The notes beneath the pieces were generated by a model. The model saw only the letters and a list, made by a program, of their open reading frames with translations, ran no database searches and had not been told where the DNA came from. From Methylotenera sp. (lineage in GTDB: Bacteria; Pseudomonadota; Gammaproteobacteria; Burkholderiales; Methylophilaceae): a DNA stretch of 64,000 nucleotides. The stretch covers positions 67,073 through 131,072 of the forward strand of contig JABFRQ010000004.1 of the NCBI GenBank assembly GCA_013141075.1. Reading direction: 5' to 3'. The position numbers and the translations under genes are program-made. Shown piece after piece: positions 1 through 64,000 of the stretch. Numbering within the stretch: the stretch's first letter is position 1; every line of letters begins with the position of its first letter.

Positions 1-2
1 TA

Positions 3-1172
3 CTTACGCCATCTTACCGTTGGAAAACTGAAGTTTACAAAGATGGTTTTGTGAATAATGGTGTGCTAAATGGCAATTTAATCATCAAAGGTTATGGCGA
101 CCCTAGCTTTAAAGCGCAAGAGTTTTGGCGGCTGTTGATGAACTTGCAGCAAGCGGGCATTAAAGAAATTAAGGGTGATTTGATTATCGACAAAAGTTAC
201 TTTGCGCAAAATGTGGGCGCAAGAAAAACCTTTGATGATGAAACCTGGCGCGCTTATAACGCCGAGCCTAGCGCATTTTTGGTGAATGGACGCAATACCA
301 GCTTTAAGTTTGTGGCCACAGAAACTGCTGTGAATGTGAGCCAAGAATTTGAATTGTCTGAAGTGCAAATTATCAACAACATGAAACTTAGCCAGGGCGC
401 TTGTGGTGAATGGCGTAGCCGTTTTGGCTATACCGTTATACCTAAAGCTAGCGGCGCAACGGTGACTTTTAATGGCACTTTTTCACCCGATTGCGGTGAG
501 CGTTATTTAGAATTAAGCGTGGTGGATGATGAAAAATATGCTTTTTATACGTTTAAAAAATTATGGCTGCAGTTGGGTGGTAAGTTTAATGGCAAGCTAA
601 AAATCCAAAATACGCCTAGCGATGCGGTTAAAGTGCTTGAGCAGCTTTCTGAGCCATTGGCTTATGTAGAGCGCGATATTAACAAGTGGAGCAACAATTT
701 GATGGCGCGGCAATTATTGCTTAGCATAGGCGCAGAGAAATTAGGCGCACCCGCTACTGAAGCCAAAGGCGCGTTGGCAATTAAAGATTGGCTGGTAGCT
801 AAATCAATTAAAGCGGATGAATTGGTCATTGAAAACGGCTCAGGATTATCGCGCATAGAACGCATTAGCGCTGAGCATTTAGGACAAATGTTAGTAAGCG
901 CTTACATAAGCCCTGTGATGCCTGAACTCATGGCTTCACTCCCAATATTGGCACAAGATGGCACGATTAAAAAACGTATGAATGACAGCCAAACGAACGG
1001 GCGCGCGCACTTAAAAACGGGTTCATTAGATGGTGTAAGCGCAATCGCTGGCTACGTGTTGGATGCTAATCATCATCGCCATGTGCTAGTGATGATGGTG
1101 AACCACACCAAAGCGGGCGCAAGCAAAAATGCGCAAGATGCACTAATAGAATGGGTGCATCAACAGCCTTAA
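3..1172 (+). CDS. dacB: D-alanyl-D-alanine carboxypeptidase/endopeptidase (PBP4 family), 5' truncated by window edge
   Basis: Periplasmic serine hydrolase that trims or cleaves D-Ala-containing peptidoglycan crosslinks (S13 family). The reading frame is open back to the window edge: codons before position 51 already encode family-like sequence (LTPSYRWKTEVYKDGF), so the gene starts upstream, and the signal peptide and the SxxK nucleophile box are outside the window. Visible are the SxN box (WSNN, near 685-700) and the KTG box (HLKTGSLDG, near 1010-1030), both in the expected order. The C-terminus is complete. The next gene, an FKBP lipoprotein, starts 109 bp later on the same strand. Family assignment is secure; the gene symbol follows from the PBP4-like architecture. 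Confidence 0.93.
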   Translation, partial: LTPSYRWKTEVYKDGFVNNGVLNGNLIIKGYGDPSFKAQEFWRLLMNLQQAGIKEIKGDLIIDKSYFAQNVGARKTFDDETWRAYNAEPSAFLVNGRNTSFKFVATETAVNVSQEFELSEVQIINNMKLSQGACGEWRSRFGYTVIPKASGATVTFNGTFSPDCGERYLELSVVDDEKYAFYTFKKLWLQLGGKFNGKLKIQNTPSDAVKVLEQLSEPLAYVERDINKWSNNLMARQLLLSIGAEKLGAPATEAKGALAIKDWLVAKSIKADELVIENGSGLSRIERISAEHLGQMLVSAYISPVMPELMASLPILAQDGTIKKRMNDSQTNGRAHLKTGSLDGVSAIAGYVLDANHHRHVLVMMVNHTKAGASKNAQDALIEWVHQQP

Positions 1173-1281
1173 AAATGAGAGACGCCAAATAAGACACCCG
1201 TGAACTTTAGTCAGTTTGCGGTATCATATCGCTTGAAATAATTTTGCAGCACAAATCATTTTAATTTTAGGATTAACCAAG

Positions 1282-1752
1282 ATGAAATTACTTAATACTC
1301 TGCTGGCATGCGCATGCGTGGTTACGCTAAATGCATGCAATGCACAAACAACAACCACCTCAAACCAAGCAAGTACACAAGGAAAGCCAGCAATGACCAC
1401 AACTATTACAGAATTACAAAAAATTGATACGCAAGTAGGCACAGGCCGTGAAGCCGAGCCAGGCTTTAATGTTAGCGTGCATTACACAGGCTGGTTGTTT
1501 GACGCCGCGGCAAAAGATAACAAAGGCAAAAAGTTTGATAGCAGTGTAGATCGTGGTCAACCGTTTAACTTTGGTTTAGGCCAAGGTCAAGTGATTCAAG
1601 GTTGGGATGAAGGCTTTGCAGGCATGAAAGTGGGCGGCAAACGCACATTGGTGATTCCTTCAGAAATGGGCTACGGCGCGCGTGGTGCAGGTGGTGCGAT
1701 TCCGCCAAATGCAGTATTGATTTTTGACGTTGAATTATTGGATGTGAAATAA
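1282..1752 (+). CDS. FKBP-type peptidyl-prolyl cis-trans isomerase, predicted lipoprotein
   Basis: Catalyses cis-trans isomerisation of prolyl bonds, probably in the periplasm. Residues 1-19 form a short signal peptide ending in an LNAC lipobox, so Cys19 is the likely lipidated residue. A Thr/Gln-rich linker follows, then one FKBP domain (about residues 45-156) with the family motifs VHYTGWL, FDSSVDRGQPF, VIQGWDEG, and a C-terminal GAIPPNAVLIFDVELL strand. It ends as the domain ends, like small single-domain FKBPs. It is transcribed in the same direction as dacB, with its own 109-bp upstream spacer, and is followed by a dispersed inverted repeat that may act as its 3' hairpin. Confidence 0.93.
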   Translation: MKLLNTLLACACVVTLNACNAQTTTTSNQASTQGKPAMTTTITELQKIDTQVGTGREAEPGFNVSVHYTGWLFDAAAKDNKGKKFDSSVDRGQPFNFGLGQGQVIQGWDEGFAGMKVGGKRTLVIPSEMGYGARGAGGAIPPNAVLIFDVELLDVK

Positions 1753-1773
1753 TTAGACGTTCAGTAACCCTAA

Positions 1774-1836
1774 GTCATTGCGAGCGCAGCGTGGCAATCT
1801 AACGCTTTCAAATTGCCGCGCTGCGCTCGTAATGAC
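1774..1836. repeat. Dispersed inverted repeat, family A copy 1
   Basis: The left arm begins GTCATTGCGAGCGCAGCG and the right arm is its near-perfect reverse complement ending CTCGTAATGAC; the two differences leave G-U pairs in one orientation. The loop is AT-rich. The same element recurs at 10225, 14303 and 33083. It lies between the FKBP gene and osmC. Confidence 0.9.
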
Positions 1837-1879
1837 GCGATACTCATTTGCATGAATGAAAAATTAACGAAAGAAAAAC

Positions 1880-2299
1880 ATGAAAGTTAGCGTTAAATGG
1901 ATTGATGGTGTGAGCTTCGTTGGTGAATCAGAAACGGGCCATGCAGTAGTGTTAGATGGCGCGCCAGAAAACGGCGGGCGCAACATTGGCATGCGGCCTA
2001 TGGAAATGCTGCTCATCGGCATGGGTGGCTGCACATCGTTTGATGTGGTGGCAATTTTGAAAAAAGCACGTCAGCCGATTGTGCATTGTGTGGCTGAAAT
2101 TGATGCAACGCGTGCGGATGAAATTCCAAAAGTATTCACTAAAATTCATGTACATTTTGTGATTACGGGTAATAATTTGAACGAAATGCAAGTAGAGCGT
2201 GCGGTTAAATTGTCGGCCGAAAAATATTGCTCGGCTTCAATTATGTTGGCGAAATCGGTAGAAATTACGCATAGTTTTGAAGTGAAAGCAGTCGAATAA
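1880..2299 (+). CDS. OsmC family protein (YhfA-like)
   Basis: Member of the OsmC/Ohr fold superfamily, whose studied members are cysteine-dependent peroxidases; the YhfA branch has no settled substrate. At 139 residues it has family length. It has the MEMLLIGMGGCTSFDVVAIL segment with the first conserved Cys (about residue 52) and a second Cys in AEKYCSASIML (about residue 115), the two positions expected for the peroxidatic and resolving cysteines. Cytoplasmic, no signal peptide. A near-perfect 21-bp hairpin lies about 35 bp downstream and separates it from the convergent DUF2322-coq7-glcF-ctpA block. The subgroup call (YhfA rather than OsmC/Ohr) is inference from the overall motif spacing. 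Confidence 0.9.
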   Translation: MKVSVKWIDGVSFVGESETGHAVVLDGAPENGGRNIGMRPMEMLLIGMGGCTSFDVVAILKKARQPIVHCVAEIDATRADEIPKVFTKIHVHFVITGNNLNEMQVERAVKLSAEKYCSASIMLAKSVEITHSFEVKAVE

Positions 2300-2333
2300 A
2301 TTGCATCAGTAATTGATAAAAAACCCTCGAGAG

Positions 2334-2386
2334 AAAAACAATGCCCTGAGAGCCTCTATTTATGCGGCTCTCAGGGCATTGTTTTT
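2334..2386. terminator. Bidirectional terminator hairpin, family B copy 1
   Basis: A 21-bp perfect inverted repeat: arms 2334-2354 and 2366-2386, core ATGCCCTGAGAGCC / GGCTCTCAGGGCAT, flanked by A5 on the left and T5 on the right. It can therefore terminate osmC on the + strand and DUF2322 on the - strand. It shares its core with hairpins at 31235, 33227, 37910 and 52655. Confidence 0.9.
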
Positions 2387-2431
2387 GATCTAGCTTAAAT
2401 ATTAGTAAAAATAATTAAGTTTTATGCTGTT

Positions 2432-2755
2432 TTAAACCTCAGTCACTTTTACGGTGAGCGGTTTTTCGTCTTCCAATAAATTAAGCAATCTATCTACATT
2501 CGGGTGCTTGCCAGGGCAGTTTTCGGCATCGGCCGTGTGTTCCGCGAATAAACTTAAACCTTCAACTGCGGCATCTAAAGAAATTTCGCCGTACATTCTA
2601 TACAAATGGTAATACACCTTCACTGAACCTTGGCTGCCAGGCTTGTTTTCTAACACACCTGCCGAGCTGCCATCACTATTAAAAAGCTCAATTTTCAGTA
2701 CCTGCGAGGCATCATCTAGTGTTTGTAATACGTCGCTAAACTTTTCCATTGTCAT
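2432..2755 (-). CDS. DUF2322 family protein
   Basis: Small cytoplasmic protein of unknown function (107 residues). It has the features I associate with DUF2322: an N-terminal Asp/Leu-rich strand region, the NKPGSQGSVKVYYHL segment, and the C-terminal LFAEHTADAENCPGKHPNVD block, which is the most diagnostic part. It is the last gene of a leftward run (ctpA, glcF, coq7, DUF2322) and starts 6 bp after coq7 stops, so the two are surely cotranscribed. Translation could start at Met1 or Met3. No catalytic motif is recognisable; family name by recollection of the conserved block. Confidence 0.75.
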   Translation of the reverse strand: MTMEKFSDVLQTLDDASQVLKIELFNSDGSSAGVLENKPGSQGSVKVYYHLYRMYGEISLDAAVEGLSLFAEHTADAENCPGKHPNVDRLLNLLEDEKPLTVKVTEV

Positions 2756-2761
2756 TACCTT

Positions 2762-3391
2762 TTATAAATAGTAGCTTGATGTCGTCATTACTTTAGACAT
2801 TTTTTTCATTAAAAATTTAGCGGGTGCAGGCAAGTTCGCCGCACCTAATTTGCTGGCTTCATCTGCGTGATTCGCTTCATCAATTTGCATTTGTTCAATA
2901 ATTTTGCGCGTTTTGCTATCGGCTTCAGGTAACTGGGCTAAATGGTTAGCTAAATGTTCGCCTACCTGTTTTTCAGTTTCTTCTAAAAATCCCAAACTCC
3001 ATTTGTCGCCTAGCGCGCCAGCTAGTGCACCTAGCGTAAACGAGCCTGCGTAAAAAAGTGGATTAAGCAAACTAGTGCGTCCGCCCAGCTGTGTAATGCG
3101 TGATTCACACCACGCTAAATGTTCGGTTTCTTCACGCGCGGCTTGCTGCATGGTCACGCTGGTAGCCGCATTTTTTGCGGTAAGTGCTTGGCCGCTATAA
3201 AGCGCTTGCGCGCACACTTCACCCGTGTGGTTAATGCGCATTAAGGCGCTAATATGTTTTTTTTCGGTTTCGGTGAGTAGTGCTTCCTGCACGCCAATAT
3301 CTGGGTGCGCACGTACGCTACGCGGCTTAGCCAGCAAGGTGCGCAAGCCAGTATCGAACTCAACGATTAGGGAATCTAATTTATTTAACAT
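2762..3391 (-). CDS. coq7: 3-demethoxyubiquinol 3-hydroxylase (Coq7 family)
   Basis: Di-iron monooxygenase that carries out the last hydroxylation in ubiquinone synthesis. At 209 residues it has the length of bacterial Coq7 proteins. Carboxylate-bridged di-iron ligands are visible in two ferritin-like halves: INHTGEVCAQALY and REETEHLAWCESRI in the first, and an EQMQIDEANHADEA segment in the second. The N-terminal LDSLIVEFDTGLRTL is typical of the betaproteobacterial form. It sits 21 bp after glcF and 6 bp before DUF2322. Ubiquinone is the electron acceptor for glycolate oxidase, which gives the neighbourhood a loose quinone theme (inference). Confidence 0.95.
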   Translation of the reverse strand: MLNKLDSLIVEFDTGLRTLLAKPRSVRAHPDIGVQEALLTETEKKHISALMRINHTGEVCAQALYSGQALTAKNAATSVTMQQAAREETEHLAWCESRITQLGGRTSLLNPLFYAGSFTLGALAGALGDKWSLGFLEETEKQVGEHLANHLAQLPEADSKTRKIIEQMQIDEANHADEASKLGAANLPAPAKFLMKKMSKVMTTSSYYL

Positions 3392-3412
3392 AGTAATAGT
3401 GTACGCTTAAAA

Positions 3413-4588
3413 TTACCTTGCATAGCCCATTTGGGTAGCAATAATTTGTATGGGGTGCAAAACAGAAACGGTTAAATTTTGCGCACGCAAACCATTAGCA
3501 ATATGTAAACTACAGCCAATGTTAGACGTAGCTAATATTGCTACATTATTCGTTTTAATGGCAGATATTTTATCATTTAATAAATTGTTAGCCATCTCGC
3601 TTTGGGTGAGCATATAAGCGCCAGCACCACCACAGCATTGTCCGTTGCCAGCTAATGCAATAATTTCAGCGTCAGGTATTTTTTTAAGTAGTGCATATAC
3701 GGCAGAATGACTTTTTTGCACATTGCGCAAGGTGCAAGGGTCTTGCACAAAAATGTGTTCTTTTAAGGGCTTTAGTGGTGCATTTGTCCAATCACAGCTT
3801 ACTAAAAACGCGCTGATGTCTTGAATTTTATGCGTTGGCAAATAATCATGCAGCCCCGCGCCACAACCGCTGGCGACCGTTAAAATTGGCATAGTTTGGT
3901 CAAAACTTGTTTGGTTTTGCGCAACTAGTTTGCTAGATTCATCTGCATCACCAGCTTGCCTCGCCATGCTGCCGCAACACGTTTGGCTAGCGGGCACATG
4001 CACATCAAACCCTAATTGATTCAATATAAAAATGCTGGCGTTTAAAGTTTGGCTATCAAGCGCGCTAGTGGCGCAGCCCAAAAACAAGCTCACGGCGCCT
4101 ACTTTATTGCTGGTGGCAGGGTAAAACGATTTCCATGAAGCAGGTTTTTCAATAACAGGTAGAAGTTTTACCGCTGGGTGAATGGCGTTTAACAAGCCAT
4201 TAAGCTTAAATTTTTGCAAAAACCAAATTGGCCAAGTAATGGCCTTAGCCAAAAACCGATGCCGAATAAACGGTTTTGCGAGGGCGAATAACAGGCTTTT
4301 TTTCTGCACAAATAATGCACGCGTAGTATCCACCAGCGCTCCATAATTGACGCTATTTGGGCAAGCGGCTTCGCAATTACGGCAGCTTAAACACAAATCA
4401 ATATGTTCATTAAAACGCGCATTATTGGGTAAAATATCTTGCGCCACAGCCCGCATCAACTGAATTCGGCCACGCGGTGAATCAGCCTCAGAACCTGTTT
4501 TTCGGTAAGTAGGGCAGTGTGGCAAACACAGGCCACAAGCCACGCAACGGTCAGCTTCTACAATCAATTCTTTAATCGATAAACTCAT
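3413..4588 (-). CDS. glcF: Glycolate oxidase iron-sulfur subunit
   Basis: Electron-transfer subunit of the glycolate/D-2-hydroxyacid dehydrogenase complex. Two N-terminal 4Fe-4S motifs (CVACGLCLPHCPTYR and CLSCRNCEAACPN) are followed by two CCG domains (CCGSMARQAGD and CCGGAGAYML), the standard GlcF order. I set the start at 4588 (MSLSIKELI) rather than at an in-frame ATG at 4648, because the extra 20 codons run through the ctpA terminator at 4615-4642 and resemble no GlcF N-terminus. GlcD and GlcE are not adjacent. The large FAD/Fe-S protein at 53571-57448 is a related but separate single-chain enzyme. It could serve another 2-hydroxyacid. Confidence 0.9.
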   Translation of the reverse strand: MSLSIKELIVEADRCVACGLCLPHCPTYRKTGSEADSPRGRIQLMRAVAQDILPNNARFNEHIDLCLSCRNCEAACPNSVNYGALVDTTRALFVQKKSLLFALAKPFIRHRFLAKAITWPIWFLQKFKLNGLLNAIHPAVKLLPVIEKPASWKSFYPATSNKVGAVSLFLGCATSALDSQTLNASIFILNQLGFDVHVPASQTCCGSMARQAGDADESSKLVAQNQTSFDQTMPILTVASGCGAGLHDYLPTHKIQDISAFLVSCDWTNAPLKPLKEHIFVQDPCTLRNVQKSHSAVYALLKKIPDAEIIALAGNGQCCGGAGAYMLTQSEMANNLLNDKISAIKTNNVAILATSNIGCSLHIANGLRAQNLTVSVLHPIQIIATQMGYAR

Positions 4589-4614
4589 GTTGTTATTATA
4601 AAGCTTACGCGCAT

Positions 4615-4642
4615 AAAAAACCCGCCTTAACATCAAGGCGGG
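4615..4642 (-). terminator. Intrinsic terminator of ctpA
   Basis: On the minus strand an 8-bp GC-rich stem (CCCGCCTT / AAGGCGGG, loop of 6) is followed directly by a run of six T. It lies 20 bp beyond the ctpA stop and before the glcF start, so glcF may depend on read-through or on its own promoter. Confidence 0.85.
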
Positions 4643-4661
4643 CTTCAAAAAATACAGCTAT

Positions 4662-6140
4662 TTATTTAGTGAGTGCTGCTTCAACTTTAGGCGGCTCAGA
4701 TGTAATCACTGGCTTACCTTTTAAAAAGTTCATAGCTTGCGCAAATTGTAAATCTTCTTTGCTGGCAGGTTCAATGGGCGCGGTTGGTTCAGCATACTTT
4801 TTCTCATTCAACTTGGCTTTTGCGGCTTCTTTAGTGAGCGTTTTTGCTGGTGTATCAACTGTAGCATCTTTTGATTTAGCATCGGTTGGGTTGCTAATGT
4901 GACGCGATAAATCTGCTTCATGAATGTTGTACGATTGATCTGTACCGTCTTCAACCAAGTAATCTGGCTCAATGCCTTTGGCCTGAATTGAGCGACCTTT
5001 TGGCGTGAAGTAACGCGCAGTGGTGAGCTTAATCGCCGCGCCGTTGTTCATAGGCATAATGGTTTGTACTGAGCCTTTACCAAATGTACGAATACCAATT
5101 AAAGTGGCGCGTTTGTGGTCTTGTAATGCGCCCGCTACGATTTCAGAAGCAGATGCCGAGCCAGCGTTAATTAACACGACCATAGGCACCGTTTTTAAAT
5201 CTGCTGGAATATCACGCATGTAGTCGTTAGCAAAACCGCCACGCGCGTAATTTTCTGGGCTAACGGTCAATTGCATTTTAGAATCAGCCGCGCGGCCTTC
5301 GGTGTAAACCACCAAAGTGTCTTTAGGTAAAAATGCAGCTGACACGCCCACAGCACCATTGAGTAAGCCGCCTGGGTCGTTACGCAAATCTAATACAAAG
5401 CCCTTAAATGGACCTTTATTTTCGGCATGCATAGTTTTAATGGCTTTTGCAAGGTCTTCGCCAGTGTGTTCTTGAAACTGAGTAACGCGCACATAAGCAT
5501 AGCCTGGCTCAGGCATTTTGTATTTCACACTTTTATTTTTGATAATAGCGCGCACTAAATTCACGAGTAGAGGTTTGGCTTCATTTTTGCGTAATATGGT
5601 GAGCACAATTGGTGTATCAGGTTTGCCACGCATAATTTTTACGGCGTCGTTTAAGGTCATGCCTTTAACGAGTTTTTCATCTAGCTTCATGATGAGGTCG
5701 CCACTTTTGACACCTGCTTTGTAGGCAGGTGAGTCTTCAATCGGCGAAATCACTTTTACTAAGCCATCTTCCATACCCACTTCAATGCCTAAACCACCAA
5801 ACTCGCCTTGAGTTGAAGCTTGCATGTCTTTAAATGCATCAACATCCATATAAGTAGAATGTGGGTCTAAGCCCGTAAGCATGCCGCTAATGGCTTCAGA
5901 AATCAGTTTTTTATCTTCGACAGGCTCTACATAATCACTTTTAATTTTGCCAAATACTTCAGCAAATGCGCGTAAATCTTCTAGCGGCAATTGTGGTTTG
6001 GCCATTTTTTCAGCCACGGCTGAATAAGTTAAGCTCAACAAAAATCCCAGTACCAAGCCAGAGCTGATTAAGCCGACTTTAGCAAAGCCTTTGTTTAAGC
6101 TGTTTTTATTTAAACCATGATATTTATTTTTAACTTGCAT
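4662..6140 (-). CDS. ctpA: Carboxyl-terminal processing protease (S41 family, CtpA/Prc-like)
   Basis: Periplasmic serine protease with a Ser-Lys dyad that degrades proteins from their C-termini and tunes peptidoglycan hydrolases in other bacteria. An N-terminal membrane anchor/signal segment (about residues 20-42, VGLISSGLVLGFLLSLTY) precedes a PDZ domain (EFGGLGIEVG to IMRGKP) and the S41 core, with catalytic Ser in GSASASEIVAGALQD and Lys in FGKGSVQTI. The C-terminal tail of about 90 residues is Lys/Ala/Pro-rich and low in complexity. The divergent NlpC/P60 hydrolase neighbour and the lytic transglycosylase elsewhere in the window are possible partners or substrates (inference). Confidence 0.95.
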   Translation of the reverse strand: MQVKNKYHGLNKNSLNKGFAKVGLISSGLVLGFLLSLTYSAVAEKMAKPQLPLEDLRAFAEVFGKIKSDYVEPVEDKKLISEAISGMLTGLDPHSTYMDVDAFKDMQASTQGEFGGLGIEVGMEDGLVKVISPIEDSPAYKAGVKSGDLIMKLDEKLVKGMTLNDAVKIMRGKPDTPIVLTILRKNEAKPLLVNLVRAIIKNKSVKYKMPEPGYAYVRVTQFQEHTGEDLAKAIKTMHAENKGPFKGFVLDLRNDPGGLLNGAVGVSAAFLPKDTLVVYTEGRAADSKMQLTVSPENYARGGFANDYMRDIPADLKTVPMVVLINAGSASASEIVAGALQDHKRATLIGIRTFGKGSVQTIMPMNNGAAIKLTTARYFTPKGRSIQAKGIEPDYLVEDGTDQSYNIHEADLSRHISNPTDAKSKDATVDTPAKTLTKEAAKAKLNEKKYAEPTAPIEPASKEDLQFAQAMNFLKGKPVITSEPPKVEAALTK

Positions 6141-6265
6141 GTATTTATTATTCCCAACAAAGATAACTTGATAAGTCTATGAGCAGGCTTAAGTTTATAG
6201 GTTCAAACAGCGCTTAATTATATTTGTAGCAGTAAGTGCAAAGTATAACAGCTGGTAGACGGTTT

Positions 6266-6895
6266 TTATTGTAGCGACAGTTCATTTGCAACGTTTTTTG
6301 TATCTGTTTTCGCATCATCTAAGCGCTGCGCACCGCTAAAACGCGTTGCCCAATAACCCGTTTGCATGCTTTCTACGCGCACTTGACCACCAGTGCTGGG
6401 CGAGTGAATAAAGCGGTTATTGCCCATGTAAATGCCCACATGAGAAACTGCATTTTTAATGGTTTTAAAAAATACTAAATCACCAGGTTTTAATTCGCCC
6501 TTAGGAATCGCCTTGCCCATCTGACTCAGCGCCAGTGCACTGTGCGGCAAGGTTAAGCTAGCCGCCTGATTAAATACATAACGCACAAAACCGCTGCAAT
6601 CAAAACCAGTTTCAGGCGTATTGCCACCGTATTTATATTTTACGCCAGTTAGGCTAAGTGCGTTTACCAGCACTTCACGTGCGCGGTCTGACCAATTTTC
6701 TTGGTCGTCATCAGTGGTGGTAAGTGTTTGAATGCTGGCTTGGGCGTCTGTATCGTTAGGCATAGGCTCAACAGCCGCGCATGATGCGCTGCATAAGGCA
6801 AGCAATAAGTATGCTGTAAAACGTACTTGAAAACGTATTTGAATATGTTTAACCACAGCGTGATTATAAGAACATAACTGAAAATTGCAAAGCAA
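6266..6895 (-). CDS. NlpC/P60 family peptidoglycan endopeptidase
   Basis: Cysteine peptidase that cleaves D-Glu-diaminopimelate-type bonds in peptidoglycan stems. The NlpC/P60 domain occupies about residues 75-200, with catalytic Cys in GFDCSGFVRYVF, His in SHVGIYMGNNRFIHS and the following polar residue. The N-terminus contains a hydrophobic export segment (FTAYLLLALCSASCAAV). The LCSASC sequence looks like a weak lipobox lacking the usual Leu at -3, so lipidation is uncertain. The ATG at 6895 gives a long N-region; an in-frame GTG at 6856 (VVKHIQIRF) is an attractive alternative start. It is a single-gene unit between ctpA and divergent yoaA. Confidence 0.9.
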   Translation of the reverse strand: MLCNFQLCSYNHAVVKHIQIRFQVRFTAYLLLALCSASCAAVEPMPNDTDAQASIQTLTTTDDDQENWSDRAREVLVNALSLTGVKYKYGGNTPETGFDCSGFVRYVFNQAASLTLPHSALALSQMGKAIPKGELKPGDLVFFKTIKNAVSHVGIYMGNNRFIHSPSTGGQVRVESMQTGYWATRFSGAQRLDDAKTDTKNVANELSLQ

Positions 6896-6959
6896 CGGCT
6901 TGATATTTCAGTAATTATGCTAAGTAGACTATCTTAAGTCGTGGGATAATTACGCGCTT

Positions 6960-8900
6960 ATGAGTACACTTTCACTTACCCAAGTTTTTGAAAAAGATGG
7001 CGTTTTAGCCAGCCATATTGAAGGCTACAGCGAGCGCACGCAACAGCTAGAAATGGCACTGGCGATTTCGGATGCTATTGAAAATAACACGCAACTCGTG
7101 GCCGAGGCTGGCACAGGCACAGGTAAAACCTTTGCCTATTTAGTGCCAGCGTTGCTCACAGGCGGTAAAGTGATTATTTCTACAGGCACTAAAAACTTGC
7201 AAGATCAGCTTTTTAGCCGCGATTTACCTAATGTGCGCGATGCTTTAAAAGTGCCCGTCACAGTTGCCATGCTCAAAGGCCGCGCCAATTATGTGTGCCA
7301 TTACCATTTAGAACGCGCCGAGCAAGAAGGTCGTTTTGCCTCGCGTGAAGATGCAAAATATGTACATGTGATTAAAACGTTTGCTGAAAACAGCAAAACT
7401 GGCGACAAAAGTGAGCTGAACACCGTGCCAGAAAATGCCATGATTTGGGCAAGCGTGACCTCAACCCGTGATAATTGTTTAGGTGGCGATTGCGCCTATT
7501 ACAAAGAATGTTTTGTCATGGAAGCCCGTAAACAGGCGCTTGCAGCCGATGTAGTGGTGGTGAATCACCACTTATTTTTTGCCGATGTAATGCTGCGCGA
7601 TGAAGGCATAGCCGAGCTTTTGCCCAGCGCCAACACGGTAATTTTTGACGAGGCGCATCAATTGCCTGAAGTGGCAGGGCTATTTTTTGGCGAAGATGTT
7701 TCTACCAGTCAAATTTTAGAATTAGCGCGCGATTGTACCGCTGCGCACTTAACTGTAGCTAAAGATTGCGTAGATTTAGGTGTGGTAATTGGCGCTTTAG
7801 AAAAAGCCGCCAAAGATTTCAGGCTAATTTTTACTTACGAAGGCTCACGTTTGCCTGTGCAAAAAGCCTTAGCGCTCAAGGGTTTTGGCGAAGCTTATAA
7901 ACACATGCAAAGCCAGCTAAGCGAGTTAGCCAAAGTGCTTGAAACCCAAGCGGCGCGGGATCCTTTGCTAGAAAAATGCTGGCAACGCAGTGAAGCTTTA
8001 TGCGATTTATTTAGCCGCTGGCAAGCCGCAGAAAACAATAACCTAGTGCGCTGGGTAGAAGTATTTACCCATTCCGTGCAACTGCACGCCACACCGCTGA
8101 GCGTGGCAGAGGGCTTTGGCAAACAACTCAACGCCCAACCACGTGCCTGGATATTTACCTCAGCCACGCTGGCGGTCAAAAGCGACTTTAGCCACTACAT
8201 TGCCCAAATGGGCTTGCATGCCGCCAAAACAGGTTTTTGGGAAAGCCCGTTTAACTACCAAGAACAAGCGCTCTTGTACGTGCCGCCAGACATGCCAGAC
8301 CCAAACAGCCCAAGTTATACCGCCAGCGTGGTAGCCGCCGCCTTGCCAGTGCTACAAGCCAGCGGCGGCCGCGCCTTTGTGCTATCTACCAGCCTACGCG
8401 CTATGCGCGAAATTCATGCTTTACTAAAAGAAGCCTTTGCCGAAAATGGCATAGAAAGCCCGTTATTACTACAAGGCGAAAGCTCACGTACCGAATTATT
8501 AGACCGCTTTCGTAAGCTCGGCAACGCCGTGCTAGTTGGCTCGCAAAGCTTTTGGGAAGGCGTAGATGTGCGCGGTGAAGCGCTAAGCGTAGTGATTATA
8601 GATAAACTCCCCTTCGCCCCGCCAGACGACCCAGTACTATCAGCCCGCGTAGACAAATTAAACGCAGAAGGCAAAAACGCCTTTATGGAATATCAATTGC
8701 CATACTCAGTTATTACCCTAAAACAAGGCGCAGGCAGATTGATACGCGATGAAAACGACCGAGGCGTGCTAATGATTTGCGACCCGCGCTTGATTACAAA
8801 AGCGTATGGTAAAATTATTTGGCGAAGTTTGCCGCCGTTTAAGCGCACTAGGGTGCTGGCGGATGTGCAGGGATTTTTTGAAGGTGGAATTGTAAAATGA
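6960..8900 (+). CDS. yoaA: ATP-dependent DNA helicase, YoaA/DinG family
   Basis: XPD-like superfamily 2 5'-3' helicase involved in repair of blocked replication forks. Walker A is AEAGTGTGKTFAYLVP and Walker B is the DEAH box in VIFDEAHQLPE. Four cysteines consistent with an iron-sulfur domain are present (NYVCHYH, NCLGGDCAYYKEC). Motifs V/VI are seen in GSQSFWEGVDVRGEAL and LKQGAGRLIRDENDRG. At 646 residues it has YoaA length and lacks the N-terminal exonuclease found in Gram-positive DinG. The divergent NlpC/P60 gene is 64 bp away. Its stop codon overlaps the start of the next gene (ATGA), so the HTH-like protein downstream is translationally coupled, which is unusual for YoaA. In E. coli YoaA works with the clamp-loader protein chi. 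Confidence 0.93.
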   Translation: MSTLSLTQVFEKDGVLASHIEGYSERTQQLEMALAISDAIENNTQLVAEAGTGTGKTFAYLVPALLTGGKVIISTGTKNLQDQLFSRDLPNVRDALKVPVTVAMLKGRANYVCHYHLERAEQEGRFASREDAKYVHVIKTFAENSKTGDKSELNTVPENAMIWASVTSTRDNCLGGDCAYYKECFVMEARKQALAADVVVVNHHLFFADVMLRDEGIAELLPSANTVIFDEAHQLPEVAGLFFGEDVSTSQILELARDCTAAHLTVAKDCVDLGVVIGALEKAAKDFRLIFTYEGSRLPVQKALALKGFGEAYKHMQSQLSELAKVLETQAARDPLLEKCWQRSEALCDLFSRWQAAENNNLVRWVEVFTHSVQLHATPLSVAEGFGKQLNAQPRAWIFTSATLAVKSDFSHYIAQMGLHAAKTGFWESPFNYQEQALLYVPPDMPDPNSPSYTASVVAAALPVLQASGGRAFVLSTSLRAMREIHALLKEAFAENGIESPLLLQGESSRTELLDRFRKLGNAVLVGSQSFWEGVDVRGEALSVVIIDKLPFAPPDDPVLSARVDKLNAEGKNAFMEYQLPYSVITLKQGAGRLIRDENDRGVLMICDPRLITKAYGKIIWRSLPPFKRTRVLADVQGFFEGGIVK

Positions 8901-9766
8901 TTTTTGATGAAATTGAATCTGCAGTAAATATAATTGCAAGGGTCAAAAACTATTTTAACTCGAAGAAAATTGAATCAGTTGCTACACGTTTTATTCGACT
9001 ATTTGAAGCGCATGGTGTTCATCGCAATCAGATTCCAAGGTTTTTTGGACATGCATTAACTTTAAAAGATCTTCAAGATGATAATTCGCTTACGGCTAAA
9101 CTAGATGAAGATATGCTGGATGCTGCATGTACTCTTTTTGCCGTGCGAAGAGAATGGCTAGATGGCGCAGATAGTGTTGCTCATATGAGTCATGATTTTT
9201 ATAAGCGCCCAAAAGATTTTCATATTTTTATAAATGCACTTCAATTATCAAATACAGAGGAGCGACTGTCGGGTGAACTGTTTGCGCCAAATGGCTCTGC
9301 TTCTGATGCAGAAGCAATATTAGTATTGTCAGAGGTTATTGGTAGCGTGGGCGATGAACCCATTTATCGCTATCACTTATGCAATAACTGGTATTTTAGC
9401 TACTGGAAGGCTCGCGGTTATTTGACTGCATGTGTTGCGCTCGCCTGGAGGTGTAAAGTTTACGTTAGAGGTACTTTTGCATCAAAAAAATCCATCAACA
9501 AGCTGGCAAAAGGAGAGATTTTACTCGGCTGTCAGAAAGAGGGTGTCGAATCTCTTATAGGTAAAAAATGGTATCCAGAAGATATGGCACTTAAGTCCGA
9601 GGCTTTTCTTTTAAATATCGATCCAGAGATTGATAATTTTGGTTTTGCTTCAAGTTTGGATCTTTGGCTTACTTTGGAGGAGCAAGGTTTTATGAATATA
9701 GGAATTAAAGAAGATGCAAAATTATTATTTATGCAGGAGCGTCTGAAGTATTCCTCAAGCAAATAG
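8897..9766 (+). CDS. Unknown protein with HTH-like N-terminal region, coupled to yoaA
   Basis: 289 residues, not recognised as a named family. Residues about 22-90 resemble an XRE-type helix-turn-helix: helical RFIRLFEAHGVHRNQIPRFF, then a run ending DAACTLFAVRREWLDG, which fits a regulator-like domain with a trailing WLDG. The central and C-terminal parts (residues 100-289) are mixed alpha/beta with aromatic-rich YRYHLCNNWYFSYWKARGY; no catalytic signature or membrane segment is seen. The start overlaps the yoaA stop by 4 bp (ATGA) with an AAGGTGG ribosome site 8 bp upstream. Codon use is more AT-rich than in yoaA, with many ATA, GAT and TTT codons, suggesting later acquisition. A DNA-binding helper of the helicase, or a remnant of a mobile region, are both possible. 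Confidence 0.6.
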   Translation: MIFDEIESAVNIIARVKNYFNSKKIESVATRFIRLFEAHGVHRNQIPRFFGHALTLKDLQDDNSLTAKLDEDMLDAACTLFAVRREWLDGADSVAHMSHDFYKRPKDFHIFINALQLSNTEERLSGELFAPNGSASDAEAILVLSEVIGSVGDEPIYRYHLCNNWYFSYWKARGYLTACVALAWRCKVYVRGTFASKKSINKLAKGEILLGCQKEGVESLIGKKWYPEDMALKSEAFLLNIDPEIDNFGFASSLDLWLTLEEQGFMNIGIKEDAKLLFMQERLKYSSSK

Positions 9767-9822
9767 AGCATGCAGTATATTTATATTTTTCAAGCCATAA
9801 ATACTGGAAAACAGAAGTTAAG

Positions 9823-10221
9823 ATGATTTTAATCCCCGAATCCGAATACGAACTCACCGCCATCCGCGCGCAGGGCGCGGGTGGGCAGAATGTGAATAAG
9901 GTTTCAAGCGCGATTCATTTGCGGTTTGATATTCCAGCCTCAAGTTTGAGTGATTGGCTAAAAGAGCGCTTGATGCATTTGAAAGATAGCCGCATTACCG
10001 ATGAAGGCGTGTTGGTGCTAAAAGCGCAGCAATATCGTACGCAAGAGGCAAATAAAAAAGATGCAATTAAACGCTTGCATGAGATTATTAACACCGCAAA
10101 TTTTGTTAAACCCATGCGCTACGCCACGCGGCCAAGTTATGGGTCTAAGCAACGGCGGCTAGAAGGCAAGACAATTCGCGGGCAAATTAAGCAGATGCGT
10201 GGCAAAATAGCGGGTGACTAA
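9823..10221 (+). CDS. arfB: Peptidyl-tRNA hydrolase ArfB (ribosome rescue factor)
   Basis: Rescues ribosomes stalled on mRNAs without stop codons by hydrolysing peptidyl-tRNA. At 132 residues it has the length of ArfB/YaeJ. The catalytic GGQ is at residues 20-22 in RAQGAGGQNVNKVSSAIHLR, and the basic C-terminal tail (KQRRLEGKTIRGQIKQMRGK) is the part that enters the empty mRNA channel. It lacks the codon-recognition domains of RF1/RF2. It sits alone between the HTH-like gene and a family A repeat. Confidence 0.95.
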   Translation: MILIPESEYELTAIRAQGAGGQNVNKVSSAIHLRFDIPASSLSDWLKERLMHLKDSRITDEGVLVLKAQQYRTQEANKKDAIKRLHEIINTANFVKPMRYATRPSYGSKQRRLEGKTIRGQIKQMRGKIAGD

Positions 10222-10224
10222 TGC

Positions 10225-10307
10225 GTCATTGCGAGCGAAGCGAAGCAATCTGCGATAATGCGCACTATATAAAAATAGTTAGATTGCCGCGCTTCGCTCG
10301 CAATGAC
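10225..10307. repeat. Dispersed inverted repeat, family A copy 2
   Basis: Left arm GTCATTGCGAGCGAAGCG, right arm CGCTTCGCTCGCAATGAC, with a longer AT-rich loop of about 30 bases than the other copies. It starts 3 bp after the arfB stop codon. Confidence 0.9.
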
Positions 10308-10351
10308 TATTTGTGAATGCAAATTAACCTACAAATTAAACATTTTTATTG

Positions 10352-11041
10352 ATGAACCTACTCGCACTCGACACCTCCACCGAATACCTTTCGCTCGCTA
10401 TACAAAAAGGTGGTGAGATTTTTACGTTTGACCTTAACGCAGGGCAAACGCATTCGCAGATTATTTTGACTCAAATTCAAGCGCTATTAGAAGCTGCAAA
10501 TATGCAGTTAAGCAACTTGCAAGGCCTTGCTTTTGGTGCAGGCCCGGGCTCGTTTACAGGTGTGCGGGTTGCGGCGGGCGTGGCGCAGGGCTTGGGTTTT
10601 GGGGCGAATTTGCCTGTGGTGGGTATTTGCACATTGCTCGCTTTGGCAGAGGCAAGTGGGGCAGATAAAGTGATTGCGTGTTTGGATGCACGCATGGGTG
10701 AGGTGTATCACGCAGCTTATGAAAAGATAGGCGGCGAATGGCAGGCGAATATTGAGCCTGGTTTATACAAGCCTGAAGCCGCGCCAGTAATACAAGGTAC
10801 AGGTTGGGTTGGCGCAGGTAGCGGTTGGCAGACTTATGGTGAGCAATTGGGTGCGGTTTATGCTGAAAATATTCAGGCTACACAACCACAACTATTGCCT
10901 ACCGCTAGTGCTATTCTTAAATTAGCGCAGCCGATTTTTGCTAACGGTAACGCAAAACCAGCAAGCGAGGCTATGCCCATTTACATACGTAACAGAGTGG
11001 CGCTTAAAACCGCAGAGCGCGAGCAAGGTTTGCGCTTATGA
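10352..11041 (+). CDS. tsaB: tRNA N6-threonylcarbamoyladenosine biosynthesis protein TsaB
   Basis: Non-catalytic partner of TsaD in forming t6A37 on ANN-decoding tRNAs. The N-terminal ASKHA-fold motif LALDTSTEYLSLAI and GLAFGAGPGSFTGVRVAAGVA are diagnostic; CLDARMGEVYHAAY follows. At 229 residues it is normal. I take ATG 10352 as the start instead of the overlapping TTG at 10349, because family members begin with a few residues before LALDTS. The stop overlaps rimI by 4 bp (ATGA), the classical tsaB-rimI coupling. Confidence 0.95.
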   Translation: MNLLALDTSTEYLSLAIQKGGEIFTFDLNAGQTHSQIILTQIQALLEAANMQLSNLQGLAFGAGPGSFTGVRVAAGVAQGLGFGANLPVVGICTLLALAEASGADKVIACLDARMGEVYHAAYEKIGGEWQANIEPGLYKPEAAPVIQGTGWVGAGSGWQTYGEQLGAVYAENIQATQPQLLPTASAILKLAQPIFANGNAKPASEAMPIYIRNRVALKTAEREQGLRL

Positions 11042-11514
11042 TGGTTCGTCAAGCTCAGCAAGAATGGAATTTGGATTACCAATTTCGCCCCATGCAAATG
11101 AGCGACTTAGACGCGATTATGCAAATCGAGCCGCATATTTACCCATACCCTTGGACGCGCGGTAATTTTAGTGATTCGCTCAACTCTGGCTATAGTGCTT
11201 GGGTGTTAATCTTGAATACGCAAATTATTGGCTATGCGCTGTTAATGATGGTGGTAGATGAAGCGCATTTGCTTAATTTAAGTGTGGCAAAACCTCATCA
11301 AAAACAAGGGCTAGGGCGCTTAATATTAGAATATATGATACAAATTGCCAAAAATCACAAAGCTGCCAATATGTTTTTAGAAGTGCGCCCCAGTAATATT
11401 TCTGCAATTGCGTTGTATGAAAATATCGGCTTTAATGAAATGGCAGTTCGGCGCGGTTATTATCCAGCAGCTAATGGGCGAGAGGATGCAGTTTTAATGG
11501 GGCTGGCGCTGTGA
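11038..11514 (+). CDS. rimI: Ribosomal protein bS18 alanine N-acetyltransferase
   Basis: GNAT-fold enzyme that acetylates the N-terminal alanine of ribosomal protein S18. The acetyl-CoA loop is in LSVAKPHQKQGLGRLILEYM, and MFLEVRPSNISAIALYENIGF with RRGYYPAANGREDAVLM forms the usual C-terminal block. At 158 residues it is slightly long because of about 14 extra N-terminal residues (MMVRQAQQEWNL); the ATG that overlaps tsaB is retained as start. Located between tsaB and the UDG-like gene, a known betaproteobacterial order. Confidence 0.95.
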   Translation: MMVRQAQQEWNLDYQFRPMQMSDLDAIMQIEPHIYPYPWTRGNFSDSLNSGYSAWVLILNTQIIGYALLMMVVDEAHLLNLSVAKPHQKQGLGRLILEYMIQIAKNHKAANMFLEVRPSNISAIALYENIGFNEMAVRRGYYPAANGREDAVLMGLAL

Positions 11515-11524
11515 GATTAAAATT

Positions 11525-12130
11525 ATGGGTTTAATGACGCGTGAAGACATGTTGCGAGAGCTAGAGCTATTGCCAGCATGGCAGTTGCGAACACCTGCGC
11601 CTGAAATGGCAGTAGATATAGCTCGGGTTTCAACCAGACAAGACGTCGGGTTGAAACCCGACCCACAAGTAGAATCAGTCACGGAAATTGTAGAAATACC
11701 AGCACAAATTTTAACGCTAGGGGCAATTTTGCCGCCAACATTCGCCCATATTGCAAGTGAAAATGGCGAATATTTATTTGTGCTGCCAAGCGCCATAATG
11801 AGCGCAGAAGAATCGCAGTTATTTCAAAATATTTGCAAAGCCATGCGCATTAACGTTAAAGCGGCAGTAACGTCTGAAAGCATGGTTGAGATTGTGCTGG
11901 CTAATCAAACCAAACTCGTGATTGCAATGGGTGAAGCCACCGCGCAAGTGTTATTGCAATCCACAGAAAGCCTAGATAATTTACGCGAAAAATTGCATAT
12001 ACTTTCAGAAATTAAACCAGAGCCCAAGTTAATAGCCACCTATGATGCAGGCCATTTATTAGTGAATGTACAAGATAAAGCCAAAGCGTGGCGTGATTTG
12101 TGTATGGCGATGCAGGCTTTGCAAGAGTAA
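11525..12130 (+). CDS. Uracil-DNA glycosylase-like pseudoenzyme in the holD position
   Basis: 201 residues, 10 bp after rimI. The C-terminal half aligns by eye with family 4/5 uracil-DNA glycosylases: KLVIAMGEATAQVLLQST corresponds to the ALG.TAAQALL helix, LREKLHIL to LRG..H, and ATYDAGHLLVNVQDKAKAWR to ATYHPAYLLR...K..WEDL. The catalytic His-Pro of UDG is replaced by Asp-Ala and the N-terminal GEAPG loop and Fe-S cysteines are absent, so glycosylase activity is unlikely. In gammaproteobacteria rimI is next to holD (DNA polymerase III psi), and the N-terminus (MTREDMLRELELLPAWQL) is reminiscent of psi; a clamp-loader role is a plausible inference only. Residues 33-46 are encoded by a perfect palindrome. 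Confidence 0.65.
   Translation: MGLMTREDMLRELELLPAWQLRTPAPEMAVDIARVSTRQDVGLKPDPQVESVTEIVEIPAQILTLGAILPPTFAHIASENGEYLFVLPSAIMSAEESQLFQNICKAMRINVKAAVTSESMVEIVLANQTKLVIAMGEATAQVLLQSTESLDNLREKLHILSEIKPEPKLIATYDAGHLLVNVQDKAKAWRDLCMAMQALQE
11623..11661. repeat. Intragenic palindrome inside the UDG-like gene
   Basis: Perfect 13-bp inverted repeat TCGGGTTTCAACC / GGTTGAAACCCGA with a 13-nt spacer, followed by CCCAC. It is located in frame in the linker between the N-terminal helix and the UDG-like core. This GGGTTGAAACCCGAC type of sequence is, from general experience, a common intergenic repeat in proteobacteria, so an in-frame insertion is the simplest reading. Confidence 0.85.
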
Positions 12131-12291
12131 TCAGCAGGCATAAGCCATTTGTAAACTATTGAAATTTTTAATCTAGGTGCCATATACATTGGCATATAAT
12201 AAACTATCTACTATAGATTAAAGGTCAACCTTTTACGACCTTCTAGTATATTAACTTTTAGCTTTATTTTTTAGCTTAATGAGGAATGAAC

Positions 12292-12891
12292 ATGCAAAAA
12301 ATCACTTTAAAAATATTCGCAGCATTATTGTTGTTGAATTTATCAGGCTGCGGTTATAACAAATTTCAATCGTTAGATGAAGAATCAAAAGCTAGCTGGT
12401 CTGAAGTGCTAAACCAATACCAACGCCGTGCAGACTTAGTGCCTAACTTGGTCAACGTAGTAAAAGGTTATGCTGAGCATGAAAAAGATGTGCTCACGCA
12501 GGTAGCTGATGCGCGCTCAAAAGTGGGTAGCATGCAAGTAAATGCTGAAGTGCTGAATGACCCTGAATTGTTTGCCAAATTTCAAGCCGCACAAGCGCAA
12601 ATGAGTTCAGCTTTATCTCGCTTAATGGCGGTTTCAGAAAATTACCCAAACTTAAAAGCTGACCAAGGTTTTAGAGATTTACAAGCACAGCTTGAAGGCA
12701 CTGAAAACCGCATCACTGTGGCGCGTAATCGTTACATTGAAACCATTAAAGGTTATAACGTTGCCGTGCGCTCATTCCCTGAAAATTTAACTGCAATGAT
12801 GTTTGGCTATAAAACTAAACCATCTTTCGCTGTAGAAAATGAAAAGGCGATTTCAGTGGCGCCAACCGTAAGCTTTGGCGATAAAAAATAA
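12292..12891 (+). CDS. lemA: LemA family lipoprotein
   Basis: LemA proteins are helical envelope proteins of unclear function, often beside TPM-domain proteins as here. The signal peptide ends in LSGC (Cys about residue 19), indicating a lipoprotein. The LemA core is clear: YNKFQSLDEESKASWSEVLN, NQYQRRADLVPNLVNVVKGY and GTENRITVARNRYIETIKGYN. The ribosome site GAGG at 12281-12284 is 7 bp from ATG 12292 but only 1 bp from the ATG at 12286, so 12292 is the likely start. The operon continues with two TPM proteins after 31 bp. Probably involved in envelope stress or stability (inference). Confidence 0.93.
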   Translation: MQKITLKIFAALLLLNLSGCGYNKFQSLDEESKASWSEVLNQYQRRADLVPNLVNVVKGYAEHEKDVLTQVADARSKVGSMQVNAEVLNDPELFAKFQAAQAQMSSALSRLMAVSENYPNLKADQGFRDLQAQLEGTENRITVARNRYIETIKGYNVAVRSFPENLTAMMFGYKTKPSFAVENEKAISVAPTVSFGDKK

Positions 12892-12922
12892 CTAACATTT
12901 AACCAAGCTAGTTAGCCATCAC

Positions 12923-13777
12923 ATGGTTTCAACCCTTAAAGCGAGCTTGCTCGCACTATGCGCGATGCTGTTATTTACAGCGAGCCAAGTGCGAGCCGAG
13001 CTCGTTGCTATTCCTGCCCTGCAAACCCGCGTTACCGACTTAACACAAACTCTTACAGCAGACCAGCAAAGCCAGCTTGAAGCGAAACTCAAGGCTTTTG
13101 AGCATGAAAAGGGCAGCCAAATTGCGGTGTTAATTGTACCTACCACCGAGCCTGAAGATATTGCTCAATATAGCATTCGCGTGACAGATGCCTGGAAATT
13201 AGGTCGCGAAAAACAAGATGACGGCGTACTTGTATTGGTAGCGAAAAATGATAGAAAAATCCGCATTGAAGTAGGCTATGGTTTAGAAGGCGCGATTCCA
13301 GATTTGTCGGCAAAACGAATTGTTAGTGAAATAATCACGCCCAGTTTTAAGCAAGGTGATTTTTACGGCGGTATTAACAACGCTACAGATAAGTTAATCG
13401 GCTTAGTTTCAGGTGAGCAATTGCCAGCGCCAGATAGGGCGGCACCTAGCGGACAAAGCTTTGAAGGCATGTTGCCTATTTTGCTGTTTGGCGCCCTCAT
13501 ACTTGGCGGTATATTGCGCTCAGTATTCGGCAATTTTTTTGGCGGCACTTTGACTGGTGGTGCAATTGGCGCTCTTGCGTGGATATTAGGTGGTGGCGTG
13601 CTGGCAGCAATTATATTTGGCATCGTCGCATTTCTCCTTACCTTAATAGGCCCCTCTGGCTTAGGCCAAATGGGCGGTTATAGTGGCGGCGGATTTGGCG
13701 GTGGTTCTGGTGGCAACGACACATTTTCAGGCGGTGGCGGTGGTTTTGGTGGCGGTGGCGCGTCAGGAGATTGGTAA
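12923..13777 (+). CDS. TPM domain membrane protein (YgcG family)
   Basis: A signal peptide (residues 1-25, cleavage near VRA-EL) leads to a periplasmic TPM domain of about 140 residues (VTDLTQTLTADQQSQLEAKL ... GSQIAVLIVPTTEPEDIAQYS ... RKIRIEVGYGLEGAIPDL). Two or three membrane segments follow (about residues 185-245), and the tail is Gly-rich and ends in GGGGASGDW, as is typical of YgcG proteins. The TPM fold has been given phosphatase activity in a plant protein, but bacterial function is not settled. It forms an operon with lemA upstream and a second TPM gene downstream, overlapping at TAATG. Confidence 0.92.
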   Translation: MVSTLKASLLALCAMLLFTASQVRAELVAIPALQTRVTDLTQTLTADQQSQLEAKLKAFEHEKGSQIAVLIVPTTEPEDIAQYSIRVTDAWKLGREKQDDGVLVLVAKNDRKIRIEVGYGLEGAIPDLSAKRIVSEIITPSFKQGDFYGGINNATDKLIGLVSGEQLPAPDRAAPSGQSFEGMLPILLFGALILGGILRSVFGNFFGGTLTGGAIGALAWILGGGVLAAIIFGIVAFLLTLIGPSGLGQMGGYSGGGFGGGSGGNDTFSGGGGGFGGGGASGDW

Positions 13778-14283
13778 TGTCGGTCAAATTCATTAGACGA
13801 TTATTTAGGCATTTGCTGATTTGTCCCAATGCAGTCAAATGCCATTTCCCAAAAGAGTCTATGCGCCGCATTGAGGCTGCCATTGCCGCGAGTGAAGGTA
13901 CGCACACGGGCGAAATTCGTTTTGCTGTGGAATCCAACTTGCATGTGTTTGATATTTTTAGAAAAAAATCAGCCAAAAAGCGCGCGGTTGAAGTCTTTTC
14001 GCAACTACATGTGTGGGATACCGCGCAAAATAATGGTGTGTTAATTTACTTATTATTGGCTGACCATGATTTTGAAATTTTGGCAGATCGCGGCGTACAC
14101 CAGCATGTTGGTAATGTAGGATGGGAGGCAATCTGCCAGCACATGGAAGCGATGTTTAGGCAAGATAAATTTGAAGCGGGTGTATTGTATGGCATTGCTC
14201 AAATCGGCGAACATCTCGCCAGCCACTACCCTGCGAGTGGTGAAAATGTAAATGAATTGCCAAATAAACCAGTGATTCTTTAA
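13777..14283 (+). CDS. Second TPM domain protein, cytoplasmic or membrane-associated
   Basis: 168 residues with a TPM domain: MRRIEAAIAASEGTHTGEIRFAVE, then NNGVLIYLLLADHDFEILADRGVHQHVG, and CQHMEAMFRQDKFEAGVLYGI. Unlike its upstream partner it lacks a signal peptide, transmembrane segments and the Gly-rich tail. The start at ATG 13777 overlaps the previous stop (TAATG), so translation is coupled; an earlier in-frame TTG at 13771 is less likely. The lemA-TPM-TPM trio is a recurrent arrangement. Molecular role unknown. Confidence 0.88.
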   Translation: MSVKFIRRLFRHLLICPNAVKCHFPKESMRRIEAAIAASEGTHTGEIRFAVESNLHVFDIFRKKSAKKRAVEVFSQLHVWDTAQNNGVLIYLLLADHDFEILADRGVHQHVGNVGWEAICQHMEAMFRQDKFEAGVLYGIAQIGEHLASHYPASGENVNELPNKPVIL

Positions 14284-14302
14284 GTAGCATTTACCTTAAA
14301 TT

Positions 14303-14367
14303 GTCATTGCGAGCGATAGCGCGGCAATCTGCAGGTGTAAGATTGCCGCGCTATCGCTCGCAATGAC
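14303..14367. repeat. Dispersed inverted repeat, family A copy 3
   Basis: Left arm GTCATTGCGAGCGATAGCG and right arm CGCTATCGCTCGCAATGAC pair perfectly. It lies 20 bp after the second TPM gene, in the terminator position of the lemA operon, and upstream of proS. Confidence 0.92.
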
Positions 14368-14473
14368 CATGAAGATTTTTGAGAGCAGCTGTAGTGGTAA
14401 TAACAATTGCTGACTAAATCACTGATTATATGTAAAATTCGCTCTTTGATTTTTGCACAAGTTTGAATCCACC

Positions 14474-16195
14474 ATGCGCGCCTCACAATTTTTCTTCAAC
14501 ACCCAAAAAGAAGCTCCATCAGACGCTGAGTTGCAAAGCCATATTCTTATGGTGCGCGCTGGGCTTATAAAGCGCCTAGGTTCAGGACTTTATAGCTGGA
14601 TGCCATTAGGTTTGCGTGTGATGCGCAAGGTTGAGGCTATTGTGCGTGATGAAATGGACAAGGCTGGCGCGTTAGAGTTACTAATGCCTGCCGTGCAACC
14701 TCGTGAATTGTGGGATGAAACTGGGCGCTGGGCAGTGTTTGGCCCACAAATGCTGAAAATTACCGATCGCCATGAACGTGAATTCTGCTTTGGCCCAACG
14801 CATGAAGAGGTCATTACCGACATCGCGCGTTCTGAAATTCGTAGTTATAAACAATTACCGCTCAATTTTTACCAAATTCAAACCAAATTTCGCGATGAAA
14901 TCCGTCCACGTTTTGGCGTGATGCGCGCACGTGAATTTATGATGAAAGATGCATATTCCTTTCATACCGATTTTGCCTCGCTAGAAAAAACCTATGCAAC
15001 TATGTACCAAGCTTACAGCAATGTATTTACGCGCTTAGGATTGAAATTCCGCGCGGTTAAGGCGGATTCTGGCGCGATTGGCGGCGATGGTTCACATGAG
15101 TTTCATGTGCTGGCTGACAGCGGTGAAGATGGTTTGGCATATTGTGAAAATTCAGATTACGCGGCCAATGTGGAGCTTGCAGAGGCATCGCCAGCAACCA
15201 ATACCAGAGCGGCTCCCAGCCATGCTCTACAAGAAGTGGATACGCCAAAACAAACCGCGTGTGAAGATGTGGCAAAGTTATTAAATATAAGTGTAGAGCA
15301 GACCGTGAAAGCTATCGCGCTAATGGCTAAAAACGCGGATGGTTCTGAGCAGTTTTACCTAGCGCTGTTGCGTGGCGATCACAATTTGAATGAAGTGAAA
15401 ACGGCTAAGTTAGCAGGTTTATCTGATTTCAGATTTGCCCGTGAAGATGAAATTCGTGCGCACTTAAACTGCCCGCCAGGCTTTATTGGCCCAGTTGGTG
15501 TTGGTGAAAATGTCACCATTATTGCCGATAAAACCGTGGCCAATATGAGTGATTTTGTATGTGGCGCAAATAAGCCAAAATTCCACCTAAGCGGCGTGAA
15601 TTTTGGTCGAGATTTACCCGAGCCAAGCCAAGTGGCTGACTTGAGAAATGTGGTTGAAGGCGATGTTAGCCCAGATGGCAAAGGTACACTAAGCCTTTGT
15701 CGCGGCATTGAAGTTGGACATATTTTTCAACTACGCACTAAATATTCTGAAGCTATGAATGCAACTTACCTAGATGAAAATGGCCAAACCAAAACTATGG
15801 AAATGGGTTGTTATGGCATCGGCGTTTCACGCATTGTGGGCGCGGCGATTGAGCAAGGGTGTGATGAACGCGGTATTGTATTCCCTGCCAGTATGGCGCC
15901 GTTTTCAGTAGTGATTTGCCCCATTGGCTTTGATAAATCTGAAGCTGTAAAAAATGTGGCATACAAGTTGCATGATGAATTGCAAGCCGCAGGTGTTGAT
16001 GTGTTGCTAGATGACCGCGGCGAGCGCCCAGGCGTGATGTTTGCGGAAGCTGATTTAATGGGAATACCGCACCGATTGGTACTTGGCGAGCGTGGCTTAG
16101 CTGAAAATGTGGTGGAATATAAGGCGAGAAGCAGCGCTGAGGCGCAATCTCTGCCATTGCACGAAATTGTCACTTATCTACAAAAAGTGTCATAA
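14474..16195 (+). CDS. proS: Prolyl-tRNA synthetase (bacterial type with editing domain)
   Basis: Charges tRNA-Pro. At 573 residues it matches the bacterial ProS class. Class II motif 1 ([19 protein letters not shown]), motif 2 ([21 protein letters not shown]) and motif 3 ([18 protein letters not shown]) are present in order. The INS editing domain for misacylated Ala-tRNA lies between motifs 2 and 3 (about residues 225-390), and the anticodon-binding domain is C-terminal. I take ATG 14474 ([15 protein letters not shown]), the family-standard N-terminus, not an upstream TTG at 14453. Confidence 0.97.
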
Positions 16196-16237
16196 CGCAC
16201 TATTATTTTAGAGATTAAATTGTTGTAATATTCAAAT

Positions 16238-16903
16238 ATGTTTAAACCTATTCAGAATTTGTTGCTTCTTTTTATGCTGATTTCAAGCAATAGTTTTGCT
16301 GGCTCGCAGCTTGAAGAGCCGTTGTCGAATAGCGTAAAAGCGATGATGCAGCGCAGCATTAGCGACCAAGCCGCACCAAGGCTGATGTTTGCTACGCCTG
16401 AAGAAGGTGAAGCTTGGCTGGCTGAAATGTCGCAGCGCCTACAAAAGCGTATTCCAGATACGACATATCGTGAAGATGTGTTACGCACTGTGCATTATGA
16501 AGCTACGCGCGCGGGGTTAGATCCGCAAATGGTGCTTGGCTTGATTCAGGTAGAAAGCGGCTTTAAGAAATATGCGGTTTCATCAGTAGGTGCGCGTGGG
16601 TTCATGCAAATTATGCCCTTTTGGGCGCGTAGCATAGGCGCGGCCGACCACAATTTATTTCTTTTACGGACTAATTTACGCTATGGCTGCACAATTTTAA
16701 GGCACTATGTTGATATCGAGCGCGGCGATTTGTACCGCGCATTAGGTCGTTATAATGGCAGCTTAGGGCGGCCACAATACCCTAATTTAATTCTCGGTGC
16801 ATGGCGTAAGCATTGGAATTACACGCCAAAAATTGGCAATTACACCCAAAAAGTGAATGATTCTATGCCAAAAAATGAAATTGTTACACAAAAAAAATCA
16901 TAA
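16238..16903 (+). CDS. Lytic murein transglycosylase (SLT domain)
   Basis: Cleaves the glycan strand of peptidoglycan with formation of 1,6-anhydromuramic acid. A signal peptide (residues 1-21, ends SNSFAGS) precedes a short helical region and one SLT domain: catalytic Glu in GLIQVESGFKKYAVSSVGARG, then MQIMPFWARSIG and GRYNGSLGRPQYP. This is the MltE/Slt70-core type of about 220 residues. The C-terminal 30 residues are Lys/Asn-rich and repetitive (GNYTQKVNDSMPKNEIV), without a recognisable cell-wall-binding repeat. It starts 42 bp after proS. Confidence 0.92.
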   Translation: MFKPIQNLLLLFMLISSNSFAGSQLEEPLSNSVKAMMQRSISDQAAPRLMFATPEEGEAWLAEMSQRLQKRIPDTTYREDVLRTVHYEATRAGLDPQMVLGLIQVESGFKKYAVSSVGARGFMQIMPFWARSIGAADHNLFLLRTNLRYGCTILRHYVDIERGDLYRALGRYNGSLGRPQYPNLILGAWRKHWNYTPKIGNYTQKVNDSMPKNEIVTQKKS

Positions 16904-17040
16904 AATATTGATTAAAACTTAATTAAAAACAAACTGTTACGTTAAAACTTTACCATTTTAGGCCTCGTAAGTGTAAAAAAGTGTTACAAAAAAGTTTACA
17001 TTTCAGTAAAAATCATTCAGTATTCCGCTAGCGTTAAGTA

Positions 17041-17058
17041 TGTAAAGAGAAATTTACA
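17041..17058. promoter_or_regulatory. Candidate operator upstream of the DUF1097 gene
   Basis: Perfect dyad TGTAAA-N6-TTTACA in a 234-bp AT-rich spacer (16904-17137) that contains no gene. Further TTTACATT-type half sites are at about 16995 and 17053. The dyad ends 79 bp before the start codon at 17138. The bound regulator is unknown. Confidence 0.5.
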
Positions 17059-17137
17059 TTTGTAAGTTCTCGCATATTTCGCCGCACTTCGCACTACATT
17101 GTTATTCATATATAAATATAAATTTAGGAGAATAAGT

Positions 17138-17641
17138 ATGTCGAAATTAATTGCACTTGCAACAAGTATTGCTGTTTTAGGGGGTGTGTGGGCATTTTTA
17201 GCATTAAACCCACTCGCTGGCGCTGCATTGGTTTGGGTTGGTTTTATTGCGTGGGGTTGCTACTTCCATACAGGCGGCGATAACGCTGCATTGCAAAAAA
17301 CAATCGCAGGTATGATTTTTGGTGCGGTAATGGCTGGCATTGCATTAGCACTAGTAAGCGGCGGCGCATTAGCTGGTTTAGGCGCGCTAGGTGCACCGTT
17401 AATTATTGCAGCTACAGTATTCCCTTTAGTTGCAGTTGCTGGCATGAACTTGCTTTCAGTTGTTCCAGCTAACGTTTACGGCTACGCTGCAACAGCTGGT
17501 TTAGCTTTAACAGCAGGCACAGCAGGCAATGCAACCATGATGAATATGTCAAACCCAGTGTTGTTAGTGGCAGTTTCAGTTGTGCTAGGTGCATTGTTCG
17601 GCATGGCTTCGGGTAAACTTGCTGGTATGCTTGGTAAGTAA
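17138..17641 (+). CDS. DUF1097-like integral membrane protein
   Basis: 167 residues, almost entirely hydrophobic, with about five membrane segments and high Ala/Gly. The WVGFIAWGCYFHTGGD region and the Gly/Ala-rich following helices resemble DUF1097 (YcdZ-like) proteins, function unknown. The start at 17138 has a strong AGGAG ribosome site at 17126-17130; the upstream in-frame start at 17099 lies within the AT-rich leader and is rejected. A strong intrinsic terminator follows at 17661, so this is a monocistronic unit with a large regulated-looking leader. Confidence 0.75.
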   Translation: MSKLIALATSIAVLGGVWAFLALNPLAGAALVWVGFIAWGCYFHTGGDNAALQKTIAGMIFGAVMAGIALALVSGGALAGLGALGAPLIIAATVFPLVAVAGMNLLSVVPANVYGYAATAGLALTAGTAGNATMMNMSNPVLLVAVSVVLGALFGMASGKLAGMLGK

Positions 17642-17660
17642 TAGTTTTAAGTAATTGAAT

Positions 17661-17690
17661 AAAAAAACCGCCTTCTAGGCGGTTTTTTTA
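17661..17690 (+). terminator. Intrinsic terminator after the DUF1097 gene
   Basis: AAAAACCGCC / GGCGGTTTTT stem with a short loop and a T7 run, 19 bp after the stop codon. The flanking A-run makes it usable for the convergent gene at 17712 too. Confidence 0.9.
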
Positions 17691-17711
17691 TTGCTAACTA
17701 ATTATGCGTAA

Positions 17712-18584
17712 TTAGTTTTTTTGCACTTTAAAACCATAATAAGTGCCAAACTCACCCTCAGTCTCGTTAAACACAAACATCATGCCATTGGCATAGCCTG
17801 CACCAGTAAAGTGGTTATTTGAGCGTAGCTTTAATGTTTTTGGAAGTTCGCTTTTACCCACAAACTTTCCATTTAAATCAAAAGCCAGCACTGCTTTGTG
17901 GTCAATGTCTAATATGACTAATTCCTCACCTTTAATGCCGCTGTAGGCAATAAAGGTATCGCTTATATCATCAAAAGCAGCACCTGTTTTTGTTAAGTCT
18001 AAATTGATTTCACTTAACGGCTCGCGCGATTTTAAATCAACCACTAATACTTTATTACTACGCCCTTGTTTTGCGTAATATTGGTTGGTATTGGGATTGT
18101 AGCTTGGCATGGTGTTGGCATCCCCAAAAGCTGGGTTGTGGCCGATAATATCTGTAGAAGACGTTTTAACTTCTCCAGTTTCTGTTAAATCAATGGCGAA
18201 AATGCCTGTATTTGGTAAAAAACCACCAAAACTTGAAATGTTATAAGTAACCGTTTCAAGCTTTTTTGTGTTGGTGTTGTAATAAATTGAGCGATTGTCA
18301 TAGCCTGGTAGTGCTGAGCTTACATATTTACCATCTTCATCATATGTATGTATTTGTGATTTAGAAATAGGCGCTTCTGTTTCACTACCCATTGGCGCTA
18401 GGCCGCCATCTGCAATGTAGTAACGTTTAAAATTGGCGGCATGCGCTACAGTCATTGGGCGTGTTGACGGTGCTTTTGCAAGAGCAATTTTAATGCCGAC
18501 TTGTGCCTCGGCTAATACTTCAGCTTGGGCGGGTGGAATCACCGTGGCTAAGGTTGCGGTAAATAACAGGGTTGAAATGCGCAT
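17712..18584 (-). CDS. Secreted protein, beta-propeller-like, unknown function
   Basis: 290 residues with a signal peptide (1-21, ends PPAQAEV). The remainder is beta-rich and has repeating short blades of the style FAIDLTETGEVK, VLVVDLKSREPLSEI, LVILDIDHKAVLAFDL and VFVFNETEG-like ends, which suggests a six- or seven-bladed propeller of the NHL/YVTN sort. No catalytic residues are recognised, and there is no membrane segment beyond the signal. It is transcribed convergently with the DUF1097 gene and follows queA after 55 bp, but has no evident functional link to either. Fold call is inference. Confidence 0.6.
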   Translation of the reverse strand: MRISTLLFTATLATVIPPAQAEVLAEAQVGIKIALAKAPSTRPMTVAHAANFKRYYIADGGLAPMGSETEAPISKSQIHTYDEDGKYVSSALPGYDNRSIYYNTNTKKLETVTYNISSFGGFLPNTGIFAIDLTETGEVKTSSTDIIGHNPAFGDANTMPSYNPNTNQYYAKQGRSNKVLVVDLKSREPLSEINLDLTKTGAAFDDISDTFIAYSGIKGEELVILDIDHKAVLAFDLNGKFVGKSELPKTLKLRSNNHFTGAGYANGMMFVFNETEGEFGTYYGFKVQKN

Positions 18585-18639
18585 GAAAATTCTTTCGTTA
18601 AGTTGGTTTTAGTAATGCTAGCGTAGAAAAACGTGTAGT

Positions 18640-19698
18640 TTAGTCGTCATTGGTTTGCATTCGTTCAATAAGCATCGCATCGCCGTAACTAAAAAAGCGA
18701 TACTGCTGTGCAATCGCATGTGCATAGGCATTTTTAATGTTTTCAACGCCTGCAAAAGCTGACACTAACATAAGCAAAGTGCTTTTAGGTAAATGAAAGT
18801 TAGTAAACAAACGATCTACCACCTTAAAGCGATGACCTGGTGTGATAAATATATTAGTTTCACCGCTTGTTGCTTGTAGTTCGCCATTAGGGTTGGATTC
18901 AGTGCAGCGTGCAGCACTTTCTAATGCGCGCAAGGCAGTGGTGCCGATGGCGGTGACTTTGCCACCGCGCAATTTAGTTTGCGCAATCATATCAATCGTT
19001 GCTTGCGAAATATGGTACAGCTCACTATGCATTTTATGCTCACTGATATTATCCACACGCACAGGTTGAAAAGTACCCGCCCCTACGTGTAAAGTAACGT
19101 AAGCAATATCAACCCCTTTTTGCTTGATTTTTTCTAACATTATCTCGTCAAAATGTAAGCCAGCCGTAGGCGCGGCAACCGCACCTAGATGCTTACTAAA
19201 TACTGTTTGGTAACGCTCGTCATCTTCATTGGTGGCCTCGTGCGTAATGTAAGGCGGCAAAGGCAGTGCACCGTGCTGCGCCAATAAATCTAACACAGAA
19301 GCATCACTTAAAAAGCGCAACTCAAATAAATCGTCATGGCGCGCAGTGACTTCTACATCAAATGCATCTGCTAACTTTAATTGACTACCAATTTTAGGCG
19401 CGCGTGAAGCTCGCACGTGTGCGTAAGCAGTATGCTGGTTAATGACCCGCTCAATTAACACTTCAACATTACCGCCAGAATGCTTTTGGCCGAACAGCCG
19501 TGCCTTAATCACACGGGTATCATTAAATACCAGCAAGTCACCAGCCTGCAGGTAATCTGGCAGGTCGATAAATAAATCATCGCTTAAGTGACCATCAACG
19601 CCATTCAGGCGCAGCAAGCGGCTAGCGGTTCTTTCGGTAGTTGGGTGTTGGGCGATTAAATTTGAGGGTAATAAAAAATCGAAATCTTGTGTACGCAT
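18640..19698 (-). CDS. queA: S-adenosylmethionine:tRNA ribosyltransferase-isomerase
   Basis: Transfers the ribosyl part of SAM to 7-aminomethyl-7-deazaguanine in tRNA, giving epoxyqueuosine. Start [19 protein letters not shown] at 19698 is the family N-terminus; an in-frame ATG 9 bp upstream (19707) is possible. Conserved blocks [26 protein letters not shown] and [19 protein letters not shown] are present. At 352 residues it is of normal length. The tgt-yajC-secD genes that often follow queA are not here. The tRNA-Leu gene lies upstream in divergent orientation. Confidence 0.96.
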
Positions 19699-19759
19699 AA
19701 TTCTCATAGCTTGCTATAATAGCGAAATCGCAAATTATACAGCAATGTATTTTCAATAG

Positions 19760-19846
19760 GCCGGGATGGCGGAATTGGTAGACGCACGGGACTCAAAATC
19801 CCGCGTTGGCGACAACGTGGGGGTTCGATTCCCCCTCCCGGCACCA
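19760..19846 (+). tRNA. tRNA-Leu (anticodon CAA)
   Basis: 87 nt including an encoded CCA. Acceptor arms GCCGGGA / TCCCGGC pair fully. The D arm is GGCGGAATTGGTAGAC, the anticodon stem is CGGGA / TCCCG around loop CTCAAAA giving anticodon CAA (reads UUG), a long variable arm (GTTGGCGACAAC) marks a class II tRNA, and the T arm is GGGGGTTCGATTCCCCC. Confidence 0.97.
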
Positions 19847-19848
19847 CT

Positions 19849-19878
19849 AAAAGCCTAGATGCATATCTGGGCTTTTTT
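19849..19878 (+). terminator. Intrinsic terminator of tRNA-Leu
   Basis: AAAAGCC-AGAT / ATCT-GGGCTTTTTT stem-loop starting 2 bp after the tRNA CCA end and ending in a T6 run. Confidence 0.8.
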
Positions 19879-19881
19879 GTA

Positions 19882-19930
19882 TTCTGCAACATTTACATGC
19901 GCTTAAGAAGCGCATGTAAATGTTGCAGAA
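19882..19930. repeat. 23-bp perfect inverted repeat downstream of tRNA-Leu
   Basis: Arms 19882-19904 and 19908-19930 are perfect reverse complements (outer part TTCTGCAACATTTACATG, inner GCGCTT) separated by only 3 nt. No T-run follows, so it is not an ordinary terminator. It lies between the tRNA terminator and the oxidase operon. Confidence 0.9.
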
Positions 19931-19973
19931 ATGTAAATTTCCGCTTGAGGGAAATCTCTTTTTGTGATATTTT

Positions 19974-19987
19974 TTGATATGCGTCAA
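19974..19987. promoter_or_regulatory. Candidate FNR/ANR-type site upstream of the oxidase operon
   Basis: TTGAT-ATGC-GTCAA matches the TTGAT-N4-ATCAA consensus at 9 of 10 positions. It is 61 bp before the DUF2244 start codon, which heads the cytochrome oxidase genes. One isolated match in AT-rich DNA, so moderate support. Confidence 0.4.
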
Positions 19988-20048
19988 AATGTCGCACAAG
20001 CGTGTGTTGTATGGGGGCTTTTTAAGCTTTTTTACACAAAGGTAGTCT

Positions 20049-20528
20049 ATGCCAGTTGTAGATCTTGGCTGTAAAGTCATCGCAAGGCCAAATAATTCAC
20101 TATCACCTAGCGATGGAGTTAAGTTGCTTGCGGTAATGGCTGTGGTGGCGTTAGTAATTGCTTTAAGTTTCGCGCGGATAGGGGCTTGGTTAGTGTTGCC
20201 ATTTGCAGGTTTGGAAATTTTGGCATTCGCTTACGCGTTTTATTACGTACATTTGCATTCAAGTGATTTTGAGAGCATTACGATAGAAGAAGATCGCGTT
20301 ATAGTGGAAAAAAGAAATTATAAGGAATTTAGCACTACCGTCTTTCAGCGATACTGGGCACAAATCAATGTGCGTGATGTCGAAGATAAAAATGGTGCTA
20401 ACGGTAAGAGCGGGCTTTTTATAAGTTCGCATGGCAATGAAGTGGAGTTTGGTAGAAATTTTATCAATGATGAGCAGCGCACAATATTGGCGCGTGAACT
20501 CAAGCAAAAATTAAAAAACATCAACTAA
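20049..20528 (+). CDS. DUF2244 family membrane protein
   Basis: 159 residues with two adjacent membrane helices (about 24-42 and 47-65: VKLLAVMAVVALVIALSFA, WLVLPFAGLEILAFAYAFY) and a C-terminal soluble beta-rich domain (ESITIEEDRVIVEKRN, GLFISSHGNEVEFGRNF). This is the DUF2244 layout. It stands 22 bp before ctaC, as in many alpha- and betaproteobacterial oxidase loci, so an accessory role in oxidase biogenesis is likely but unproven. It may be translated as the first gene of the ctaC operon. Confidence 0.88.
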   Translation: MPVVDLGCKVIARPNNSLSPSDGVKLLAVMAVVALVIALSFARIGAWLVLPFAGLEILAFAYAFYYVHLHSSDFESITIEEDRVIVEKRNYKEFSTTVFQRYWAQINVRDVEDKNGANGKSGLFISSHGNEVEFGRNFINDEQRTILARELKQKLKNIN

Positions 20529-20550
20529 TTTAAGTTTTGGAGTAAGTTTT

Positions 20551-21723
20551 ATGCAAGGTTTTAGAAAGATTGTTTTAGGTGTTTCGGCGTTGTTGATTTC
20601 GCTCAGTGCTCGCGCTGATTACGCGTGGAACTTTCCAGAGCCTGTTACGCCAATGGCGCTAGACACATTGCATGTGCATAATAAATTTATGCTAATTTCA
20701 ATGGCCATTTTCTTTGTGGTGCTAGCCATTATGATTTACTCTATTTTTGCGCATCGTAAAAGTAAAAACTTTAAACCTGTTGCTGATAAAGCACCATCCA
20801 CTGCGACTGAGATTTTTTGGACACTAATCCCTTTTGTGATTCTACTGTTAATTGACTTTGTGATTATGGGTATCCCTGCTTATCACAGCGTGGTGATGAT
20901 GGAAGATACCCGCAATGAAGCTAAAATGGTGATTAAAATTACTGGCTCACAATGGCGCTGGCAATATGAGTATTTAGATGGTGACGCTAAAGGCATTAAA
21001 TTTGTAAGTAATTTATCTACGCCAAAAGTGCAAACAGATAAAGGCTATGAGGGTGTAAAAGATGAGCAGTATTTGCTCGAAGTTGATAATCGCTTGGTGT
21101 TGCCAGTGGGTGAAAAAGTTCGCATTTTAATGACGGCGACTGATGTGTTGCACAATTGGTGGGTGCCGCAATTCGGATCTTCACGCGTGGCTGTGCCTGG
21201 TTTTATTCGTGAAACATGGGTGCAAGTTGATAAGGCTGGTACTTATCGTGGGCAGTGTAAAGAGTTGTGTGGCAAAGGTCATGGCTACATGCCTATCGTA
21301 GTGGACGCGGTGCCTATGGAAGAGTACAAGGCTTGGGCTGTTGCCAAAAATGCAGAGATGGCTAAAGCTGCTGCAGGTTCTGACAAAGAGTGGACTAAAG
21401 ATGAGTTGGTTGCTGAGGGCAAGGTAGTTTATGAGAAAAACTGCGCCGTGTGTCACCAAGCTTCTGGCGCTGGTTTGCCGCCAGCATTCCCTGCATTGAC
21501 GGGTAGTAAGATAACAACTTCACCTATTTTTGGCGCGGATGGCAAATACTTAAAAGATGGCCATTTAGATCGCGTGTTAAATGGTGTGAGAGTAATGCCT
21601 GCATGGAAAGCATTGTTGAATGACACGGAAATTGCAGCGGTGATTACTTATGAGCGTAATGGCTTAGGTAATAGTGTCGGTGATGTATTGCAACCGTCAC
21701 AAGTGAAGGCGGCGCGTCAATAA
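20551..21723 (+). CDS. ctaC: Cytochrome c oxidase subunit II with fused cytochrome c domain
   Basis: Takes electrons from cytochrome c via the dinuclear CuA centre and passes them to subunit I. Order of parts: signal peptide (1-22), two membrane helices (about 48-70 and 90-110), cupredoxin domain with CuA ligands in VLHNWWVPQFGS and CKELCGKGHGYMP, then a C-terminal cytochrome c domain with haem motif CAVCHQ near residue 300 and an axial Met in RVMPAW. At 390 residues the fusion is caa3-like. The operon goes on to ctaD after 63 bp. Electrons may enter directly through the fused haem c. Confidence 0.96.
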   Translation: MQGFRKIVLGVSALLISLSARADYAWNFPEPVTPMALDTLHVHNKFMLISMAIFFVVLAIMIYSIFAHRKSKNFKPVADKAPSTATEIFWTLIPFVILLLIDFVIMGIPAYHSVVMMEDTRNEAKMVIKITGSQWRWQYEYLDGDAKGIKFVSNLSTPKVQTDKGYEGVKDEQYLLEVDNRLVLPVGEKVRILMTATDVLHNWWVPQFGSSRVAVPGFIRETWVQVDKAGTYRGQCKELCGKGHGYMPIVVDAVPMEEYKAWAVAKNAEMAKAAAGSDKEWTKDELVAEGKVVYEKNCAVCHQASGAGLPPAFPALTGSKITTSPIFGADGKYLKDGHLDRVLNGVRVMPAWKALLNDTEIAAVITYERNGLGNSVGDVLQPSQVKAARQ

Positions 21724-21786
21724 TTTTATTTATAATTTAACTTAAAAATCAGTAAATTATTTAGCATTAGTAATTAGGAGAAAGCA

Positions 21787-23379
21787 ATGAGTACAACAAC
21801 GGTAGCACATCATGACGACCATGCTGAACACCCTACGGGGATTATGCGTTGGTTAACCACTACTAACCATAAAGATATTGGTACGATGTACCTAACTTTC
21901 TCACTGATTATGTTTTTAGTGGGTGGTAGTATGATTTTGGCAATTCGTGCTGAATTATTTCAGCCAGGCTTGCAATTATTAAACCCAGAGTTTTTTAATC
22001 AGCTTATTGGCGTGCATGCGTTAATTATGATTTTTGCTGCGTTAATGCCAGCTGCAACAGGCTTTGCTAACTGGATGATTCCGTTGCAAATTGGCGCGCC
22101 AGATATGGCGTTGCCGCGTTTAAATAACTGGGGCTTTTGGCTCTTGCCACCCTCAGCAATCTTACTAACATTACCGTTCACGCTTGCATTATTTGGCATT
22201 GGTGATGGTGCGTTGGCTACTGGCTGGACATTCTATCCACCTCTATCAGTACAAGGCGGTATCGGCGTTGACTTTGCGATTTTCGCGGTTCATTTGTTAG
22301 GTATTTCTTCAGTATTAGGCTCAATCAATATTATTGTGACTTTGTTCAACATGCGCGCACCTGGCATGACTTTGATGAAAATGCCTATGTTCTGTTGGGG
22401 TTGGTTAATTACAGCATTTTTGCTTATTGCTACCATTCCAGTGCTAGCTGGTGCGGTGACTATGTTATTAACAGATCGTCACTTTGGTACGCACTTCTTT
22501 GATGCGGCTGGCGGCGGCGACCCAATTATGTTCCAGCATTTATTTTGGTTTTTTGGCCACCCTGAAGTTTACATTTTGTTATTACCAGTTTGGGGCTTCA
22601 TCCCACAAATTTTAGAGGCATTTTCACGTAAGCCAATGTATGGCTACAAAGCACAAGTGTATTCATTGTGGGCTATTGGAGCACTTGCAGTGGTAGTTTG
22701 GGCGCATCACTTCTTTACAGCTGGTATGCCTGTGCCAGCATTACTTTATTTTATGTATAGCACCATGGCAATTTCATTACCATTAGCTGTGTTGTTCTTC
22801 TGCTGGATTAAAACAATGTGGAAAGGCTCTATGAGCTTTGAAACACCAATGTTATTTGCAGTGGGTTGGATTATTTTATTTGGTATCGGTGGTTTAACAG
22901 GTTTAGTGCTTGCTGACGTTGCTGCAGATGCGCAATATCACAATAGTTACTTTGTGGTTGCCCATTTTCACTACACGTTATTTGCTGGCGGTATTATGGG
23001 TATTATGGCGGGTACTTATTACTGGTTACCTAAAATGACTGGTCATATGTATAACGAGAAATTAGGTAAACTACATTTCTGGTTAACTGCTATCTCATTT
23101 AACATGACATTTATTCCACAGTTCTTTTTAGGTTTAGCAGGTATGCCACGTCGTATTCCAGACTATGCATTACAGTTTGCTGAGTTTAATATGATTTCAA
23201 CTATTGCCGCGTTTGTGCTTGGTTTGTCACAACTGATATTTGTTTACAATATCGTAAGCTGCGCTAGGGGCGGTAAAAAGGCAACTGATCAAGTATGGGA
23301 AGGCGCAAAAGGCTTGGAGTGGACATTGCCATCACCGCCGCCTTATCACAGCTTTACCGAGCAGCCAGTAGTGAAATAA
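21787..23379 (+). CDS. ctaD: Cytochrome c oxidase subunit I
   Basis: Catalytic subunit with haem a, haem a3 and CuB; reduces O2 to water and pumps protons. 530 residues, 12 membrane segments. Low-spin haem His in IGVHALIMIF, CuB/Tyr motif WFFGHPEVYILLLPVWG, HH pair in VVWAHHFFTAGM and haem a3/a His pair in FVVAHFHYTLFAGG are all there; the D-channel pattern (NHKDIGTMYL region) identifies the A-type aa3 class. A good AGGAG ribosome site precedes the ATG. A strong hairpin follows 8 bp after the stop. Confidence 0.98.
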   Translation: MSTTTVAHHDDHAEHPTGIMRWLTTTNHKDIGTMYLTFSLIMFLVGGSMILAIRAELFQPGLQLLNPEFFNQLIGVHALIMIFAALMPAATGFANWMIPLQIGAPDMALPRLNNWGFWLLPPSAILLTLPFTLALFGIGDGALATGWTFYPPLSVQGGIGVDFAIFAVHLLGISSVLGSINIIVTLFNMRAPGMTLMKMPMFCWGWLITAFLLIATIPVLAGAVTMLLTDRHFGTHFFDAAGGGDPIMFQHLFWFFGHPEVYILLLPVWGFIPQILEAFSRKPMYGYKAQVYSLWAIGALAVVVWAHHFFTAGMPVPALLYFMYSTMAISLPLAVLFFCWIKTMWKGSMSFETPMLFAVGWIILFGIGGLTGLVLADVAADAQYHNSYFVVAHFHYTLFAGGIMGIMAGTYYWLPKMTGHMYNEKLGKLHFWLTAISFNMTFIPQFFLGLAGMPRRIPDYALQFAEFNMISTIAAFVLGLSQLIFVYNIVSCARGGKKATDQVWEGAKGLEWTLPSPPPYHSFTEQPVVK

Positions 23380-23386
23380 AATATAT

Positions 23387-23421
23387 AAACCCAGTTAAAC
23401 ATCAATTGTTTAACTGGGTTT
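23387..23421 (+). terminator. Hairpin between ctaD and the small assembly gene (attenuator-like)
   Basis: Perfect 14-bp stem AAACCCAGTTAAAC / GTTTAACTGGGTTT with a 7-nt loop, followed by only a weak T-rich stretch (TAATTT). It lies 7 nt after ctaD and 7 nt before the next start codon, so it probably damps transcription or protects the 3' end of ctaD mRNA rather than ending the operon. Confidence 0.7.
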
Positions 23422-23428
23422 AATTTGG

Positions 23429-23548
23429 ATGGATATGGAAAATAAAGAAACAAGTAAAAAAAGTGGTAGTAAGAAAATTGCTTATATTTTAGGTGGCATT
23501 GCGTTTGTTTGGTATGTAGTGTCGATGTTCACAATATGGCACAATTAG
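23429..23548 (+). CDS. Cytochrome oxidase small assembly protein (39 residues)
   Basis: A 39-codon reading frame beginning ATGGATATGGAA; Met3 is an alternative start. Its N-terminal half is Lys/Ser-rich (MDMENKETSKKSGSKK) and its second half is one membrane helix (IAYILGGIAFVWYVVSMF). This position (after ctaD, overlapping ctaG) and shape match the short assembly proteins annotated in betaproteobacterial oxidase operons. The last 13 bp overlap the first codons of ctaG in another frame, so translation is likely coupled. Exact function is not known; I infer help in subunit I or CuB assembly. Confidence 0.75.
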   Translation: MDMENKETSKKSGSKKIAYILGGIAFVWYVVSMFTIWHN

Positions 23549-24108
23549 ATGAAGCAAAAGAACTAACTCAAAAAGAGCGGCTTGATTTTAAAAATAAAAA
23601 TCTAGTACGTAAACTTATATGGATGGCGATAGGCTCTTTGTTATTTGCATTTGCACTAGTGCCTTTATATGACGTACTTTGCAGTTTGACGGGTTTGAAT
23701 GGTAAAACTAATAATACTGCTGAAGTATTGTCAACTGCAAAAGTAGATAACACGCGTTGGGTTGATGTGCAGTTTACAACCAGTGTAATGCCAGGGTTGG
23801 GTTGGAATTTCTATCCAAAGCTAGGCAGTGTTAAGGTGCACCCAGGGCAAATTGAAACGGTGATTTTTGTTGCAAAAAATACAACAAATGAAGTTGTGGT
23901 TGGTAGGGCTGTGCCGAGTGTTACGCCTGGTATTGCAGCGGCTAATCTTAAGAAAATTGAATGCTTTTGTTTTGTAAATCAGTCACTTAAGCCTGGAGAA
24001 GAAAAAGAAATGCCATTACGTTTTTTTGTTAGCCCTGCGCTACCAAAGGACGTATCTGAGATGACATTGTCATATGCCTTTTTCCCATCAGCCTTGGTAG
24101 ATAAATAA
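23536..24108 (+). CDS. ctaG: Cytochrome c oxidase assembly protein CtaG (Cox11)
   Basis: Membrane-anchored copper chaperone that inserts CuB into subunit I. 190 residues: a cytoplasmic N-terminus, one membrane helix (LIWMAIGSLLFAFALVPLYD, about 27-46) followed by the conserved VLCSLTGLNGKT, then an Ig-like periplasmic domain with the copper-binding CFCF motif (IECFCFVNQSL) and the MPLRFFVSPALP segment. Start ATG 23536 (MAQLDEAKEL) lies within the small assembly gene; a GTG/ATG further upstream would add a run unlike the family. Precedes ctaE by 100 bp. Confidence 0.96.
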   Translation: MAQLDEAKELTQKERLDFKNKNLVRKLIWMAIGSLLFAFALVPLYDVLCSLTGLNGKTNNTAEVLSTAKVDNTRWVDVQFTTSVMPGLGWNFYPKLGSVKVHPGQIETVIFVAKNTTNEVVVGRAVPSVTPGIAAANLKKIECFCFVNQSLKPGEEKEMPLRFFVSPALPKDVSEMTLSYAFFPSALVDK

Positions 24109-24208
24109 GGTTTAAGTTTTATTGAAGTTTGATTGACCGTTTTAGGTAGGGTTTTGGCGAGAGCCGTTGTGAGTTTAATATTTTATAAAAAATGTACGGG
24201 AGTTTTGC

Positions 24209-25117
24209 ATGGCAACACATTCTAACAATCATTATTACGTACCGCACGGTAGCGTTTATCCATCAATTATATCTGTAGGATTATTATCGCTAGCGTCAGG
24301 TTTTATTTTCACTTTGGCAACGGATAAAAGTAAAGAATTAGCTTATTTACACACACCAGGTAAATGGATGATGATATTAGGCGCGCTCATCATTTTAGCT
24401 ATGACGTTTAAGTGGCTAAGCTCAGTGGTTACTGAAAGCCTCACAGGTCAATTTAAAGGCTGGGAAGACAAGTCATTCCGTATAGGTATGATTGTATTTA
24501 TTAGTTCTGAAGTCGCATTTTTTGCGGCATTTTTCGGCGCATTGTTTTATATGCGCGTGTTGTCAGTTCCAGATCTAGCAGCTTTTGACCCTTTGTATAC
24601 CCCTTATAAAGACTTCGTAGGCACATGGCCTTCAATAGGCCCTGGTGGCATGGTGTTGGGTACAGAGTATGTGCCAGACCCTAAATTTATGGCTATGGGC
24701 TGGAGTGGCCTGCCAGCAATCAACACAGCATTGCTACTTACATCAGGTGCAACCATCACTTGGGCGCATTGGGCGTTAATTAAGAATAATCGTAAACAAC
24801 TTATTATTGGCATGGCGCTAACCGTTGCACTTGGGATTGCCTTCTTGATTTGCCAGGGTCTGGAATATCATCACGCGTATACTGAAATGGGTTTAACGCT
24901 TGGTAGTGGTGCTTATGGCGCTAGCTTCTTTATGTTGACAGGTTTTCATGGCTTTCATGTGCTGCTTGGTACACTCATGTTAATTGTTATTTTATTGCGT
25001 TGCATGAAAGGTCATTTTACACCTGAGCACCATTTTGGTTTTGAAGGTGTTGCATGGTACTGGCACTTTGTAGATGTGGTTTGGCTAGGCTTGTTTATAT
25101 TTGTATATATACTCTAA
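24209..25117 (+). CDS. ctaE: Cytochrome c oxidase subunit III
   Basis: Integral subunit without redox centres that stabilises the oxidase core. 302 residues with seven membrane segments. Family signatures: WWxxV-type entry (HSNNHYYVPHGSVYPSI), FISSEVAFFAAFFGALFYMR, LLTSGATITWAHWALIKNN, TGFHGFHVLLGTLMLIVILLR without breaks in order, and the C-terminal WHFVDVVWLGLFIFVYIL. The loop between helices 3 and 4 is long, as in betaproteobacteria. ATG 24209 has a GGGAG ribosome site. A strong terminator ends the ctaC-ctaE transcript. Confidence 0.97.
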   Translation: MATHSNNHYYVPHGSVYPSIISVGLLSLASGFIFTLATDKSKELAYLHTPGKWMMILGALIILAMTFKWLSSVVTESLTGQFKGWEDKSFRIGMIVFISSEVAFFAAFFGALFYMRVLSVPDLAAFDPLYTPYKDFVGTWPSIGPGGMVLGTEYVPDPKFMAMGWSGLPAINTALLLTSGATITWAHWALIKNNRKQLIIGMALTVALGIAFLICQGLEYHHAYTEMGLTLGSGAYGASFFMLTGFHGFHVLLGTLMLIVILLRCMKGHFTPEHHFGFEGVAWYWHFVDVVWLGLFIFVYIL

Positions 25118-25128
25118 TTCAATGTATT

Positions 25129-25160
25129 AAAAGGGCGATGCTTTAGCATCGCCCTTTTTA
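25129..25160 (+). terminator. Intrinsic terminator after ctaE
   Basis: AAAAGGGCGATGC / GCATCGCCCTTTTT stem with a T-run, 12 bp after the ctaE stop. The opposing A-run would also serve the convergent DUF2909 gene. Confidence 0.92.
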
Positions 25161-25208
25161 TTTTAAAGCGAAAATGCTGTCATCTTGACTCAATGTGCAA
25201 CGGTAATA

Positions 25209-25400
25209 TTAACCTAATAGGCCAAAATAGTAGCCAAGCATCAATAGAATAAATAGTGTTATAGAAAGGCCGATGCGAATAGTAAGCGCTTTAACGGTTC
25301 TTTCACCGCCCGTTTTATCTTTTGCTAAGAAATACAGTGCTGAAAATAAACTGCCAACAATGGCAATTAACGCCAATACAATAATAATTTTTACCAACAT
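25209..25400 (-). CDS. DUF2909 family twin-transmembrane protein
   Basis: 63 residues with two membrane helices (MLVKIIIVLALIAIVGSLFS and a C-terminal ITLFILLMLGYYFGLLG) joined by a basic hinge with KDKTGGERTVKALTIRIG, the DUF2909 signature. Start at 25400 rather than 25433, because the extra 11 residues (MLVLVQTLGKF) do not belong to the family. It sits opposite SURF1 in the oxidase locus, the common position in betaproteobacteria, so a part in oxidase assembly is probable but unproven. Confidence 0.85.
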   Translation of the reverse strand: MLVKIIIVLALIAIVGSLFSALYFLAKDKTGGERTVKALTIRIGLSITLFILLMLGYYFGLLG

Positions 25401-25485
25401 AAATTTACCCAATGTTTGAACTAGAACAAGCATTATGAGACCAATTGACTAATCAAACAAATTTAGTTGTGAGCCAAAATTTAGC

Positions 25486-26268
25486 GTGAAACAAATTCAA
25501 TTTAAAGTTTATCAATACTTATTCAAGCCATCGTTGGTTGGCATAATTGCAACCCTAATATGCATACCATTGTTTATTAACTTTGGATTATGGCAATACA
25601 ACAAGGCACAACAAAAACTGTCTATACAGTCGGCCTACAATCAGGCAAAAGTTGGTGATGCATTGCTATTTCCAGCCGAAATTATCAGCAATAACGTTGT
25701 AGAGCTTGAAGATTGGAAGTATAAGAAAGTGAGCGTTGTCGGTACATATGAAACGAAATATCAGTTTTTGTTAGACAATCAAGTGGAGGGTCAACGCGTT
25801 GGTTACCATGTGATTACGCCACTGAAAATTGATGGTAGTACGCAGTATGTGTTAGTTAATCGTGGATGGATTTTAGGTAAAGACACACATACAGATTTAC
25901 CGGAATTTAGCACACCTACAGGTAAAATTACGCTGACAGGTCAGATATGGGTGCCGAGTAAAAAGTTTTTCAGCTTAGAAGGAAAAGCTAATCCAGCCAA
26001 TAAAAATGAAGTTTGGCAGGCCGTTTGGCAAAATATGGACATGGCTAAATACCAAAAGAGCGTGCCATTTTCAGTATCAGCCATGGCGATTAAGTTGGAT
26101 GGCGATGTTGATGCGGGTGGATTTGTGCGTAATTGGCAAGTGCCAGTAGAGCGCATTGCCACTAATATTGGCTATGCTTATCAATGGTTTGGCTTTGCAC
26201 TAGCCAGCCTATTTATTTTTATCTACATGAGTTTCACAAGAATAAAGCAAGAATCGGAAGCTATCTAA
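25486..26268 (+). CDS. SURF1 family cytochrome oxidase assembly protein
   Basis: Assists haem a insertion into subunit I. 260 residues with the SURF1 layout: N-terminal membrane helix (IATLICIPLFINFGLWQYNKA), a periplasmic domain with WKYKKVSVVGTYETKYQFLLDNQV and HVITPLKIDG...YVLVNRGWI, and a C-terminal helix (YAYQWFGFALASLFIFIY). A GTG at 25486 is the start, in line with the distance to the first helix. It heads the SURF1, SCO-like, ctaA, ctaB cluster and is divergent from DUF2909. Confidence 0.93.
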   Translation: MKQIQFKVYQYLFKPSLVGIIATLICIPLFINFGLWQYNKAQQKLSIQSAYNQAKVGDALLFPAEIISNNVVELEDWKYKKVSVVGTYETKYQFLLDNQVEGQRVGYHVITPLKIDGSTQYVLVNRGWILGKDTHTDLPEFSTPTGKITLTGQIWVPSKKFFSLEGKANPANKNEVWQAVWQNMDMAKYQKSVPFSVSAMAIKLDGDVDAGGFVRNWQVPVERIATNIGYAYQWFGFALASLFIFIYMSFTRIKQESEAI

Positions 26269-26356
26269 CTGAATTGTTGCCATACTTTGACCACGCCAAT
26301 TTATAATGGCGGGTATTTATAAAATTGATTTACAGATTAACTAATTAGAGCAAAAA

Positions 26357-26980
26357 ATGCAAAACAACCAAAATATTACAGAGCAGACTTCAGAACTTGA
26401 AATGCAGCGTAGAGGCCGCAAAGTGGTGTTGCTAATGCTTATATTTTTCATCGTGCCTATTGTTGTAGTCATCATGATGTATAAACTCGACTGGAAACCA
26501 AATGGCGAAAGTTTAGGCGAGTTAGTTAGGCCAGCACGCTTGCTGGATTCTTCAAGTGAATTAAAAAATAATGAAGGCTCAGTGCTGCCAGCCACATTTT
26601 GGAAAGAAAAATGGAGTGTGGTATATATAGCAGGAGATTGCAAAAAAACCTGTTTAGATAAATTGCATGATATGCGCCAGTTGCACGTATCACTATACAA
26701 AGATATTGAGCGGGCGCAACGCGTATTGATTACCTCTACGCAAGATGTAGCAAGTATAAAACGCGATTATCCAGATATGATAATTATTAACCAGCCTATA
26801 GAAAATATTGCAAAACTCTCTCAACAATTTCAGGTGAATAATGAAGATATCAGCACAAGTAATCGTCTATATTTGGTTGATCCGCTCGGACATTTAATGA
26901 TGAGCTATCAACCAAGTATACCGCTTACCAACGTGCGTAAAGATTTGTCACGCTTACTCAGATTTTCTTGGGCAGGCTAG
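26357..26980 (+). CDS. SCO/thioredoxin-like membrane protein in the oxidase assembly cluster
   Basis: 207 residues. One membrane helix (VVLLMLIFFIVPIVVVIMMY, about 28-47) anchors a periplasmic thioredoxin-like domain that has a C-X3-C pair (GDCKKTCLDKLHDMRQ), the spacing of SCO1 copper/thiol proteins, then a LVDPLGHLMMSY segment similar to the SCO strand. It lacks a clear downstream SCO His, so copper binding is uncertain. It lies between SURF1 and ctaA (10 bp gap), where other betaproteobacteria carry the same short gene. I infer a CuA-centre or thiol-redox assembly role. Confidence 0.75.
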   Translation: MQNNQNITEQTSELEMQRRGRKVVLLMLIFFIVPIVVVIMMYKLDWKPNGESLGELVRPARLLDSSSELKNNEGSVLPATFWKEKWSVVYIAGDCKKTCLDKLHDMRQLHVSLYKDIERAQRVLITSTQDVASIKRDYPDMIIINQPIENIAKLSQQFQVNNEDISTSNRLYLVDPLGHLMMSYQPSIPLTNVRKDLSRLLRFSWAG

Positions 26981-26989
26981 TTTAATATA

Positions 26990-27994
26990 ATGTATTTAAC
27001 TTCACGTAGCTATAAAGCATTTAGAGGGCTTGTACTAATTGGCGCAATTTTAGCCTTATGCGTAGTGGTGCTTGGCGCTTATGTGAGGTTGTCTGATGCT
27101 GGTCTAGGCTGCCCAGATTGGCCAGGCTGCTACGGCACATTAACAGTACCGCAGAGTGAAGCGGCAATTAGTCAGGCGCAAACGGCTTTTCCGCAAAGTA
27201 CGGTTGAAGTAGGTAAAGCTTGGCGTGAAATGGCGCACCGCTACTTAGCTAGCACATTAGGTTTGATTGTATTGGTGATTTTTGTGCTTGGTTGGGTGGC
27301 AAAACGTGAAACAAAAAGCTCCCCTTGGACAGCCACTTTTTTACTATTGTTGATTGCATTTCAGGGAATGTTAGGCATGTGGACAGTCACCATGCTCCTC
27401 AAGCCCGTTATAGTGAGCGCCCATTTGCTTGGCGGCATGTCCACGTTAGCAATGCTCACATGGCTGGCGCATGGGCATTGGGGGCATACATCTGGCAATA
27501 TTGTTAGAACAACTTACCTAAAGCCAGCGATACGTTTTGCTTTGTTGATACTATTTATGCAGATTTTTTTAGGTGGCTGGACTAGCACCAATTATGCGGC
27601 GTTAGCTTGTACAGATTTCCCGACTTGTCATGGTGTACTTGTGCCAGAAATGGACTTTAAAGATGCATTTCATTTGGTGCGTGAATTAGGCCAAAATGCG
27701 AATGGCGGCGCGCTAAGCCTAGCCTCAATTACTGCAATACAATGGTCGCATAGACTTGGTGCGTTAATTACGCTGCTTTACTTAGGCGTTTTGGCGTTCA
27801 ATATATTTAAATATTGGCAATTAAAACGCATCGGATTAGTGTTGCTAGTGACACTTTGTTTGCAAGTGGCTTTAGGAATTGCCAACTTAATATTGCATTT
27901 GCCTTTAGTCTTAGCTGTAGCGCATAACCTTACTGCGGGCTTATTGGTGATTATTTTAGTGATGCTAAACTCAAAAATTACCAGCACTAAATAA
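26990..27994 (+). CDS. ctaA: Haem A synthase (CtaA/COX15)
   Basis: Oxidises the C8 methyl of haem O to give haem A. 334 residues, eight membrane helices. Family signatures are present: GAYVRLSDAGLGCPDWPGC in the first loop, KAWREMAHRYLASTLG (haem-ligand His), VSAHLLGGMSTLAML, ACTDFPTCHGVL with paired Cys, and QWSHRLGALITLLYLG. It starts 10 bp after the SCO-like gene and is followed by ctaB after 75 bp; the two enzymes act in sequence (ctaB then ctaA). Confidence 0.97.
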   Translation: MYLTSRSYKAFRGLVLIGAILALCVVVLGAYVRLSDAGLGCPDWPGCYGTLTVPQSEAAISQAQTAFPQSTVEVGKAWREMAHRYLASTLGLIVLVIFVLGWVAKRETKSSPWTATFLLLLIAFQGMLGMWTVTMLLKPVIVSAHLLGGMSTLAMLTWLAHGHWGHTSGNIVRTTYLKPAIRFALLILFMQIFLGGWTSTNYAALACTDFPTCHGVLVPEMDFKDAFHLVRELGQNANGGALSLASITAIQWSHRLGALITLLYLGVLAFNIFKYWQLKRIGLVLLVTLCLQVALGIANLILHLPLVLAVAHNLTAGLLVIILVMLNSKITSTK

Positions 27995-28069
27995 GTGGAC
28001 ACAGAATATTTTTAAAATCAGATAAATCCAAATAGAAATTAAACAAAACGTAACCAGTGTGAGCAAACA

Positions 28070-28966
28070 ATGACAACCAGTACAAGCACCATGCAAAACT
28101 TATGCTTAAGCTTCAAAAGCTTCTTCTCGCTTTGCAAACCTAGAGTAACTTCACTCATTGTGTTTACCGCCATCATAGGCATGTTTCTTGCCACCCCAGG
28201 CATGGTGCCGTGGCCAATCTTACTTGCCACTACCGTGGGCATTGCGTTTGCTTCAGGTGCGGCAGCTGCTTTTAACTGTTTAATTGAACATAAAATTGAC
28301 GCGATAATGGCGCGCACGCGCGGTAGAGCAATCCCTACAGGGCAAGTATCATCATCACAAACCTCAATTTTCGCAACGATTCTTGGCGGTGCAGGTTTAG
28401 CGATTTTATACTTTTTTGTGAATCCACTTACCATGTGGCTCACGTTTGCTACGTTTGTAGGTTATGCGGTGATTTACACAGTATTTTTAAAACCAGCCAC
28501 GCCGATGAATATTGTGATTGGTGGCGCGTCTGGCGCAATGCCACCAATACTTGGTTGGGCGGCTGTTACAAATACTGTTGCGCCAGAATCACTCATCATG
28601 TTTTTAATTATCTTCACTTGGACGCCACCACACTTTTGGGCATTAGCGCTATATAGACGCGAAGAATATGCAAAAGTCGGCATGCCAATGTTGCCTGTTA
28701 CGCATGGCGAAGCGTTTACCTTGCTACATATTTTGCTCTACACCATCATTTTGGTCGCAGTATCACTAATGCCTTACGCAATGGGCATGAGTGGCCTAAT
28801 TTACTTGGCATCAGCCATTATTTTAAATGCCATATTTATGGCTTATGTAATTGGTTTATATCGAAAATATTCTGATGATTTAGCTAAACGCACTTTCAAA
28901 TATTCAATACTCTACCTAACACTACTTTTTGCGGCGTTGCTGGTAGACCACTATTGGATGATTTGA
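28070..28966 (+). CDS. ctaB: Protohaem IX farnesyltransferase (haem O synthase)
   Basis: Adds a farnesyl group to protohaem, giving haem O, the CtaA substrate. 298 residues, UbiA-type prenyltransferase with nine membrane segments. The first Asp-rich motif region is [21 protein letters not shown] and the second area contains [18 protein letters not shown], which is characteristic of CtaB. The N-terminus MTTSTSTMQ is variable; Met8 could also start. It closes the haem A cluster. A tRNA-Arg gene lies 12 bp downstream on the other strand. Confidence 0.97.
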
Positions 28967-28978
28967 AGAAAAGCTAAT

Positions 28979-29055
28979 TGGTGCGCCCGACGAGATTCGA
29001 ACTCATGACCCTCGGCTTCGGAAACCGATACTCTATCCAGCTGAGCTACGGGCGC
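28979..29055 (-). tRNA. tRNA-Arg (anticodon CCG)
   Basis: 77 nt with encoded CCA on the minus strand. Acceptor GCGCCCG / CGGGCGC pairs fully, D arm is AGCTCAGCTGGATAGAGT, anticodon stem TCGGT / GCCGA encloses loop TTCCGAA giving CCG (reads CGG), T arm is ATGAGTTCGAATCTCGT. Confidence 0.96.
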
Positions 29056-29118
29056 AAATTATTGCAAGCATTATAACAAAACATAGTCATTCTTGCCGCT
29101 TTACCTTGCCGCTAGGTC

Positions 29119-29147
29119 TTTTACCTTCTAAGAAGAGCGGGTATAAT
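29119..29147 (+). promoter_or_regulatory. Candidate sigma-70 promoter of the dihaem cytochrome gene
   Basis: A consensus TATAAT -10 box at 29142-29147 with a poor TTTTAC -35 at 29119-29124, 17-bp spacing, 47 bp upstream of the start at 29195. Confidence 0.5.
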
Positions 29148-29194
29148 GCCCGTTACATTTACTTACATTAAATCATTGATAGGGATTCACTGTT

Positions 29195-30211
29195 ATGAGC
29201 AATAAAGATAACGAATACAAAGGCTCCACTTTTTGGCAGCTCATTTTGGTTATTCCAGGTACTATTTTAGCGTTCACCTTATTGATTTCGTTAATTGCTA
29301 AAATGGCAGGTGGTGCAGCGCCTGAGGCAGCGGCGCCCGCTGCTGCAGTAGCAGCAGTTGAAGAAAATATTAAACCAGTGGCAGCCGTTGAAGTTGCTGC
29401 TGCCGATGCCGGCCCTCATGTTGATAAAAGCGGTGAAGAAGTGGTGACAGCCGTTTGTGGCATGTGCCACGGCACAGGCCTAATGAACTCACCAAAAATT
29501 GGTGATAAGGATGCTTGGAAACCACGTATTGCACAGGGTTACGATACGCTTGTAAAAAATGCAATTAATGGTATTCGTACAATGCCTGCCAAGGGTGGTA
29601 ATCCTGCACTTACAGATGGCGAAATTGCAAACGCAGTGGCACATATGGCCAACTTAGGCGGCGCTGATTTTAAAGCGCCTGCGCCAAAAGCGGCTGATGC
29701 AACGGCTAGCGAAGTAACGCCTGTGGCAGATGCCGCAGTGGCTGCGCCAGCGGTTGTAGAAGCTGCGCCAGCGGCGGCAGTTGCAGCTGCTGCTACTGTA
29801 GCAACCACTAAAGTAATGCCAGTAGAAAAAGTGGCAAAAAAAGTTGAAGCTAAAGCGGCAGAAAAAGCGCCTGCAGTAGTTCAAGCGCCAGTAGTAGAAA
29901 AAGCAGCAGTTGTAGAAGCCAAAGTTGAACCTGTGGCGGTTGCAGCAGCACCAGATTCAGCTGCAACAGGTAAAGAAGTCTATAAAGCCACCTGTGCAAT
30001 GTGCCACGGTACTGGCTTAATGAATGCACCTAAATTTGGTGATAAAGAACAATGGGCGCCACGCATTACACAAGGTTACGACACGCTAGTAAGCCACGCT
30101 GTAAACGGCATCCGCACTATGCCTCCTAAAGGTGGTAATGAAGATTGGTCAGACAAAGAAATTGGTAATGCCGTTAAGTACATGGCTAATGAAGCAGGTG
30201 CTGGTTTTTAA
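29195..30211 (+). CDS. Membrane-anchored tandem cytochrome c5-type dihaem protein
   Basis: Electron carrier of the periplasmic face. 338 residues: an N-terminal membrane helix (about 14-36), an Ala-rich linker, a first haem domain with CGMCHGTGLMNSPKIG (haem Cys88/Cys91/His92) and RTMPAKGGN, then an Ala/Val/Lys-rich linker of about 90 residues and a second domain with CAMCHGTGLMNAPKFG (Cys267/Cys270/His271) and RTMPPKGGN. The two domains are about 70% alike by eye and each has the c5 pattern with Met in RTMP. Close neighbour of the ctaC-ctaB locus, so electron delivery to the oxidase is plausible. The arrangement arose by internal duplication. Confidence 0.93.
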   Translation: MSNKDNEYKGSTFWQLILVIPGTILAFTLLISLIAKMAGGAAPEAAAPAAAVAAVEENIKPVAAVEVAAADAGPHVDKSGEEVVTAVCGMCHGTGLMNSPKIGDKDAWKPRIAQGYDTLVKNAINGIRTMPAKGGNPALTDGEIANAVAHMANLGGADFKAPAPKAADATASEVTPVADAAVAAPAVVEAAPAAAVAAAATVATTKVMPVEKVAKKVEAKAAEKAPAVVQAPVVEKAAVVEAKVEPVAVAAAPDSAATGKEVYKATCAMCHGTGLMNAPKFGDKEQWAPRITQGYDTLVSHAVNGIRTMPPKGGNEDWSDKEIGNAVKYMANEAGAGF

Positions 30212-30269
30212 TTAAGACCATTCATCAAACACTGATAGCCCACCAGTTTTAAGTTATTTAAAACAAATG

Positions 30270-30302
30270 AAAAAGCCACTTAACCGTTTAAGTGGCTTTT
30301 TC
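30270..30302 (+). terminator. Intrinsic terminator after the dihaem cytochrome
   Basis: AAAAAGCCACTTAA / TTAAGTGGCTTTTT stem with a short CCG loop, 58 bp after the stop and just before apaH. Confidence 0.9.
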
Positions 30303-30337
30303 TATTTTGGCTAGTCGTATATTTATAGAGGTGCATA

Positions 30338-31174
30338 ATGGCTAAGTATGCAATTGGCGACATTCAAGGCTGTTATCATGCTTTTCAAGCATTATTAGCA
30401 CGCATCGCCTTTAACCCAAAAGTAGACGAGCTTTGGTTGGTGGGTGATTTAATCAACCGCGGCAGTGGTTCGCTTGAAGTGTTACGTTGGTGTTACACGC
30501 ATCAAGCAAGTTTAAAGGTGATATTAGGCAATCATGATTTACATGCGCTGGTGGTCGCCAGCGGCTTTGTAAAGGCGCACAGGGGCGATACTTTAGATGC
30601 TTTGTTGCAGGCAGAAGACAGCGAAACATTGCTGCATTGGTTGCGTCATCAGCACTTAGCGTATCAAGATGAAAATTATTTAATGGTGCATGCAGGTTTA
30701 TTGCCGCAATGGACTGCCGAGCAAGCCATGAATTATGCCCTAGAGGTTGAAGTTGCTTTGCAAGGTGCAGATTATTTACATTTTTTAGCCCATATGTACG
30801 GCAACTTGCCCAATAGCTGGCATGAAGACTTAACGGGTTTAGACAGATTACGCGTGATTACCAATGCCCTGACGAGGCTGAGAGTGTGTGATGCAGAAGG
30901 CGTAATGGAATTTAGCTTTAAAGGCGAGTTGTTGGATGTGCCTAGTGGCTACATGCCATGGTTTGATGCGCCAAACCGCGCTACGCAAGGCACGCAAGTA
31001 ATTTTTGGTCATTGGTCTGCATTAGGTTTACAACAGCGAAAAAACATTTTTGCGCTTGATACAGGCTGTTTGTGGGGCGGCCAGCTTACCGCGATGAACT
31101 TGGAAACTAAAGCCATTACACAAGTGCAATCGCATGTGCTAGATAAACCTATAAAGTTAAACCCGTCAAAATAA
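30338..31174 (+). CDS. apaH: Bis(5'-nucleosyl)-tetraphosphatase, symmetrical
   Basis: Hydrolyses Ap4A to 2 ADP. 278 residues with the PPP-family metal motifs in order: GDIQGCYHAF, VGDLINRGSGSLEVLRW and GNHDLHALV, then VHAGLLPQW and VIFGHWSALGL. NRGSGS replaces the usual NRGPDS, a conservative change at the end of the second motif. A GAGG ribosome site sits 8 bp before ATG. Monocistronic between two hairpins; the folA/ksgA partners seen in enterics are absent. Confidence 0.96.
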   Translation: MAKYAIGDIQGCYHAFQALLARIAFNPKVDELWLVGDLINRGSGSLEVLRWCYTHQASLKVILGNHDLHALVVASGFVKAHRGDTLDALLQAEDSETLLHWLRHQHLAYQDENYLMVHAGLLPQWTAEQAMNYALEVEVALQGADYLHFLAHMYGNLPNSWHEDLTGLDRLRVITNALTRLRVCDAEGVMEFSFKGELLDVPSGYMPWFDAPNRATQGTQVIFGHWSALGLQQRKNIFALDTGCLWGGQLTAMNLETKAITQVQSHVLDKPIKLNPSK

Positions 31175-31234
31175 CTGCAACTAAATGCGGCTGGAATTTC
31201 TACGCAAAATTTCGCTTGAAAACGTGCGAGAGAA

Positions 31235-31283
31235 AAGCAATGCCCTGAGCGCCGCCTACAGAGCGGCTCTCAGGGCATTGCTT
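31235..31283. terminator. Terminator hairpin, family B copy 2
   Basis: 21-bp stem with one mismatch: AAGCAATGCCCTGAG... / ...CTCAGGGCATTGCTT, loop about 7 nt. Almost the same core as copy 1. It lies between the convergent apaH and the plsC-like acyltransferase. The AGAGAAAA leader is also shared with copy 1. Confidence 0.85.
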
Positions 31284-31306
31284 AAGAGTGCGTGCAAATA
31301 AAAAGG

Positions 31307-32125
31307 TTAAAAACCTAATTTTTCTCTAATTAAGTCATGAATATGTAGCGTTAATTCTTGGCGATTTTTATCTGCATGTGCAAGCGCTGTAGTGTGAATT
31401 GGCGCTAAAAAATGCAGCTCCACCACAGGATTTTTTTGCGACAAAATTTGTAGCATAGATTCTTTCATTGTCGTTTCTCCCGCATAAGCCACGCCAATAT
31501 TGGCGCTGCCATTTGGGTTGGGGTAACGAATCGCAACGGGGTGAATGGTCGCTTTGGCGTGGATGGCTGCTTGAATAATACTGCTTTTAAATGGCATCAT
31601 GGTGGTGCCATCGGTGGTGGTGCCTTCAGGAAACAAACACAAATTATCGCCATCCATTAGGCTGCGAGAAGTCACCTGCATAATGCGCGCAGCGTCTTGG
31701 CGCTTTTCACGATTGATAAAAAGCACGTTCGCTTTTCTTGCTAAATAGCCAATAATCGGCCAGTTTTTAATTTCAGATTTTGCAATAAATCTTAGCGGCA
31801 CAATGCTGTTTAGCGCATGAATATCTACCCATGAAATATGATTGGCTACCACCATAGTGCTGGTGATGGCTTGGTTTGGTGGTGGCACGTGGCCGTGCGC
31901 AGTAACGCGCATATTAAATGCCACGAGTAAATGACCGCACCACCATTTGGTAAGCCGCAATTTAAGCGGCTGGCTTGCCCATGGAAAAACCGCGCCAGCC
32001 GTCATCACGCCAACCAGCATGTGCGTGACAATGCGGCTAATTCTAAAGTAGCGCGTAATTCTATTGGTGAATATTGGGTTAATGGTTAATGGCGGCAAAG
32101 TGTCAATCGATACGCTATGCCTCAT
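31307..32125 (-). CDS. olsA: 1-acyl-glycerol-3-phosphate acyltransferase family protein, probable lyso-ornithine lipid O-acyltransferase
   Basis: PlsC-fold acyltransferase. The HX4D motif is NHISWVDIHAL, followed by KSEIKNWPIIGYLARKANVLFI and the substrate motif FPEGTTTDGTTMMPFK. A hydrophobic segment near residues 36-50 anchors it to the inner membrane. At 272 residues it is of OlsA size. It starts 30 bp after an OlsB-like gene and shares its Pho-box promoter, which favours ornithine lipid synthesis (OlsA acylates the hydroxyl of the lyso-lipid) over a role as the housekeeping PlsC. Biochemical specificity is inference from pairing. Confidence 0.85.
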   Translation of the reverse strand: MRHSVSIDTLPPLTINPIFTNRITRYFRISRIVTHMLVGVMTAGAVFPWASQPLKLRLTKWWCGHLLVAFNMRVTAHGHVPPPNQAITSTMVVANHISWVDIHALNSIVPLRFIAKSEIKNWPIIGYLARKANVLFINREKRQDAARIMQVTSRSLMDGDNLCLFPEGTTTDGTTMMPFKSSIIQAAIHAKATIHPVAIRYPNPNGSANIGVAYAGETTMKESMLQILSQKNPVVELHFLAPIHTTALAHADKNRQELTLHIHDLIREKLGF

Positions 32126-32155
32126 TAAAAATAACCTTTAAAAGTAGCTAAAATG

Positions 32156-32926
32156 TTATTTTAAAAAATGCGCAGCGTATCTAGGGTTCATTCTAGAAAG
32201 CGGTAACATTACCAGCATATCGGCTGTATTGAAATAGGGGTCCCATGCTGGCTCGCCACAAATGTAAGCGCCTAAGCGTAAATAGCCCTTAATGAGCGGC
32301 GGGCAAGCCACTTGCATATCAGTGCGCAAAGTGTCATTTAACAGCGGGTTGCGTGGAAACACGCGGTATTCAAGTGGCGATAAATAATCATCTTGCAATT
32401 TTTGATACAAACTCGCCGCCGCATGGCCGCCATCTGCCATGCTCACGCTACCGCAACCAATCATATATTCATAATTGTGCATTTGCATGTATTTTGCCAA
32501 GCCAGCCCATAGCATGGTAATTGTGCCGCCATTACGATAATTTTGATGTACGCAAGCGCGGCCAACTTCTACCGTGCTGCTAAATAAATGCGTTAATCTG
32601 CTTAAATCAAACTCGGCTGCAGAGTAATAACCGCCTGCTTCATTGGCGCTTGAAGGGCTTAAAATACGATAAGTGCCAATCACTTGATTCGTGTCTTTAT
32701 CGCGCACAATCAAGTGGTCGCAATATTGGTCAAAACCGTCCACATCCAGCCCGCCTGTGCCTAATAATTGCGCACCCATTTCTTGGGCAAATACTTTGTA
32801 ACGTAAGCGCTGCGCCTCTTCAACTTCAACTTGGCTGCGCGCAAGGCTAACGCTCAAGCGCTTTTGATCTGGCTTGTTGGTTTGTTCTAACTTATTTTCA
32901 AACAACAGAAACTCTTGATTTAACAT
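32156..32926 (-). CDS. olsB: L-ornithine N(alpha)-acyltransferase (OlsB-like GNAT)
   Basis: Transfers a 3-hydroxyacyl group from ACP to ornithine in the first step of ornithine lipid formation. 256 residues with the OlsB family blocks RYKVFAQEMGAQL, DQYCDHLIVRDKDTNQVIGTYRI, SSTVEVGRACVHQNYRNGG, YMIGCGSVSM and YLRLGAYICGEPAWD. Strong AAGGAG ribosome site before ATG. Three Pho-box heptamers lie 54-82 bp upstream, which fits replacement of phospholipids under phosphate starvation. Operon olsB-olsA. The related hemolysin/acetyltransferase annotation covers the same family. Confidence 0.9.
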   Translation of the reverse strand: MLNQEFLLFENKLEQTNKPDQKRLSVSLARSQVEVEEAQRLRYKVFAQEMGAQLLGTGGLDVDGFDQYCDHLIVRDKDTNQVIGTYRILSPSSANEAGGYYSAAEFDLSRLTHLFSSTVEVGRACVHQNYRNGGTITMLWAGLAKYMQMHNYEYMIGCGSVSMADGGHAAASLYQKLQDDYLSPLEYRVFPRNPLLNDTLRTDMQVACPPLIKGYLRLGAYICGEPAWDPYFNTADMLVMLPLSRMNPRYAAHFLK

Positions 32927-32979
32927 CGCTCATCTCCTTTTAAATTAGGGAGACTTTAATGCGAAATAATTAAGAAGCG

Positions 32980-33008
32980 ATGACAGAAATGTGACGGTTT
33001 ATTGACAA
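32980..33008 (-). promoter_or_regulatory. Triple Pho box of the olsBA operon
   Basis: Read on the minus strand: TTGTCAA-TAAA-CCGTCAC-ATTT-CTGTCAT, three heptamers at 11-bp period with A/T-rich 4-bp spacers, the PhoB-binding layout (consensus CTGTCAT). It ends 54 bp upstream of the olsB start. The 386-bp spacer 32927-33312 otherwise holds family A and B hairpins and no gene. Confidence 0.8.
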
Positions 33009-33082
33009 ATTAGAACGGTGAAATAGGAAATGATTGCGAGACACCACTTGCAAAATGTAGCTGTCCTAAAAATAATGTCATG

Positions 33083-33146
33083 GTCATTGCGAGCGTAGCG
33101 CGGCAATCTGAATTGTTATAGATTGCCGCGCTACGCTCGCAATGAC
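33083..33146. repeat. Dispersed inverted repeat, family A copy 4
   Basis: Left arm GTCATTGCGAGCGTAGCG, right arm CGCTACGCTCGCAATGAC, perfect pairing; AT-rich loop. Located upstream of the Pho box, between olsB and cysS. Confidence 0.92.
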
Positions 33147-33226
33147 GGTACTGATGTTTTTTTAAGTTACGGGGGCTATGACATTATTTAAAGGACTGGC
33201 ATAAATGCAATTTATGCAAAAAAACT

Positions 33227-33281
33227 AAAAAGAGCTGCCCTGCAAGCCGCATGGATATTGGCTCGCAGGGCAGCTCTTTTT
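33227..33281 (-). terminator. Terminator hairpin of cysS, family B copy 3
   Basis: 22-bp stem with one mismatch, core GAGCTGCCCTGC / GCAGGGCAGCTC, bounded by A and T runs on both sides. It starts 32 bp after the cysS stop. Confidence 0.9.
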
Positions 33282-33312
33282 ACGAAAATAACGTAATTTT
33301 ATGACAAAAATA

Positions 33313-34734
33313 CTAAGCGCGACGCCAAGTAGTGCCTTGTGGCGAATCTTCTAGAATGATGCCAGCGTCAGCAAGCTCTTTGCGAATACGGTCAGATTCG
33401 GCGAAGTTTTTCTCTTGCTTCGCTTGGGTGCGTTTTTTTATCATTAACTCGGTATAACTGTCCGAACCCAATCCTCCCGTAAGGGGTTCAAGGGTTGTAT
33501 TCAAACTCGCCACAATAGGGCTGCCTTGCAAAAAGTCATTTGCATCACGTTGCAATAACCCCAAAACACCTGCCAAACTTTTAAGTAAAGAAGCGGCTTC
33601 TACTGCTTTAGTTTTATTCACCTCATTAGCCAAATCAAACAGAACGGCCATTGCTTCTGGTGTGTTGAAGTCATCGTCCATAGCCTCTTTAAAACGCGCC
33701 GCTTGCGGGTGTTGCCAATCAATTGCAATATCAGTCACAACATGGCCACGCAAAGCCGTATACAGGCGAGTAAGCGCTAACTTAGCATCGTCTAAATGTT
33801 TGTCTGAATAGTTGAGTGGGCTGCGATAATGCGCGCGCAAAATGAAGAATCGCACCACTTCAGCATCGTACTTTTCTAGCACGGTACGAATGGTGAAAAA
33901 GTTGCCTAATGACTTAGACATTTTTTCATCGTCCACACGCACAAAGCCGTTGTGCATCCAATAATTGACCATTTGACAGGGTTTGCCATCATGGCTATGC
34001 GCGGCCTCGCTTTGCGCGATTTCATTTTCATGATGCGGAAACTGCAAGTCTTGCCCGCCACCGTGAATGTCAAAATGCTCGCCAAGTAAATGTGAGCTCA
34101 TCGCTGAGCATTCAATATGCCAACCTGGGCGGCCATTACCCCAAGGTGATGCCCAGCTTGGTTCGTTTGGCTTAACAGATTTCCACAACACAAAATCCAT
34201 GGGGTCTTTTTTGTGCGTATCAACTTCTACGCGCTCGCCCGCGCGCAAGTCTTCAAGTGATTTTCCTGATAGTTTTCCGTAACCTTCAAAGTTATTCACC
34301 GAGTAAAACACATCGCCATTGGCGGCCACGTAAGCAAAACCTTTTTCAATTAAGGCAGCAATCATTTGAATCATGCCATCTACATATTCGGTGGCTCTTG
34401 GCTCTAAATTTGGCCGAATAACGCCTAATTTTTCAGAATCTTCGTCCATCGCATCAATAAAACGCTGCGTTAATTGGCCGATAGTTTCGCCATTTTCATT
34501 GGCACGTTTGATGATTTTGTCGTCAATATCGGTGATGTTACGCACATAATTCACATCGTAACCTGAAGCACGTAGCCAACGGCTGACCATGTCAAACACC
34601 ACCATCACGCGCGCATGGCCTAAATGGCAGTAGTCATACACCGTCATGCCGCACACATACATGCTGACTTTGCCCGCAATAATGGGGGTAAATATTTGCT
34701 TTTCGCGGGCGAGGGTATTGTAAATTTTTAACAT
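33313..34734 (-). CDS. cysS: Cysteinyl-tRNA synthetase
   Basis: Charges tRNA-Cys. 473 residues, class I. N-terminal [20 protein letters not shown] carries the zinc-binding Cys and HLGH signature, zinc ligands recur in HIECSAM and [11 protein letters not shown], and the KMSKS loop is [11 protein letters not shown]. The C-terminal DALR-like helical domain is present and ends [13 protein letters not shown] promoter region of about 200 bp is shared with the divergent TPR gene at 34933. Confidence 0.97.
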
Positions 34735-34932
34735 GGCTTGATGGCTAATTCTGATGGTTAAATAGGTATTAAAAATGAGTTGAATTGTAAATTTTGTAAA
34801 TTGTTACTCAAATGAGCAGGCATTTGAAAAGTTATTGCGAAATATCGACCATTAAACCCAAATGAGCTATTGGATGTTAGCTAGGCTATTGATAGAATTA
34901 CACTTTATCGATTAACTAAAAAGTATATCACA

Positions 34933-35943
34933 ATGCATAAAATTATTGCTTCGCTAAACACCTTTATCACTAAGACGTTTTTAATATTATCTGTAAGCGT
35001 ATTTATGATGCCAGCACACGCAGATGAGCTAAAAGATATTTCACAAATGGCAGACCAAGGCCAAGCGGCGGCGGCGATTGATCGCTTAAATACCTATATT
35101 TCTGCAAATCCAAAAAATGCACAAGCGCTGTTTATGAAAGGCGTTTTGCTTGCTGAACAAGGCCGTCGTGATGAGGCAATTAAAACATTTACCGAGGTGA
35201 CGGAGAAGTTTCCAAATTTGCCTGAGCCGTACAATAATCTGGCCGTGTTATATGCAGATCAAGGCCAGTTTGATAAAGCTAGAAAAGCACTTGAAACTGC
35301 CATTAAAACGCACCCAACTTATGCCACAGCGCATGAAAACTTAGGTGATATTTATGCGCGTATGGCTTCAGAAGCTTACGATAAAGCTTTGCAGCTTGAT
35401 ACCAGCAATACCCGTGCACAAAGCAAACTTACTTTAATTAAAGATTTGTTTGGTACTGGCAATAAAACAACAGTTGCAGCTAAAGAGCCAGTTAAAGTGA
35501 CTAACCCAATTCGCCCAGCTGACCCTAAGCCAGTGGATATGAAAAAACCTGTGGTAGTTGCTGCCAAAGTACCTGTTGAAGCGCCAACTGACAATCTAGG
35601 TAATAACGATGCGGCGATTACTTCAGCCGTTAATGACTGGGCAAAGGCATGGTCGTCAAAAAATCTTGACCAATATTTTGCTAGCTATGGTGCTGGTTTT
35701 CAGCCAGCAAAAGGTGAAAGCCGTAAAGCATGGGAAGCGCAACGCCGTGACCGCATTACTCGCCCAGCAAAAATCAATGTTGATGTTTCAAACATCAACA
35801 TTACGCCTGTAGATGCTAATAATGCTAAAGTGCGCTTTAAACAAGCATACAAAGCCGATGGCAGCCCAATTTACACCAATAAAACACTTGTAATGCAAAA
35901 AGAAGGTAACACTTGGTTTATTGAACAAGAAATTGCTAAATAA
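34933..35943 (+). CDS. TPR-repeat periplasmic protein with C-terminal NTF2-like domain
   Basis: 336 residues. Signal peptide (1-30, ends MPAHADE), about three TPR units (ISQMADQGQAAAAIDRLNTY, FMKGVLLAEQGRRDEAIKTF, NNLAVLYADQGQFDKARKAL), then a Lys/Pro/Val-rich linker and a 110-residue C-terminal domain starting DAAITSAVNDWAKAWSSKNL. That last domain has the shape of SnoaL/NTF2-like folds and is shared with the next gene's product. It is followed 69 bp later by an L,D-transpeptidase, so a scaffold role in cell-wall crosslinking is plausible (inference). Confidence 0.8.
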   Translation: MHKIIASLNTFITKTFLILSVSVFMMPAHADELKDISQMADQGQAAAAIDRLNTYISANPKNAQALFMKGVLLAEQGRRDEAIKTFTEVTEKFPNLPEPYNNLAVLYADQGQFDKARKALETAIKTHPTYATAHENLGDIYARMASEAYDKALQLDTSNTRAQSKLTLIKDLFGTGNKTTVAAKEPVKVTNPIRPADPKPVDMKKPVVVAAKVPVEAPTDNLGNNDAAITSAVNDWAKAWSSKNLDQYFASYGAGFQPAKGESRKAWEAQRRDRITRPAKINVDVSNINITPVDANNAKVRFKQAYKADGSPIYTNKTLVMQKEGNTWFIEQEIAK

Positions 35944-36015
35944 TAAGTGCTATTTTCAGAAAAAATGCCGCCGCGCTGGCAAAAGCATGTTTACTTTAGG
36001 ATGAAGTATTGAGTG

Positions 36016-37254
36016 ATGGGTTTAAATAAAAGTTTCACATACGCACTTTTAGCGGCAATTACACTAACGCCATGGAATGCGACGGCTGTTAACAACAAGG
36101 TTTTCGGTTACGGTCTTAATGGTTTATTAAATAACCCTAAACTCAGTACTTTAACCAGCCTCACTGAAAGCTTGTTAGTCAAAAGCTTGCTTGAAATTAC
36201 GCAAGGTAAAAACCAGCAAGCGTTAAATACTGTGGACGAGCTCATCAGAAAAACGCCTAACTTTAAGCTTGCTTATTTGGTGCGTGGTGATTTACTCATG
36301 GCGCAAGCCCAGCATTTGCAAGCGTTTGGTAACGCAGGCGTTAATCAAACAGAAGCCGTTAAAGATTTGCAAGCCGAGGCGCGCGTGCGCATTGAGCGTT
36401 ATCTTACTAATGAAAATTTAGATAAAGTCCCAGACTTATTACTAGCGCCTAATCAGCAACAAAGCCATATTATTGTGGTGGATACTGATAAATCACGCTT
36501 ATATTTGTATAAAAATGATGGCGAGCATTTAAGTTATGTTGCCGATTATTACGTGACCGTTGGTAAAAATGGCATTGATAAGCAAGCAGAAGGCGATAAA
36601 CGTACGCCGATTGGTGTTTATTTTGCCAGCCAAAAACTAACGCAACCACTGGCTGATATGTATGGCGATGGTGCTTACCCACTCAATTACCCAAACGAAT
36701 GGGATGTTCAACACAACAGAAGCGGCTCTGGCATTTGGCTGCACGGCACGCCAAGTAACACTTACAGCCGCCCACCTAACGCGAGTGATGGTTGCGTGGT
36801 ATTAACGAATCAAGATTTAAAATCCTTAGCGCCAATTTTACAAACAGGCAAAACACCAGTGATTATTGCCAATAACTTGAAGTGGCAAGCTAAAGATAAT
36901 GCGGTTGCTGAAAAGCAAGCCTTAGAAGAAACCATCGACAACTGGTTGAATGATTGGAAGTCACAAAATACGCCAAAATACTTATCGCACTATTCACACA
37001 ATTTTTCTAGCAATGGCATTAATTATCAACAATGGGCGGATCATAAAATAAGCGTGCAGGCTAGAAAGCCAAAAGTGAATATTGCTTTATCTAATGTCAG
37101 CATGTTTGCTTACCCAGATGCGGATCAAAAACTAGTTGTGGTAGATTTTACGCAAGACTTCAAAAGCCCAAACCTAAGCAATAAAATGCAAAAGCGCCAA
37201 TATTGGGTGCAAGAAGGTGATGCTTGGAAAATCATCTACGAAGGCTCGTCATAG
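36016..37254 (+). CDS. L,D-transpeptidase (YkuD) with C-terminal NTF2-like domain
   Basis: Forms 3-3 peptidoglycan crosslinks or attaches proteins to the wall. 412 residues: signal peptide (1-24, NATAVNN), a helical N-terminal region, a YkuD domain with SRLYLYKNDGEHLSY, GDKRTPIGVYF and the catalytic stretch IWLHGTPSN...NASDGCVVLT (His and Cys), then a C-terminal NTF2-like domain (EETIDNWLNDWKSQNTPKYL) resembling that of the preceding TPR protein. I start at ATG 36016 rather than the GTG at 36013. The shared domain argues for joint action of the two gene products. Confidence 0.9.
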   Translation: MGLNKSFTYALLAAITLTPWNATAVNNKVFGYGLNGLLNNPKLSTLTSLTESLLVKSLLEITQGKNQQALNTVDELIRKTPNFKLAYLVRGDLLMAQAQHLQAFGNAGVNQTEAVKDLQAEARVRIERYLTNENLDKVPDLLLAPNQQQSHIIVVDTDKSRLYLYKNDGEHLSYVADYYVTVGKNGIDKQAEGDKRTPIGVYFASQKLTQPLADMYGDGAYPLNYPNEWDVQHNRSGSGIWLHGTPSNTYSRPPNASDGCVVLTNQDLKSLAPILQTGKTPVIIANNLKWQAKDNAVAEKQALEETIDNWLNDWKSQNTPKYLSHYSHNFSSNGINYQQWADHKISVQARKPKVNIALSNVSMFAYPDADQKLVVVDFTQDFKSPNLSNKMQKRQYWVQEGDAWKIIYEGSS

Positions 37255-37316
37255 CCATTTGCATTGCAATTTAGTCAACTCGCCATTCAATTTACAGCTC
37301 AATTTTAGGAAATAAA

Positions 37317-37895
37317 ATGCGCCAACTTCAACTATCTTTAATGTTTTTACTATTTGCTTTATTGAGTGGCAATGCAGTTGCCGCTAATCCGCAACTTGTA
37401 TTTGAAACTAATCGTGGTAATTTTATTGTTGAGCTTTACCCTGAAAAGGCGCCTAAAACGGTGGCTAATTTTATGAAATATGTAGAATCAGGTTTTTATA
37501 AAGACACTATTTTTCATCGTGTAATCAACCACTTTATGATACAAGGCGGTGGTTTTAATGCCGATATGTCAGAAAAGCAAACGTTTCCCCCCGTGATAAA
37601 TGAAGCGGCAAATGGCTTACAAAATGAGCCTGGTACACTTGCCATGGCAAGAACGAGCGACCCAGATTCGGCAACAGCACAATTTTTTATTAACCTAGAA
37701 AATAATGTGCCGCTTAACTATCAAGGCCCAGAGCCAGATTTAATTGGCTATTGCGTATTTGGCCGCGTACTCAAAGGCATGGATGTAGTGCGTGAAATTG
37801 GCGTATCACCAACTGCGAATGTAGGGCAATTTTATGACGTACCAAAAACAACGGTGATAATTCACCAAGTTAAGCTAAACACAGCGCCTTTATAA
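37317..37895 (+). CDS. ppiA: Peptidyl-prolyl cis-trans isomerase, periplasmic cyclophilin
   Basis: 192 residues with a signal peptide (1-22, ends GNAVAANP) and a cyclophilin domain: [52 protein letters not shown] and a C-terminal VIIHQVKL strand. The catalytic Arg (FHRV) and Phe/Met (FMIQGG) are present. It precedes a family B hairpin and a cytoplasmic cyclophilin gene, so periplasmic and cytoplasmic paralogues lie in tandem. Starts 62 bp after the L,D-transpeptidase. Confidence 0.94.
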   Translation: MRQLQLSLMFLLFALLSGNAVAANPQLVFETNRGNFIVELYPEKAPKTVANFMKYVESGFYKDTIFHRVINHFMIQGGGFNADMSEKQTFPPVINEAANGLQNEPGTLAMARTSDPDSATAQFFINLENNVPLNYQGPEPDLIGYCVFGRVLKGMDVVREIGVSPTANVGQFYDVPKTTVIIHQVKLNTAPL

Positions 37896-37909
37896 GCTAC
37901 TCATTGCCG

Positions 37910-37948
37910 CTGCCCTGCAAGCCGCTCTGCGCTTGCCTCGCAGGGCAG
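37910..37948 (+). terminator. Terminator-like hairpin, family B copy 4
   Basis: CTGCCCTGCAAGCC / GCCTCGCAGGGCAG with two mismatches, followed by TAATTTTC. 14 bp after ppiA. Confidence 0.75.
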
Positions 37949-38024
37949 TAATTTTCTCTCGTAGCAGTTTTTTGCTTATTTAAATTTTTTACAACACATT
38001 TTTACAATACATTAAGGATATTTT

Positions 38025-38516
38025 GTGGTTAAACTTCAAACAAACTTTGGCGAAATTACGTTAGAACTCGATGCAGAAAAGGCGCCAATTACCGTCGCTA
38101 ATTTTCTACAATATGTAGATGGCGGCGCTTATGACGGCACAATTTTTCACCGCGTGATTGATGGTTTTATGATTCAAGGTGGTGGTTTTGATGCCAAAAT
38201 GCAACAAAAAGAATCCGCAGCAGAAATTAAAAATGAAGCGGATAACGGCCTAAGCAATGACCAATATACCATTGCGATGGCACGTACTTCTGCGCCACAT
38301 TCTGCGAGCAATCAATTTTTTATTAACGTAGGCAATAATGATTTTTTAAACCATTCATCGCCAACTAGCAGCGGCTGGGGCTATTGCGTATTTGGCAAAG
38401 TAACGGCTGGCATGGATGTAATAGATAAAATTAAATTAGTAAAAACCACTAGCCGTAGCGGCCATCAAGATGTGCCAGTTGATAATGTGATTATTGAGCG
38501 TGCAACGCGCAGCTAA
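38025..38516 (+). CDS. ppiB: Peptidyl-prolyl cis-trans isomerase, cytoplasmic cyclophilin
   Basis: 163 residues with no signal peptide, starting with GTG ([21 protein letters not shown]). Cyclophilin motifs are [40 protein letters not shown] and [15 protein letters not shown]. The start has an AAGGA site 9 bp upstream. The enzyme is the cytosolic paralogue of the upstream gene. lpxH follows after 27 bp, an order seen in several beta- and gammaproteobacteria. Confidence 0.95.
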
Positions 38517-38543
38517 ACTGGCATTCGGCGCTTTATTTTTGCC

Positions 38544-39311
38544 ATGAAAAAACTCGGAGAGACATCAGATTTAACGCTGTTTATCTCCGATTTGCATTTA
38601 TGCGCTAGTCGCCCACATATTACAGCTGCTTTTTTACAGTTTTTACAAAATACTGCCTCTCAATCAAATGCGCTCTATATTTTGGGCGATTTATTTGAAT
38701 ATTGGGCTGGTGACGATGATGTAGCAGACACGCATCATCAAACTATTATTTCAGCCTTTCTTACTCTAGCCGATGCTGGGGTAAGCGTTTATTTTATGCA
38801 TGGCAATCGTGATTTTTTAATCTCTGAAATTTTTTGCAATGTGGCAAATATCACTTTGCTTCCAGACCCAACTTTAATCACCTTACATGGTAAAAAAGTA
38901 TTGTTAAGCCACGGCGATGATTTATGTACAGATGATGAGGCTTACCAGCAATTTCGTGTGCAAGTGCGCAATTCAGCATGGCAAGCAGAGTTTTTAAGCC
39001 AACCATTGCAAGCTAGAAAACACCAAATTGAGACGATAAGATTGCGTAGTGAGCAAGAAAAATCGCTTAAATCAGCCGAGATTATGGATGTGAATCAGGC
39101 GGCTGTGGAGGGTTTATTAAAGGCTTACGATTACCCTGAGTTGTTGATTCACGGCCATACGCATAGGCCGAATCAGCATCATATTCATCTAGATGGGCAC
39201 AACATCACCCGCTGGGTGCTGGGTGATTGGTATGAGCAGGGCAGTTATTTGGTGTGCGATCAACATGGTTGCAAGAGTGTTGCGCTCAATAAAACTGCCA
39301 GCAAGATCTAA
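38544..39311 (+). CDS. lpxH: UDP-2,3-diacylglucosamine diphosphatase
   Basis: Cleaves UDP-2,3-diacylglucosamine to lipid X in lipid A synthesis, at the inner membrane. 255 residues, calcineurin-like fold: metal motifs ISDLHLCASRPH, LGDLFEYWAGDDD, MHGNRDFLI, SHGDDLCTDDEAY and IHGHTHRPNQHH are all there. Start at ATG 38544 gives 10 residues before the first motif, a little longer than E. coli. It ends 13 bp from the convergent HD-GYP gene, with no hairpin between. Confidence 0.96.
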   Translation: MKKLGETSDLTLFISDLHLCASRPHITAAFLQFLQNTASQSNALYILGDLFEYWAGDDDVADTHHQTIISAFLTLADAGVSVYFMHGNRDFLISEIFCNVANITLLPDPTLITLHGKKVLLSHGDDLCTDDEAYQQFRVQVRNSAWQAEFLSQPLQARKHQIETIRLRSEQEKSLKSAEIMDVNQAAVEGLLKAYDYPELLIHGHTHRPNQHHIHLDGHNITRWVLGDWYEQGSYLVCDQHGCKSVALNKTASKI

Positions 39312-39324
39312 GGTTCGTGTTGGT

Positions 39325-40962
39325 TTACGGCTGATACCCAGGTATTTGCGTGTGGTCAACTTCGTCAATTTGTTCAGCGTCTAAAAATTGCAGCGCGTAT
39401 TTTAAATAAACTTTTTCACGCACAAAAATATCAAATAAATCAGGGTCTATGTGATGATCCACCTTCATCTTACCTAAAATGTGTAAAGATTCTGTCAGCG
39501 TTTTAGCTTTTTTGTAAGGCCTATCTTTAGAAGTCAGTGCCTCAAATATGTCAGCAATGCCCATTACGCGCGCAGGGACAGACATTTGCTCGCGCGTTAA
39601 GCCTTTCGGGTAGCCTCGACCATCCATGCGCTCGTGATGTCCGCAAGCATATTCTGGCACACGCTTTAAACTGCTAGGGTAAGGTAGAGAATCAAGCATA
39701 TTGATGGTGACTACAATATGATTGTTGATAATCTCGCGTTCTTCGGCTGTGAGTGTGCCGCGTGTAATGTTCAGATTGTAAACTTCATTTTCGCTTAAAA
39801 ATGCTTCTGCGCGCCCACCAACACTGATGATGGTATTGGCGGCAATATCACGCACACGCTGCTGGTCTTCAGGCGTCATAAGTTCGCTGCCTAAATTAGA
39901 TTTTCGTAAAAATTCGCGGTCATCATCACACTTTTGTTTAAACGCCTCAAATGTTAATGCGAGCTCAGCGATGTGTTGCGCATCTTTGCCATTACGTAGT
40001 GCTTCAAGCTGCTGCTTAAGAAATGCACATTCGGCCTGAGTTTTCAGTAATTCAAAACGCTGATCTAACAATTCAATACGGTCAAAAATTGCGGATAACT
40101 TGGTGGGTTTATCCATGACTGATTCTGGCGTAGTCACCTTGCCGCAATCATGCAGCCAGCCAGCAATTTTTAGCTCATAAAATTCTTTTTCATTTAGCGT
40201 GAAGTCTTTTAGCGGGCCAGTATTGGTGTCAATGGCTGCTTGGCCCAGCATCATGGTGAGCTCAGGCACACGGCGACAATGGCCGCCAGTGTAAGGTGAC
40301 TTTTGGTCAATTGCCTCTGCCATAAGCTCAATAAAAGCCTCAAATAAACCCTTTAAACCTTCGATTAAATCTTGGTTAGTCATTGCTACAGCGGCTTGCG
40401 ATGCTAGCGATTCTACTAATCTTTGGTTAGCCGCAGAAAAAGGAATGATTTTTTTTGTATCAATATCAAGCGCGTTAATCAGTTGTAGCACGCCAATAAT
40501 TTCATCCTCATGATTTTTCATGGGAATCGTTAAAAATGATTGTGAGTGATAACCTACTATTTGATCATATTTACGCGTGCCAGAAAAATCAAAGCCGCGT
40601 GCTTGATAAGCATCTTCAATGTTGACGGTTTCATCTTTAAGTGTGGCATAAGCGGCAATTGTTGTTAAATTAGGGCTGCCATCAGGTAAGTATAGTGGAA
40701 TAGGTAACAGTGGAATGTCTTGGCCTGTAGTGCCGCCTAATTGCACATTAAGTGTTGAGTTGCTTAAAATTTCAAATTTTAAATATTGTTTATCCGCAGT
40801 TAATGTGTAGAGCGTGCCGCTGTCAGAATTGGTGATTTCTTTCGCACCGAATAGAATCATTTCTAGCAGGCGATTATTATCTCGCTCAGCAGAAAGCGCG
40901 ATTCCTATGCTATTAAGCCGCTCAAGCCGTTTGAGTAAATAAGGATGCTGTTGTTCGGTCAT
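39325..40962 (-). CDS. GAF and HD-GYP domain protein (probable cyclic-di-GMP phosphodiesterase)
   Basis: 545 residues. N-terminal GAF domain (about 10-190: TLTADKQYLKFEILSNSTL, SFLTIPMKNHEDEIIGVLQLINA) senses a small ligand or partner. The HD-GYP domain has the metal motif LHDCGKVTTPE and HHERMDGRGYPKGL, so c-di-GMP hydrolysis is likely. Between these two motifs is an insertion of about 110 residues rich in charged helices (LDQRFELLKTQAECAFLKQQ), longer than in typical HD-GYP proteins. It is the last of three leftward signalling genes (PP2C, FHA, HD-GYP) with gaps of about 27 and 36 bp, so one operon. Confidence 0.9.
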   Translation of the reverse strand: MTEQQHPYLLKRLERLNSIGIALSAERDNNRLLEMILFGAKEITNSDSGTLYTLTADKQYLKFEILSNSTLNVQLGGTTGQDIPLLPIPLYLPDGSPNLTTIAAYATLKDETVNIEDAYQARGFDFSGTRKYDQIVGYHSQSFLTIPMKNHEDEIIGVLQLINALDIDTKKIIPFSAANQRLVESLASQAAVAMTNQDLIEGLKGLFEAFIELMAEAIDQKSPYTGGHCRRVPELTMMLGQAAIDTNTGPLKDFTLNEKEFYELKIAGWLHDCGKVTTPESVMDKPTKLSAIFDRIELLDQRFELLKTQAECAFLKQQLEALRNGKDAQHIAELALTFEAFKQKCDDDREFLRKSNLGSELMTPEDQQRVRDIAANTIISVGGRAEAFLSENEVYNLNITRGTLTAEEREIINNHIVVTINMLDSLPYPSSLKRVPEYACGHHERMDGRGYPKGLTREQMSVPARVMGIADIFEALTSKDRPYKKAKTLTESLHILGKMKVDHHIDPDLFDIFVREKVYLKYALQFLDAEQIDEVDHTQIPGYQP

Positions 40963-40998
40963 TGTTGAGCATCGGTTATTTGAAAATTAGAATTTATA

Positions 40999-41739
40999 CT
41001 AAGGTTTATCAAGATAAAATTCCATTTTAATCCCACCAAGCTCAATCACATCATGCTCATTTAGCGCAAAAGCTTGTGCCCCAATTGAGGCACCATTGAC
41101 GATAGGGAGAGCTTTTCCCTCAACGTGCGTGAGGAAGTAGCCATTAGGACGTTTAGTAATCACCACAACTTGCGAGCCAGCTTTACCTAAAGTAGTCATC
41201 GTTTTATTCAGTACTAACTGGCGGCCTGCACTGGTGCCATTGAGCACTTGAATTCTACCTATCGCAATAGCCTGTGGGTTTTCAGTGGTATTCGCCGCAG
41301 CATTTATGGAAGGGCGTGTCAGCATTTCTGACACTTGTGCTGATGCTGAAACGTCTTTAGATGAAGATTCTAAAAGGGCTTTCATCGCAGCTGGGCGTAC
41401 CATAATTGTTTGCTCAAACGCAGCACCATCTCTACTAAATTGTTGCGATGCATCTTCATTCACATATTTTAATGTGTATTTTCCAAACTGAATTAAGTCG
41501 CCCGTTTGTAATAAATGACTTTTTACTAACTTGTCATTCACTTGCGTTCCATTAGTGCTGCCTTGGTCCTCAATATAAAAATCGTCACCTTTTTTTAATA
41601 TTGCTGCGTGCTCGCCGCTAGCCGCCAAGTAATCAATATGAATGTCATTAGTTGGCTTTCGGCCAATGGTCATGCGCTCTTTTTTGAGCAGGTATTCTCT
41701 AATCATTGTGTCATCTAAAGAAAAAATTAGTTTTGCCAT
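40999..41739 (-). CDS. FHA domain protein with two FHA-like modules
   Basis: 246 residues. The N-terminal FHA domain is canonical (MTIGRKPTNDIHIDY, ASGEHAAIL, DQGSTNGTQVNDKLV) and should bind phosphothreonine peptides. The C-terminal domain (TTLGKAGSQVVVITKRPNG, VNGASIGAQAFALNEHDVIEL) is FHA-like but lacks the phosphate-binding Arg and Ser-His, so it may only mediate protein contacts. The middle linker is Ser/Ala/Thr-rich and includes QTIMVRPAAM. Placed between PP2C phosphatase and HD-GYP genes. No Ser/Thr kinase gene is visible in this window. Confidence 0.88.
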   Translation of the reverse strand: MAKLIFSLDDTMIREYLLKKERMTIGRKPTNDIHIDYLAASGEHAAILKKGDDFYIEDQGSTNGTQVNDKLVKSHLLQTGDLIQFGKYTLKYVNEDASQQFSRDGAAFEQTIMVRPAAMKALLESSSKDVSASAQVSEMLTRPSINAAANTTENPQAIAIGRIQVLNGTSAGRQLVLNKTMTTLGKAGSQVVVITKRPNGYFLTHVEGKALPIVNGASIGAQAFALNEHDVIELGGIKMEFYLDKP

Positions 41740-41766
41740 AATTTTATTATTCCTAATCTTATTTCG

Positions 41767-42627
41767 TTATTTTAACCAACCAAAAAAAATGTCAGCCCAA
41801 GCACGTTTTATTTTACCAGTAGGGTTGATTTTATCAGTATGTTGAGCTTCAAAACTACCATTCACTTTGACGAGTATGACAGAAATATTATCATTGCCAC
41901 CGTTATCGTTCGCCAATTGCACTAGCGTGTGTGCCGCATATGCTAAATTAGATGCTAACGTATTAAGCGTGGCTTGAATGTCATGATCTTCTACTAAATC
42001 TGTTAAACCATCTGAACAAAGCAGATAAATGTCATGCACTTCTACCGCATATTCATTCAGCGTTAACTCGACGACAGATTCTACGCCTAAAGCGCGTGTG
42101 ACTAAATTTCTGTTATCAGAATACTTAGCTTGCTCTTTAGTAATTTGTCCAGCCGTAATCTGCTGTTGAAGTAGCGAGTGATCTTCGGTGATTTGGCTTA
42201 AAATTTGGTCTCGCAGTCGATACATACGCGAATCGCCAATATGTCCGACCAGTAATTTGTTGTTTGTAAACATGCCCAGCACGAGCGTAGTACCCATACC
42301 AGCACATTGCTGCTGTGTTTGAGACACATTGTATATTGCTTCGTTAGCATTTTTAACGGCATTTAGTATCAATCGCGCTTCAGATTGCAGTCCGAGCTGA
42401 GTATCTATTTTACCTGGCTGCGTATGCTGTATTACTTCTTTTAGCTCAGCGGTAATGCTTAATACTGCCATTTCGCTAGCAACTTCGCCAGCTTTATAGC
42501 CGCCCATGCCATCTGCAAGTATCACAAAACCCATCGTGTCGTCGCTGGCAATGGCGTCTTCATTATGCTCGCGTAACAACCCAACATCGGTTAAACGGAC
42601 AATTTCTAATATGCCATTTAAGTTCAT
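41767..42627 (-). CDS. PP2C-family protein serine/threonine phosphatase
   Basis: 286 residues, PPM family. Metal-binding motifs are LREHNEDAIASDD, LADGMGGYKAGEVASEMAV, VGHIGDSRMYRLRDQ, LLCSDGLTDLVED and GGNDNISVILV. This is the Stp1/PrpC type of bacterial phosphatase, which removes phosphate from Ser/Thr of targets of Hanks-type kinases. It has a short C-terminal tail with INPTGKIKRAWADIFFG. First gene of the PP2C-FHA-HD-GYP operon. A cognate kinase is not found here. Confidence 0.93.
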   Translation of the reverse strand: MNLNGILEIVRLTDVGLLREHNEDAIASDDTMGFVILADGMGGYKAGEVASEMAVLSITAELKEVIQHTQPGKIDTQLGLQSEARLILNAVKNANEAIYNVSQTQQQCAGMGTTLVLGMFTNNKLLVGHIGDSRMYRLRDQILSQITEDHSLLQQQITAGQITKEQAKYSDNRNLVTRALGVESVVELTLNEYAVEVHDIYLLCSDGLTDLVEDHDIQATLNTLASNLAYAAHTLVQLANDNGGNDNISVILVKVNGSFEAQHTDKINPTGKIKRAWADIFFGWLK

Positions 42628-42686
42628 GTTAATTGGCTAGATGGATTCAATTTTAAGCGCCAGAATCTCAAAAAATAGATGATACT

Positions 42687-43202
42687 TTAGCTTCTGAAAC
42701 TTGTAACTTCAGCAGCGCGCGCATCGGCAGCCAGCTTATCAAGCACGCCATTGATGTATTTATGGCCATCCACGCCGCCATATATTTTAGCAAGTTCCAC
42801 GCCTTCGTTAATCACCACGCGGTATGGAATGCTCATGTCAAACATCATTTCGCAGCCAGAAATACGCAATATTGCATGCTCAACAGGGCTTAACTCGGCA
42901 ACTTTGCGGTCAATAAAATTGGCAATTTTTTCATCAATTTCTGTTACATTGCTGGTAACGGCTTCTAGCAAGCTTTTAAAATAAGCTTCATCAGCCTTGT
43001 TGTAGTCTGGGTCTTCAGACATATCACGAAAAATAGCACTTAATTCAGATTGATTCAACAGGCCTCGATATACTGCTTTCATCACCAGTTCACGTGATTT
43101 TCTGCGATTTTTGCCAGTATTTTTTTTGGACGCTGAATTTTTTTGCTGACTTTTTTCTACCACCAAACTTGTTACCTTGTCTGCCGTCATAGGGTCAGTC
43201 AT
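42687..43202 (-). CDS. nusB: Transcription antitermination factor NusB
   Basis: Binds boxA RNA and S10 during rRNA antitermination. 171 residues; the core RELVMKAVYRGLLNQSELS, LDDxI-type FIDRKVAELSPVEHAILRI and SIPYRVVINEGVELAKIYGG are diagnostic. The N-terminus has about 35 extra Lys/Ser-rich residues (SQQKNSASKKNTGKNRRKS) compared with E. coli NusB. Its start codon overlaps the ribH stop (TAATG), so the two are coupled, the usual ribH-nusB order. Confidence 0.95.
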   Translation of the reverse strand: MTDPMTADKVTSLVVEKSQQKNSASKKNTGKNRRKSRELVMKAVYRGLLNQSELSAIFRDMSEDPDYNKADEAYFKSLLEAVTSNVTEIDEKIANFIDRKVAELSPVEHAILRISGCEMMFDMSIPYRVVINEGVELAKIYGGVDGHKYINGVLDKLAADARAAEVTSFRS

Positions 43203-43651
43203 TATAATGCTCGAATCAAGTTGGCCATTTCAACCGCTACTTGTGCAGCTTCAGCGCCTTTTACATGCATACGGGCAATGGCTTGGTCATCATCTTCAGT
43301 CGTTAAAACTGCGTTGGCAACTGGAATGCCAGTGTTAAACTGCACTTCAGAAATGCCGCGTGCAGATTCATTAGCGACCACTTCAAAATGGTAAGTTTCG
43401 CCGCGAATAATCGCGCCTAAGGCAATAAGCGCGTCAAATTTTTCACTAATTGCCATGTGTTGCAATACTAAAGGCGTTTCTAGCGCGCCAGGCACGGTGG
43501 CGACTACAATCGCGTCGCTCGCCACGCCTAGTTTTAGCAGCTCAGCCGTACATGCGCTTAGCAAGCCATCGCCAATGTCGCTATTAAATCTTGATAGCAC
43601 CACGCCAATTTGCAGGCCTGTGCCATCTAGGTTTTTTTCAATTTCTCTCAC
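43202..43651 (-). CDS. ribH: 6,7-dimethyl-8-ribityllumazine synthase
   Basis: Penultimate enzyme of riboflavin biosynthesis. 149 residues; [56 protein letters not shown] and [15 protein letters not shown] are the standard motifs, including the catalytic His in TYHFE. Upstream, ribBA and ribE are not adjacent in the window; the OFA-type transporter gene lies 78 bp before the start. Confidence 0.96.
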
Positions 43652-43729
43652 GGTTTATCCTTGAATTTTACTTAAATCTTATCAGGCGACATTTTACCGC
43701 AAACAAGGCGATGAATTTGTAATAATTGG

Positions 43730-45406
43730 TTAGTTAAATAATCCCCACGCTTTTTGTATGGTGCTCCAAATACCGTAACTAATTGGAGCTAGCACTAAAG
43801 TCCAAGCAATTACTACTAATAGTGGATTGCTAGCAGATGAAGCATTGCTGCTGACTGCGCCCTTTGTGGAGTTTAGCGCAGCGGATTTTTCATGGGCTAA
43901 CTTACGTTCAGCCTCAAGCTCGGCATCGGTCATGTAGAATTTTTCATCCACAGGCTTTACTAAAAAGTTTGCAATAAAGCCGACTACTAGCAACCCAGCT
44001 AACACCATGAAAATAGGCGCATAAATTTGGTCAAATGGCACGCCTGCTTCAAGCCGCGTATCGTGCATGTAGTTCACAATCACAGGCCCTAAAATACCTG
44101 CAGTTGACCAAGCGGTGAGCAATCGGCCATGAATTGCGCCCACAAACTGCGTGCCAAACATGTCTGCTAAATAGGCGGGAATCGTGGCGAAGCCGCCGCC
44201 GTACATGGAGGCAATGACGCAAAAAGCGCCCACAAATAAAGCCAGCGATTTAAAGCCAGCTACGTAAGTGGCAGCGCAATACATGATTGCGCCTAAAATA
44301 AAGAAAATGTAATAAGTGCGCTTACGGCCTAATTTGTCTGATGAAGTTGCCCATGCAAAACGACCAAAAATGTTGAATAGAGAAATTAAGCCCACAAAGC
44401 CCGCGCCCACTGCAGCGATAGTTTTGGTTAAAGTTTCATCTTTTTTAATATCTGCAAAACCTACATCAGGCTGCCCTATTAAATGTCCACCAAAGGTTTC
44501 TTGTAACATAGGTGAAGCCGAGCCAATAATGCCAATCCCTGCTGAAACATTCATGCACAAAACTAGCCATAAGAGCCAAAATTGCGGTGTTTTGTGCGCA
44601 TTTTTCAGGTGTACATGTTTTGATGAAATCATAGCGTTGTTTTGTGTTGCTGGCGGAGTCCAGTTAGCTGGTTTCCAGCCTGTAGGTGGCACGCGATAAC
44701 TTAATGCGCCCCATAACATAAACACAAAATAAATCGCAGCAAGCGCTACAAATGTTTGCCAAACGCCCGCAGTTGTTGGTGTTGCGAAATAAGCCATTAA
44801 CTTAGTGGCGATAGGTGAGCCTATCATCGCGCCGCCGCCAAAGCCCATAATAGCCATGCCTGTGGCCATGCCGCGACGGTCTGGAAACCATTTAATAAGT
44901 GTAGAAACTGGCGAAATATAGCCTAAGCCCAGCCCGATGCCACCAATCACGCCGCTGCCCAGCCACATCATCCATAATTGGTGCGTGTAAACGCCGTAAG
45001 CTGAAATAAGTAAGCCGCCACACCAGCACAACATTGATACCAAGCCTGCTTTGCGCGGGCCTTCGCGCTCTAGCCAACCACCCCAAAGCGCTGCCGAGCA
45101 ACCTAGTAATACAAAAAATAGCGTATACATCCAGCCCAAATCAAACTGCGTCCAATTACAATCGGTGGCGGTTAATGCGCGCATTGTGCCAGATAGTTTT
45201 TCACCAAATGTCGTCGCATGTAACGCACAAGATTCCAATGGCTTACCATCTGCGCCCATCAGCGCATTACCAAGCGGCTTCCAAAACACGCTAAAACCGT
45301 AGGCCATACCAATGGACAAATGCACAGCCAGGGCCGCAGGCGGCACTAGCCAGCGATTAAAATTAGCATTTGCGATGGTATTTTCTTTAGATAAAAAGCT
45401 TGCCAT
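43730..45406 (-). CDS. MFS transporter, OFA (oxalate/formate antiporter) family
   Basis: 558 residues with about 12 to 13 membrane segments. The N-terminus VHLSIGMAYGFSVFWKPLG is the OFA opening; GLGLGYISPVSTLIKWFPDRRGMATG is the OFA MFS motif region, and ASSDKLGRKRTYYIFFILGA is the second conserved loop. There is a large extracytoplasmic loop between helices 1 and 2 with two Cys (CALH..., DCNW) and a C-terminal Ser/Ala tail before a final helix. The substrate is a small mono- or dicarboxylate, perhaps formate, which would suit a methylotroph, but the sequence does not prove it. No operon partner. Confidence 0.88.
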   Translation of the reverse strand: MASFLSKENTIANANFNRWLVPPAALAVHLSIGMAYGFSVFWKPLGNALMGADGKPLESCALHATTFGEKLSGTMRALTATDCNWTQFDLGWMYTLFFVLLGCSAALWGGWLEREGPRKAGLVSMLCWCGGLLISAYGVYTHQLWMMWLGSGVIGGIGLGLGYISPVSTLIKWFPDRRGMATGMAIMGFGGGAMIGSPIATKLMAYFATPTTAGVWQTFVALAAIYFVFMLWGALSYRVPPTGWKPANWTPPATQNNAMISSKHVHLKNAHKTPQFWLLWLVLCMNVSAGIGIIGSASPMLQETFGGHLIGQPDVGFADIKKDETLTKTIAAVGAGFVGLISLFNIFGRFAWATSSDKLGRKRTYYIFFILGAIMYCAATYVAGFKSLALFVGAFCVIASMYGGGFATIPAYLADMFGTQFVGAIHGRLLTAWSTAGILGPVIVNYMHDTRLEAGVPFDQIYAPIFMVLAGLLVVGFIANFLVKPVDEKFYMTDAELEAERKLAHEKSAALNSTKGAVSSNASSASNPLLVVIAWTLVLAPISYGIWSTIQKAWGLFN

Positions 45407-45524
45407 ATTGCCCTCTTAAATTTAAGTGTTAATCTTCTATGTTGCAATAGTTTTATACTATGTAACAATTTGTGAAAAATGGCAATTTACTTGTGCATGG
45501 GTTTAATATAGGTGGGCTTAATAT

Positions 45525-45553
45525 TTGTCATGAATATGTCACATTGAAGTCAT
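45525..45553 (+). promoter_or_regulatory. Triple Pho box upstream of phoB
   Basis: TTGTCAT-GAAT-ATGTCAC-ATTG-AAGTCAT, three heptamers with 4-bp spacers, 11-bp period, close to the CTGTCAT consensus. It ends 39 bp before the phoB ATG, positioned for PhoB autoactivation. Confidence 0.8.
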
Positions 45554-45592
45554 AAACTTACTCGCATCAATTGTGAAGTTACAGGAAATAAT

Positions 45593-46285
45593 ATGCCAGC
45601 CAATATATTAGTCGTTGAAGACGAACCCGCTATTCAAGAACTACTTGCGCTCAACATCACCCAAGCGGGGCATAACGCGATGCGTGCATTAAGTGCTGAG
45701 ATTGCACAGAGTTTAATGCGCGAAACGATTCCTGATTTAATTTTACTTGATTGGATGTTGCCTGGTATTAGCGGCTTAGAGTTTGCACGTAAGTTAAAGT
45801 CTGACAGCCTCACAAAAGCGATTCCCATTATTATGCTCACTGCGCGCGGCGATGAATACGACAAAGTACGCGGCCTAGAAGTAGGCGCGGATGACTACGT
45901 GACCAAACCCTTCAGCCCACGCGAACTCAACGCCCGCATCAAAGCTGTGTTACGCAGGCGCGCGCCGCAAATGACGGATGACCCGATTGAAGTCGCAGGT
46001 TTGCGCCTAGACCCCACCACGCACCGCGTCACGGGCAACGAAAAAACTATTGATTTAGGCCCAACAGAATTTAGATTGCTGCACTTTTTCATGACCAACG
46101 CCGAGCGCGTACACACGCGTAGCCAGCTGTTAGATAAAGTGTGGGGCGACCGCGTATTTGTCGAAGACCGCACAGTAGATGTGCATATTCGCCGTCTACG
46201 CAACGCGCTTTCAGTGTCAGGCCATGAAGATTTAGTGCAAACCGTGCGCGGGGCAGGGTATAGATTGTCAGAGAAAAGCAACTAG
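45593..46285 (+). CDS. phoB: Phosphate regulon response regulator PhoB
   Basis: 230 residues, OmpR/PhoB family: receiver with acidic pocket VVEDEPA, phospho-acceptor Asp53 (LLDWMLPG), conserved Thr/Lys in MLTARGDEYDKVRG...YVTKPFSP, and a C-terminal winged helix (GPTEFRLLHFFMTNAERVHT, VWGDRVFVEDRTVDVHIRRL). The high similarity to PhoB across both domains, the Pho boxes before it, and the phoR gene 3.7 kb downstream support the symbol. Three unrelated genes separate phoB and phoR, unlike the usual phoBR adjacency. Confidence 0.94.
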   Translation: MPANILVVEDEPAIQELLALNITQAGHNAMRALSAEIAQSLMRETIPDLILLDWMLPGISGLEFARKLKSDSLTKAIPIIMLTARGDEYDKVRGLEVGADDYVTKPFSPRELNARIKAVLRRRAPQMTDDPIEVAGLRLDPTTHRVTGNEKTIDLGPTEFRLLHFFMTNAERVHTRSQLLDKVWGDRVFVEDRTVDVHIRRLRNALSVSGHEDLVQTVRGAGYRLSEKSN

Positions 46286-46374
46286 CTGCCACACCCTGCT
46301 TTGTTTGCCCCCGCTTATCATTACCGAACCTAATTCTCAGAACAGTTTAAATGGTTGCTTTTTGGCCGTACAAT

Positions 46375-46411
46375 TGGCTGCATGCAACCAATTATTGGTT
46401 GCATGCAGCCA
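46375..46411. repeat. Near-perfect palindrome between phoB and the ABC-phosphatase fusion
   Basis: Arms TGGCTGCATGCAACCAA / TTGGTTGCATGCAGCCA (17 bp, 46375-46391 and 46395-46411) with a 3-nt loop and no T-run. It lies in the gene-free 278-bp spacer 46286-46563. Confidence 0.85.
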
Positions 46412-46563
46412 CCCGTTCAGGTGGTTGACATTAGTTCTTTTAATGTTTCGTTATTCTGTGGTGTTGGTTTAGAATGTGAATAAGTGCTATTTATGACGTT
46501 CGTAAATGGTCTTGTTGGCATCAGCAGCTTGGCGAATAAATTCTAAACTTAAAGTGGCTAAAA

Positions 46564-48201
46564 ATGAGTAACGCAGGTCTTAATCTCACAGGTTATGGTG
46601 TATGTTTTGGTAGTAAGGTCATTCTGGCGGACGTTACTTTAGCAATGTCACGTCAAGGTGTCACTGTACTCATGGGGCCTGTGGGTACGGGAAAGTCCAC
46701 TTTATTATGCAGTTTGGTTGGCATCAATAACAATAATCCGCGTTTTAAATCTTGGGGTACTGCTAGTCTTAATGGCGCTACTGTGGGTGCCTTAAATTAC
46801 CCCATGTTGGTGCGGCAACAAGTGACGCAGCTAGGCGATACAGTAGAAGGTATTGTGTTGAGTGCATCTCAATATTCAGAAGTGAATATCGCAAAGCGTA
46901 AAGAATGGGTTTTGCAAGCGCTGCAAGATTATCAAGCCACAGGTTTGCAGGATTTACTAGGTAAGCGTTTAATTGATATTGATTTAGTGTTTCAGCGTAT
47001 GGTGATGATTGCTGGCGCTGCTATTGCCAATCCTGCGTTGTTGATGATTGATGAGCCCACCGCCAACTTAAATGAAGCAGATGCGGAGAAGATGTTAACA
47101 TTTATACGGCATTTAGGTGAAAAAACCAAACTACTGGTGGTGTTGCATAACCAGCTTCAAGCGCGTGATTTGGCTGAAAATATGATTTTACTGGCAGGCG
47201 GTAGGGTGCAGTTTTACGGGGCTAAAGATGAATTTTTTGCTAAAACATCGCCGAATGACATTGTTAAACAATTTGTGCAAACAGGCAGCGTGAGTGTTTC
47301 TGCACCAGATGCTCTCCGCGAAAATTTAGCGGATGATGTGCCTCCTCCTCCGCCTTTGCCGCAAGCGGCGATAGACGCTATTCGTTCAATTTCTACGCCT
47401 GTTACTTTTGCGCATGAGCCTAGCGCACCAGGCAGCAGCCAACCCAGCGTAGCAACCGCACCGCGAGAGAAAACGCAAGCAGAAAAACTGCAAAGGGTGG
47501 AAGAGTTAAAAAGCCAATTGCAGGCAATAAAAACAGAGGCTAATGAGGCTAAGTTAAAGCTAGAGCAATCTAAACTAGCGCAGCCTAAGGTAGAGCAAAG
47601 CGCTCAAGTGTTAGCGCCTAGCGGCATACAAAACGCTGCGCCAGCACAATTGCGCGAATTACCGCCGCCTTCTAAAGGTGGGGTAAGCATCGTGGCCGAA
47701 ATCGGTAAAAGCAATGCTGCCGCTGCACGTGGGCCAAAAGGTTTTTCGTGGATAGTGCCAGACATGTTAGCGGGCTGCCCAATGCCAGGCGCATCAGCCC
47801 CTGTGAGCTATGATTTAGATTTATTAGCCTCGGTTGGCATTACGGTGCTGATTACATTAACCGAAGAAGATTTGATTCAATACGAATTAAAAGCAGCTGG
47901 TTTGAGTAATGTGCATTTATCCATTTATGATCGTGAAGCGCCATCACTAAGCCAAATGCACATGCTGCTTTTTAAAATGCAAAAATTGATTGAAGCGGGC
48001 GAAGTACTAGCCGTACATTGCCTAGCTGGTATTGGTAGAACAGGCACGGTATTAGCTGCATGGATGATTAAAGAAGGAGGCCTTTCTGCAGAAGAGGCTA
48101 TTAGAAGGTTGAGGTTAATCAACTCAAGTTTTGTGCAAACCGTAGTGCAAGAAGTATTTTTAGCGGAGTTTGAGAATGATATTCTCAGAAGAATGCGTTA
48201 A
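46564..48201 (+). CDS. ABC-type ATPase fused to a dual-specificity phosphatase
   Basis: 545 residues. Domain 1 (about 1-240) is an ABC ATPase: Walker A GPVGTGKST (38-46), Walker B ALLMIDEP (158-165, Glu164), and H-loop His195 in VVLHNQ. The LSGGQ signature is not recognisable; DLVFQRMVMIAGAAI holds its place, as in atypical or soluble ABC proteins. There is no membrane segment. A Pro-rich stretch (PPPPPLP, about 260) and a coiled linker (about 300-345) lead to domain 3 (about 390-545), a DSP/PTP-like phosphatase with general acid in IYDREAPS (Asp456) and loop VHCLAGIGRTGT (Cys486, Arg492). Phosphatase substrate and ATPase partner are unknown. First of three genes between phoB and phoR. Confidence 0.85.
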   Translation: MSNAGLNLTGYGVCFGSKVILADVTLAMSRQGVTVLMGPVGTGKSTLLCSLVGINNNNPRFKSWGTASLNGATVGALNYPMLVRQQVTQLGDTVEGIVLSASQYSEVNIAKRKEWVLQALQDYQATGLQDLLGKRLIDIDLVFQRMVMIAGAAIANPALLMIDEPTANLNEADAEKMLTFIRHLGEKTKLLVVLHNQLQARDLAENMILLAGGRVQFYGAKDEFFAKTSPNDIVKQFVQTGSVSVSAPDALRENLADDVPPPPPLPQAAIDAIRSISTPVTFAHEPSAPGSSQPSVATAPREKTQAEKLQRVEELKSQLQAIKTEANEAKLKLEQSKLAQPKVEQSAQVLAPSGIQNAAPAQLRELPPPSKGGVSIVAEIGKSNAAAARGPKGFSWIVPDMLAGCPMPGASAPVSYDLDLLASVGITVLITLTEEDLIQYELKAAGLSNVHLSIYDREAPSLSQMHMLLFKMQKLIEAGEVLAVHCLAGIGRTGTVLAAWMIKEGGLSAEEAIRRLRLINSSFVQTVVQEVFLAEFENDILRRMR

Positions 48202-48248
48202 AGGTACTGTAATAATTAAATTTAATTAATGGAATAAGGAAAATTAAA

Positions 48249-48665
48249 ATGGCAGGTAAAATGACTTTAGACGAAACAATCAATCAGGTTGTGACCACAA
48301 TTCCAGAGTGTTTGGCGGGTGGTTATGTGGATATTACTTCAGGGATGTTGTTATCAGTTAAAACAGTAGATTCACACCCCGCTGCAATTTTAGATTTAGT
48401 AGCAGCGGCTACTAAAGATATGTTTGCGGGGCAAAACGTGATGATGATTGAGTCTATGTTTAAAAAAGCACGTGGTGTGGCTGATGATGGTCATCACTAT
48501 TTTCAAGAAATTATTGTGAACAGTGACAATCTATTACACGTGTTTTTACGCGGTAAAAAATATCCTGATTATGTGGCCGTTTTTGTGTGCAGAAAAACAG
48601 CCAACTTAGGCATGGCGCTTACCAAAGCGCGTATGGGTATGCCAGAAATTGAATTAGCAGTTTAG
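48249..48665 (+). CDS. Roadblock/LC7-like small protein
   Basis: 138 residues, cytoplasmic. The order of secondary structure is helix (DETINQVVTTIPE), two strands (GGYVDITSGMLLSV), helix (AILDLVAAATKDMFAG), strand pair (FQEIIVNSDNLLHVFL, DYVAVFVCRKTANLGM), and final helix, which fits the Roadblock/LC7 fold of MglB-type GTPase regulators; the residues LGMALTKARM are typical of the last strand-helix. No GTPase gene lies next to it, so it may use the ATPase of the preceding gene as partner (inference). A perfect 13-bp hairpin follows at 48673. Confidence 0.6.
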   Translation: MAGKMTLDETINQVVTTIPECLAGGYVDITSGMLLSVKTVDSHPAAILDLVAAATKDMFAGQNVMMIESMFKKARGVADDGHHYFQEIIVNSDNLLHVFLRGKKYPDYVAVFVCRKTANLGMALTKARMGMPEIELAV

Positions 48666-48672
48666 TTTTTAG

Positions 48673-48702
48673 GGTAGGAGCGCAATAAATTGCGCTCCTA
48701 CC
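48673..48702 (+). terminator. Hairpin between the Roadblock-like and ferredoxin-globin genes
   Basis: Perfect 13-bp stem GGTAGGAGCGCAA / TTGCGCTCCTACC, loop TAAA, followed by the T-rich TATTTTATTTTT. It looks like an intrinsic terminator or a widespread GTAGGAGCGC repeat, leaving the next gene with its own promoter or read-through. Confidence 0.8.
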
Positions 48703-48752
48703 TATTTTATTTTTCAAGAAATTTCACGCAATATCCCCGTATTAGAGAACCC

Positions 48753-49895
48753 ATGCCAACACTTAGCTTTGAAGGTAAAAGTGTCACTACCTTAGAGAAT
48801 GAAAAAGTTTTAGAAGCTTTTTTACGCGTAGGTATCAATATTCCATTCTCATGCCGTAATGGCGTATGCCACAGTTGCAAGTGCATTGCGCAAACGGGCG
48901 AGGTGCCACAAAACGCCCAAAAAGGCCTATCAACAGAGCAGCGTGAGCAAGGTTTTTTTCTCCCTTGTTTGTGTGTGCCAACTGAAAACATGGTGATTTT
49001 GCCAGTTTCAGCCCTTAAAGTTTTTACCACCACCATTGTGCAAGGCAAAACACTTTTAGCCAATGGTGACTATCAATTACTGTTAGAACCTACTTTAACC
49101 AGCCCATCAAGTTGTGGGCAGTTACTCAATTTGCGCTTATCCAATAATGAAGTGCGCAACGTTAGCATTACCAACCAGCCTAGTGAAGATTATTTTATTG
49201 AAGTTCAAATAGCGTGTTCAACTAACGATGCGACTAAGCAGTGGCTTGCAACGCTAGCGATAGACGATGCCTTAGAAATACAAGGCCCATACGATGCGGA
49301 TACGGTAAACAGCGTTCCTGACCCAGTCGCGGCGGCAATCCCTCGTGCTAAATATCCGCCGCCAGATGCCACGCTATGGACAGCCTTGCAAGAAGGTAAA
49401 TTGTTAATGGTAATCCTCAAAGATTTTTACGGCCGCGTGTATCAAGACCCATTGCTTTCGCCTTATTTTCATGGCACTACCATGTTACGTTCTATTGAAA
49501 AAGTGTACTCATTTATGCACCAAGTCTGTACTGGTGAGCACACTTATTTTGGCGAGCGCCCAAAAAATTCGCATCATTGGATGGTGATTTCAGACGAAAC
49601 CTTTAACTATCGTGAAGCTTTAATGATGGAATGTCATCGCAGGGCTGGGCTTTCTGATGAAATGTCGCAACGCTGGATGGCGATAGAGCGACATTACAAG
49701 CAAGATATAATAAAAGATGCGCCTTTGCCGCGTAGTTTTGGCAATACTGTGCTCCCTTTAGACGGCTATGGCGAGATGATGATTGAAGTCGGCTCCATGT
49801 GCGATGGCTGTGGCAGAGTGGTAGAGCCAGGCGAGCATATACGTTATCACTTGCGTTTAGGCACGTTGTACTGTGGGCAGTGTAACGGAATATGA
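48753..49895 (+). CDS. 2Fe-2S ferredoxin, reductase-like barrel, truncated globin and zinc ribbon fusion
   Basis: 380 residues starting MPTLSFEGKSV. Domain 1 (1-90) is plant-type ferredoxin with Cys34, 39 and 42 and the fourth ligand in LPCLCVP (Cys72 or Cys74). Domain 2 (about 91-195) is a short beta-barrel like ferredoxin-NADP reductases, without a visible nucleotide-binding domain. Domain 3 (about 205-325) is globin-like: VILKDFYGRVYQDPLLSPYF, then NSHHWMVIS (candidate proximal His at 274/275) and CHRRAGLSDEMSQRW, which resembles truncated haemoglobins of bacteria. Domain 4 is a treble Cys pair, CDGC (350/353) and CGQC (374/377), a zinc ribbon. I reject the upstream start at 48690, as it runs from the hairpin. 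A redox or O2/NO sensor is my inference. Confidence 0.85.
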   Translation: MPTLSFEGKSVTTLENEKVLEAFLRVGINIPFSCRNGVCHSCKCIAQTGEVPQNAQKGLSTEQREQGFFLPCLCVPTENMVILPVSALKVFTTTIVQGKTLLANGDYQLLLEPTLTSPSSCGQLLNLRLSNNEVRNVSITNQPSEDYFIEVQIACSTNDATKQWLATLAIDDALEIQGPYDADTVNSVPDPVAAAIPRAKYPPPDATLWTALQEGKLLMVILKDFYGRVYQDPLLSPYFHGTTMLRSIEKVYSFMHQVCTGEHTYFGERPKNSHHWMVISDETFNYREALMMECHRRAGLSDEMSQRWMAIERHYKQDIIKDAPLPRSFGNTVLPLDGYGEMMIEVGSMCDGCGRVVEPGEHIRYHLRLGTLYCGQCNGI

Positions 49896-49909
49896 TCGTT
49901 CATTTCAGC

Positions 49910-49939
49910 TTACTTTTCATAGGTAAAAATCGCTATAAT
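49910..49939 (+). promoter_or_regulatory. Candidate promoter of phoR
   Basis: TTACTT (-35, 49910-49915) and TATAAT (-10, 49934-49939) with an 18-bp spacer. It would let phoR be expressed independently of the three genes before it. Confidence 0.5.
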
Positions 49940-49968
49940 TAGGCGCATAAAATAACTGAAAAAAGCCT

Positions 49969-51291
49969 GTGCCCGATATTCGTTTAAAAGCCATTTTATT
50001 GATTTGCGCACTTGGCGTTATTAGCTTATTTACATGGCTAATAAGTAGTGCAAATACGGCATTGCTGATATTTTCTATTGGCCTGTTGCTTTATCTTATT
50101 AGCCATATTATTTGGCTGCATAAATTACACCTTTGGTTTAAAAATCCTGAGCTTACAGCTGTTCCTGAAGGTTCTGGTTTGTGGGAAGACGTTTTTACCG
50201 CGCTACTGCAATATGAGCGCAATAATCAGCGCAACCAAACTCAGTTAAATTCAGCGTTAGAGCGCTTTAGCTTGGCCACCAGCGCCATGCCTGATGGCTT
50301 GGTAATATTGGGTGTGAGCAACGAAATTGAATGGTGTACACCTAACGCCGAAAGTCAGCTTGGGCTTAATTTAAGCACCGATAAAAACCTACCTATTGTA
50401 AATTTAATCCGCGAAAGTCATTTTATTGCCTATTTGTATAACGGCGATTATGACGAGCCCTTTAAGTTAAAATCTTGGCGAAACACTGAAATAGTGCTTG
50501 AAATTCAGCTGATTCCCTTTGCAAATAATCAAAAATTACTCATATGCCGCGACATGACGCAGTTAGAAAAAGTTGAGGTGATGCGCCGTGATTTTATTGC
50601 TAATGTTTCGCATGAGCTACGCACGCCACTCACCGTGGTTGGCGGCTTTTTAGAAACACTGAGCGATATGGAAGGCGCTGTGCCTGAAAGCCTCAAAACG
50701 TATTTTGCGATGATGGAAGAGCAAACCATTCGCATGCGCCGCATTATTGAAGATTTGCTCACGCTATCCACCATAGAAAGTAATATTTCAGAGCCAGATG
50801 ACAGCGAAATTGATATGCACAGCCTGCTGAAATCTGTACAAAATGACGCAATAGGCTTAAGCCAAGGCCTGAATAAAATCAAGCATCAAATTCATCTTGA
50901 GGCTGATGCCACGCTTAATTTAAACGGAGCACAGGAAGAGTTGCGCAGTGCGTTCAGCAATTTAGTCAGCAATGCTATTCGCTACACGCCCAATGGCGGC
51001 GAAATTTTTATCAGCTGGACATTGCAAGGCGAGCAGCCCGTTTTTTCAGTACGCGATACGGGCATTGGCATAGAACAAAAACATATAGAAAGGCTCACAG
51101 AGCGCTTTTATCGGGTAGATCGCAGCCGTAGCCGCGAAACTGGCGGCACAGGTTTGGGCTTATCTATTGTGAAGCATATTTTAATTCGGCATCAAGCCAA
51201 GTTAGAAATTAGCAGCGAAATTGGCGTAGGCAGCACTTTTAGCGCAGTGTTTCCTAAAGCGCGGGTTGTGCGGAAATCTGTGCCAAATTAA
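49969..51291 (+). CDS. phoR: Phosphate regulon sensor histidine kinase PhoR
   Basis: 440 residues. N-terminal pair of hydrophobic helices (about 5-50) with no periplasmic domain, charged linker, PAS domain (about 100-190: SLATSAMPDGLVILGVSNEIEW-like start), HisKA with His215 in FIANVSHELRTPLT, and HATPase with NAIRYTPNGG, DTGIGI and GGTGLGLSIVKHIL. This is the PhoR architecture, which needs an intracellular partner such as PhoU. GTG start. The cognate phoB lies 3.7 kb upstream, so the pair is interrupted by three genes. A terminator ends the unit. Confidence 0.94.
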   Translation: MPDIRLKAILLICALGVISLFTWLISSANTALLIFSIGLLLYLISHIIWLHKLHLWFKNPELTAVPEGSGLWEDVFTALLQYERNNQRNQTQLNSALERFSLATSAMPDGLVILGVSNEIEWCTPNAESQLGLNLSTDKNLPIVNLIRESHFIAYLYNGDYDEPFKLKSWRNTEIVLEIQLIPFANNQKLLICRDMTQLEKVEVMRRDFIANVSHELRTPLTVVGGFLETLSDMEGAVPESLKTYFAMMEEQTIRMRRIIEDLLTLSTIESNISEPDDSEIDMHSLLKSVQNDAIGLSQGLNKIKHQIHLEADATLNLNGAQEELRSAFSNLVSNAIRYTPNGGEIFISWTLQGEQPVFSVRDTGIGIEQKHIERLTERFYRVDRSRSRETGGTGLGLSIVKHILIRHQAKLEISSEIGVGSTFSAVFPKARVVRKSVPN

Positions 51292-51331
51292 ATAGCAAGC
51301 TTATACAATTATCTAGTAGAGCTATATAAAT

Positions 51332-51357
51332 AAAAAAGGAGCCTAAGCTCCTTTTTT
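51332..51357. terminator. Bidirectional intrinsic terminator after phoR
   Basis: AAAAAAGGAGC / GCTCCTTTTTT (11-bp stem) with a short loop and A/T runs on both sides. Serves phoR (+) and the Ala-rich lipoprotein (-). Confidence 0.92.
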
Positions 51358-51387
51358 AACTTACGGTTTAAACTTCAAGCGTATAAA

Positions 51388-51669
51388 TTATTTAGCCGCC
51401 GCGTCTTTAGCGGCTTGAATCGCATCAACGGCTACTTCTTTAGCGTCAGCCGCAGCAGCTTCAGTTGCCGCCGCTGCTTCTGTAGCCGCTGCCTCAGTTG
51501 ATGCTGCAGCATCTTTAGCCGCGTCAACCGTTGTATCTTTCATTTCAGTCACGGCTTCTTTAGCTTTTTCAGCAGATTCCGCCGCTGCGTCTTCCGCCTT
51601 TTTACTGCAAGCTGCAAAACCAACAGTGACTACCAAACTTAATAATAATACTTTGAGTAATTTATTCAT
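51388..51669 (-). CDS. Ala-rich small lipoprotein
   Basis: 93 residues beginning MNKLLKVLLLSLVVTVGFAAC: signal peptide with lipobox GFAAC, Cys21. The remainder is low complexity, Ala/Glu/Lys/Asp-rich (KAEDAAAESAEKAKEAVTEM, AAATEAAAATEAAAADAKE), almost certainly a long amphipathic helix. This resembles small helical outer-membrane lipoproteins such as Lpp, but no heptad Leu pattern or C-terminal Lys typical of Lpp is clear. Start chosen at 51669; the upstream ATG at 51711 would add 14 residues before the signal peptide. Function unknown, perhaps envelope stabilisation. Confidence 0.75.
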   Translation of the reverse strand: MNKLLKVLLLSLVVTVGFAACSKKAEDAAAESAEKAKEAVTEMKDTTVDAAKDAAASTEAAATEAAAATEAAAADAKEVAVDAIQAAKDAAAK

Positions 51670-51802
51670 TTTGAAAATCCTTAAAAAATATGCGGAAGCA
51701 CGCAATTGCAATAGCGTAACGTAACAAAGCTATTGATGCAAATACAAACGCTTAGTTTAAACATAATAGCAACCGCAGATATTTACGTTAATAAATGCGC
51801 TG

Positions 51803-52468
51803 CTAATTTGCTGGCGAAGCAGGCGCAGGTTCAGCTACAAAAATCTCTACACGGCGGTTTTTAGCCTTGTTTGCTACGGTATCATTGGCCACTAAAGGCT
51901 CGCGAGAGCCGCGCCCATCAATCACAATGCGATTCAAAGTCACGCCTCTAGACGTTAAATAATCGCGCACGCTTGCCGCACGGCTCATTGATAACGGGTT
52001 GTTAATCGCATCGCTACCAGTGCTATCAGTGTGGCCGATTATCGTCACATTGCTATTTGGGTTAGCCACTAAACTTTTGGCAAACGTATCTAATATCGAC
52101 CTAAAATTAGGGCTGATGTCAGCATGGCCCACTTCAAATGAAATATCACTTGGAATATCCAATTTCAAGCGATTATCTGGCGTTTGTGTCACCGCAACGC
52201 CAGTGCCTGCTGTGGCTTCTTCCATCTGCTTTTTTTGCTCCTCTTGGCGTTTAGACCACACATTACCCGCCACACCGCCAGCCACACCACCAACTGCCGC
52301 GCCAATCACCGCGCCTTTGGTCTTGCCAGCAATAGCACCCACTACCGCACCAGCACCAGCACCAATTGCTGCGCCTTTTGCTGTGCCTTTTTGAGTTTCA
52401 GTCATGCCCGCACAACCACCCAATGTAAATGCCACTAACACAGAACCTGCAATTATTTTATTACGCAT
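51803..52468 (-). CDS. OmpA-family lipoprotein with glycine zipper
   Basis: 221 residues. Signal peptide with lipobox TLGGC (Cys19), a glycine-zipper stretch GAAIGAGAGAVVGAIAGKTK and a second GAAVGGVAGGVAGNVW (about 30-70), then an OmpA-C domain (about 110-215) with HTDSTGSDAINNPLSMSRA and DGRGSREPLVANDTVANKA, which binds peptidoglycan. Start at 52468 preceded by AAGGGAG. This is the Pal/YiaD type of protein, linking the outer membrane to the wall. Confidence 0.93.
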   Translation of the reverse strand: MRNKIIAGSVLVAFTLGGCAGMTETQKGTAKGAAIGAGAGAVVGAIAGKTKGAVIGAAVGGVAGGVAGNVWSKRQEEQKKQMEEATAGTGVAVTQTPDNRLKLDIPSDISFEVGHADISPNFRSILDTFAKSLVANPNSNVTIIGHTDSTGSDAINNPLSMSRAASVRDYLTSRGVTLNRIVIDGRGSREPLVANDTVANKAKNRRVEIFVAEPAPASPAN

Positions 52469-52654
52469 ATTAACTCCCTTAACTGATGAAACAACCGATT
52501 CGTTAACTAGCATAAGTATGCGAATTAACGAATATTAAAAAATCAGTTTATCAATATTTATTTACAGAAAATGTTAACTAAACGTAATAAAACGTAACAG
52601 TTTGAGACGAACTTAAGCCATCACTAAAATGCTCGCATATTCATTGTTATTTAC

Positions 52655-52700
52655 ACTGCCCAGCGAGGCAATCTGGGAGCGGCTCGCAGGGCAGTTGTTT
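52655..52700 (-). terminator. Terminator-like hairpin, family B copy 5
   Basis: ACTGCCCAGCGAGGC / GGCTCGCAGGGCAGT with two mismatches, followed on the + side by TGTTTTT. It lies in the long spacer upstream of the OmpA-family gene. Confidence 0.75.
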
Positions 52701-52719
52701 TTACAATGAATGCGCGCAT

Positions 52720-53064
52720 ACGTGAGGGAGGAGAGAATTTAGACACAAAAAAACCGTGAAATTTCTGCGCTATTGACCTTAAATCCCCTGCTGCTGCGCC
52801 TGAGATTGCGCTGACTTTGGGAGGATTTCGGTAAGCGGCTATTTGAGCCAAGCGCTTTTAGTGGCGAGTTCCCGCTTGTCGTCCAAAAACTATGTCAATC
52901 GCAGGAAACAAGCGATAGGGGGTAGCCTTCTTTTTGGTTACTTTTTCTTGGCTAAACAGGAAAAAGTAACTCGCCAGTCGCGCGAAAGCGACCAATTACA
53001 TAAGGCGCAATGTCTTTCAGTTATTGCGCCCTACCGTGACTCCATTAGAAATGGTGAGCAATGC
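52720..53064. other. Gene-free relic zone with small hairpins
   Basis: Of the 596 bp between the OmpA-family lipoprotein start and the next gene, this part carries no convincing gene. It has an 11-bp hairpin GTTACTTTTTC / GAAAAAGTAAC at 52937-52970, and an 8-bp hairpin GGCGCAAT / ATTGCGCC at 53004-53030, which resemble repeats common in proteobacterial intergenic DNA. Short open frames on both strands look repeat-derived (FGYFFLAKQEKVTR on +, HGFFVSKFSPPSRMRAF on -), a pattern I have seen as over-annotated ORFs. Probably debris of mobile or repeat elements. Confidence 0.6.
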
Positions 53065-53538
53065 TTATGGAAGCAATCTTGATAAAAAATTTTCTTTCAA
53101 CTTCAGGTCTTCTTTTGAACTCAAAACAAGTTCAGCAAGACACTTTTCTGACTTAGCTAGGTTGTTATCAAGGTGTTCAATATAAGATTGCTCGTCATCA
53201 TCATGCATAAATTCTTTCAATGCATTATTTGCTCGAGTTGAAAAAAGGAACGCCCCGCTATCAGCAAGCCGCCTAACTTTTGGGTAAGACTCATCCCAAA
53301 AAGCATTCATTTTTTTCTTAAAATCTTCAGGCAAGTCACGATATTCAATTTCAGCTTTGTAGTGTTTTTCAAAGTAATAAACAATATCAGAAAGTGCTTC
53401 AATAGCATCTTGATAGGCCTTAACACGTAACTCCCACCACTTGCGATGACGGTAATCACGATTCGCTAGACGTGATGAAAATAGACCTGCTACAAGTCCC
53501 ACAGCACCTAATTTCAAGAGTTCCAAAATGATTTCCAT
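53065..53538 (-). CDS. Unknown membrane-anchored helical protein
   Basis: 157 residues, unrecognised. One N-terminal hydrophobic helix (LELLKLGAVGLVAGLFSS, about 5-22) followed by RDYRHRKWWELRVKAYQDAI and a helix-rich cytoplasmic part with many Glu/Lys/Asp residues. No Cys-rich or catalytic motif. Proteins with this N-terminal anchor and WWELR-type segment appear scattered in accessory regions of many bacteria. Base composition is AT-rich and the gene sits between the relic zone and the large dehydrogenase (32 bp downstream of its stop on the same strand), so acquired status is likely. Function not assignable. Confidence 0.6.
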   Translation of the reverse strand: MEIILELLKLGAVGLVAGLFSSRLANRDYRHRKWWELRVKAYQDAIEALSDIVYYFEKHYKAEIEYRDLPEDFKKKMNAFWDESYPKVRRLADSGAFLFSTRANNALKEFMHDDDEQSYIEHLDNNLAKSEKCLAELVLSSKEDLKLKENFLSRLLP

Positions 53539-53570
53539 ATTAAAATTACCTAACTCATAATAAGTATTAT

Positions 53571-56500
53571 CTACAGCAACACCTTCTCAATCCCACCATT
53601 ATTCACTCGCGCTACATACTCCTGCATCCAGTTCTCACCAAGAATATGCTTTGCCATTTCAACCACAATGTAATCCGCCTCAATGCCCGTGTCTTCGCCA
53701 TAACGCGCTAGGCCTTGCAGGCAGCTTGGGCAGCTGGTTAAAATCTTCACTTTCTCTTCAGGGTTACCTACCGTTAAGCCCATTTTACCCATGCCTTTTT
53801 CAAGCTCTTCTTGCTTGCGCATTTTTACTTGGCTGGCAATATCTGGGCGGGCAACGGCAAAGGTGCCGCTTTCGCCACAGCAACGGTCATTAAGCTGTAC
53901 ATCTTGCCCCATAAGCTTATTGGTCACTTCCATCGGCTTGTAGGTTTTCATTGGGCTGTGGCATGGGTCGTGGTACATATATTTTGTACCTGTTATGCCT
54001 GCCAGTTTCATGTCTTTTTCCATCAAATACTCATGAATATCTAGCAACCTGCAACCTGGGAATATCTTTTCAAATTCGTATTTTTGCAGCTGGTCCATAC
54101 ACGTGCCGCAAGACACAATCACGGTTTTAATATCCAAGTAATTGAGCGTATTCGCCACACGGTGAAATAACACGCGGTTATCTGTGGTAATTTGTTGGCC
54201 TTTATCGTGATTGCCCGCAGAGGTTTGCGGGTAGCCGCAACACAAGTAACCAGGCGGTAGCACGGTAATTGCGCCCACTTCATACAGCATGGCTTGCGTG
54301 GCTAAACCAACGTTTGAAAACAAGCGCTCAGAGCCGCAACCTGGGAAGTAAAACACGGCTTCACTGTCTTCCGTCACCTTTTTCGGGTTACGAATCACAG
54401 GAATCATGCTGTTATCTTCAATGCCGAGCAGTGCGCGTGACGTTTTAGTCGGCATTTTCTTAGGCATTGGGCGATTGATAAAATGAATTATCTGCGCTTT
54501 GATTTCAGGCTTGCCAACGGTAGCTGGCGGCCTGATTTTGTCTTTTAATAGGTGAAACTTTTTAGCTAGTTTATGCGCAAAATTTTGTGCTCTGTAGCCA
54601 ATGGTTACCATAAATGTGCGCATCAATTTAATGGTGGCAGGGTCTTTAGCATTCAAAAACGCCATGCCCAGCGCAGTGCCTGGGTTAAATTGCTTTTTGC
54701 CTTGCTCGCGCAAAAAGTTGCGCATTGCGACTGAAACATCACCAAAATCAATGTCAACAGGGCACGGGTTTAGGCATTTATGGCACACCGTGCAATGGTC
54801 AGCCACATCGTTAAATTCATCAAAATGTTTAAGCGAAATACCGCGCCGCGTTTGCTCTTCATACAAAAATGCTTCAATCAGCAATGATGTACCTAAAATT
54901 TTATTACGCGGGCTATACAGCAAATTAGCCCTCGGCACGTGCGTGGTACACACAGGCTTACATTTGCCGCAACGCAAGCAATCGCTAATAGAATCGGCAA
55001 TTTCGCCAATGGCTGATTGCTCCATGATGATACTTTCTTGCTCAAGCAAGCCAAAGCTTGGTGTGTAAGCGTTTTCAAGCCCAGAGCCCGCCATGAGTTT
55101 ACCTTTGTTAAAGTGGCCGTTTGGGTCTACTTTATTTTTGTATTTGGTAAAAGCTTCAATAGTTGAAGTTTCCAAAAATTCCATTTTGGTAATGCCGATG
55201 CCATGCTCGCCAGAAATCACGCCATCTAGCCCTTTAGCTAGCGCCATTACTCTTGCAACGGCTTCATGTGCCTCTTGCATCATCTCGTAATTGTCTGAAT
55301 TTACAGGAATATTGGTATGTACATTACCATCACCCGCATGCATGTGCAGGGCAATAAACACGCGGCCTTTGAGCACTGCCTTGTGAATTTCGTCGCATTT
55401 ATCCAATATTTTTTGGTACTCGCGCCCTGCAAAAATATCCGCCATCGGGCGTTTGAGTTCGCGCTTCCATGAAATGCGTAAGTCGTAAGATTGCACGGCG
55501 CGGAATACATTTTCGTATTGTGTAAGATTGGCTGCGGCATCGCCCAAAATGTTGATTGGCGCGTCTAAATTGTTGAGTATTAAGCTCCAGTTTTCGCGCA
55601 ATTTTGCGATTAAAGCTAAGGCCATGGTTTGCTTGGTTTTCACCATTTCAGCATCGGCATTGCCATCTTCATCTGCTTGCAAAGGCAAATCGCCTTGCAT
55701 AAATACTTCTAAGGCATCGAGCAATTTAAGCTTATTTTTAATTGAAAGCTCAATGTTAATACGCTCAATCCCGTCAGAATAATCGCCCAAACGTGGCAAT
55801 GGAATCACCACGTCTTCATTGATTTTAAAAGCATTGGTGTGCTTGGCAATGGCGGCGGTACGCGCACGGTCTAGCCAGAATTTTTTGCGCGCTTCGTTAG
55901 ACACCGCAATAAAGCCTTCACCATTTCTAGCATTACATAAGCGCACAATGTGTGAAGCGGCTTCGCCTACGGCGTTTTCATCATCACTGGCAATATCTGC
56001 AATTAACACCATTTTTGGGCGTTGTTGGCGTGCGGCCTTGGTGGCGTAACCCACGGCTTTAATGTAGCGCTCGTCCATGTGTTCTAAGCCCGCCATCAAT
56101 ACAATGGGGTCTTTTCTGGCCGTAGCATCTAAGTAATCTTTAATTTCAACAATGGCTGGCACGGCGTGTGATACGTTGCCAAAAAACTCCAGCGCAACGG
56201 TGCGCACATGCTTAGGCATGCGGTGCAATATGAATGTGGCGCTGGTAATTAAGCCATCGCAGCCTTCTTTTTGTATGCCAGGTAAGCCACTTAAAAACTT
56301 ATCAGTAACGTCTTTGCCTAAACCAACTTTTCTAAAACTTGGCCCTGCAATTTCTAAAATTTCTGGTTCACCAATGAGTGTTTTCATGTCTTCCGCATAA
56401 CGGCTAACTTTAAAGCGTGCCATGGCGATGTCATGAATTTTGCCAAGGTTATGGTCTAAACGCTCAACCTCCATCCAATCGCCATCAGGCGTTACCATGC

Positions 56501-57089
56501 GCCATGAGGCGAGGTTATCTAGCGCAGTACCCCAAAGCACCGCTTTTTTGCCGCCTGCATTCATGGCTACGTTGCCGCCGATACATGAAGCGTCAGCAGA
56601 AGTAGGATCGCAAGCAAACTCTAAGCCTGCGTCTGTTGCGGCTTCCATCGCGCGGCGCGTTACTACGCCCGCGCCACATTCAATAGTCGCCACTTGGCGT
56701 GCAACACCTGGCAAAGTACGCATTTGTACGCCTGTGTGTTGATCTAATTTTTCAGTGTTAATCACCGCAGACATTGGCGTGAGCGGAATTGCGCCTCCCG
56801 TATATCCTGTGCCGCCTCCACGTGGAATCACCGTAAGCCCAAGCTCAATACAGGCACGCACCAAAGCGGCGATTTCTTTTTCAGTATCTGGGTTTAATAC
56901 CACAAATGGATATTCAACGCGCCAGTCAGTGGCATCGGTTACATGTGAAACGCGGGCTAAACCGTCAAACTGTACGTTATCTTTGCGAGTGATTTTGGTG
57001 AGTTTGGCCAGCGCTTTTTTACGTAAATCGTAAGTTTTGCGAAAATCTTCTGCAAACTTCTCAACCGCTTGCTGTACAGCAGCCACCAT
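53571..57089 (-). CDS. FAD-binding and 4Fe-4S dehydrogenase, main part of a frameshifted DUF3683 protein
   Basis: 1172 residues from ATG 57089. In order: FAD_binding_4 domain ([16 protein letters not shown]), FAD-oxidase C-terminal domain with [17 protein letters not shown], two 4Fe-4S motifs ([32 protein letters not shown]), and CCG-type segments ([26 protein letters not shown]). It is a single-chain analogue of GlcD+GlcF or D-lactate dehydrogenase, and reduces quinone in the membrane with a 2-hydroxyacid as probable substrate. Family members carry an N-terminal DUF3683 domain; here that domain is encoded out of frame just upstream (56957-57448). One extra base in the A5 run (T5 on +, 57089-57093) would fuse them. 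Confidence 0.85.
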
Positions 57090-57448
57090 TTTTGCACTTT
57101 TACATTCGCTGTACCACTTGCATTGCGCTCATCAATCGCATCAATACGATGCTGTAGCGCATCTATCAAGGCTTTACGACGTTTTGGATTTTCTAATAAA
57201 TCATCTTGTAGATACGGGTTACGCGTCACCACCCATAAATCGCCCAGCACCTCAAATAGCATACGTGCGCTGCGGCCAGTTTTACGCTCGCCACGTAAAG
57301 CATTTAAAATATCCCAAATATCTTCACCCAAGAACCGAATCACAATTTCGCGGTCTGAGAACGAGGTGTAGTTGTAAGGAATTTCGCGCAAGCGTGCCGT
57401 TGGTTGCGGATTTGAATTCAAGATATTGCTAGGAAGAGGTGCATTCAT
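56957..57448 (-). CDS. DUF3683 N-terminal part of the same dehydrogenase, in a different frame
   Basis: 163-codon frame. Residues 1 to about 115 form the DUF3683 domain ([57 protein letters not shown]). After VKVQK the frame runs into non-family sequence ([16 protein letters not shown]) that is a shifted reading of the dehydrogenase start. The last in-frame codons (VQ then AAA) sit at the A5 run next to the ATG of the next frame. Three explanations are a real inactivating or split mutation, a frameshift by slippage on the A-run, or an assembly error. The 130-bp overlap permits translational coupling. Confidence 0.7.
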
Positions 57449-57647
57449 TTTTTTTGAGAATAGCTTTGCTATTAAAAAAGCGATTATAACATGCCAAAAC
57501 CTAGTAAATAAGCGTAAGCATTTTGTGGTTATTTAGTAATGTTCTTCTTTAAATTGACGGCCAGTAAGTGATATTTTTTTTATTCCATGTAAACTCTTAG
57601 CTGAACAAAATTATTGAGCAGTATTTTATTAAAAAAGGTAAAAAATC

Positions 57648-58058
57648 ATGTTATGGATTAAGGCGCTGCATATTATTTTTGTAACCAGTTGGTTTGCTGG
57701 GCTATTTTATTTGCCTAGATTATTTGTGAATCACGCGATGGTAACTGACTCTGCGACTTCAGAACGCCTAAAACTTATGGAGCAAAAGCTGTATCGTTTT
57801 ATGTTGCCATTAGCAATATTGGCGCTGGTTTTCGGCTTATGGCTGTGGTTTGGCTACGGCATTACGGGTAAATGGATGCATCCAAAACTAACGCTAGTTG
57901 CCGTGCTTGTAGGCTACCATTTTTATTGTGGAAAATTAGTCAATAACTTTAAGCAAGATAAAAATACACGCAGCCATGTGTGGTTTCGCTGGTTTAATGA
58001 GCTGCCAGTAGTTGTGCTAACAATTGTTGTGATTTTGGTTGTGGTTAAACCGTTTTAA
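57648..58058 (+). CDS. hemJ: HemJ-like protoporphyrinogen oxidase (CopD/UPF0093)
   Basis: Oxidises protoporphyrinogen IX to protoporphyrin IX in haem synthesis; the reaction needs a membrane electron acceptor. 136 residues, four membrane helices. Family motifs: LWIKALHIIFVTSWFAGLFY with His8, PRLFVNHAM, and KWMHPKLTLVAVLVGYHFY with Lys and His; C-terminal WFRWFNELPVVVLTIVVIL. This is the oxygen-independent-type enzyme replacing HemG/HemY in many bacteria. It stands before an unknown gene (17 bp later) on the same strand. Confidence 0.85.
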   Translation: MLWIKALHIIFVTSWFAGLFYLPRLFVNHAMVTDSATSERLKLMEQKLYRFMLPLAILALVFGLWLWFGYGITGKWMHPKLTLVAVLVGYHFYCGKLVNNFKQDKNTRSHVWFRWFNELPVVVLTIVVILVVVKPF

Positions 58059-58074
58059 CTTAACTAAAAAACCA

Positions 58075-58824
58075 ATGGATATTTTTAACTCACAATGGCT
58101 GCTGAATATGCTGGCGAAATCCAGCAAAACGCCGCAAGGGCGTATGCTCAGCCTATTTGATATTTTGAATGACTGGCTAAACGCGCCTGATGTTCATGTA
58201 AAAGTTGCTAAAAATGCTGCGCAAAATGCGCTGTTAATAGCCTTTTTAACTGAGCAGGCGGCTGCTTGCGGTGCGGCAAGCCCAGCGATTCTGGCTGAAC
58301 ATCTCGCCCTGATTGCGCGCAACGCTGCCCAGCAAGAAATCAATCAGCCAGGTTGTGGCAGCTTAATTCATGCTAAAAAAGCAGCCAACGCACTTATTTT
58401 GGCGCAAACGCAAAAAGAATGGCCTGCGCTAAAAGTAAGCAATAAATCTGCTATTTACGGAGTTGCGGCAAGTTTGCTGGTAGCGAGCATTGCAGTTGGT
58501 TGGTTGCCTGCATGGCAGCATGGTTCGCCTCAGGTGGTGGCAGCAAAAAATGTGCCCAATATTGCGGAAATTACCTCACTTTATGAAACGAAACTGAGTG
58601 CGCAAGATGCCGTCACCATGTATGCCAAATACGAGAAAATGCGCAATGGTACATGCCAGTTTCCTGAAGCACTGCAAATTCCAGACAAAGACAAAGCGGT
58701 TTATTTAGAAAATGTGGTTGGCGGAAAAATCCCGACCAACTTGAGTGACTTGGCGATTGCCAATGCTTACTTAGAAAAGGTGCGCTGTAATTTCACACCT
58801 ATGTTAATGGCAAATTCAAAGTAG
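58075..58824 (+). CDS. Unknown protein with one central membrane helix
   Basis: 249 residues from ATG 58075 (MDIFNSQWLLNML); an upstream frame from 58039 overlaps hemJ and is rejected. The N-terminal half is Ala-rich and helical (NAAQNALLIAFLTEQAAACG, NAAQQEINQPGCGSLIHAKK). A hydrophobic helix is near residues 130-148 (AIYGVAASLLVASIAVGWLP). The C-terminal third may be periplasmic, with two Cys (NGTCQFPEAL, KVRCNFTPML) that could pair. No known domain is recognised. Cotranscribed with hemJ by its 16-bp gap. Confidence 0.6.
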   Translation: MDIFNSQWLLNMLAKSSKTPQGRMLSLFDILNDWLNAPDVHVKVAKNAAQNALLIAFLTEQAAACGAASPAILAEHLALIARNAAQQEINQPGCGSLIHAKKAANALILAQTQKEWPALKVSNKSAIYGVAASLLVASIAVGWLPAWQHGSPQVVAAKNVPNIAEITSLYETKLSAQDAVTMYAKYEKMRNGTCQFPEALQIPDKDKAVYLENVVGGKIPTNLSDLAIANAYLEKVRCNFTPMLMANSK

Positions 58825-58891
58825 TTAATCTCATACTCACTAGGGCTAAAAGTTAGGGTTTTAAACCTAACCAAAAGCCTAGTTTAATTGC

Positions 58892-59425
58892 TTACTCAGT
58901 AATTTTTTTCAAATTATCTAAACCTCCGCGGTACACCGCATGAATAGTGCCTGTAGCGGCTTCGTTATCTTGACCTTTTGCTGGCGTAGCTGATAAATCT
59001 TTACGATTAAAGTTACCTTTCCAAATCACTTCTGAGCTTGTTGCGCCCGTTGACTTTACTTGAATGGTAGAAGAGTAATTGCTCACTGGTAACACGCCTT
59101 CGTTAATGACATAAGAATAACTCATGCCAGCAGCGTTATAAGCGGTGAATGCCTCTTTAATCGTACCGCCATCTTGCAGCGTTAATAAGCGCACAGCACC
59201 TTGCGTGTTATTTGTGCCGCTGGTAATTTCAGTTTTAGCCACAGCTGGGTGAAACGCACCTAAATCACCAAAATCACCTACTTTTGCCCACACTTTACTT
59301 GCTGGTGCGTTAATGCTGACTTTTTCTTCTACCATTAAATTGCCTGAAGTAGTTGCGCCGCCTGTTGCGCAAGCGCCTAACAATGCTGCAGAAACTACAA
59401 TTGATAGATTTGCTAACTTTCTCAT
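58892..59425 (-). CDS. SRPBCC-family lipoprotein (START/polyketide cyclase-like)
   Basis: 177 residues. Signal peptide ends in LLGAC (Cys19), so a lipoprotein. The mature part has the helix-grip SRPBCC pattern: VEEKVSINAPASKVWAKVGD, LGAFHPAVAKTE, YSYVINEGVLPVSNYSSTIQ and VIWKGNFNRKD. These bind hydrophobic ligands. Export as a lipoprotein is unusual for a family that is mostly cytoplasmic, and the same arrangement is found in some environmental proteobacteria. Divergent from the TetR regulator gene with a dyad 39 bp upstream of its start, so it is probably that regulator's target. Confidence 0.8.
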   Translation of the reverse strand: MRKLANLSIVVSAALLGACATGGATTSGNLMVEEKVSINAPASKVWAKVGDFGDLGAFHPAVAKTEITSGTNNTQGAVRLLTLQDGGTIKEAFTAYNAAGMSYSYVINEGVLPVSNYSSTIQVKSTGATSSEVIWKGNFNRKDLSATPAKGQDNEAATGTIHAVYRGGLDNLKKITE

Positions 59426-59463
59426 GATTCACTCCAAATAATTAGTAATATTGACGATAAAAT

Positions 59464-59481
59464 GTATACCGTTCTGTATAC
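59464..59481. promoter_or_regulatory. Candidate TetR operator between the SRPBCC and tetR genes
   Basis: GTATAC-CGTTCT-GTATAC: two palindromic hexamers 12 bp apart (start to start) in the 200-bp divergent AT-rich spacer. It lies 39 bp before the SRPBCC start and 145 bp before tetR. Confidence 0.5.
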
Positions 59482-59625
59482 TATATTCTTACTTATTTTA
59501 AAAGTAAATATAAATTACTTAATTATTTTATGCACTTATAATTAAATCTATAAATATATTTAAACAATATATTACCTGTAAGTATAATTTACAAATAGCG
59601 TTAATCTCATGTTATACTAAAAATT

Positions 59626-60195
59626 ATGAGCGATTTAAAAGATAAAATTTTATTGGTTGCAACCGATCTTTTTCATACCCGTGGCATTAACTCTACGGGT
59701 GTGGATACTATTGTTGCGGTTGCTGGCACCACTAAAATGACGCTTTATAAATACTTTACTAGCAAAGAGCAGTTGATTTTAGAGGTCTTGCAAAAAAGTC
59801 AGCAAGACTTTCAAAGTTGGATAGATGAAAAGTTAAATTCTGGCAGCAAAAAACCTAGCGATAAAATTCAAAAACTATTTGATTACATTGAAGAATGGGT
59901 CAATTCGCCAGCGTTTATTGGTGTGGGCTTTATCAAAGCCTCGGCGGAGTTCCCTAATGAAGAAAACCCTATTCATCAACTATCCTCGCAGCAATCACGT
60001 GAATTTAGGCAGTTTATAGGCAAGCTTGCCAACCAAGCAGATATTAAAGATGCTGATGGTTTGGCTCTGCAACTTTCATTATTATTTGAAGGTGCTGTGC
60101 AGGCTGAACAAATGAAACGCGGCTCTGGCGCCATTAAATATGCAAAAAAAGCCGCTAAAATTTTGATAGACGGCGCAGCTAAAGCCAGCGCTTAA
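59626..60195 (+). CDS. TetR/AcrR family transcriptional regulator
   Basis: 189 residues. Canonical N-terminal HTH (KILLVATDLFHTRGINSTGV, then AVAGTTKMTLYKYFTSKEQL), with a ligand-binding C-terminal domain rich in helices (LFDYIEEWVNSPAFIGVGF). The ligand is unknown. Divergent to the SRPBCC lipoprotein, suggesting local control; the PfkB kinase gene starts 71 bp after the stop. Confidence 0.93.
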   Translation: MSDLKDKILLVATDLFHTRGINSTGVDTIVAVAGTTKMTLYKYFTSKEQLILEVLQKSQQDFQSWIDEKLNSGSKKPSDKIQKLFDYIEEWVNSPAFIGVGFIKASAEFPNEENPIHQLSSQQSREFRQFIGKLANQADIKDADGLALQLSLLFEGAVQAEQMKRGSGAIKYAKKAAKILIDGAAKASA

Positions 60196-60265
60196 CACAT
60201 CTAAACTGGCTTTAAACCGCTATTTGCAAGATAATGGCGTTTTCAATTTACGCATAAACTTTTTC

Positions 60266-61219
60266 ATGTCTATTCTCATCTGCGGTTCACTCGCCTTTGA
60301 CACCATTATGGTGTTTCAAGATCAATTTAAAAATCACATTTTGCCAGATAAAATTCACGCCTTAAGCGTGGCGTTTTATGTACCTGAAATGCGCCGTGAA
60401 TTTGGCGGCACTGCGGGTAATATTGCCTATAATTTGCAGTTGCTTGAAGGCAACCCGCTTATTATGGCGACTGTGGGCGAAGATTTTGGTACTTATGCAA
60501 CGTGGCTGAACAGCAATAAACTCAATACCACGCACATTAAGACTATTGCCAATAGTTTTACTGCGCAGGCGTTTATTACTACTGATTTAGACGACAACCA
60601 AATTACTGCTTTTCACCCAGGTGCGATGGTGGAATCACACCAAAACAGCGTGAACGATGCAAGCGATGTAGCCCTAGCAATTGTTGCGCCAGATGGCCGT
60701 GATGGTATGTTTCAACATGCGCGCGAGTGCTTTGAAGCAGGCATTCCATTTTTGTTTGACCCAGGCCAAGGTTTGCCAATGTTCAATGGCGAAGAGCTTT
60801 TGCAGTTTATTGAAATGGCTGATTACTTGGCAGTGAACGATTATGAATCACAAATTATTCAAGATAAAACAGGGCTAAACCTAGAGCAATTAGCACAAAA
60901 AGTGAAGGCCTTAATCGTTACGCTGGGCGGCGCCGGCTCACATATTTATGCCGATGGTCAACGCTTTGAGATTCCATGCGTTAAGGCTATGAGTATTGTT
61001 GACCCAACGGGTTGCGGTGATGCCTACCGCGCGGGTCTGCTTTACGGCATGGCAAAAGGCTGGGATTGGCCAACTTGCGGGCGCTTAGCTTCAACCATGG
61101 GCGCAATTAAAATTGAAAGTCGTGGTGGGCAAAACCACAAACCAAGCCGCGCGGATATTGAAGCGATTTATACGCAAGCGTTAGTGAATGAAACTAAATT
61201 AGATGAAATTAAGTCCTAA
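60266..61219 (+). CDS. PfkB-family carbohydrate/nucleoside kinase (adenosine kinase-like)
   Basis: 317 residues from ATG 60266 (MSILICGSLAFDTIMVF). The PfkB signatures are EFGGTAGNIAYNLQLLEG at the N-terminal side and PTGCGDAYRAGLLYG (catalytic Asp) at the C-terminal side. The overall length and the ICGSLAFDTIM start resemble adenosine kinase/ribokinase. An upstream frame from 60224 has no support. Substrate cannot be told from the sequence. It precedes a glycine-zipper lipoprotein by 32 bp. Confidence 0.88.
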   Translation: MSILICGSLAFDTIMVFQDQFKNHILPDKIHALSVAFYVPEMRREFGGTAGNIAYNLQLLEGNPLIMATVGEDFGTYATWLNSNKLNTTHIKTIANSFTAQAFITTDLDDNQITAFHPGAMVESHQNSVNDASDVALAIVAPDGRDGMFQHARECFEAGIPFLFDPGQGLPMFNGEELLQFIEMADYLAVNDYESQIIQDKTGLNLEQLAQKVKALIVTLGGAGSHIYADGQRFEIPCVKAMSIVDPTGCGDAYRAGLLYGMAKGWDWPTCGRLASTMGAIKIESRGGQNHKPSRADIEAIYTQALVNETKLDEIKS

Positions 61220-61251
61220 GTTAGGATAATATTTTTTAAAGGAAACAAGCA

Positions 61252-61707
61252 ATGAGAACAGCACGATTTTTAGCTATTGGCTTATTGAGTTTGGTACTCG
61301 CGGCCTGCGCCAGCTCAAATTCTGGCAGTGTTTACAGCCGCGATGACGCACGTAAAGTGCAAACCGTTAAAACAGGCGTGGTAGAAAGCGTGCGCCAAGT
61401 GAAACTTGAAGGCACTAAAACACCTATTGGCACGGCAACAGGTGCAGTTGTGGGTGGTGTTGCGGCTGGCTCAATAGGCAGCGGAGGCCGTACTAGCGCT
61501 GTTGCGGCAGTGCTTGGCGCGGTGGTTGGCGGCATTGCAGGCTCAATGGCAGAAGAAGGAATTACCCGTAAAGATGCGCTAGAAATTACCGTGAAACTTG
61601 ACGGTGGCGCAATGATTGCCATTGTGCAAGAAGCGGACGATACATTCAAAGCGGGCGAAAAAGTGCGTATTATTGAAAATGGTGAAACATCGCGCGTATC
61701 GCACTAA
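61252..61707 (+). CDS. Glycine-zipper outer-membrane lipoprotein (17-kDa antigen/SlyB-like)
   Basis: 151 residues. Signal peptide with lipobox VLAAC (Cys19), linker YSRDDARKVQTVKTGVVESV, then a glycine-zipper region (GTATGAVVGGVAAGSIGSGG, AVLGAVVGGIAGSMAEEG) that forms the two paired helices of this family, and a C-terminal beta-rich part (ALEITVKLDGGAMIAIVQEA). Good AAAGGAAAC ribosome site. A terminator lies 41 bp downstream. Confidence 0.9.
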   Translation: MRTARFLAIGLLSLVLAACASSNSGSVYSRDDARKVQTVKTGVVESVRQVKLEGTKTPIGTATGAVVGGVAAGSIGSGGRTSAVAAVLGAVVGGIAGSMAEEGITRKDALEITVKLDGGAMIAIVQEADDTFKAGEKVRIIENGETSRVSH

Positions 61708-61747
61708 ACCTTTCGCACTAAACCTTAGGTTAGGCATTAAAAATATA

Positions 61748-61779
61748 AAAATGACTGTTTTTTAACAGTCATTTTTTTT
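61748..61779 (+). terminator. Intrinsic terminator after the glycine-zipper lipoprotein
   Basis: AAAATGACTGTT / AACAGTCATTTT stem, loop of a few T, ending in a T8 run. Confidence 0.92.
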
Positions 61780-61867
61780 GCTTTTATTTTTAAGAGAATT
61801 GATTTCTAGTCAATATCAGCTGGCCTGCGTTAAAATAGCAACATCAACCATACTGGAAAATAATGTC

Positions 61868-63094
61868 ATGCCTGTTAAATTAACTGCCCCGCAAGCCGCG
61901 TCTTTATTGCCTGTCAGAGGCGTTCAATTAGGCTTTGCAGAAGCGCATGTGCGTAAACCAAACCGCAAAGATGTGTTGGTGATGACTTTAGTCCAGGGCA
62001 GTAAAGTGGCGGGCGTATTTACCTTGAATCAATTTTGCGCAGCTCCTGTGATTTTGTGCAAAGAGTTTTTAGCGCAAACATCAAGCATCCGCGCATTGCT
62101 GGTGAATACGGGTTGCGCCAATGCAGGCACAGGTGAAGATGGCTTAAGCCGCGCCAAGCAAAGTTGCGAGGCTTTAGGTGCCTTGCTAAATTTGCAAGCC
62201 AACCAAATATTGCCATTTTCAACAGGCGTGATTTTAGAGCCATTACCCGTTGATAAAGTGATTGCGGGCTTGCCAGCGGCGATTAAAAATCTAAAAGAAG
62301 ATAATTGGCTAAACGCCGCTGAAGCGATTATGACCACGGATATTGTGGCTAAAGGCACATCACGCCAGATTCAACTCGATGGTAAAACCGTAACTATTAC
62401 TGGCATAAGCAAAGGCAGCGGCATGATACACCCCAATATGGCGACTATGCTGGGCTATGTAGCTACCGATGCCGCAGTGAGCCAGTCTGCGCTTGAAAGT
62501 ATCATCAAATACGCGGTGAATAAATCGTTTAACTGCATCACGGTTGATGGCGATACATCCACCAATGATAGTTTGATTTTGATGGCAACTAATCTTGCGG
62601 GTAACGCTGAAATCACTGAAATGCATGCTGATTATGTAGTATTGCGTGATGCCTTAACTGATGTTGCCATCGAGCTGGCACAGGCAATAGTGCGCGATGG
62701 CGAAGGTGCAACAAAATTTATGACGGTGAAAATTGAAGGTGGAAAAGATGAAGCCGAATGCCGCAAAGTGGCCTACGCAATCGCCCATTCACCTTTAATC
62801 AAAACAGCATTTTTTGCATCTGACCCAAACTTAGGGCGTATTTTGGCGGCCATTGGTTATGCAGGTGTTGAGAAATTAGATGTAAGCAAGCTGAAGCTGT
62901 ATTTGGGCGATGTGCTAGTGGCTGAAAATGGCGGCAGAGCAACGGCCTACCGTGAAGAGCAAGGCAGTGCGATTATGAAAGAAGCTGAAATTTTAGTACG
63001 CGTAGATTTAGTGCGTGGCGATGCGAGTTGCACAGTTTGGACCTGCGACTTTTCTTACGATTACGTGAAAATTAACGCAGATTACAGGTCGTAA
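61868..63094 (+). CDS. argJ: Bifunctional ornithine acetyltransferase/N-acetylglutamate synthase
   Basis: Recycles the acetyl group in arginine synthesis and makes N-acetylglutamate. 408 residues from ATG 61868 ([13 protein letters not shown]). Autocleavage site is in [20 protein letters not shown] (between Ala and the nucleophilic Thr). [15 protein letters not shown] and [21 protein letters not shown] are other conserved parts; C-terminal EYxY-like [12 protein letters not shown] is present. An upstream frame from 61778 is read from within the preceding terminator and is rejected. Its stop overlaps the next start (TAATG). Confidence 0.96.
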
Positions 63095-63969
63095 TGAGCG
63101 AATTTAATCAGCTAATACAGCGAGCTGAAGACTTGCTGGAAAAATTGGAAGACTTTATTCCTAGTCTGCCAAGCCCACCAGATTGGTCTGGCATAGCATG
63201 GCGCTGGCAACATAATAAAGATTATGGCTATTTGGAACTGATTCCTCATCCGCATTCTATTCAACTAGATGATTTGCATCATATTGATACGCAAAAAACC
63301 GAAATCGTGCGCAACACAGCGCAGTTCGTTAAGGGTTATACCGCGAACAACGTATTATTAACAGGTGCACGCGGCACAGGTAAATCATCCATCGTTAAAG
63401 CTTTATTGAGTCAGTTCTCAGGTGATGGCTTGCGAATTATTGAAGTAGATAAGCAAGACTTGATTGATTTACCGAAAATTACCACCTTGCTTCGCAGCCG
63501 CCCAGAACGGTTTATAGTGTTTTGTGATGATTTGTCGTTTGAAACGGGCGATGGTGGGTATAAAGCTCTGAAGGTAGTGCTGGATGGCTCTATGGCAGCA
63601 ACTTCAGATAATATTTTAGTGTATGCCACATCAAATCGCCGTCATTTACTACCTGAATTTATGTCAGAGAGCTTAGAAACTCAACATTTAGGTGGTGAAG
63701 TTAGACCAGGCGATACGGTAGAAGAAAAAACTTCATTGTCAGATCGTTTTGGCATGTGGCTTGCATTTTATTCGTTTGATCAAGATGAGTATCTAGTGAT
63801 TGCAGCACAATGGCTACGTCATTACGGCATACAAAAGTTTGATGATGCGGCGCGAACAGCGGCTTTACATTGGTCACATATGCGTGGTTCTCGTAGCGGT
63901 CGAATCGCTTACCAATTTGCACGTGATTATGCAGGTAGAAAGCAGCTTGAAGCAACTTCACCTAACTAA
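63094..63969 (+). CDS. DUF815 family AAA+ ATPase
   Basis: 291 residues. The Walker A motif is LLTGARGTGKSSIVKAL and the Walker B region is FIVFCDDLSFETGDGGYKAL, followed by LVYATSNRRHLLPEFM (sensor 1 Asn) and GSRSGRIAYQFARDYAG (sensor 2 area). This is the DUF815 set of AAA+ proteins, function unsettled. Coupled to argJ by a TAATG overlap, a frequent betaproteobacterial pair. The last 31 bp of the window after its stop contain no recognisable feature. Confidence 0.9.
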   Translation: MSEFNQLIQRAEDLLEKLEDFIPSLPSPPDWSGIAWRWQHNKDYGYLELIPHPHSIQLDDLHHIDTQKTEIVRNTAQFVKGYTANNVLLTGARGTGKSSIVKALLSQFSGDGLRIIEVDKQDLIDLPKITTLLRSRPERFIVFCDDLSFETGDGGYKALKVVLDGSMAATSDNILVYATSNRRHLLPEFMSESLETQHLGGEVRPGDTVEEKTSLSDRFGMWLAFYSFDQDEYLVIAAQWLRHYGIQKFDDAARTAALHWSHMRGSRSGRIAYQFARDYAGRKQLEATSPN

Positions 63970-64000
63970 ATCAGTTTGAGCATAAATTCGCACAATGAAT

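Follow-up and report, generated by a model that had tools for sequence, protein, structure and literature searches.

A Roadblock-fold protein, an ABC-ATPase/phosphatase fusion and a ferredoxin-globin between phoB and phoR in Methylotenera: a candidate reduced signalling switch

Prokaryotic Roadblock proteins are partners of small GTPases in setting cell polarity, pilus activity and development. Streptomyces conservons sometimes include a P450 gene. In the main text of Wuichet & Sogaard-Andersen 2014 (PMC4316618), conservons (CvnABCD) are described as operons joining Roadblock and GTPase signalling, and Group 3 MglA systems as occurring in beta- and gamma-proteobacteria, where the operon consists of an MglA-family GTPase, one or two MglB homologues and a conserved first protein of unknown function. 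The terms "phosphatase", "globin" and "ferredoxin" have no occurrence in that main text (PMC4316618).

Here we describe a three-gene cassette from a Methylotenera genome, found in a stretch of 64,000 nucleotides (hereafter the window). The first-pass annotation had read positions 45593-51291 as phoB, an ABC-ATPase/dual-specificity-phosphatase fusion, a Roadblock-like protein, a ferredoxin/barrel/globin/zinc-ribbon fusion and phoR, and all five open reading frames were recovered in this order on the plus strand. Both neighbours outside the module were confirmed, i.e., the response regulator phoB (45593..46285; TIGR02154, 353 bits, cut-off 296.2) and the sensor kinase phoR (49969..51291; TIGR02966, 416.7 bits, cut-off 334.2), and the three genes between them also proved to be what had been proposed (see below). 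The annotation knew of no described system with this gene content, and our literature search, with subscription papers mostly outside its scope, likewise retrieved no description of the gene set.

The three encoded proteins

The first gene (46564..48201, plus strand) encodes, based on Pfam matches (ABC_tran, Tc-R-P, PTP-SAK and DSPc), an ABC-type ATPase (approximately residues 1-240) joined by a Pro-rich/coiled linker to a dual-specificity phosphatase (approximately residues 390-540). The ATPase retains Walker A (GPVGTGKS), Walker B (IDEPT) and an H-loop histidine (H195), all in nearly invariant alignment columns. The LSGGQ signature is found neither in the window protein nor in any of the 19 aligned rows that contain the ABC domain, mostly having an LPxxxQR-like sequence at this place, and so the domain family is probably not operating as a normal transporter engine. 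The phosphatase active site HCxAGxGRTG is present in all 20 aligned proteins (HCLAGIGRTG in the window protein, which thus carries the HCx5R active site of dual-specificity phosphatases), and the invariant D456 is presumably its general-acid aspartate. A role as a defence system was considered and rejected: in PADLOC the ATPase gave no more than low-scoring overlaps through its ABC domain (mad3, 34 bits; LmuB, 22 bits), and none of the six remaining proteins tested had a match.

The second gene (48249..48665, plus strand) encodes a member of a highly conserved family, here called Rbl. No Pfam or NCBIfam family, Robl_LC7 included, matched it at E up to 1, and a search of PDB sequences gave a single meaningless match (E 0.53). 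Its AlphaFold2 model is of high confidence (pLDDT 92.7) and retrieved, by Foldseek, 3kye as the best match (E 1.2e-7), followed by MglB (3t12, 6hjm) and Ragulator, the top matches having E-values of 1e-7 to 1e-5 and TMq of about 0.6-0.7. Judging by this predicted structure, Rbl has a Roadblock/LC7 fold, though the sequence libraries tried fail to recognise it.

The third gene (48753..49895, plus strand) is preceded by a hairpin with a perfect 14-bp stem and a trailing T run (48672..48703, plus strand), a terminator-like element between Rbl and the ferredoxin-globin gene. The listed start of the reading frame (TTG, 48690) falls within this hairpin, hence the actual start is probably the ATG at 48753, and as a terminator-like element separates the two genes, the three genes of the cassette may not share one transcript. 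By exact pattern, the genome has a single copy of the hairpin, and a REP-type repeat was rejected on these grounds. The encoded protein begins with a [2Fe-2S] ferredoxin (Fer2, E 4e-13 by Pfam) having the conserved Cx4Cx2C...C cysteines of the plant type, continues with a vestigial, degenerate FAD-type barrel and a truncated globin (Bac_globin, E 2.5e-7 by Pfam; HbN in the PDB, E 1.8e-5) with conserved HH and DFY motifs and predicted haem binding, and ends in a Zn-ribbon-like CxxC...CxxC segment. The structural model is modest (pLDDT 72.7, pTM 0.50), and Foldseek found ferredoxins and reductases, and no globins, among the matches listed. A full-length relative combines Fer2, FAD_binding_6, NAD_binding_1 and Bac_globin. 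The NAD(P)H-binding domain and the RxYS flavin motif are missing from the window protein and from its counterpart in a Rhodoferax MAG (locus L034) and present in locus L050; the shortened globin protein also occurs in two other lineages (L034 and L161).

Occurrence in other genomes

A pattern search that catches only close relatives of Rbl, run on contigs of at least 3 kb, recovered 52 loci, many of them from MAGs and several cut by contig ends. The ABC-phosphatase and Rbl occur together in 50 of them, from Comamonadaceae to Myxococcota and Acidobacteriota, with mostly 60-90% identity across phyla. A ferredoxin/globin gene lies near the pair in 11 loci (on the same strand in 10), and in eight loci the set is extended by an MglA-type GTPase, an LC7 protein as second Roadblock and a ferredoxin-reductase-globin-Zn-ribbon gene. 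Phage cargo was rejected (no Rbl in phage records), as was plasmid cargo (only five distant Ruegeria plasmid matches, 33.6-38.8%). A link to protein kinases was likewise discarded, Pkinase matches being present in 9 of 10 chosen genomes with and without the cassette, and the exception (G031) carrying the pair. In a phylogenetic tree the window Rbl shares a 16-row clade (97/91) with Comamonadaceae copies, whereas two further copies from the same genus sit in another clade together with Gallionella-type copies (99/96), a placement that speaks for transfer. With a GC content of 0.40-0.454, the three genes differ little from the window as a whole (mean 0.432), and composition therefore neither favours nor excludes transfer.

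Given the hairpin that parts Rbl from the ferredoxin-globin gene, the ABC-phosphatase and Rbl could be a unit by themselves, with the ferredoxin-globin acting independently as a redox or NO-detoxifying protein and being a mere neighbour. The globin gene was unseen near 41 of the 52 Rbl loci (several of these being cut by contig ends), it is located on a different contig from the Rbl operon in genome G197, and four of the seven Rbl genomes in a 399-genome sample of the order gave no globin-part match. However, only three genomes of the same sample gave a match to the globin/Zn-ribbon part, each of them with Rbl as well (query, the full-length L050 protein, E up to 1e-40, a threshold that weaker globin relatives would escape). 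Moreover, the globin gene accompanies all eight GTPase-bearing loci (L043 having the globin part only), and the Rhodoferax MAG keeps all three genes in unchanged order, followed by a pilC-type gene instead of phoR. We regard a mere neighbourhood as somewhat unlikely.

The cassette might also be the decaying remnant of a once complete GTPase operon, on its way to being lost. Searches of the window genome (only about 90% complete) found no intact MglA-like GTPase, no LC7 (Robl_LC7, PF03259, zero matches) and no G18-type protein, which was also without a match in genomes G113 and G031 and is present in G006 and G121. Besides, a 37-residue, 62%-identical match to an MglA-type GTPase persists on another contig, and the reductase domain has been lost from the globin protein. 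Against decay, the three reading frames are intact and their motifs conserved, the Comamonadaceae carry the pair without an adjoining GTPase, and G113 and G031 carry it with no GTPase and no Robl_LC7 match genome-wide, so the GTPase-free form is not limited to the window genome. Together with the short globin proteins of L034 and L161, these GTPase-free pairs make the reduced form look stable, and we consider decay improbable. In two Comamonadaceae-type genomes (G270 and G231) GTPase genes are found elsewhere in the genome, and there Rbl may still serve a GTPase.

Position between phoB and phoR

Among 52 genomes of the same genus, phoB adjoins phoR in 47, and the cassette was seen between them only in the window genome. 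The five genomes lacking this adjacency are the window genome itself, G114 (in which phoR is preceded by genes that a Pfam check identified as ECF sigma factor and FecR), two in which a contig ends and one that gave no match for phoR. Four of the 52 genomes, the window genome included, have the ABC-phosphatase; in the other three the gene is on a different contig from phoR or 600 kb away. A TATAAT promoter-like box shortly 5' of phoR (49934..49939, plus strand) is kept in 50 of 50 genus genomes, meaning that the cassette lies upstream of phoR's own promoter-like box. On the other side, phoB and the cassette are 278 bp apart, and this gap harbors a perfect 18-nt inverted repeat with a 1-nt spacer (46375..46411), operator- or terminator-like, for which no second site was found in the 64-kb window at up to two mismatches.

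The first-pass annotation had suggested a module, held between phoB and phoR, that links energy or oxygen/NO status to phosphate signalling. The module itself turned out to be genuine, as the pair recurs in nearly all Rbl loci and the ferredoxin/globin gene in a part of them; its place between phoB and phoR does not recur, i.e., the genes are scattered with respect to location and remain together as a block. Same-strand two-component genes do occur within 3 kb in a single Comamonas/Delftia clade (13 loci), as they do at six further loci or locus pairs. Similar matches are also seen at 3-5.5 kb, and therefore we claim no excess near the cassette from this informal comparison; across the 52 loci of other genomes, PhoB matches reach at most 39% identity. 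A dedicated PhoBR accessory, whose phosphatase would act on PhoR/PhoB, for example, or whose globin would tune PhoR, could draw on the shared strand, the position, these neighbouring two-component genes and PstB as the top NCBIfam family for the ABC domain, albeit with a weak score (77.6 bits, cut-off 343.2), but is highly improbable given the single occurrence in the genus, the three same-genus carriers with the gene away from phoBR, the box retained by phoR, the low identity and loose spacing of those neighbours and the other genes that G114 has upstream of phoR. A link of the cassette to phosphate control is not supported. The case also cautions against assuming that any unusual gene found next to phoB and phoR, even one lying between the two, belongs to Pho. 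Apart from this, an inserted gene of recent date could yet have gained a Pho role.

A candidate switch and its comparison with known systems

Starting from the gene content, the predicted Roadblock fold, the conserved motifs, the distribution and the location in relatives, we favor as the best explanation, and hold to be reasonably probable as a whole, the insertion of an acquired, reduced Roadblock/Ras-like-GTPase system that encodes a self-contained switch, its position between phoB and phoR being incidental. We infer the route of transfer, the formation of a complex, the gating, the substrate and the input as follows. One Methylotenera-like genome would have acquired the reduced system horizontally, the insertion point lying between the stop codon of phoB and the promoter-like box of phoR. 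The ABC-type ATPase domain would bind ATP, and Rbl would bind and control this NTPase as MglB does MglA; the nucleotide state of the ATPase may then gate the fused dual-specificity phosphatase, which would strip phosphates from protein targets, and the ferredoxin-globin-Zn-ribbon protein may deliver an O2, NO or redox input. Where related bacteria have the full operon, LC7 and a GTPase of the MglA type would participate as well, and the globin protein there carries a complete NAD(P)H-FAD reductase. The window cassette is apparently a reduced form, with no GTPase, no LC7 and no NAD(P)H domain. Since the window genome has no intact GTPase and no Robl_LC7 match, the analogy to a Roadblock-NTPase pair depends there on the ABC domain alone.

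More tentatively, we raise the possibility of a new class of switch of Group 3 MglA origin, in which Rbl controls a signature-less ABC ATPase joined to a Ser/Thr/Tyr phosphatase, the ferredoxin-globin reads oxygen, NO or redox state, and the GTPase has been dispensed with in some lineages (window genome, G113 and G031), ATP replacing GTP as the switch nucleotide. With its Roadblock/ABC-phosphatase pair and, in the full form, a haem reductase, the family would show how switches of this kind bring in redox signals and relay them to protein dephosphorylation.

Several known systems share parts of this arrangement. Flavohaemoglobin and the ferredoxin-dependent dioxygenase reductases of the BenC type are comparable in that the full-length relative of the ferredoxin-globin protein joins Fer2, FAD_binding_6, NAD_binding_1 and Bac_globin, and the Foldseek search with the window protein retrieved such reductases. 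The domain order is different, as the module protein has an N-terminal ferredoxin and a C-terminal truncated-type globin plus Zn ribbon, and in the window protein both the RxYS motif and the NAD(P)H domain have disappeared. Streptomyces conservons are alike in being operons that join Roadblock and GTPase signalling genes, whereas in the L050-type operon neither a CvnA-type kinase nor CvnC was seen, the ABC-phosphatase and the globin being there instead. The MglA/MglB polarity module of Myxococcus and Thermus resembles the cassette in the MglB/Roadblock fold of Rbl and in the pairing of an NTPase with a Roadblock protein; however, it uses a Ras-like GTPase, while the local NTPase of the window is an ABC ATPase and the Robl_LC7 profile misses Rbl.

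The Group 3 MglA systems come with a GTPase, which is present in 8 of the 52 related loci, whereas the window cassette is without the GTPase, LC7 and the first protein of unknown function. A Group 3-like operon in genome G356 consists of an unknown protein, a GTPase, LC7 and an Rbl-like protein, this second Roadblock protein having 29% identity to Rbl, and a profile comparison with hhalign relates the protein at the start of the operon to the G18 family (probability 82%, E 1.1e-5). The G356 operon thereby ties the module to Group 3. What the present module has beyond these systems is the ABC-phosphatase fusion together with the ferredoxin-reductase-globin gene, and the full operons, as judged by their content and one weak profile match, look like a Group 3 MglA system plus an ABC-phosphatase and a globin reductase.

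The genes between phoB and phoR

The first-pass annotation had described phoB, three cassette genes and phoR on one strand, and all five ORFs were confirmed at those places, with both PhoB and PhoR passing the NCBIfam equivalog cut-offs. The first cassette gene (46564-48201, 545 aa) encodes an ABC-type ATPase joined to a dual-specificity phosphatase (Pfam), hereafter ABC-phosphatase. The product of the second (Rbl, 48249-48665, 138 aa) had zero matches in Pfam and NCBIfam and none that were meaningful among PDB sequences; the guess that it was Roadblock-like nevertheless proved right, as its AlphaFold2 model (pLDDT 92.7, input alignment of 43 homologous rows) led by Foldseek to Roadblock/LC7 proteins, i.e., 3kye (E 1.2e-7), next MglB and next Ragulator subunits. 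The third gene encodes a [2Fe-2S] ferredoxin and a bacterial globin domain (Pfam), and alignment to longer relatives shows that the NAD(P)H-binding domain and the RxYS flavin motif are missing, while the ferredoxin cysteines, the globin HH and the C-terminal CxxC...CxxC are all kept. Its listed start (TTG, 48690) falls inside a perfect hairpin, and an ATG at 48753 is the likelier start. A perfect 18-nt inverted repeat 5' of the cassette (46375-46411), with no other site in the window at up to 2 mismatches, is a possible operator. The cassette is a novel form of Roadblock-type signalling.

Phosphate and the probable phoR promoter

Among 52 genomes of the genus, phoR was matched in 51 (E up to 1e-80). 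In 47 of these phoB adjoins it, no more than about 350 bp away; they comprise 26 of the 28 loci L060-L087, L091, and all 20 further regions fetched for the purpose, with PhoB fragmented in L109 and incomplete in L120. The five exceptions are the window genome with its cassette, G114, two genomes at contig ends (G108 and G124), and G129, which had no phoR match. G114 carries ECF-type sigma factor, FecR and STN-domain genes (Pfam) divergently 5' of phoR (L099, G114:C91, 2610-4754), phoB was not found on the phoR-bearing stretch, and these genes are possibly a second insertion into the phoB-phoR gap. A TATAAT hexamer occurs 5' of phoR in 51 of 51 rows, representing 50 genomes (L062 and L099 are one genome; G124, whose contig begins at phoR, was omitted), and the window copy (49934-49939) follows the entire cassette. 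From this placement we infer that phoR is very probably transcribed from a promoter of its own across the genus, the hexamer being presumably active, and that the cassette was very probably inserted upstream of it. The suggestion that the cassette ties energy or oxygen/NO status to phosphate signalling was not supported; we consider that the cassette merits study in its own right.

Full and reduced forms in other genomes

Searching the GTDB genome collection with Rbl recovered 52 loci, from Comamonadaceae, Gallionellaceae and other Nitrosomonadales, Rhodocyclaceae, Methylophilaceae, Thiohalophilus, Myxococcota and Acidobacteriota. In 50 of them the ABC-phosphatase is encoded on the same strand no more than 2 kb away; in the other two (L047, L051) Rbl is near a contig end. 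Eight loci (L035, L037, L038, L041, L043, L049, L050, L052) add an MglA-type GTPase, a second Roadblock (LC7) and a reductase-globin gene, the last represented in L043 by its globin part only. This full operon runs G18 (a conserved protein), GTPase, ABC-phosphatase, Rbl, LC7 and reductase-globin in L050 (Pfam: ATP_bind_1/Roc; Robl_LC7; Fer2 + FAD_binding_6 + NAD_binding_1 + Bac_globin). Three further loci have a gene of this type: L034 a shortened one, L044 an N-terminal portion truncated where the contig stops, and L039 a globin portion on the opposite strand. In total, a ferredoxin/globin gene is found near Rbl in 11 of the 52. Distribution is patchy: Rbl in 3 of 100 family genomes, its profile in 7 of 399 order genomes, and the ABC-phosphatase in 4 of 52 genus genomes. 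Rbl copies of the same genus are of two kinds that separate into distinct clades when a tree is built (134 columns; many of its nodes are weak), which points to at least two gains.

The ABC-phosphatase ORF is enlarged (1,192-1,963 aa) in three Myxococcales loci (L053, 1114-7002; L046 and L048, around 3300-6900), with two ABC_tran stretches in L053. Upstream of the ABC-phosphatase in L019 and L020, near the pair with Rbl, is a GGDEF-EAL protein with an N-terminal protoglobin (Pfam-confirmed in L020), another haem-sensor neighbor. Tandem Rbl-type genes, one copy only 36-38% identical to the window Rbl, occur near two-component genes in Vicinamibacteria and Polyangia (L054, L051), L054 also carrying a receiver-DUF4388 protein. 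A distant Rbl (38.8% identity) on Ruegeria plasmids again neighbors NTPases, lying in pTHAF33_a (L185, 3580-16399) among four dynamin-family proteins, a Ser/Thr protein kinase and an FHA protein.

The window form is reduced. The sole match to the MglA-type GTPase in its genome is 37 residues long (62% identity) on another contig (L184, G000:C2, 2943-3053, minus strand), probably a relic of a lost gene; searches of this genome for PF03259 and the G18-type protein gave no match, and as it is about 90% complete these three absences are not certain. Neither G113 nor G031, both with ABC-phosphatase and Rbl, matched GTPase, PF03259 or G18. A general rule is opposed by G270 and G231 (Comamonas/Delftia kind), in which GTPase genes occur elsewhere in the genome. 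In the closest relative, G113 (L006, equal to L102; Rbl 90% identical), no globin gene occurs within the 1.07 kb of contig left past Rbl, and the phoB-phoR pair is on another contig. A Rhodoferax MAG (L034) has the three genes in the window order and after them a T2SSF (pilC-type) gene in convergent orientation. In G197 the five-gene GTPase operon and a shortened ferredoxin-globin gene are on different contigs. The full-length reductase-globin protein matched 42 of the 399 order genomes (E up to 1e-40), 39 solely in the ferredoxin/reductase region (about residues 1-346); the globin/Zn-ribbon part was matched in three (the window genome, G197 and G365), all with Rbl, and at this threshold was not matched in four of the seven Rbl genomes of the sample.

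Proposed mechanism and Group 3 MglA systems

The phosphatase domains keep HCxAGxGRTG and the invariant Asp in 20 of 20 aligned sequences, and the 19 ATPase domains of the same alignment all retain Walker A, but none has LSGGQ. A second, solitary ABC-phosphatase in G006 (L101, G006:C1, 5422-6801) has both sites altered by eye (GPKGTERA for Walker A, QSDAGLGRTG at the phosphatase site) and is probably an inactive paralogue, a contrast that suggests selection for both activities in the others. Roadblock proteins typically bind NTPases (see PMC4316618), and since the NTPase most constantly present beside Rbl is the ABC domain, we propose that Rbl could control this domain, whose nucleotide state would gate the fused phosphatase. 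O2/NO/redox information would come in through the globin protein, which would act in the full operon as a haem enzyme or sensor driven by NAD(P)H and, where it is shortened, by way of the ferredoxin alone.

Group 3 MglA systems of beta- and gamma-proteobacteria are described as an unknown protein, MglA and one or two MglB (Wuichet and Sogaard-Andersen, PMC4316618). The G356 operon shows this order; its second Roadblock resembles Rbl (29% identity) and its first protein matches the G18 family (hhalign probability 82%, E 1.1e-5, 115 columns). We conclude from this likeness that the full operon is probably a Group 3-type system to which two parts have been added. In Snodgrassella, a bee-gut symbiont with an mglA assigned by the authors to Group 3, mutation of an orphan mglB is reported to be advantageous in a non-native host, potentially via type IV pilus-dependent motility (PMC11112851).
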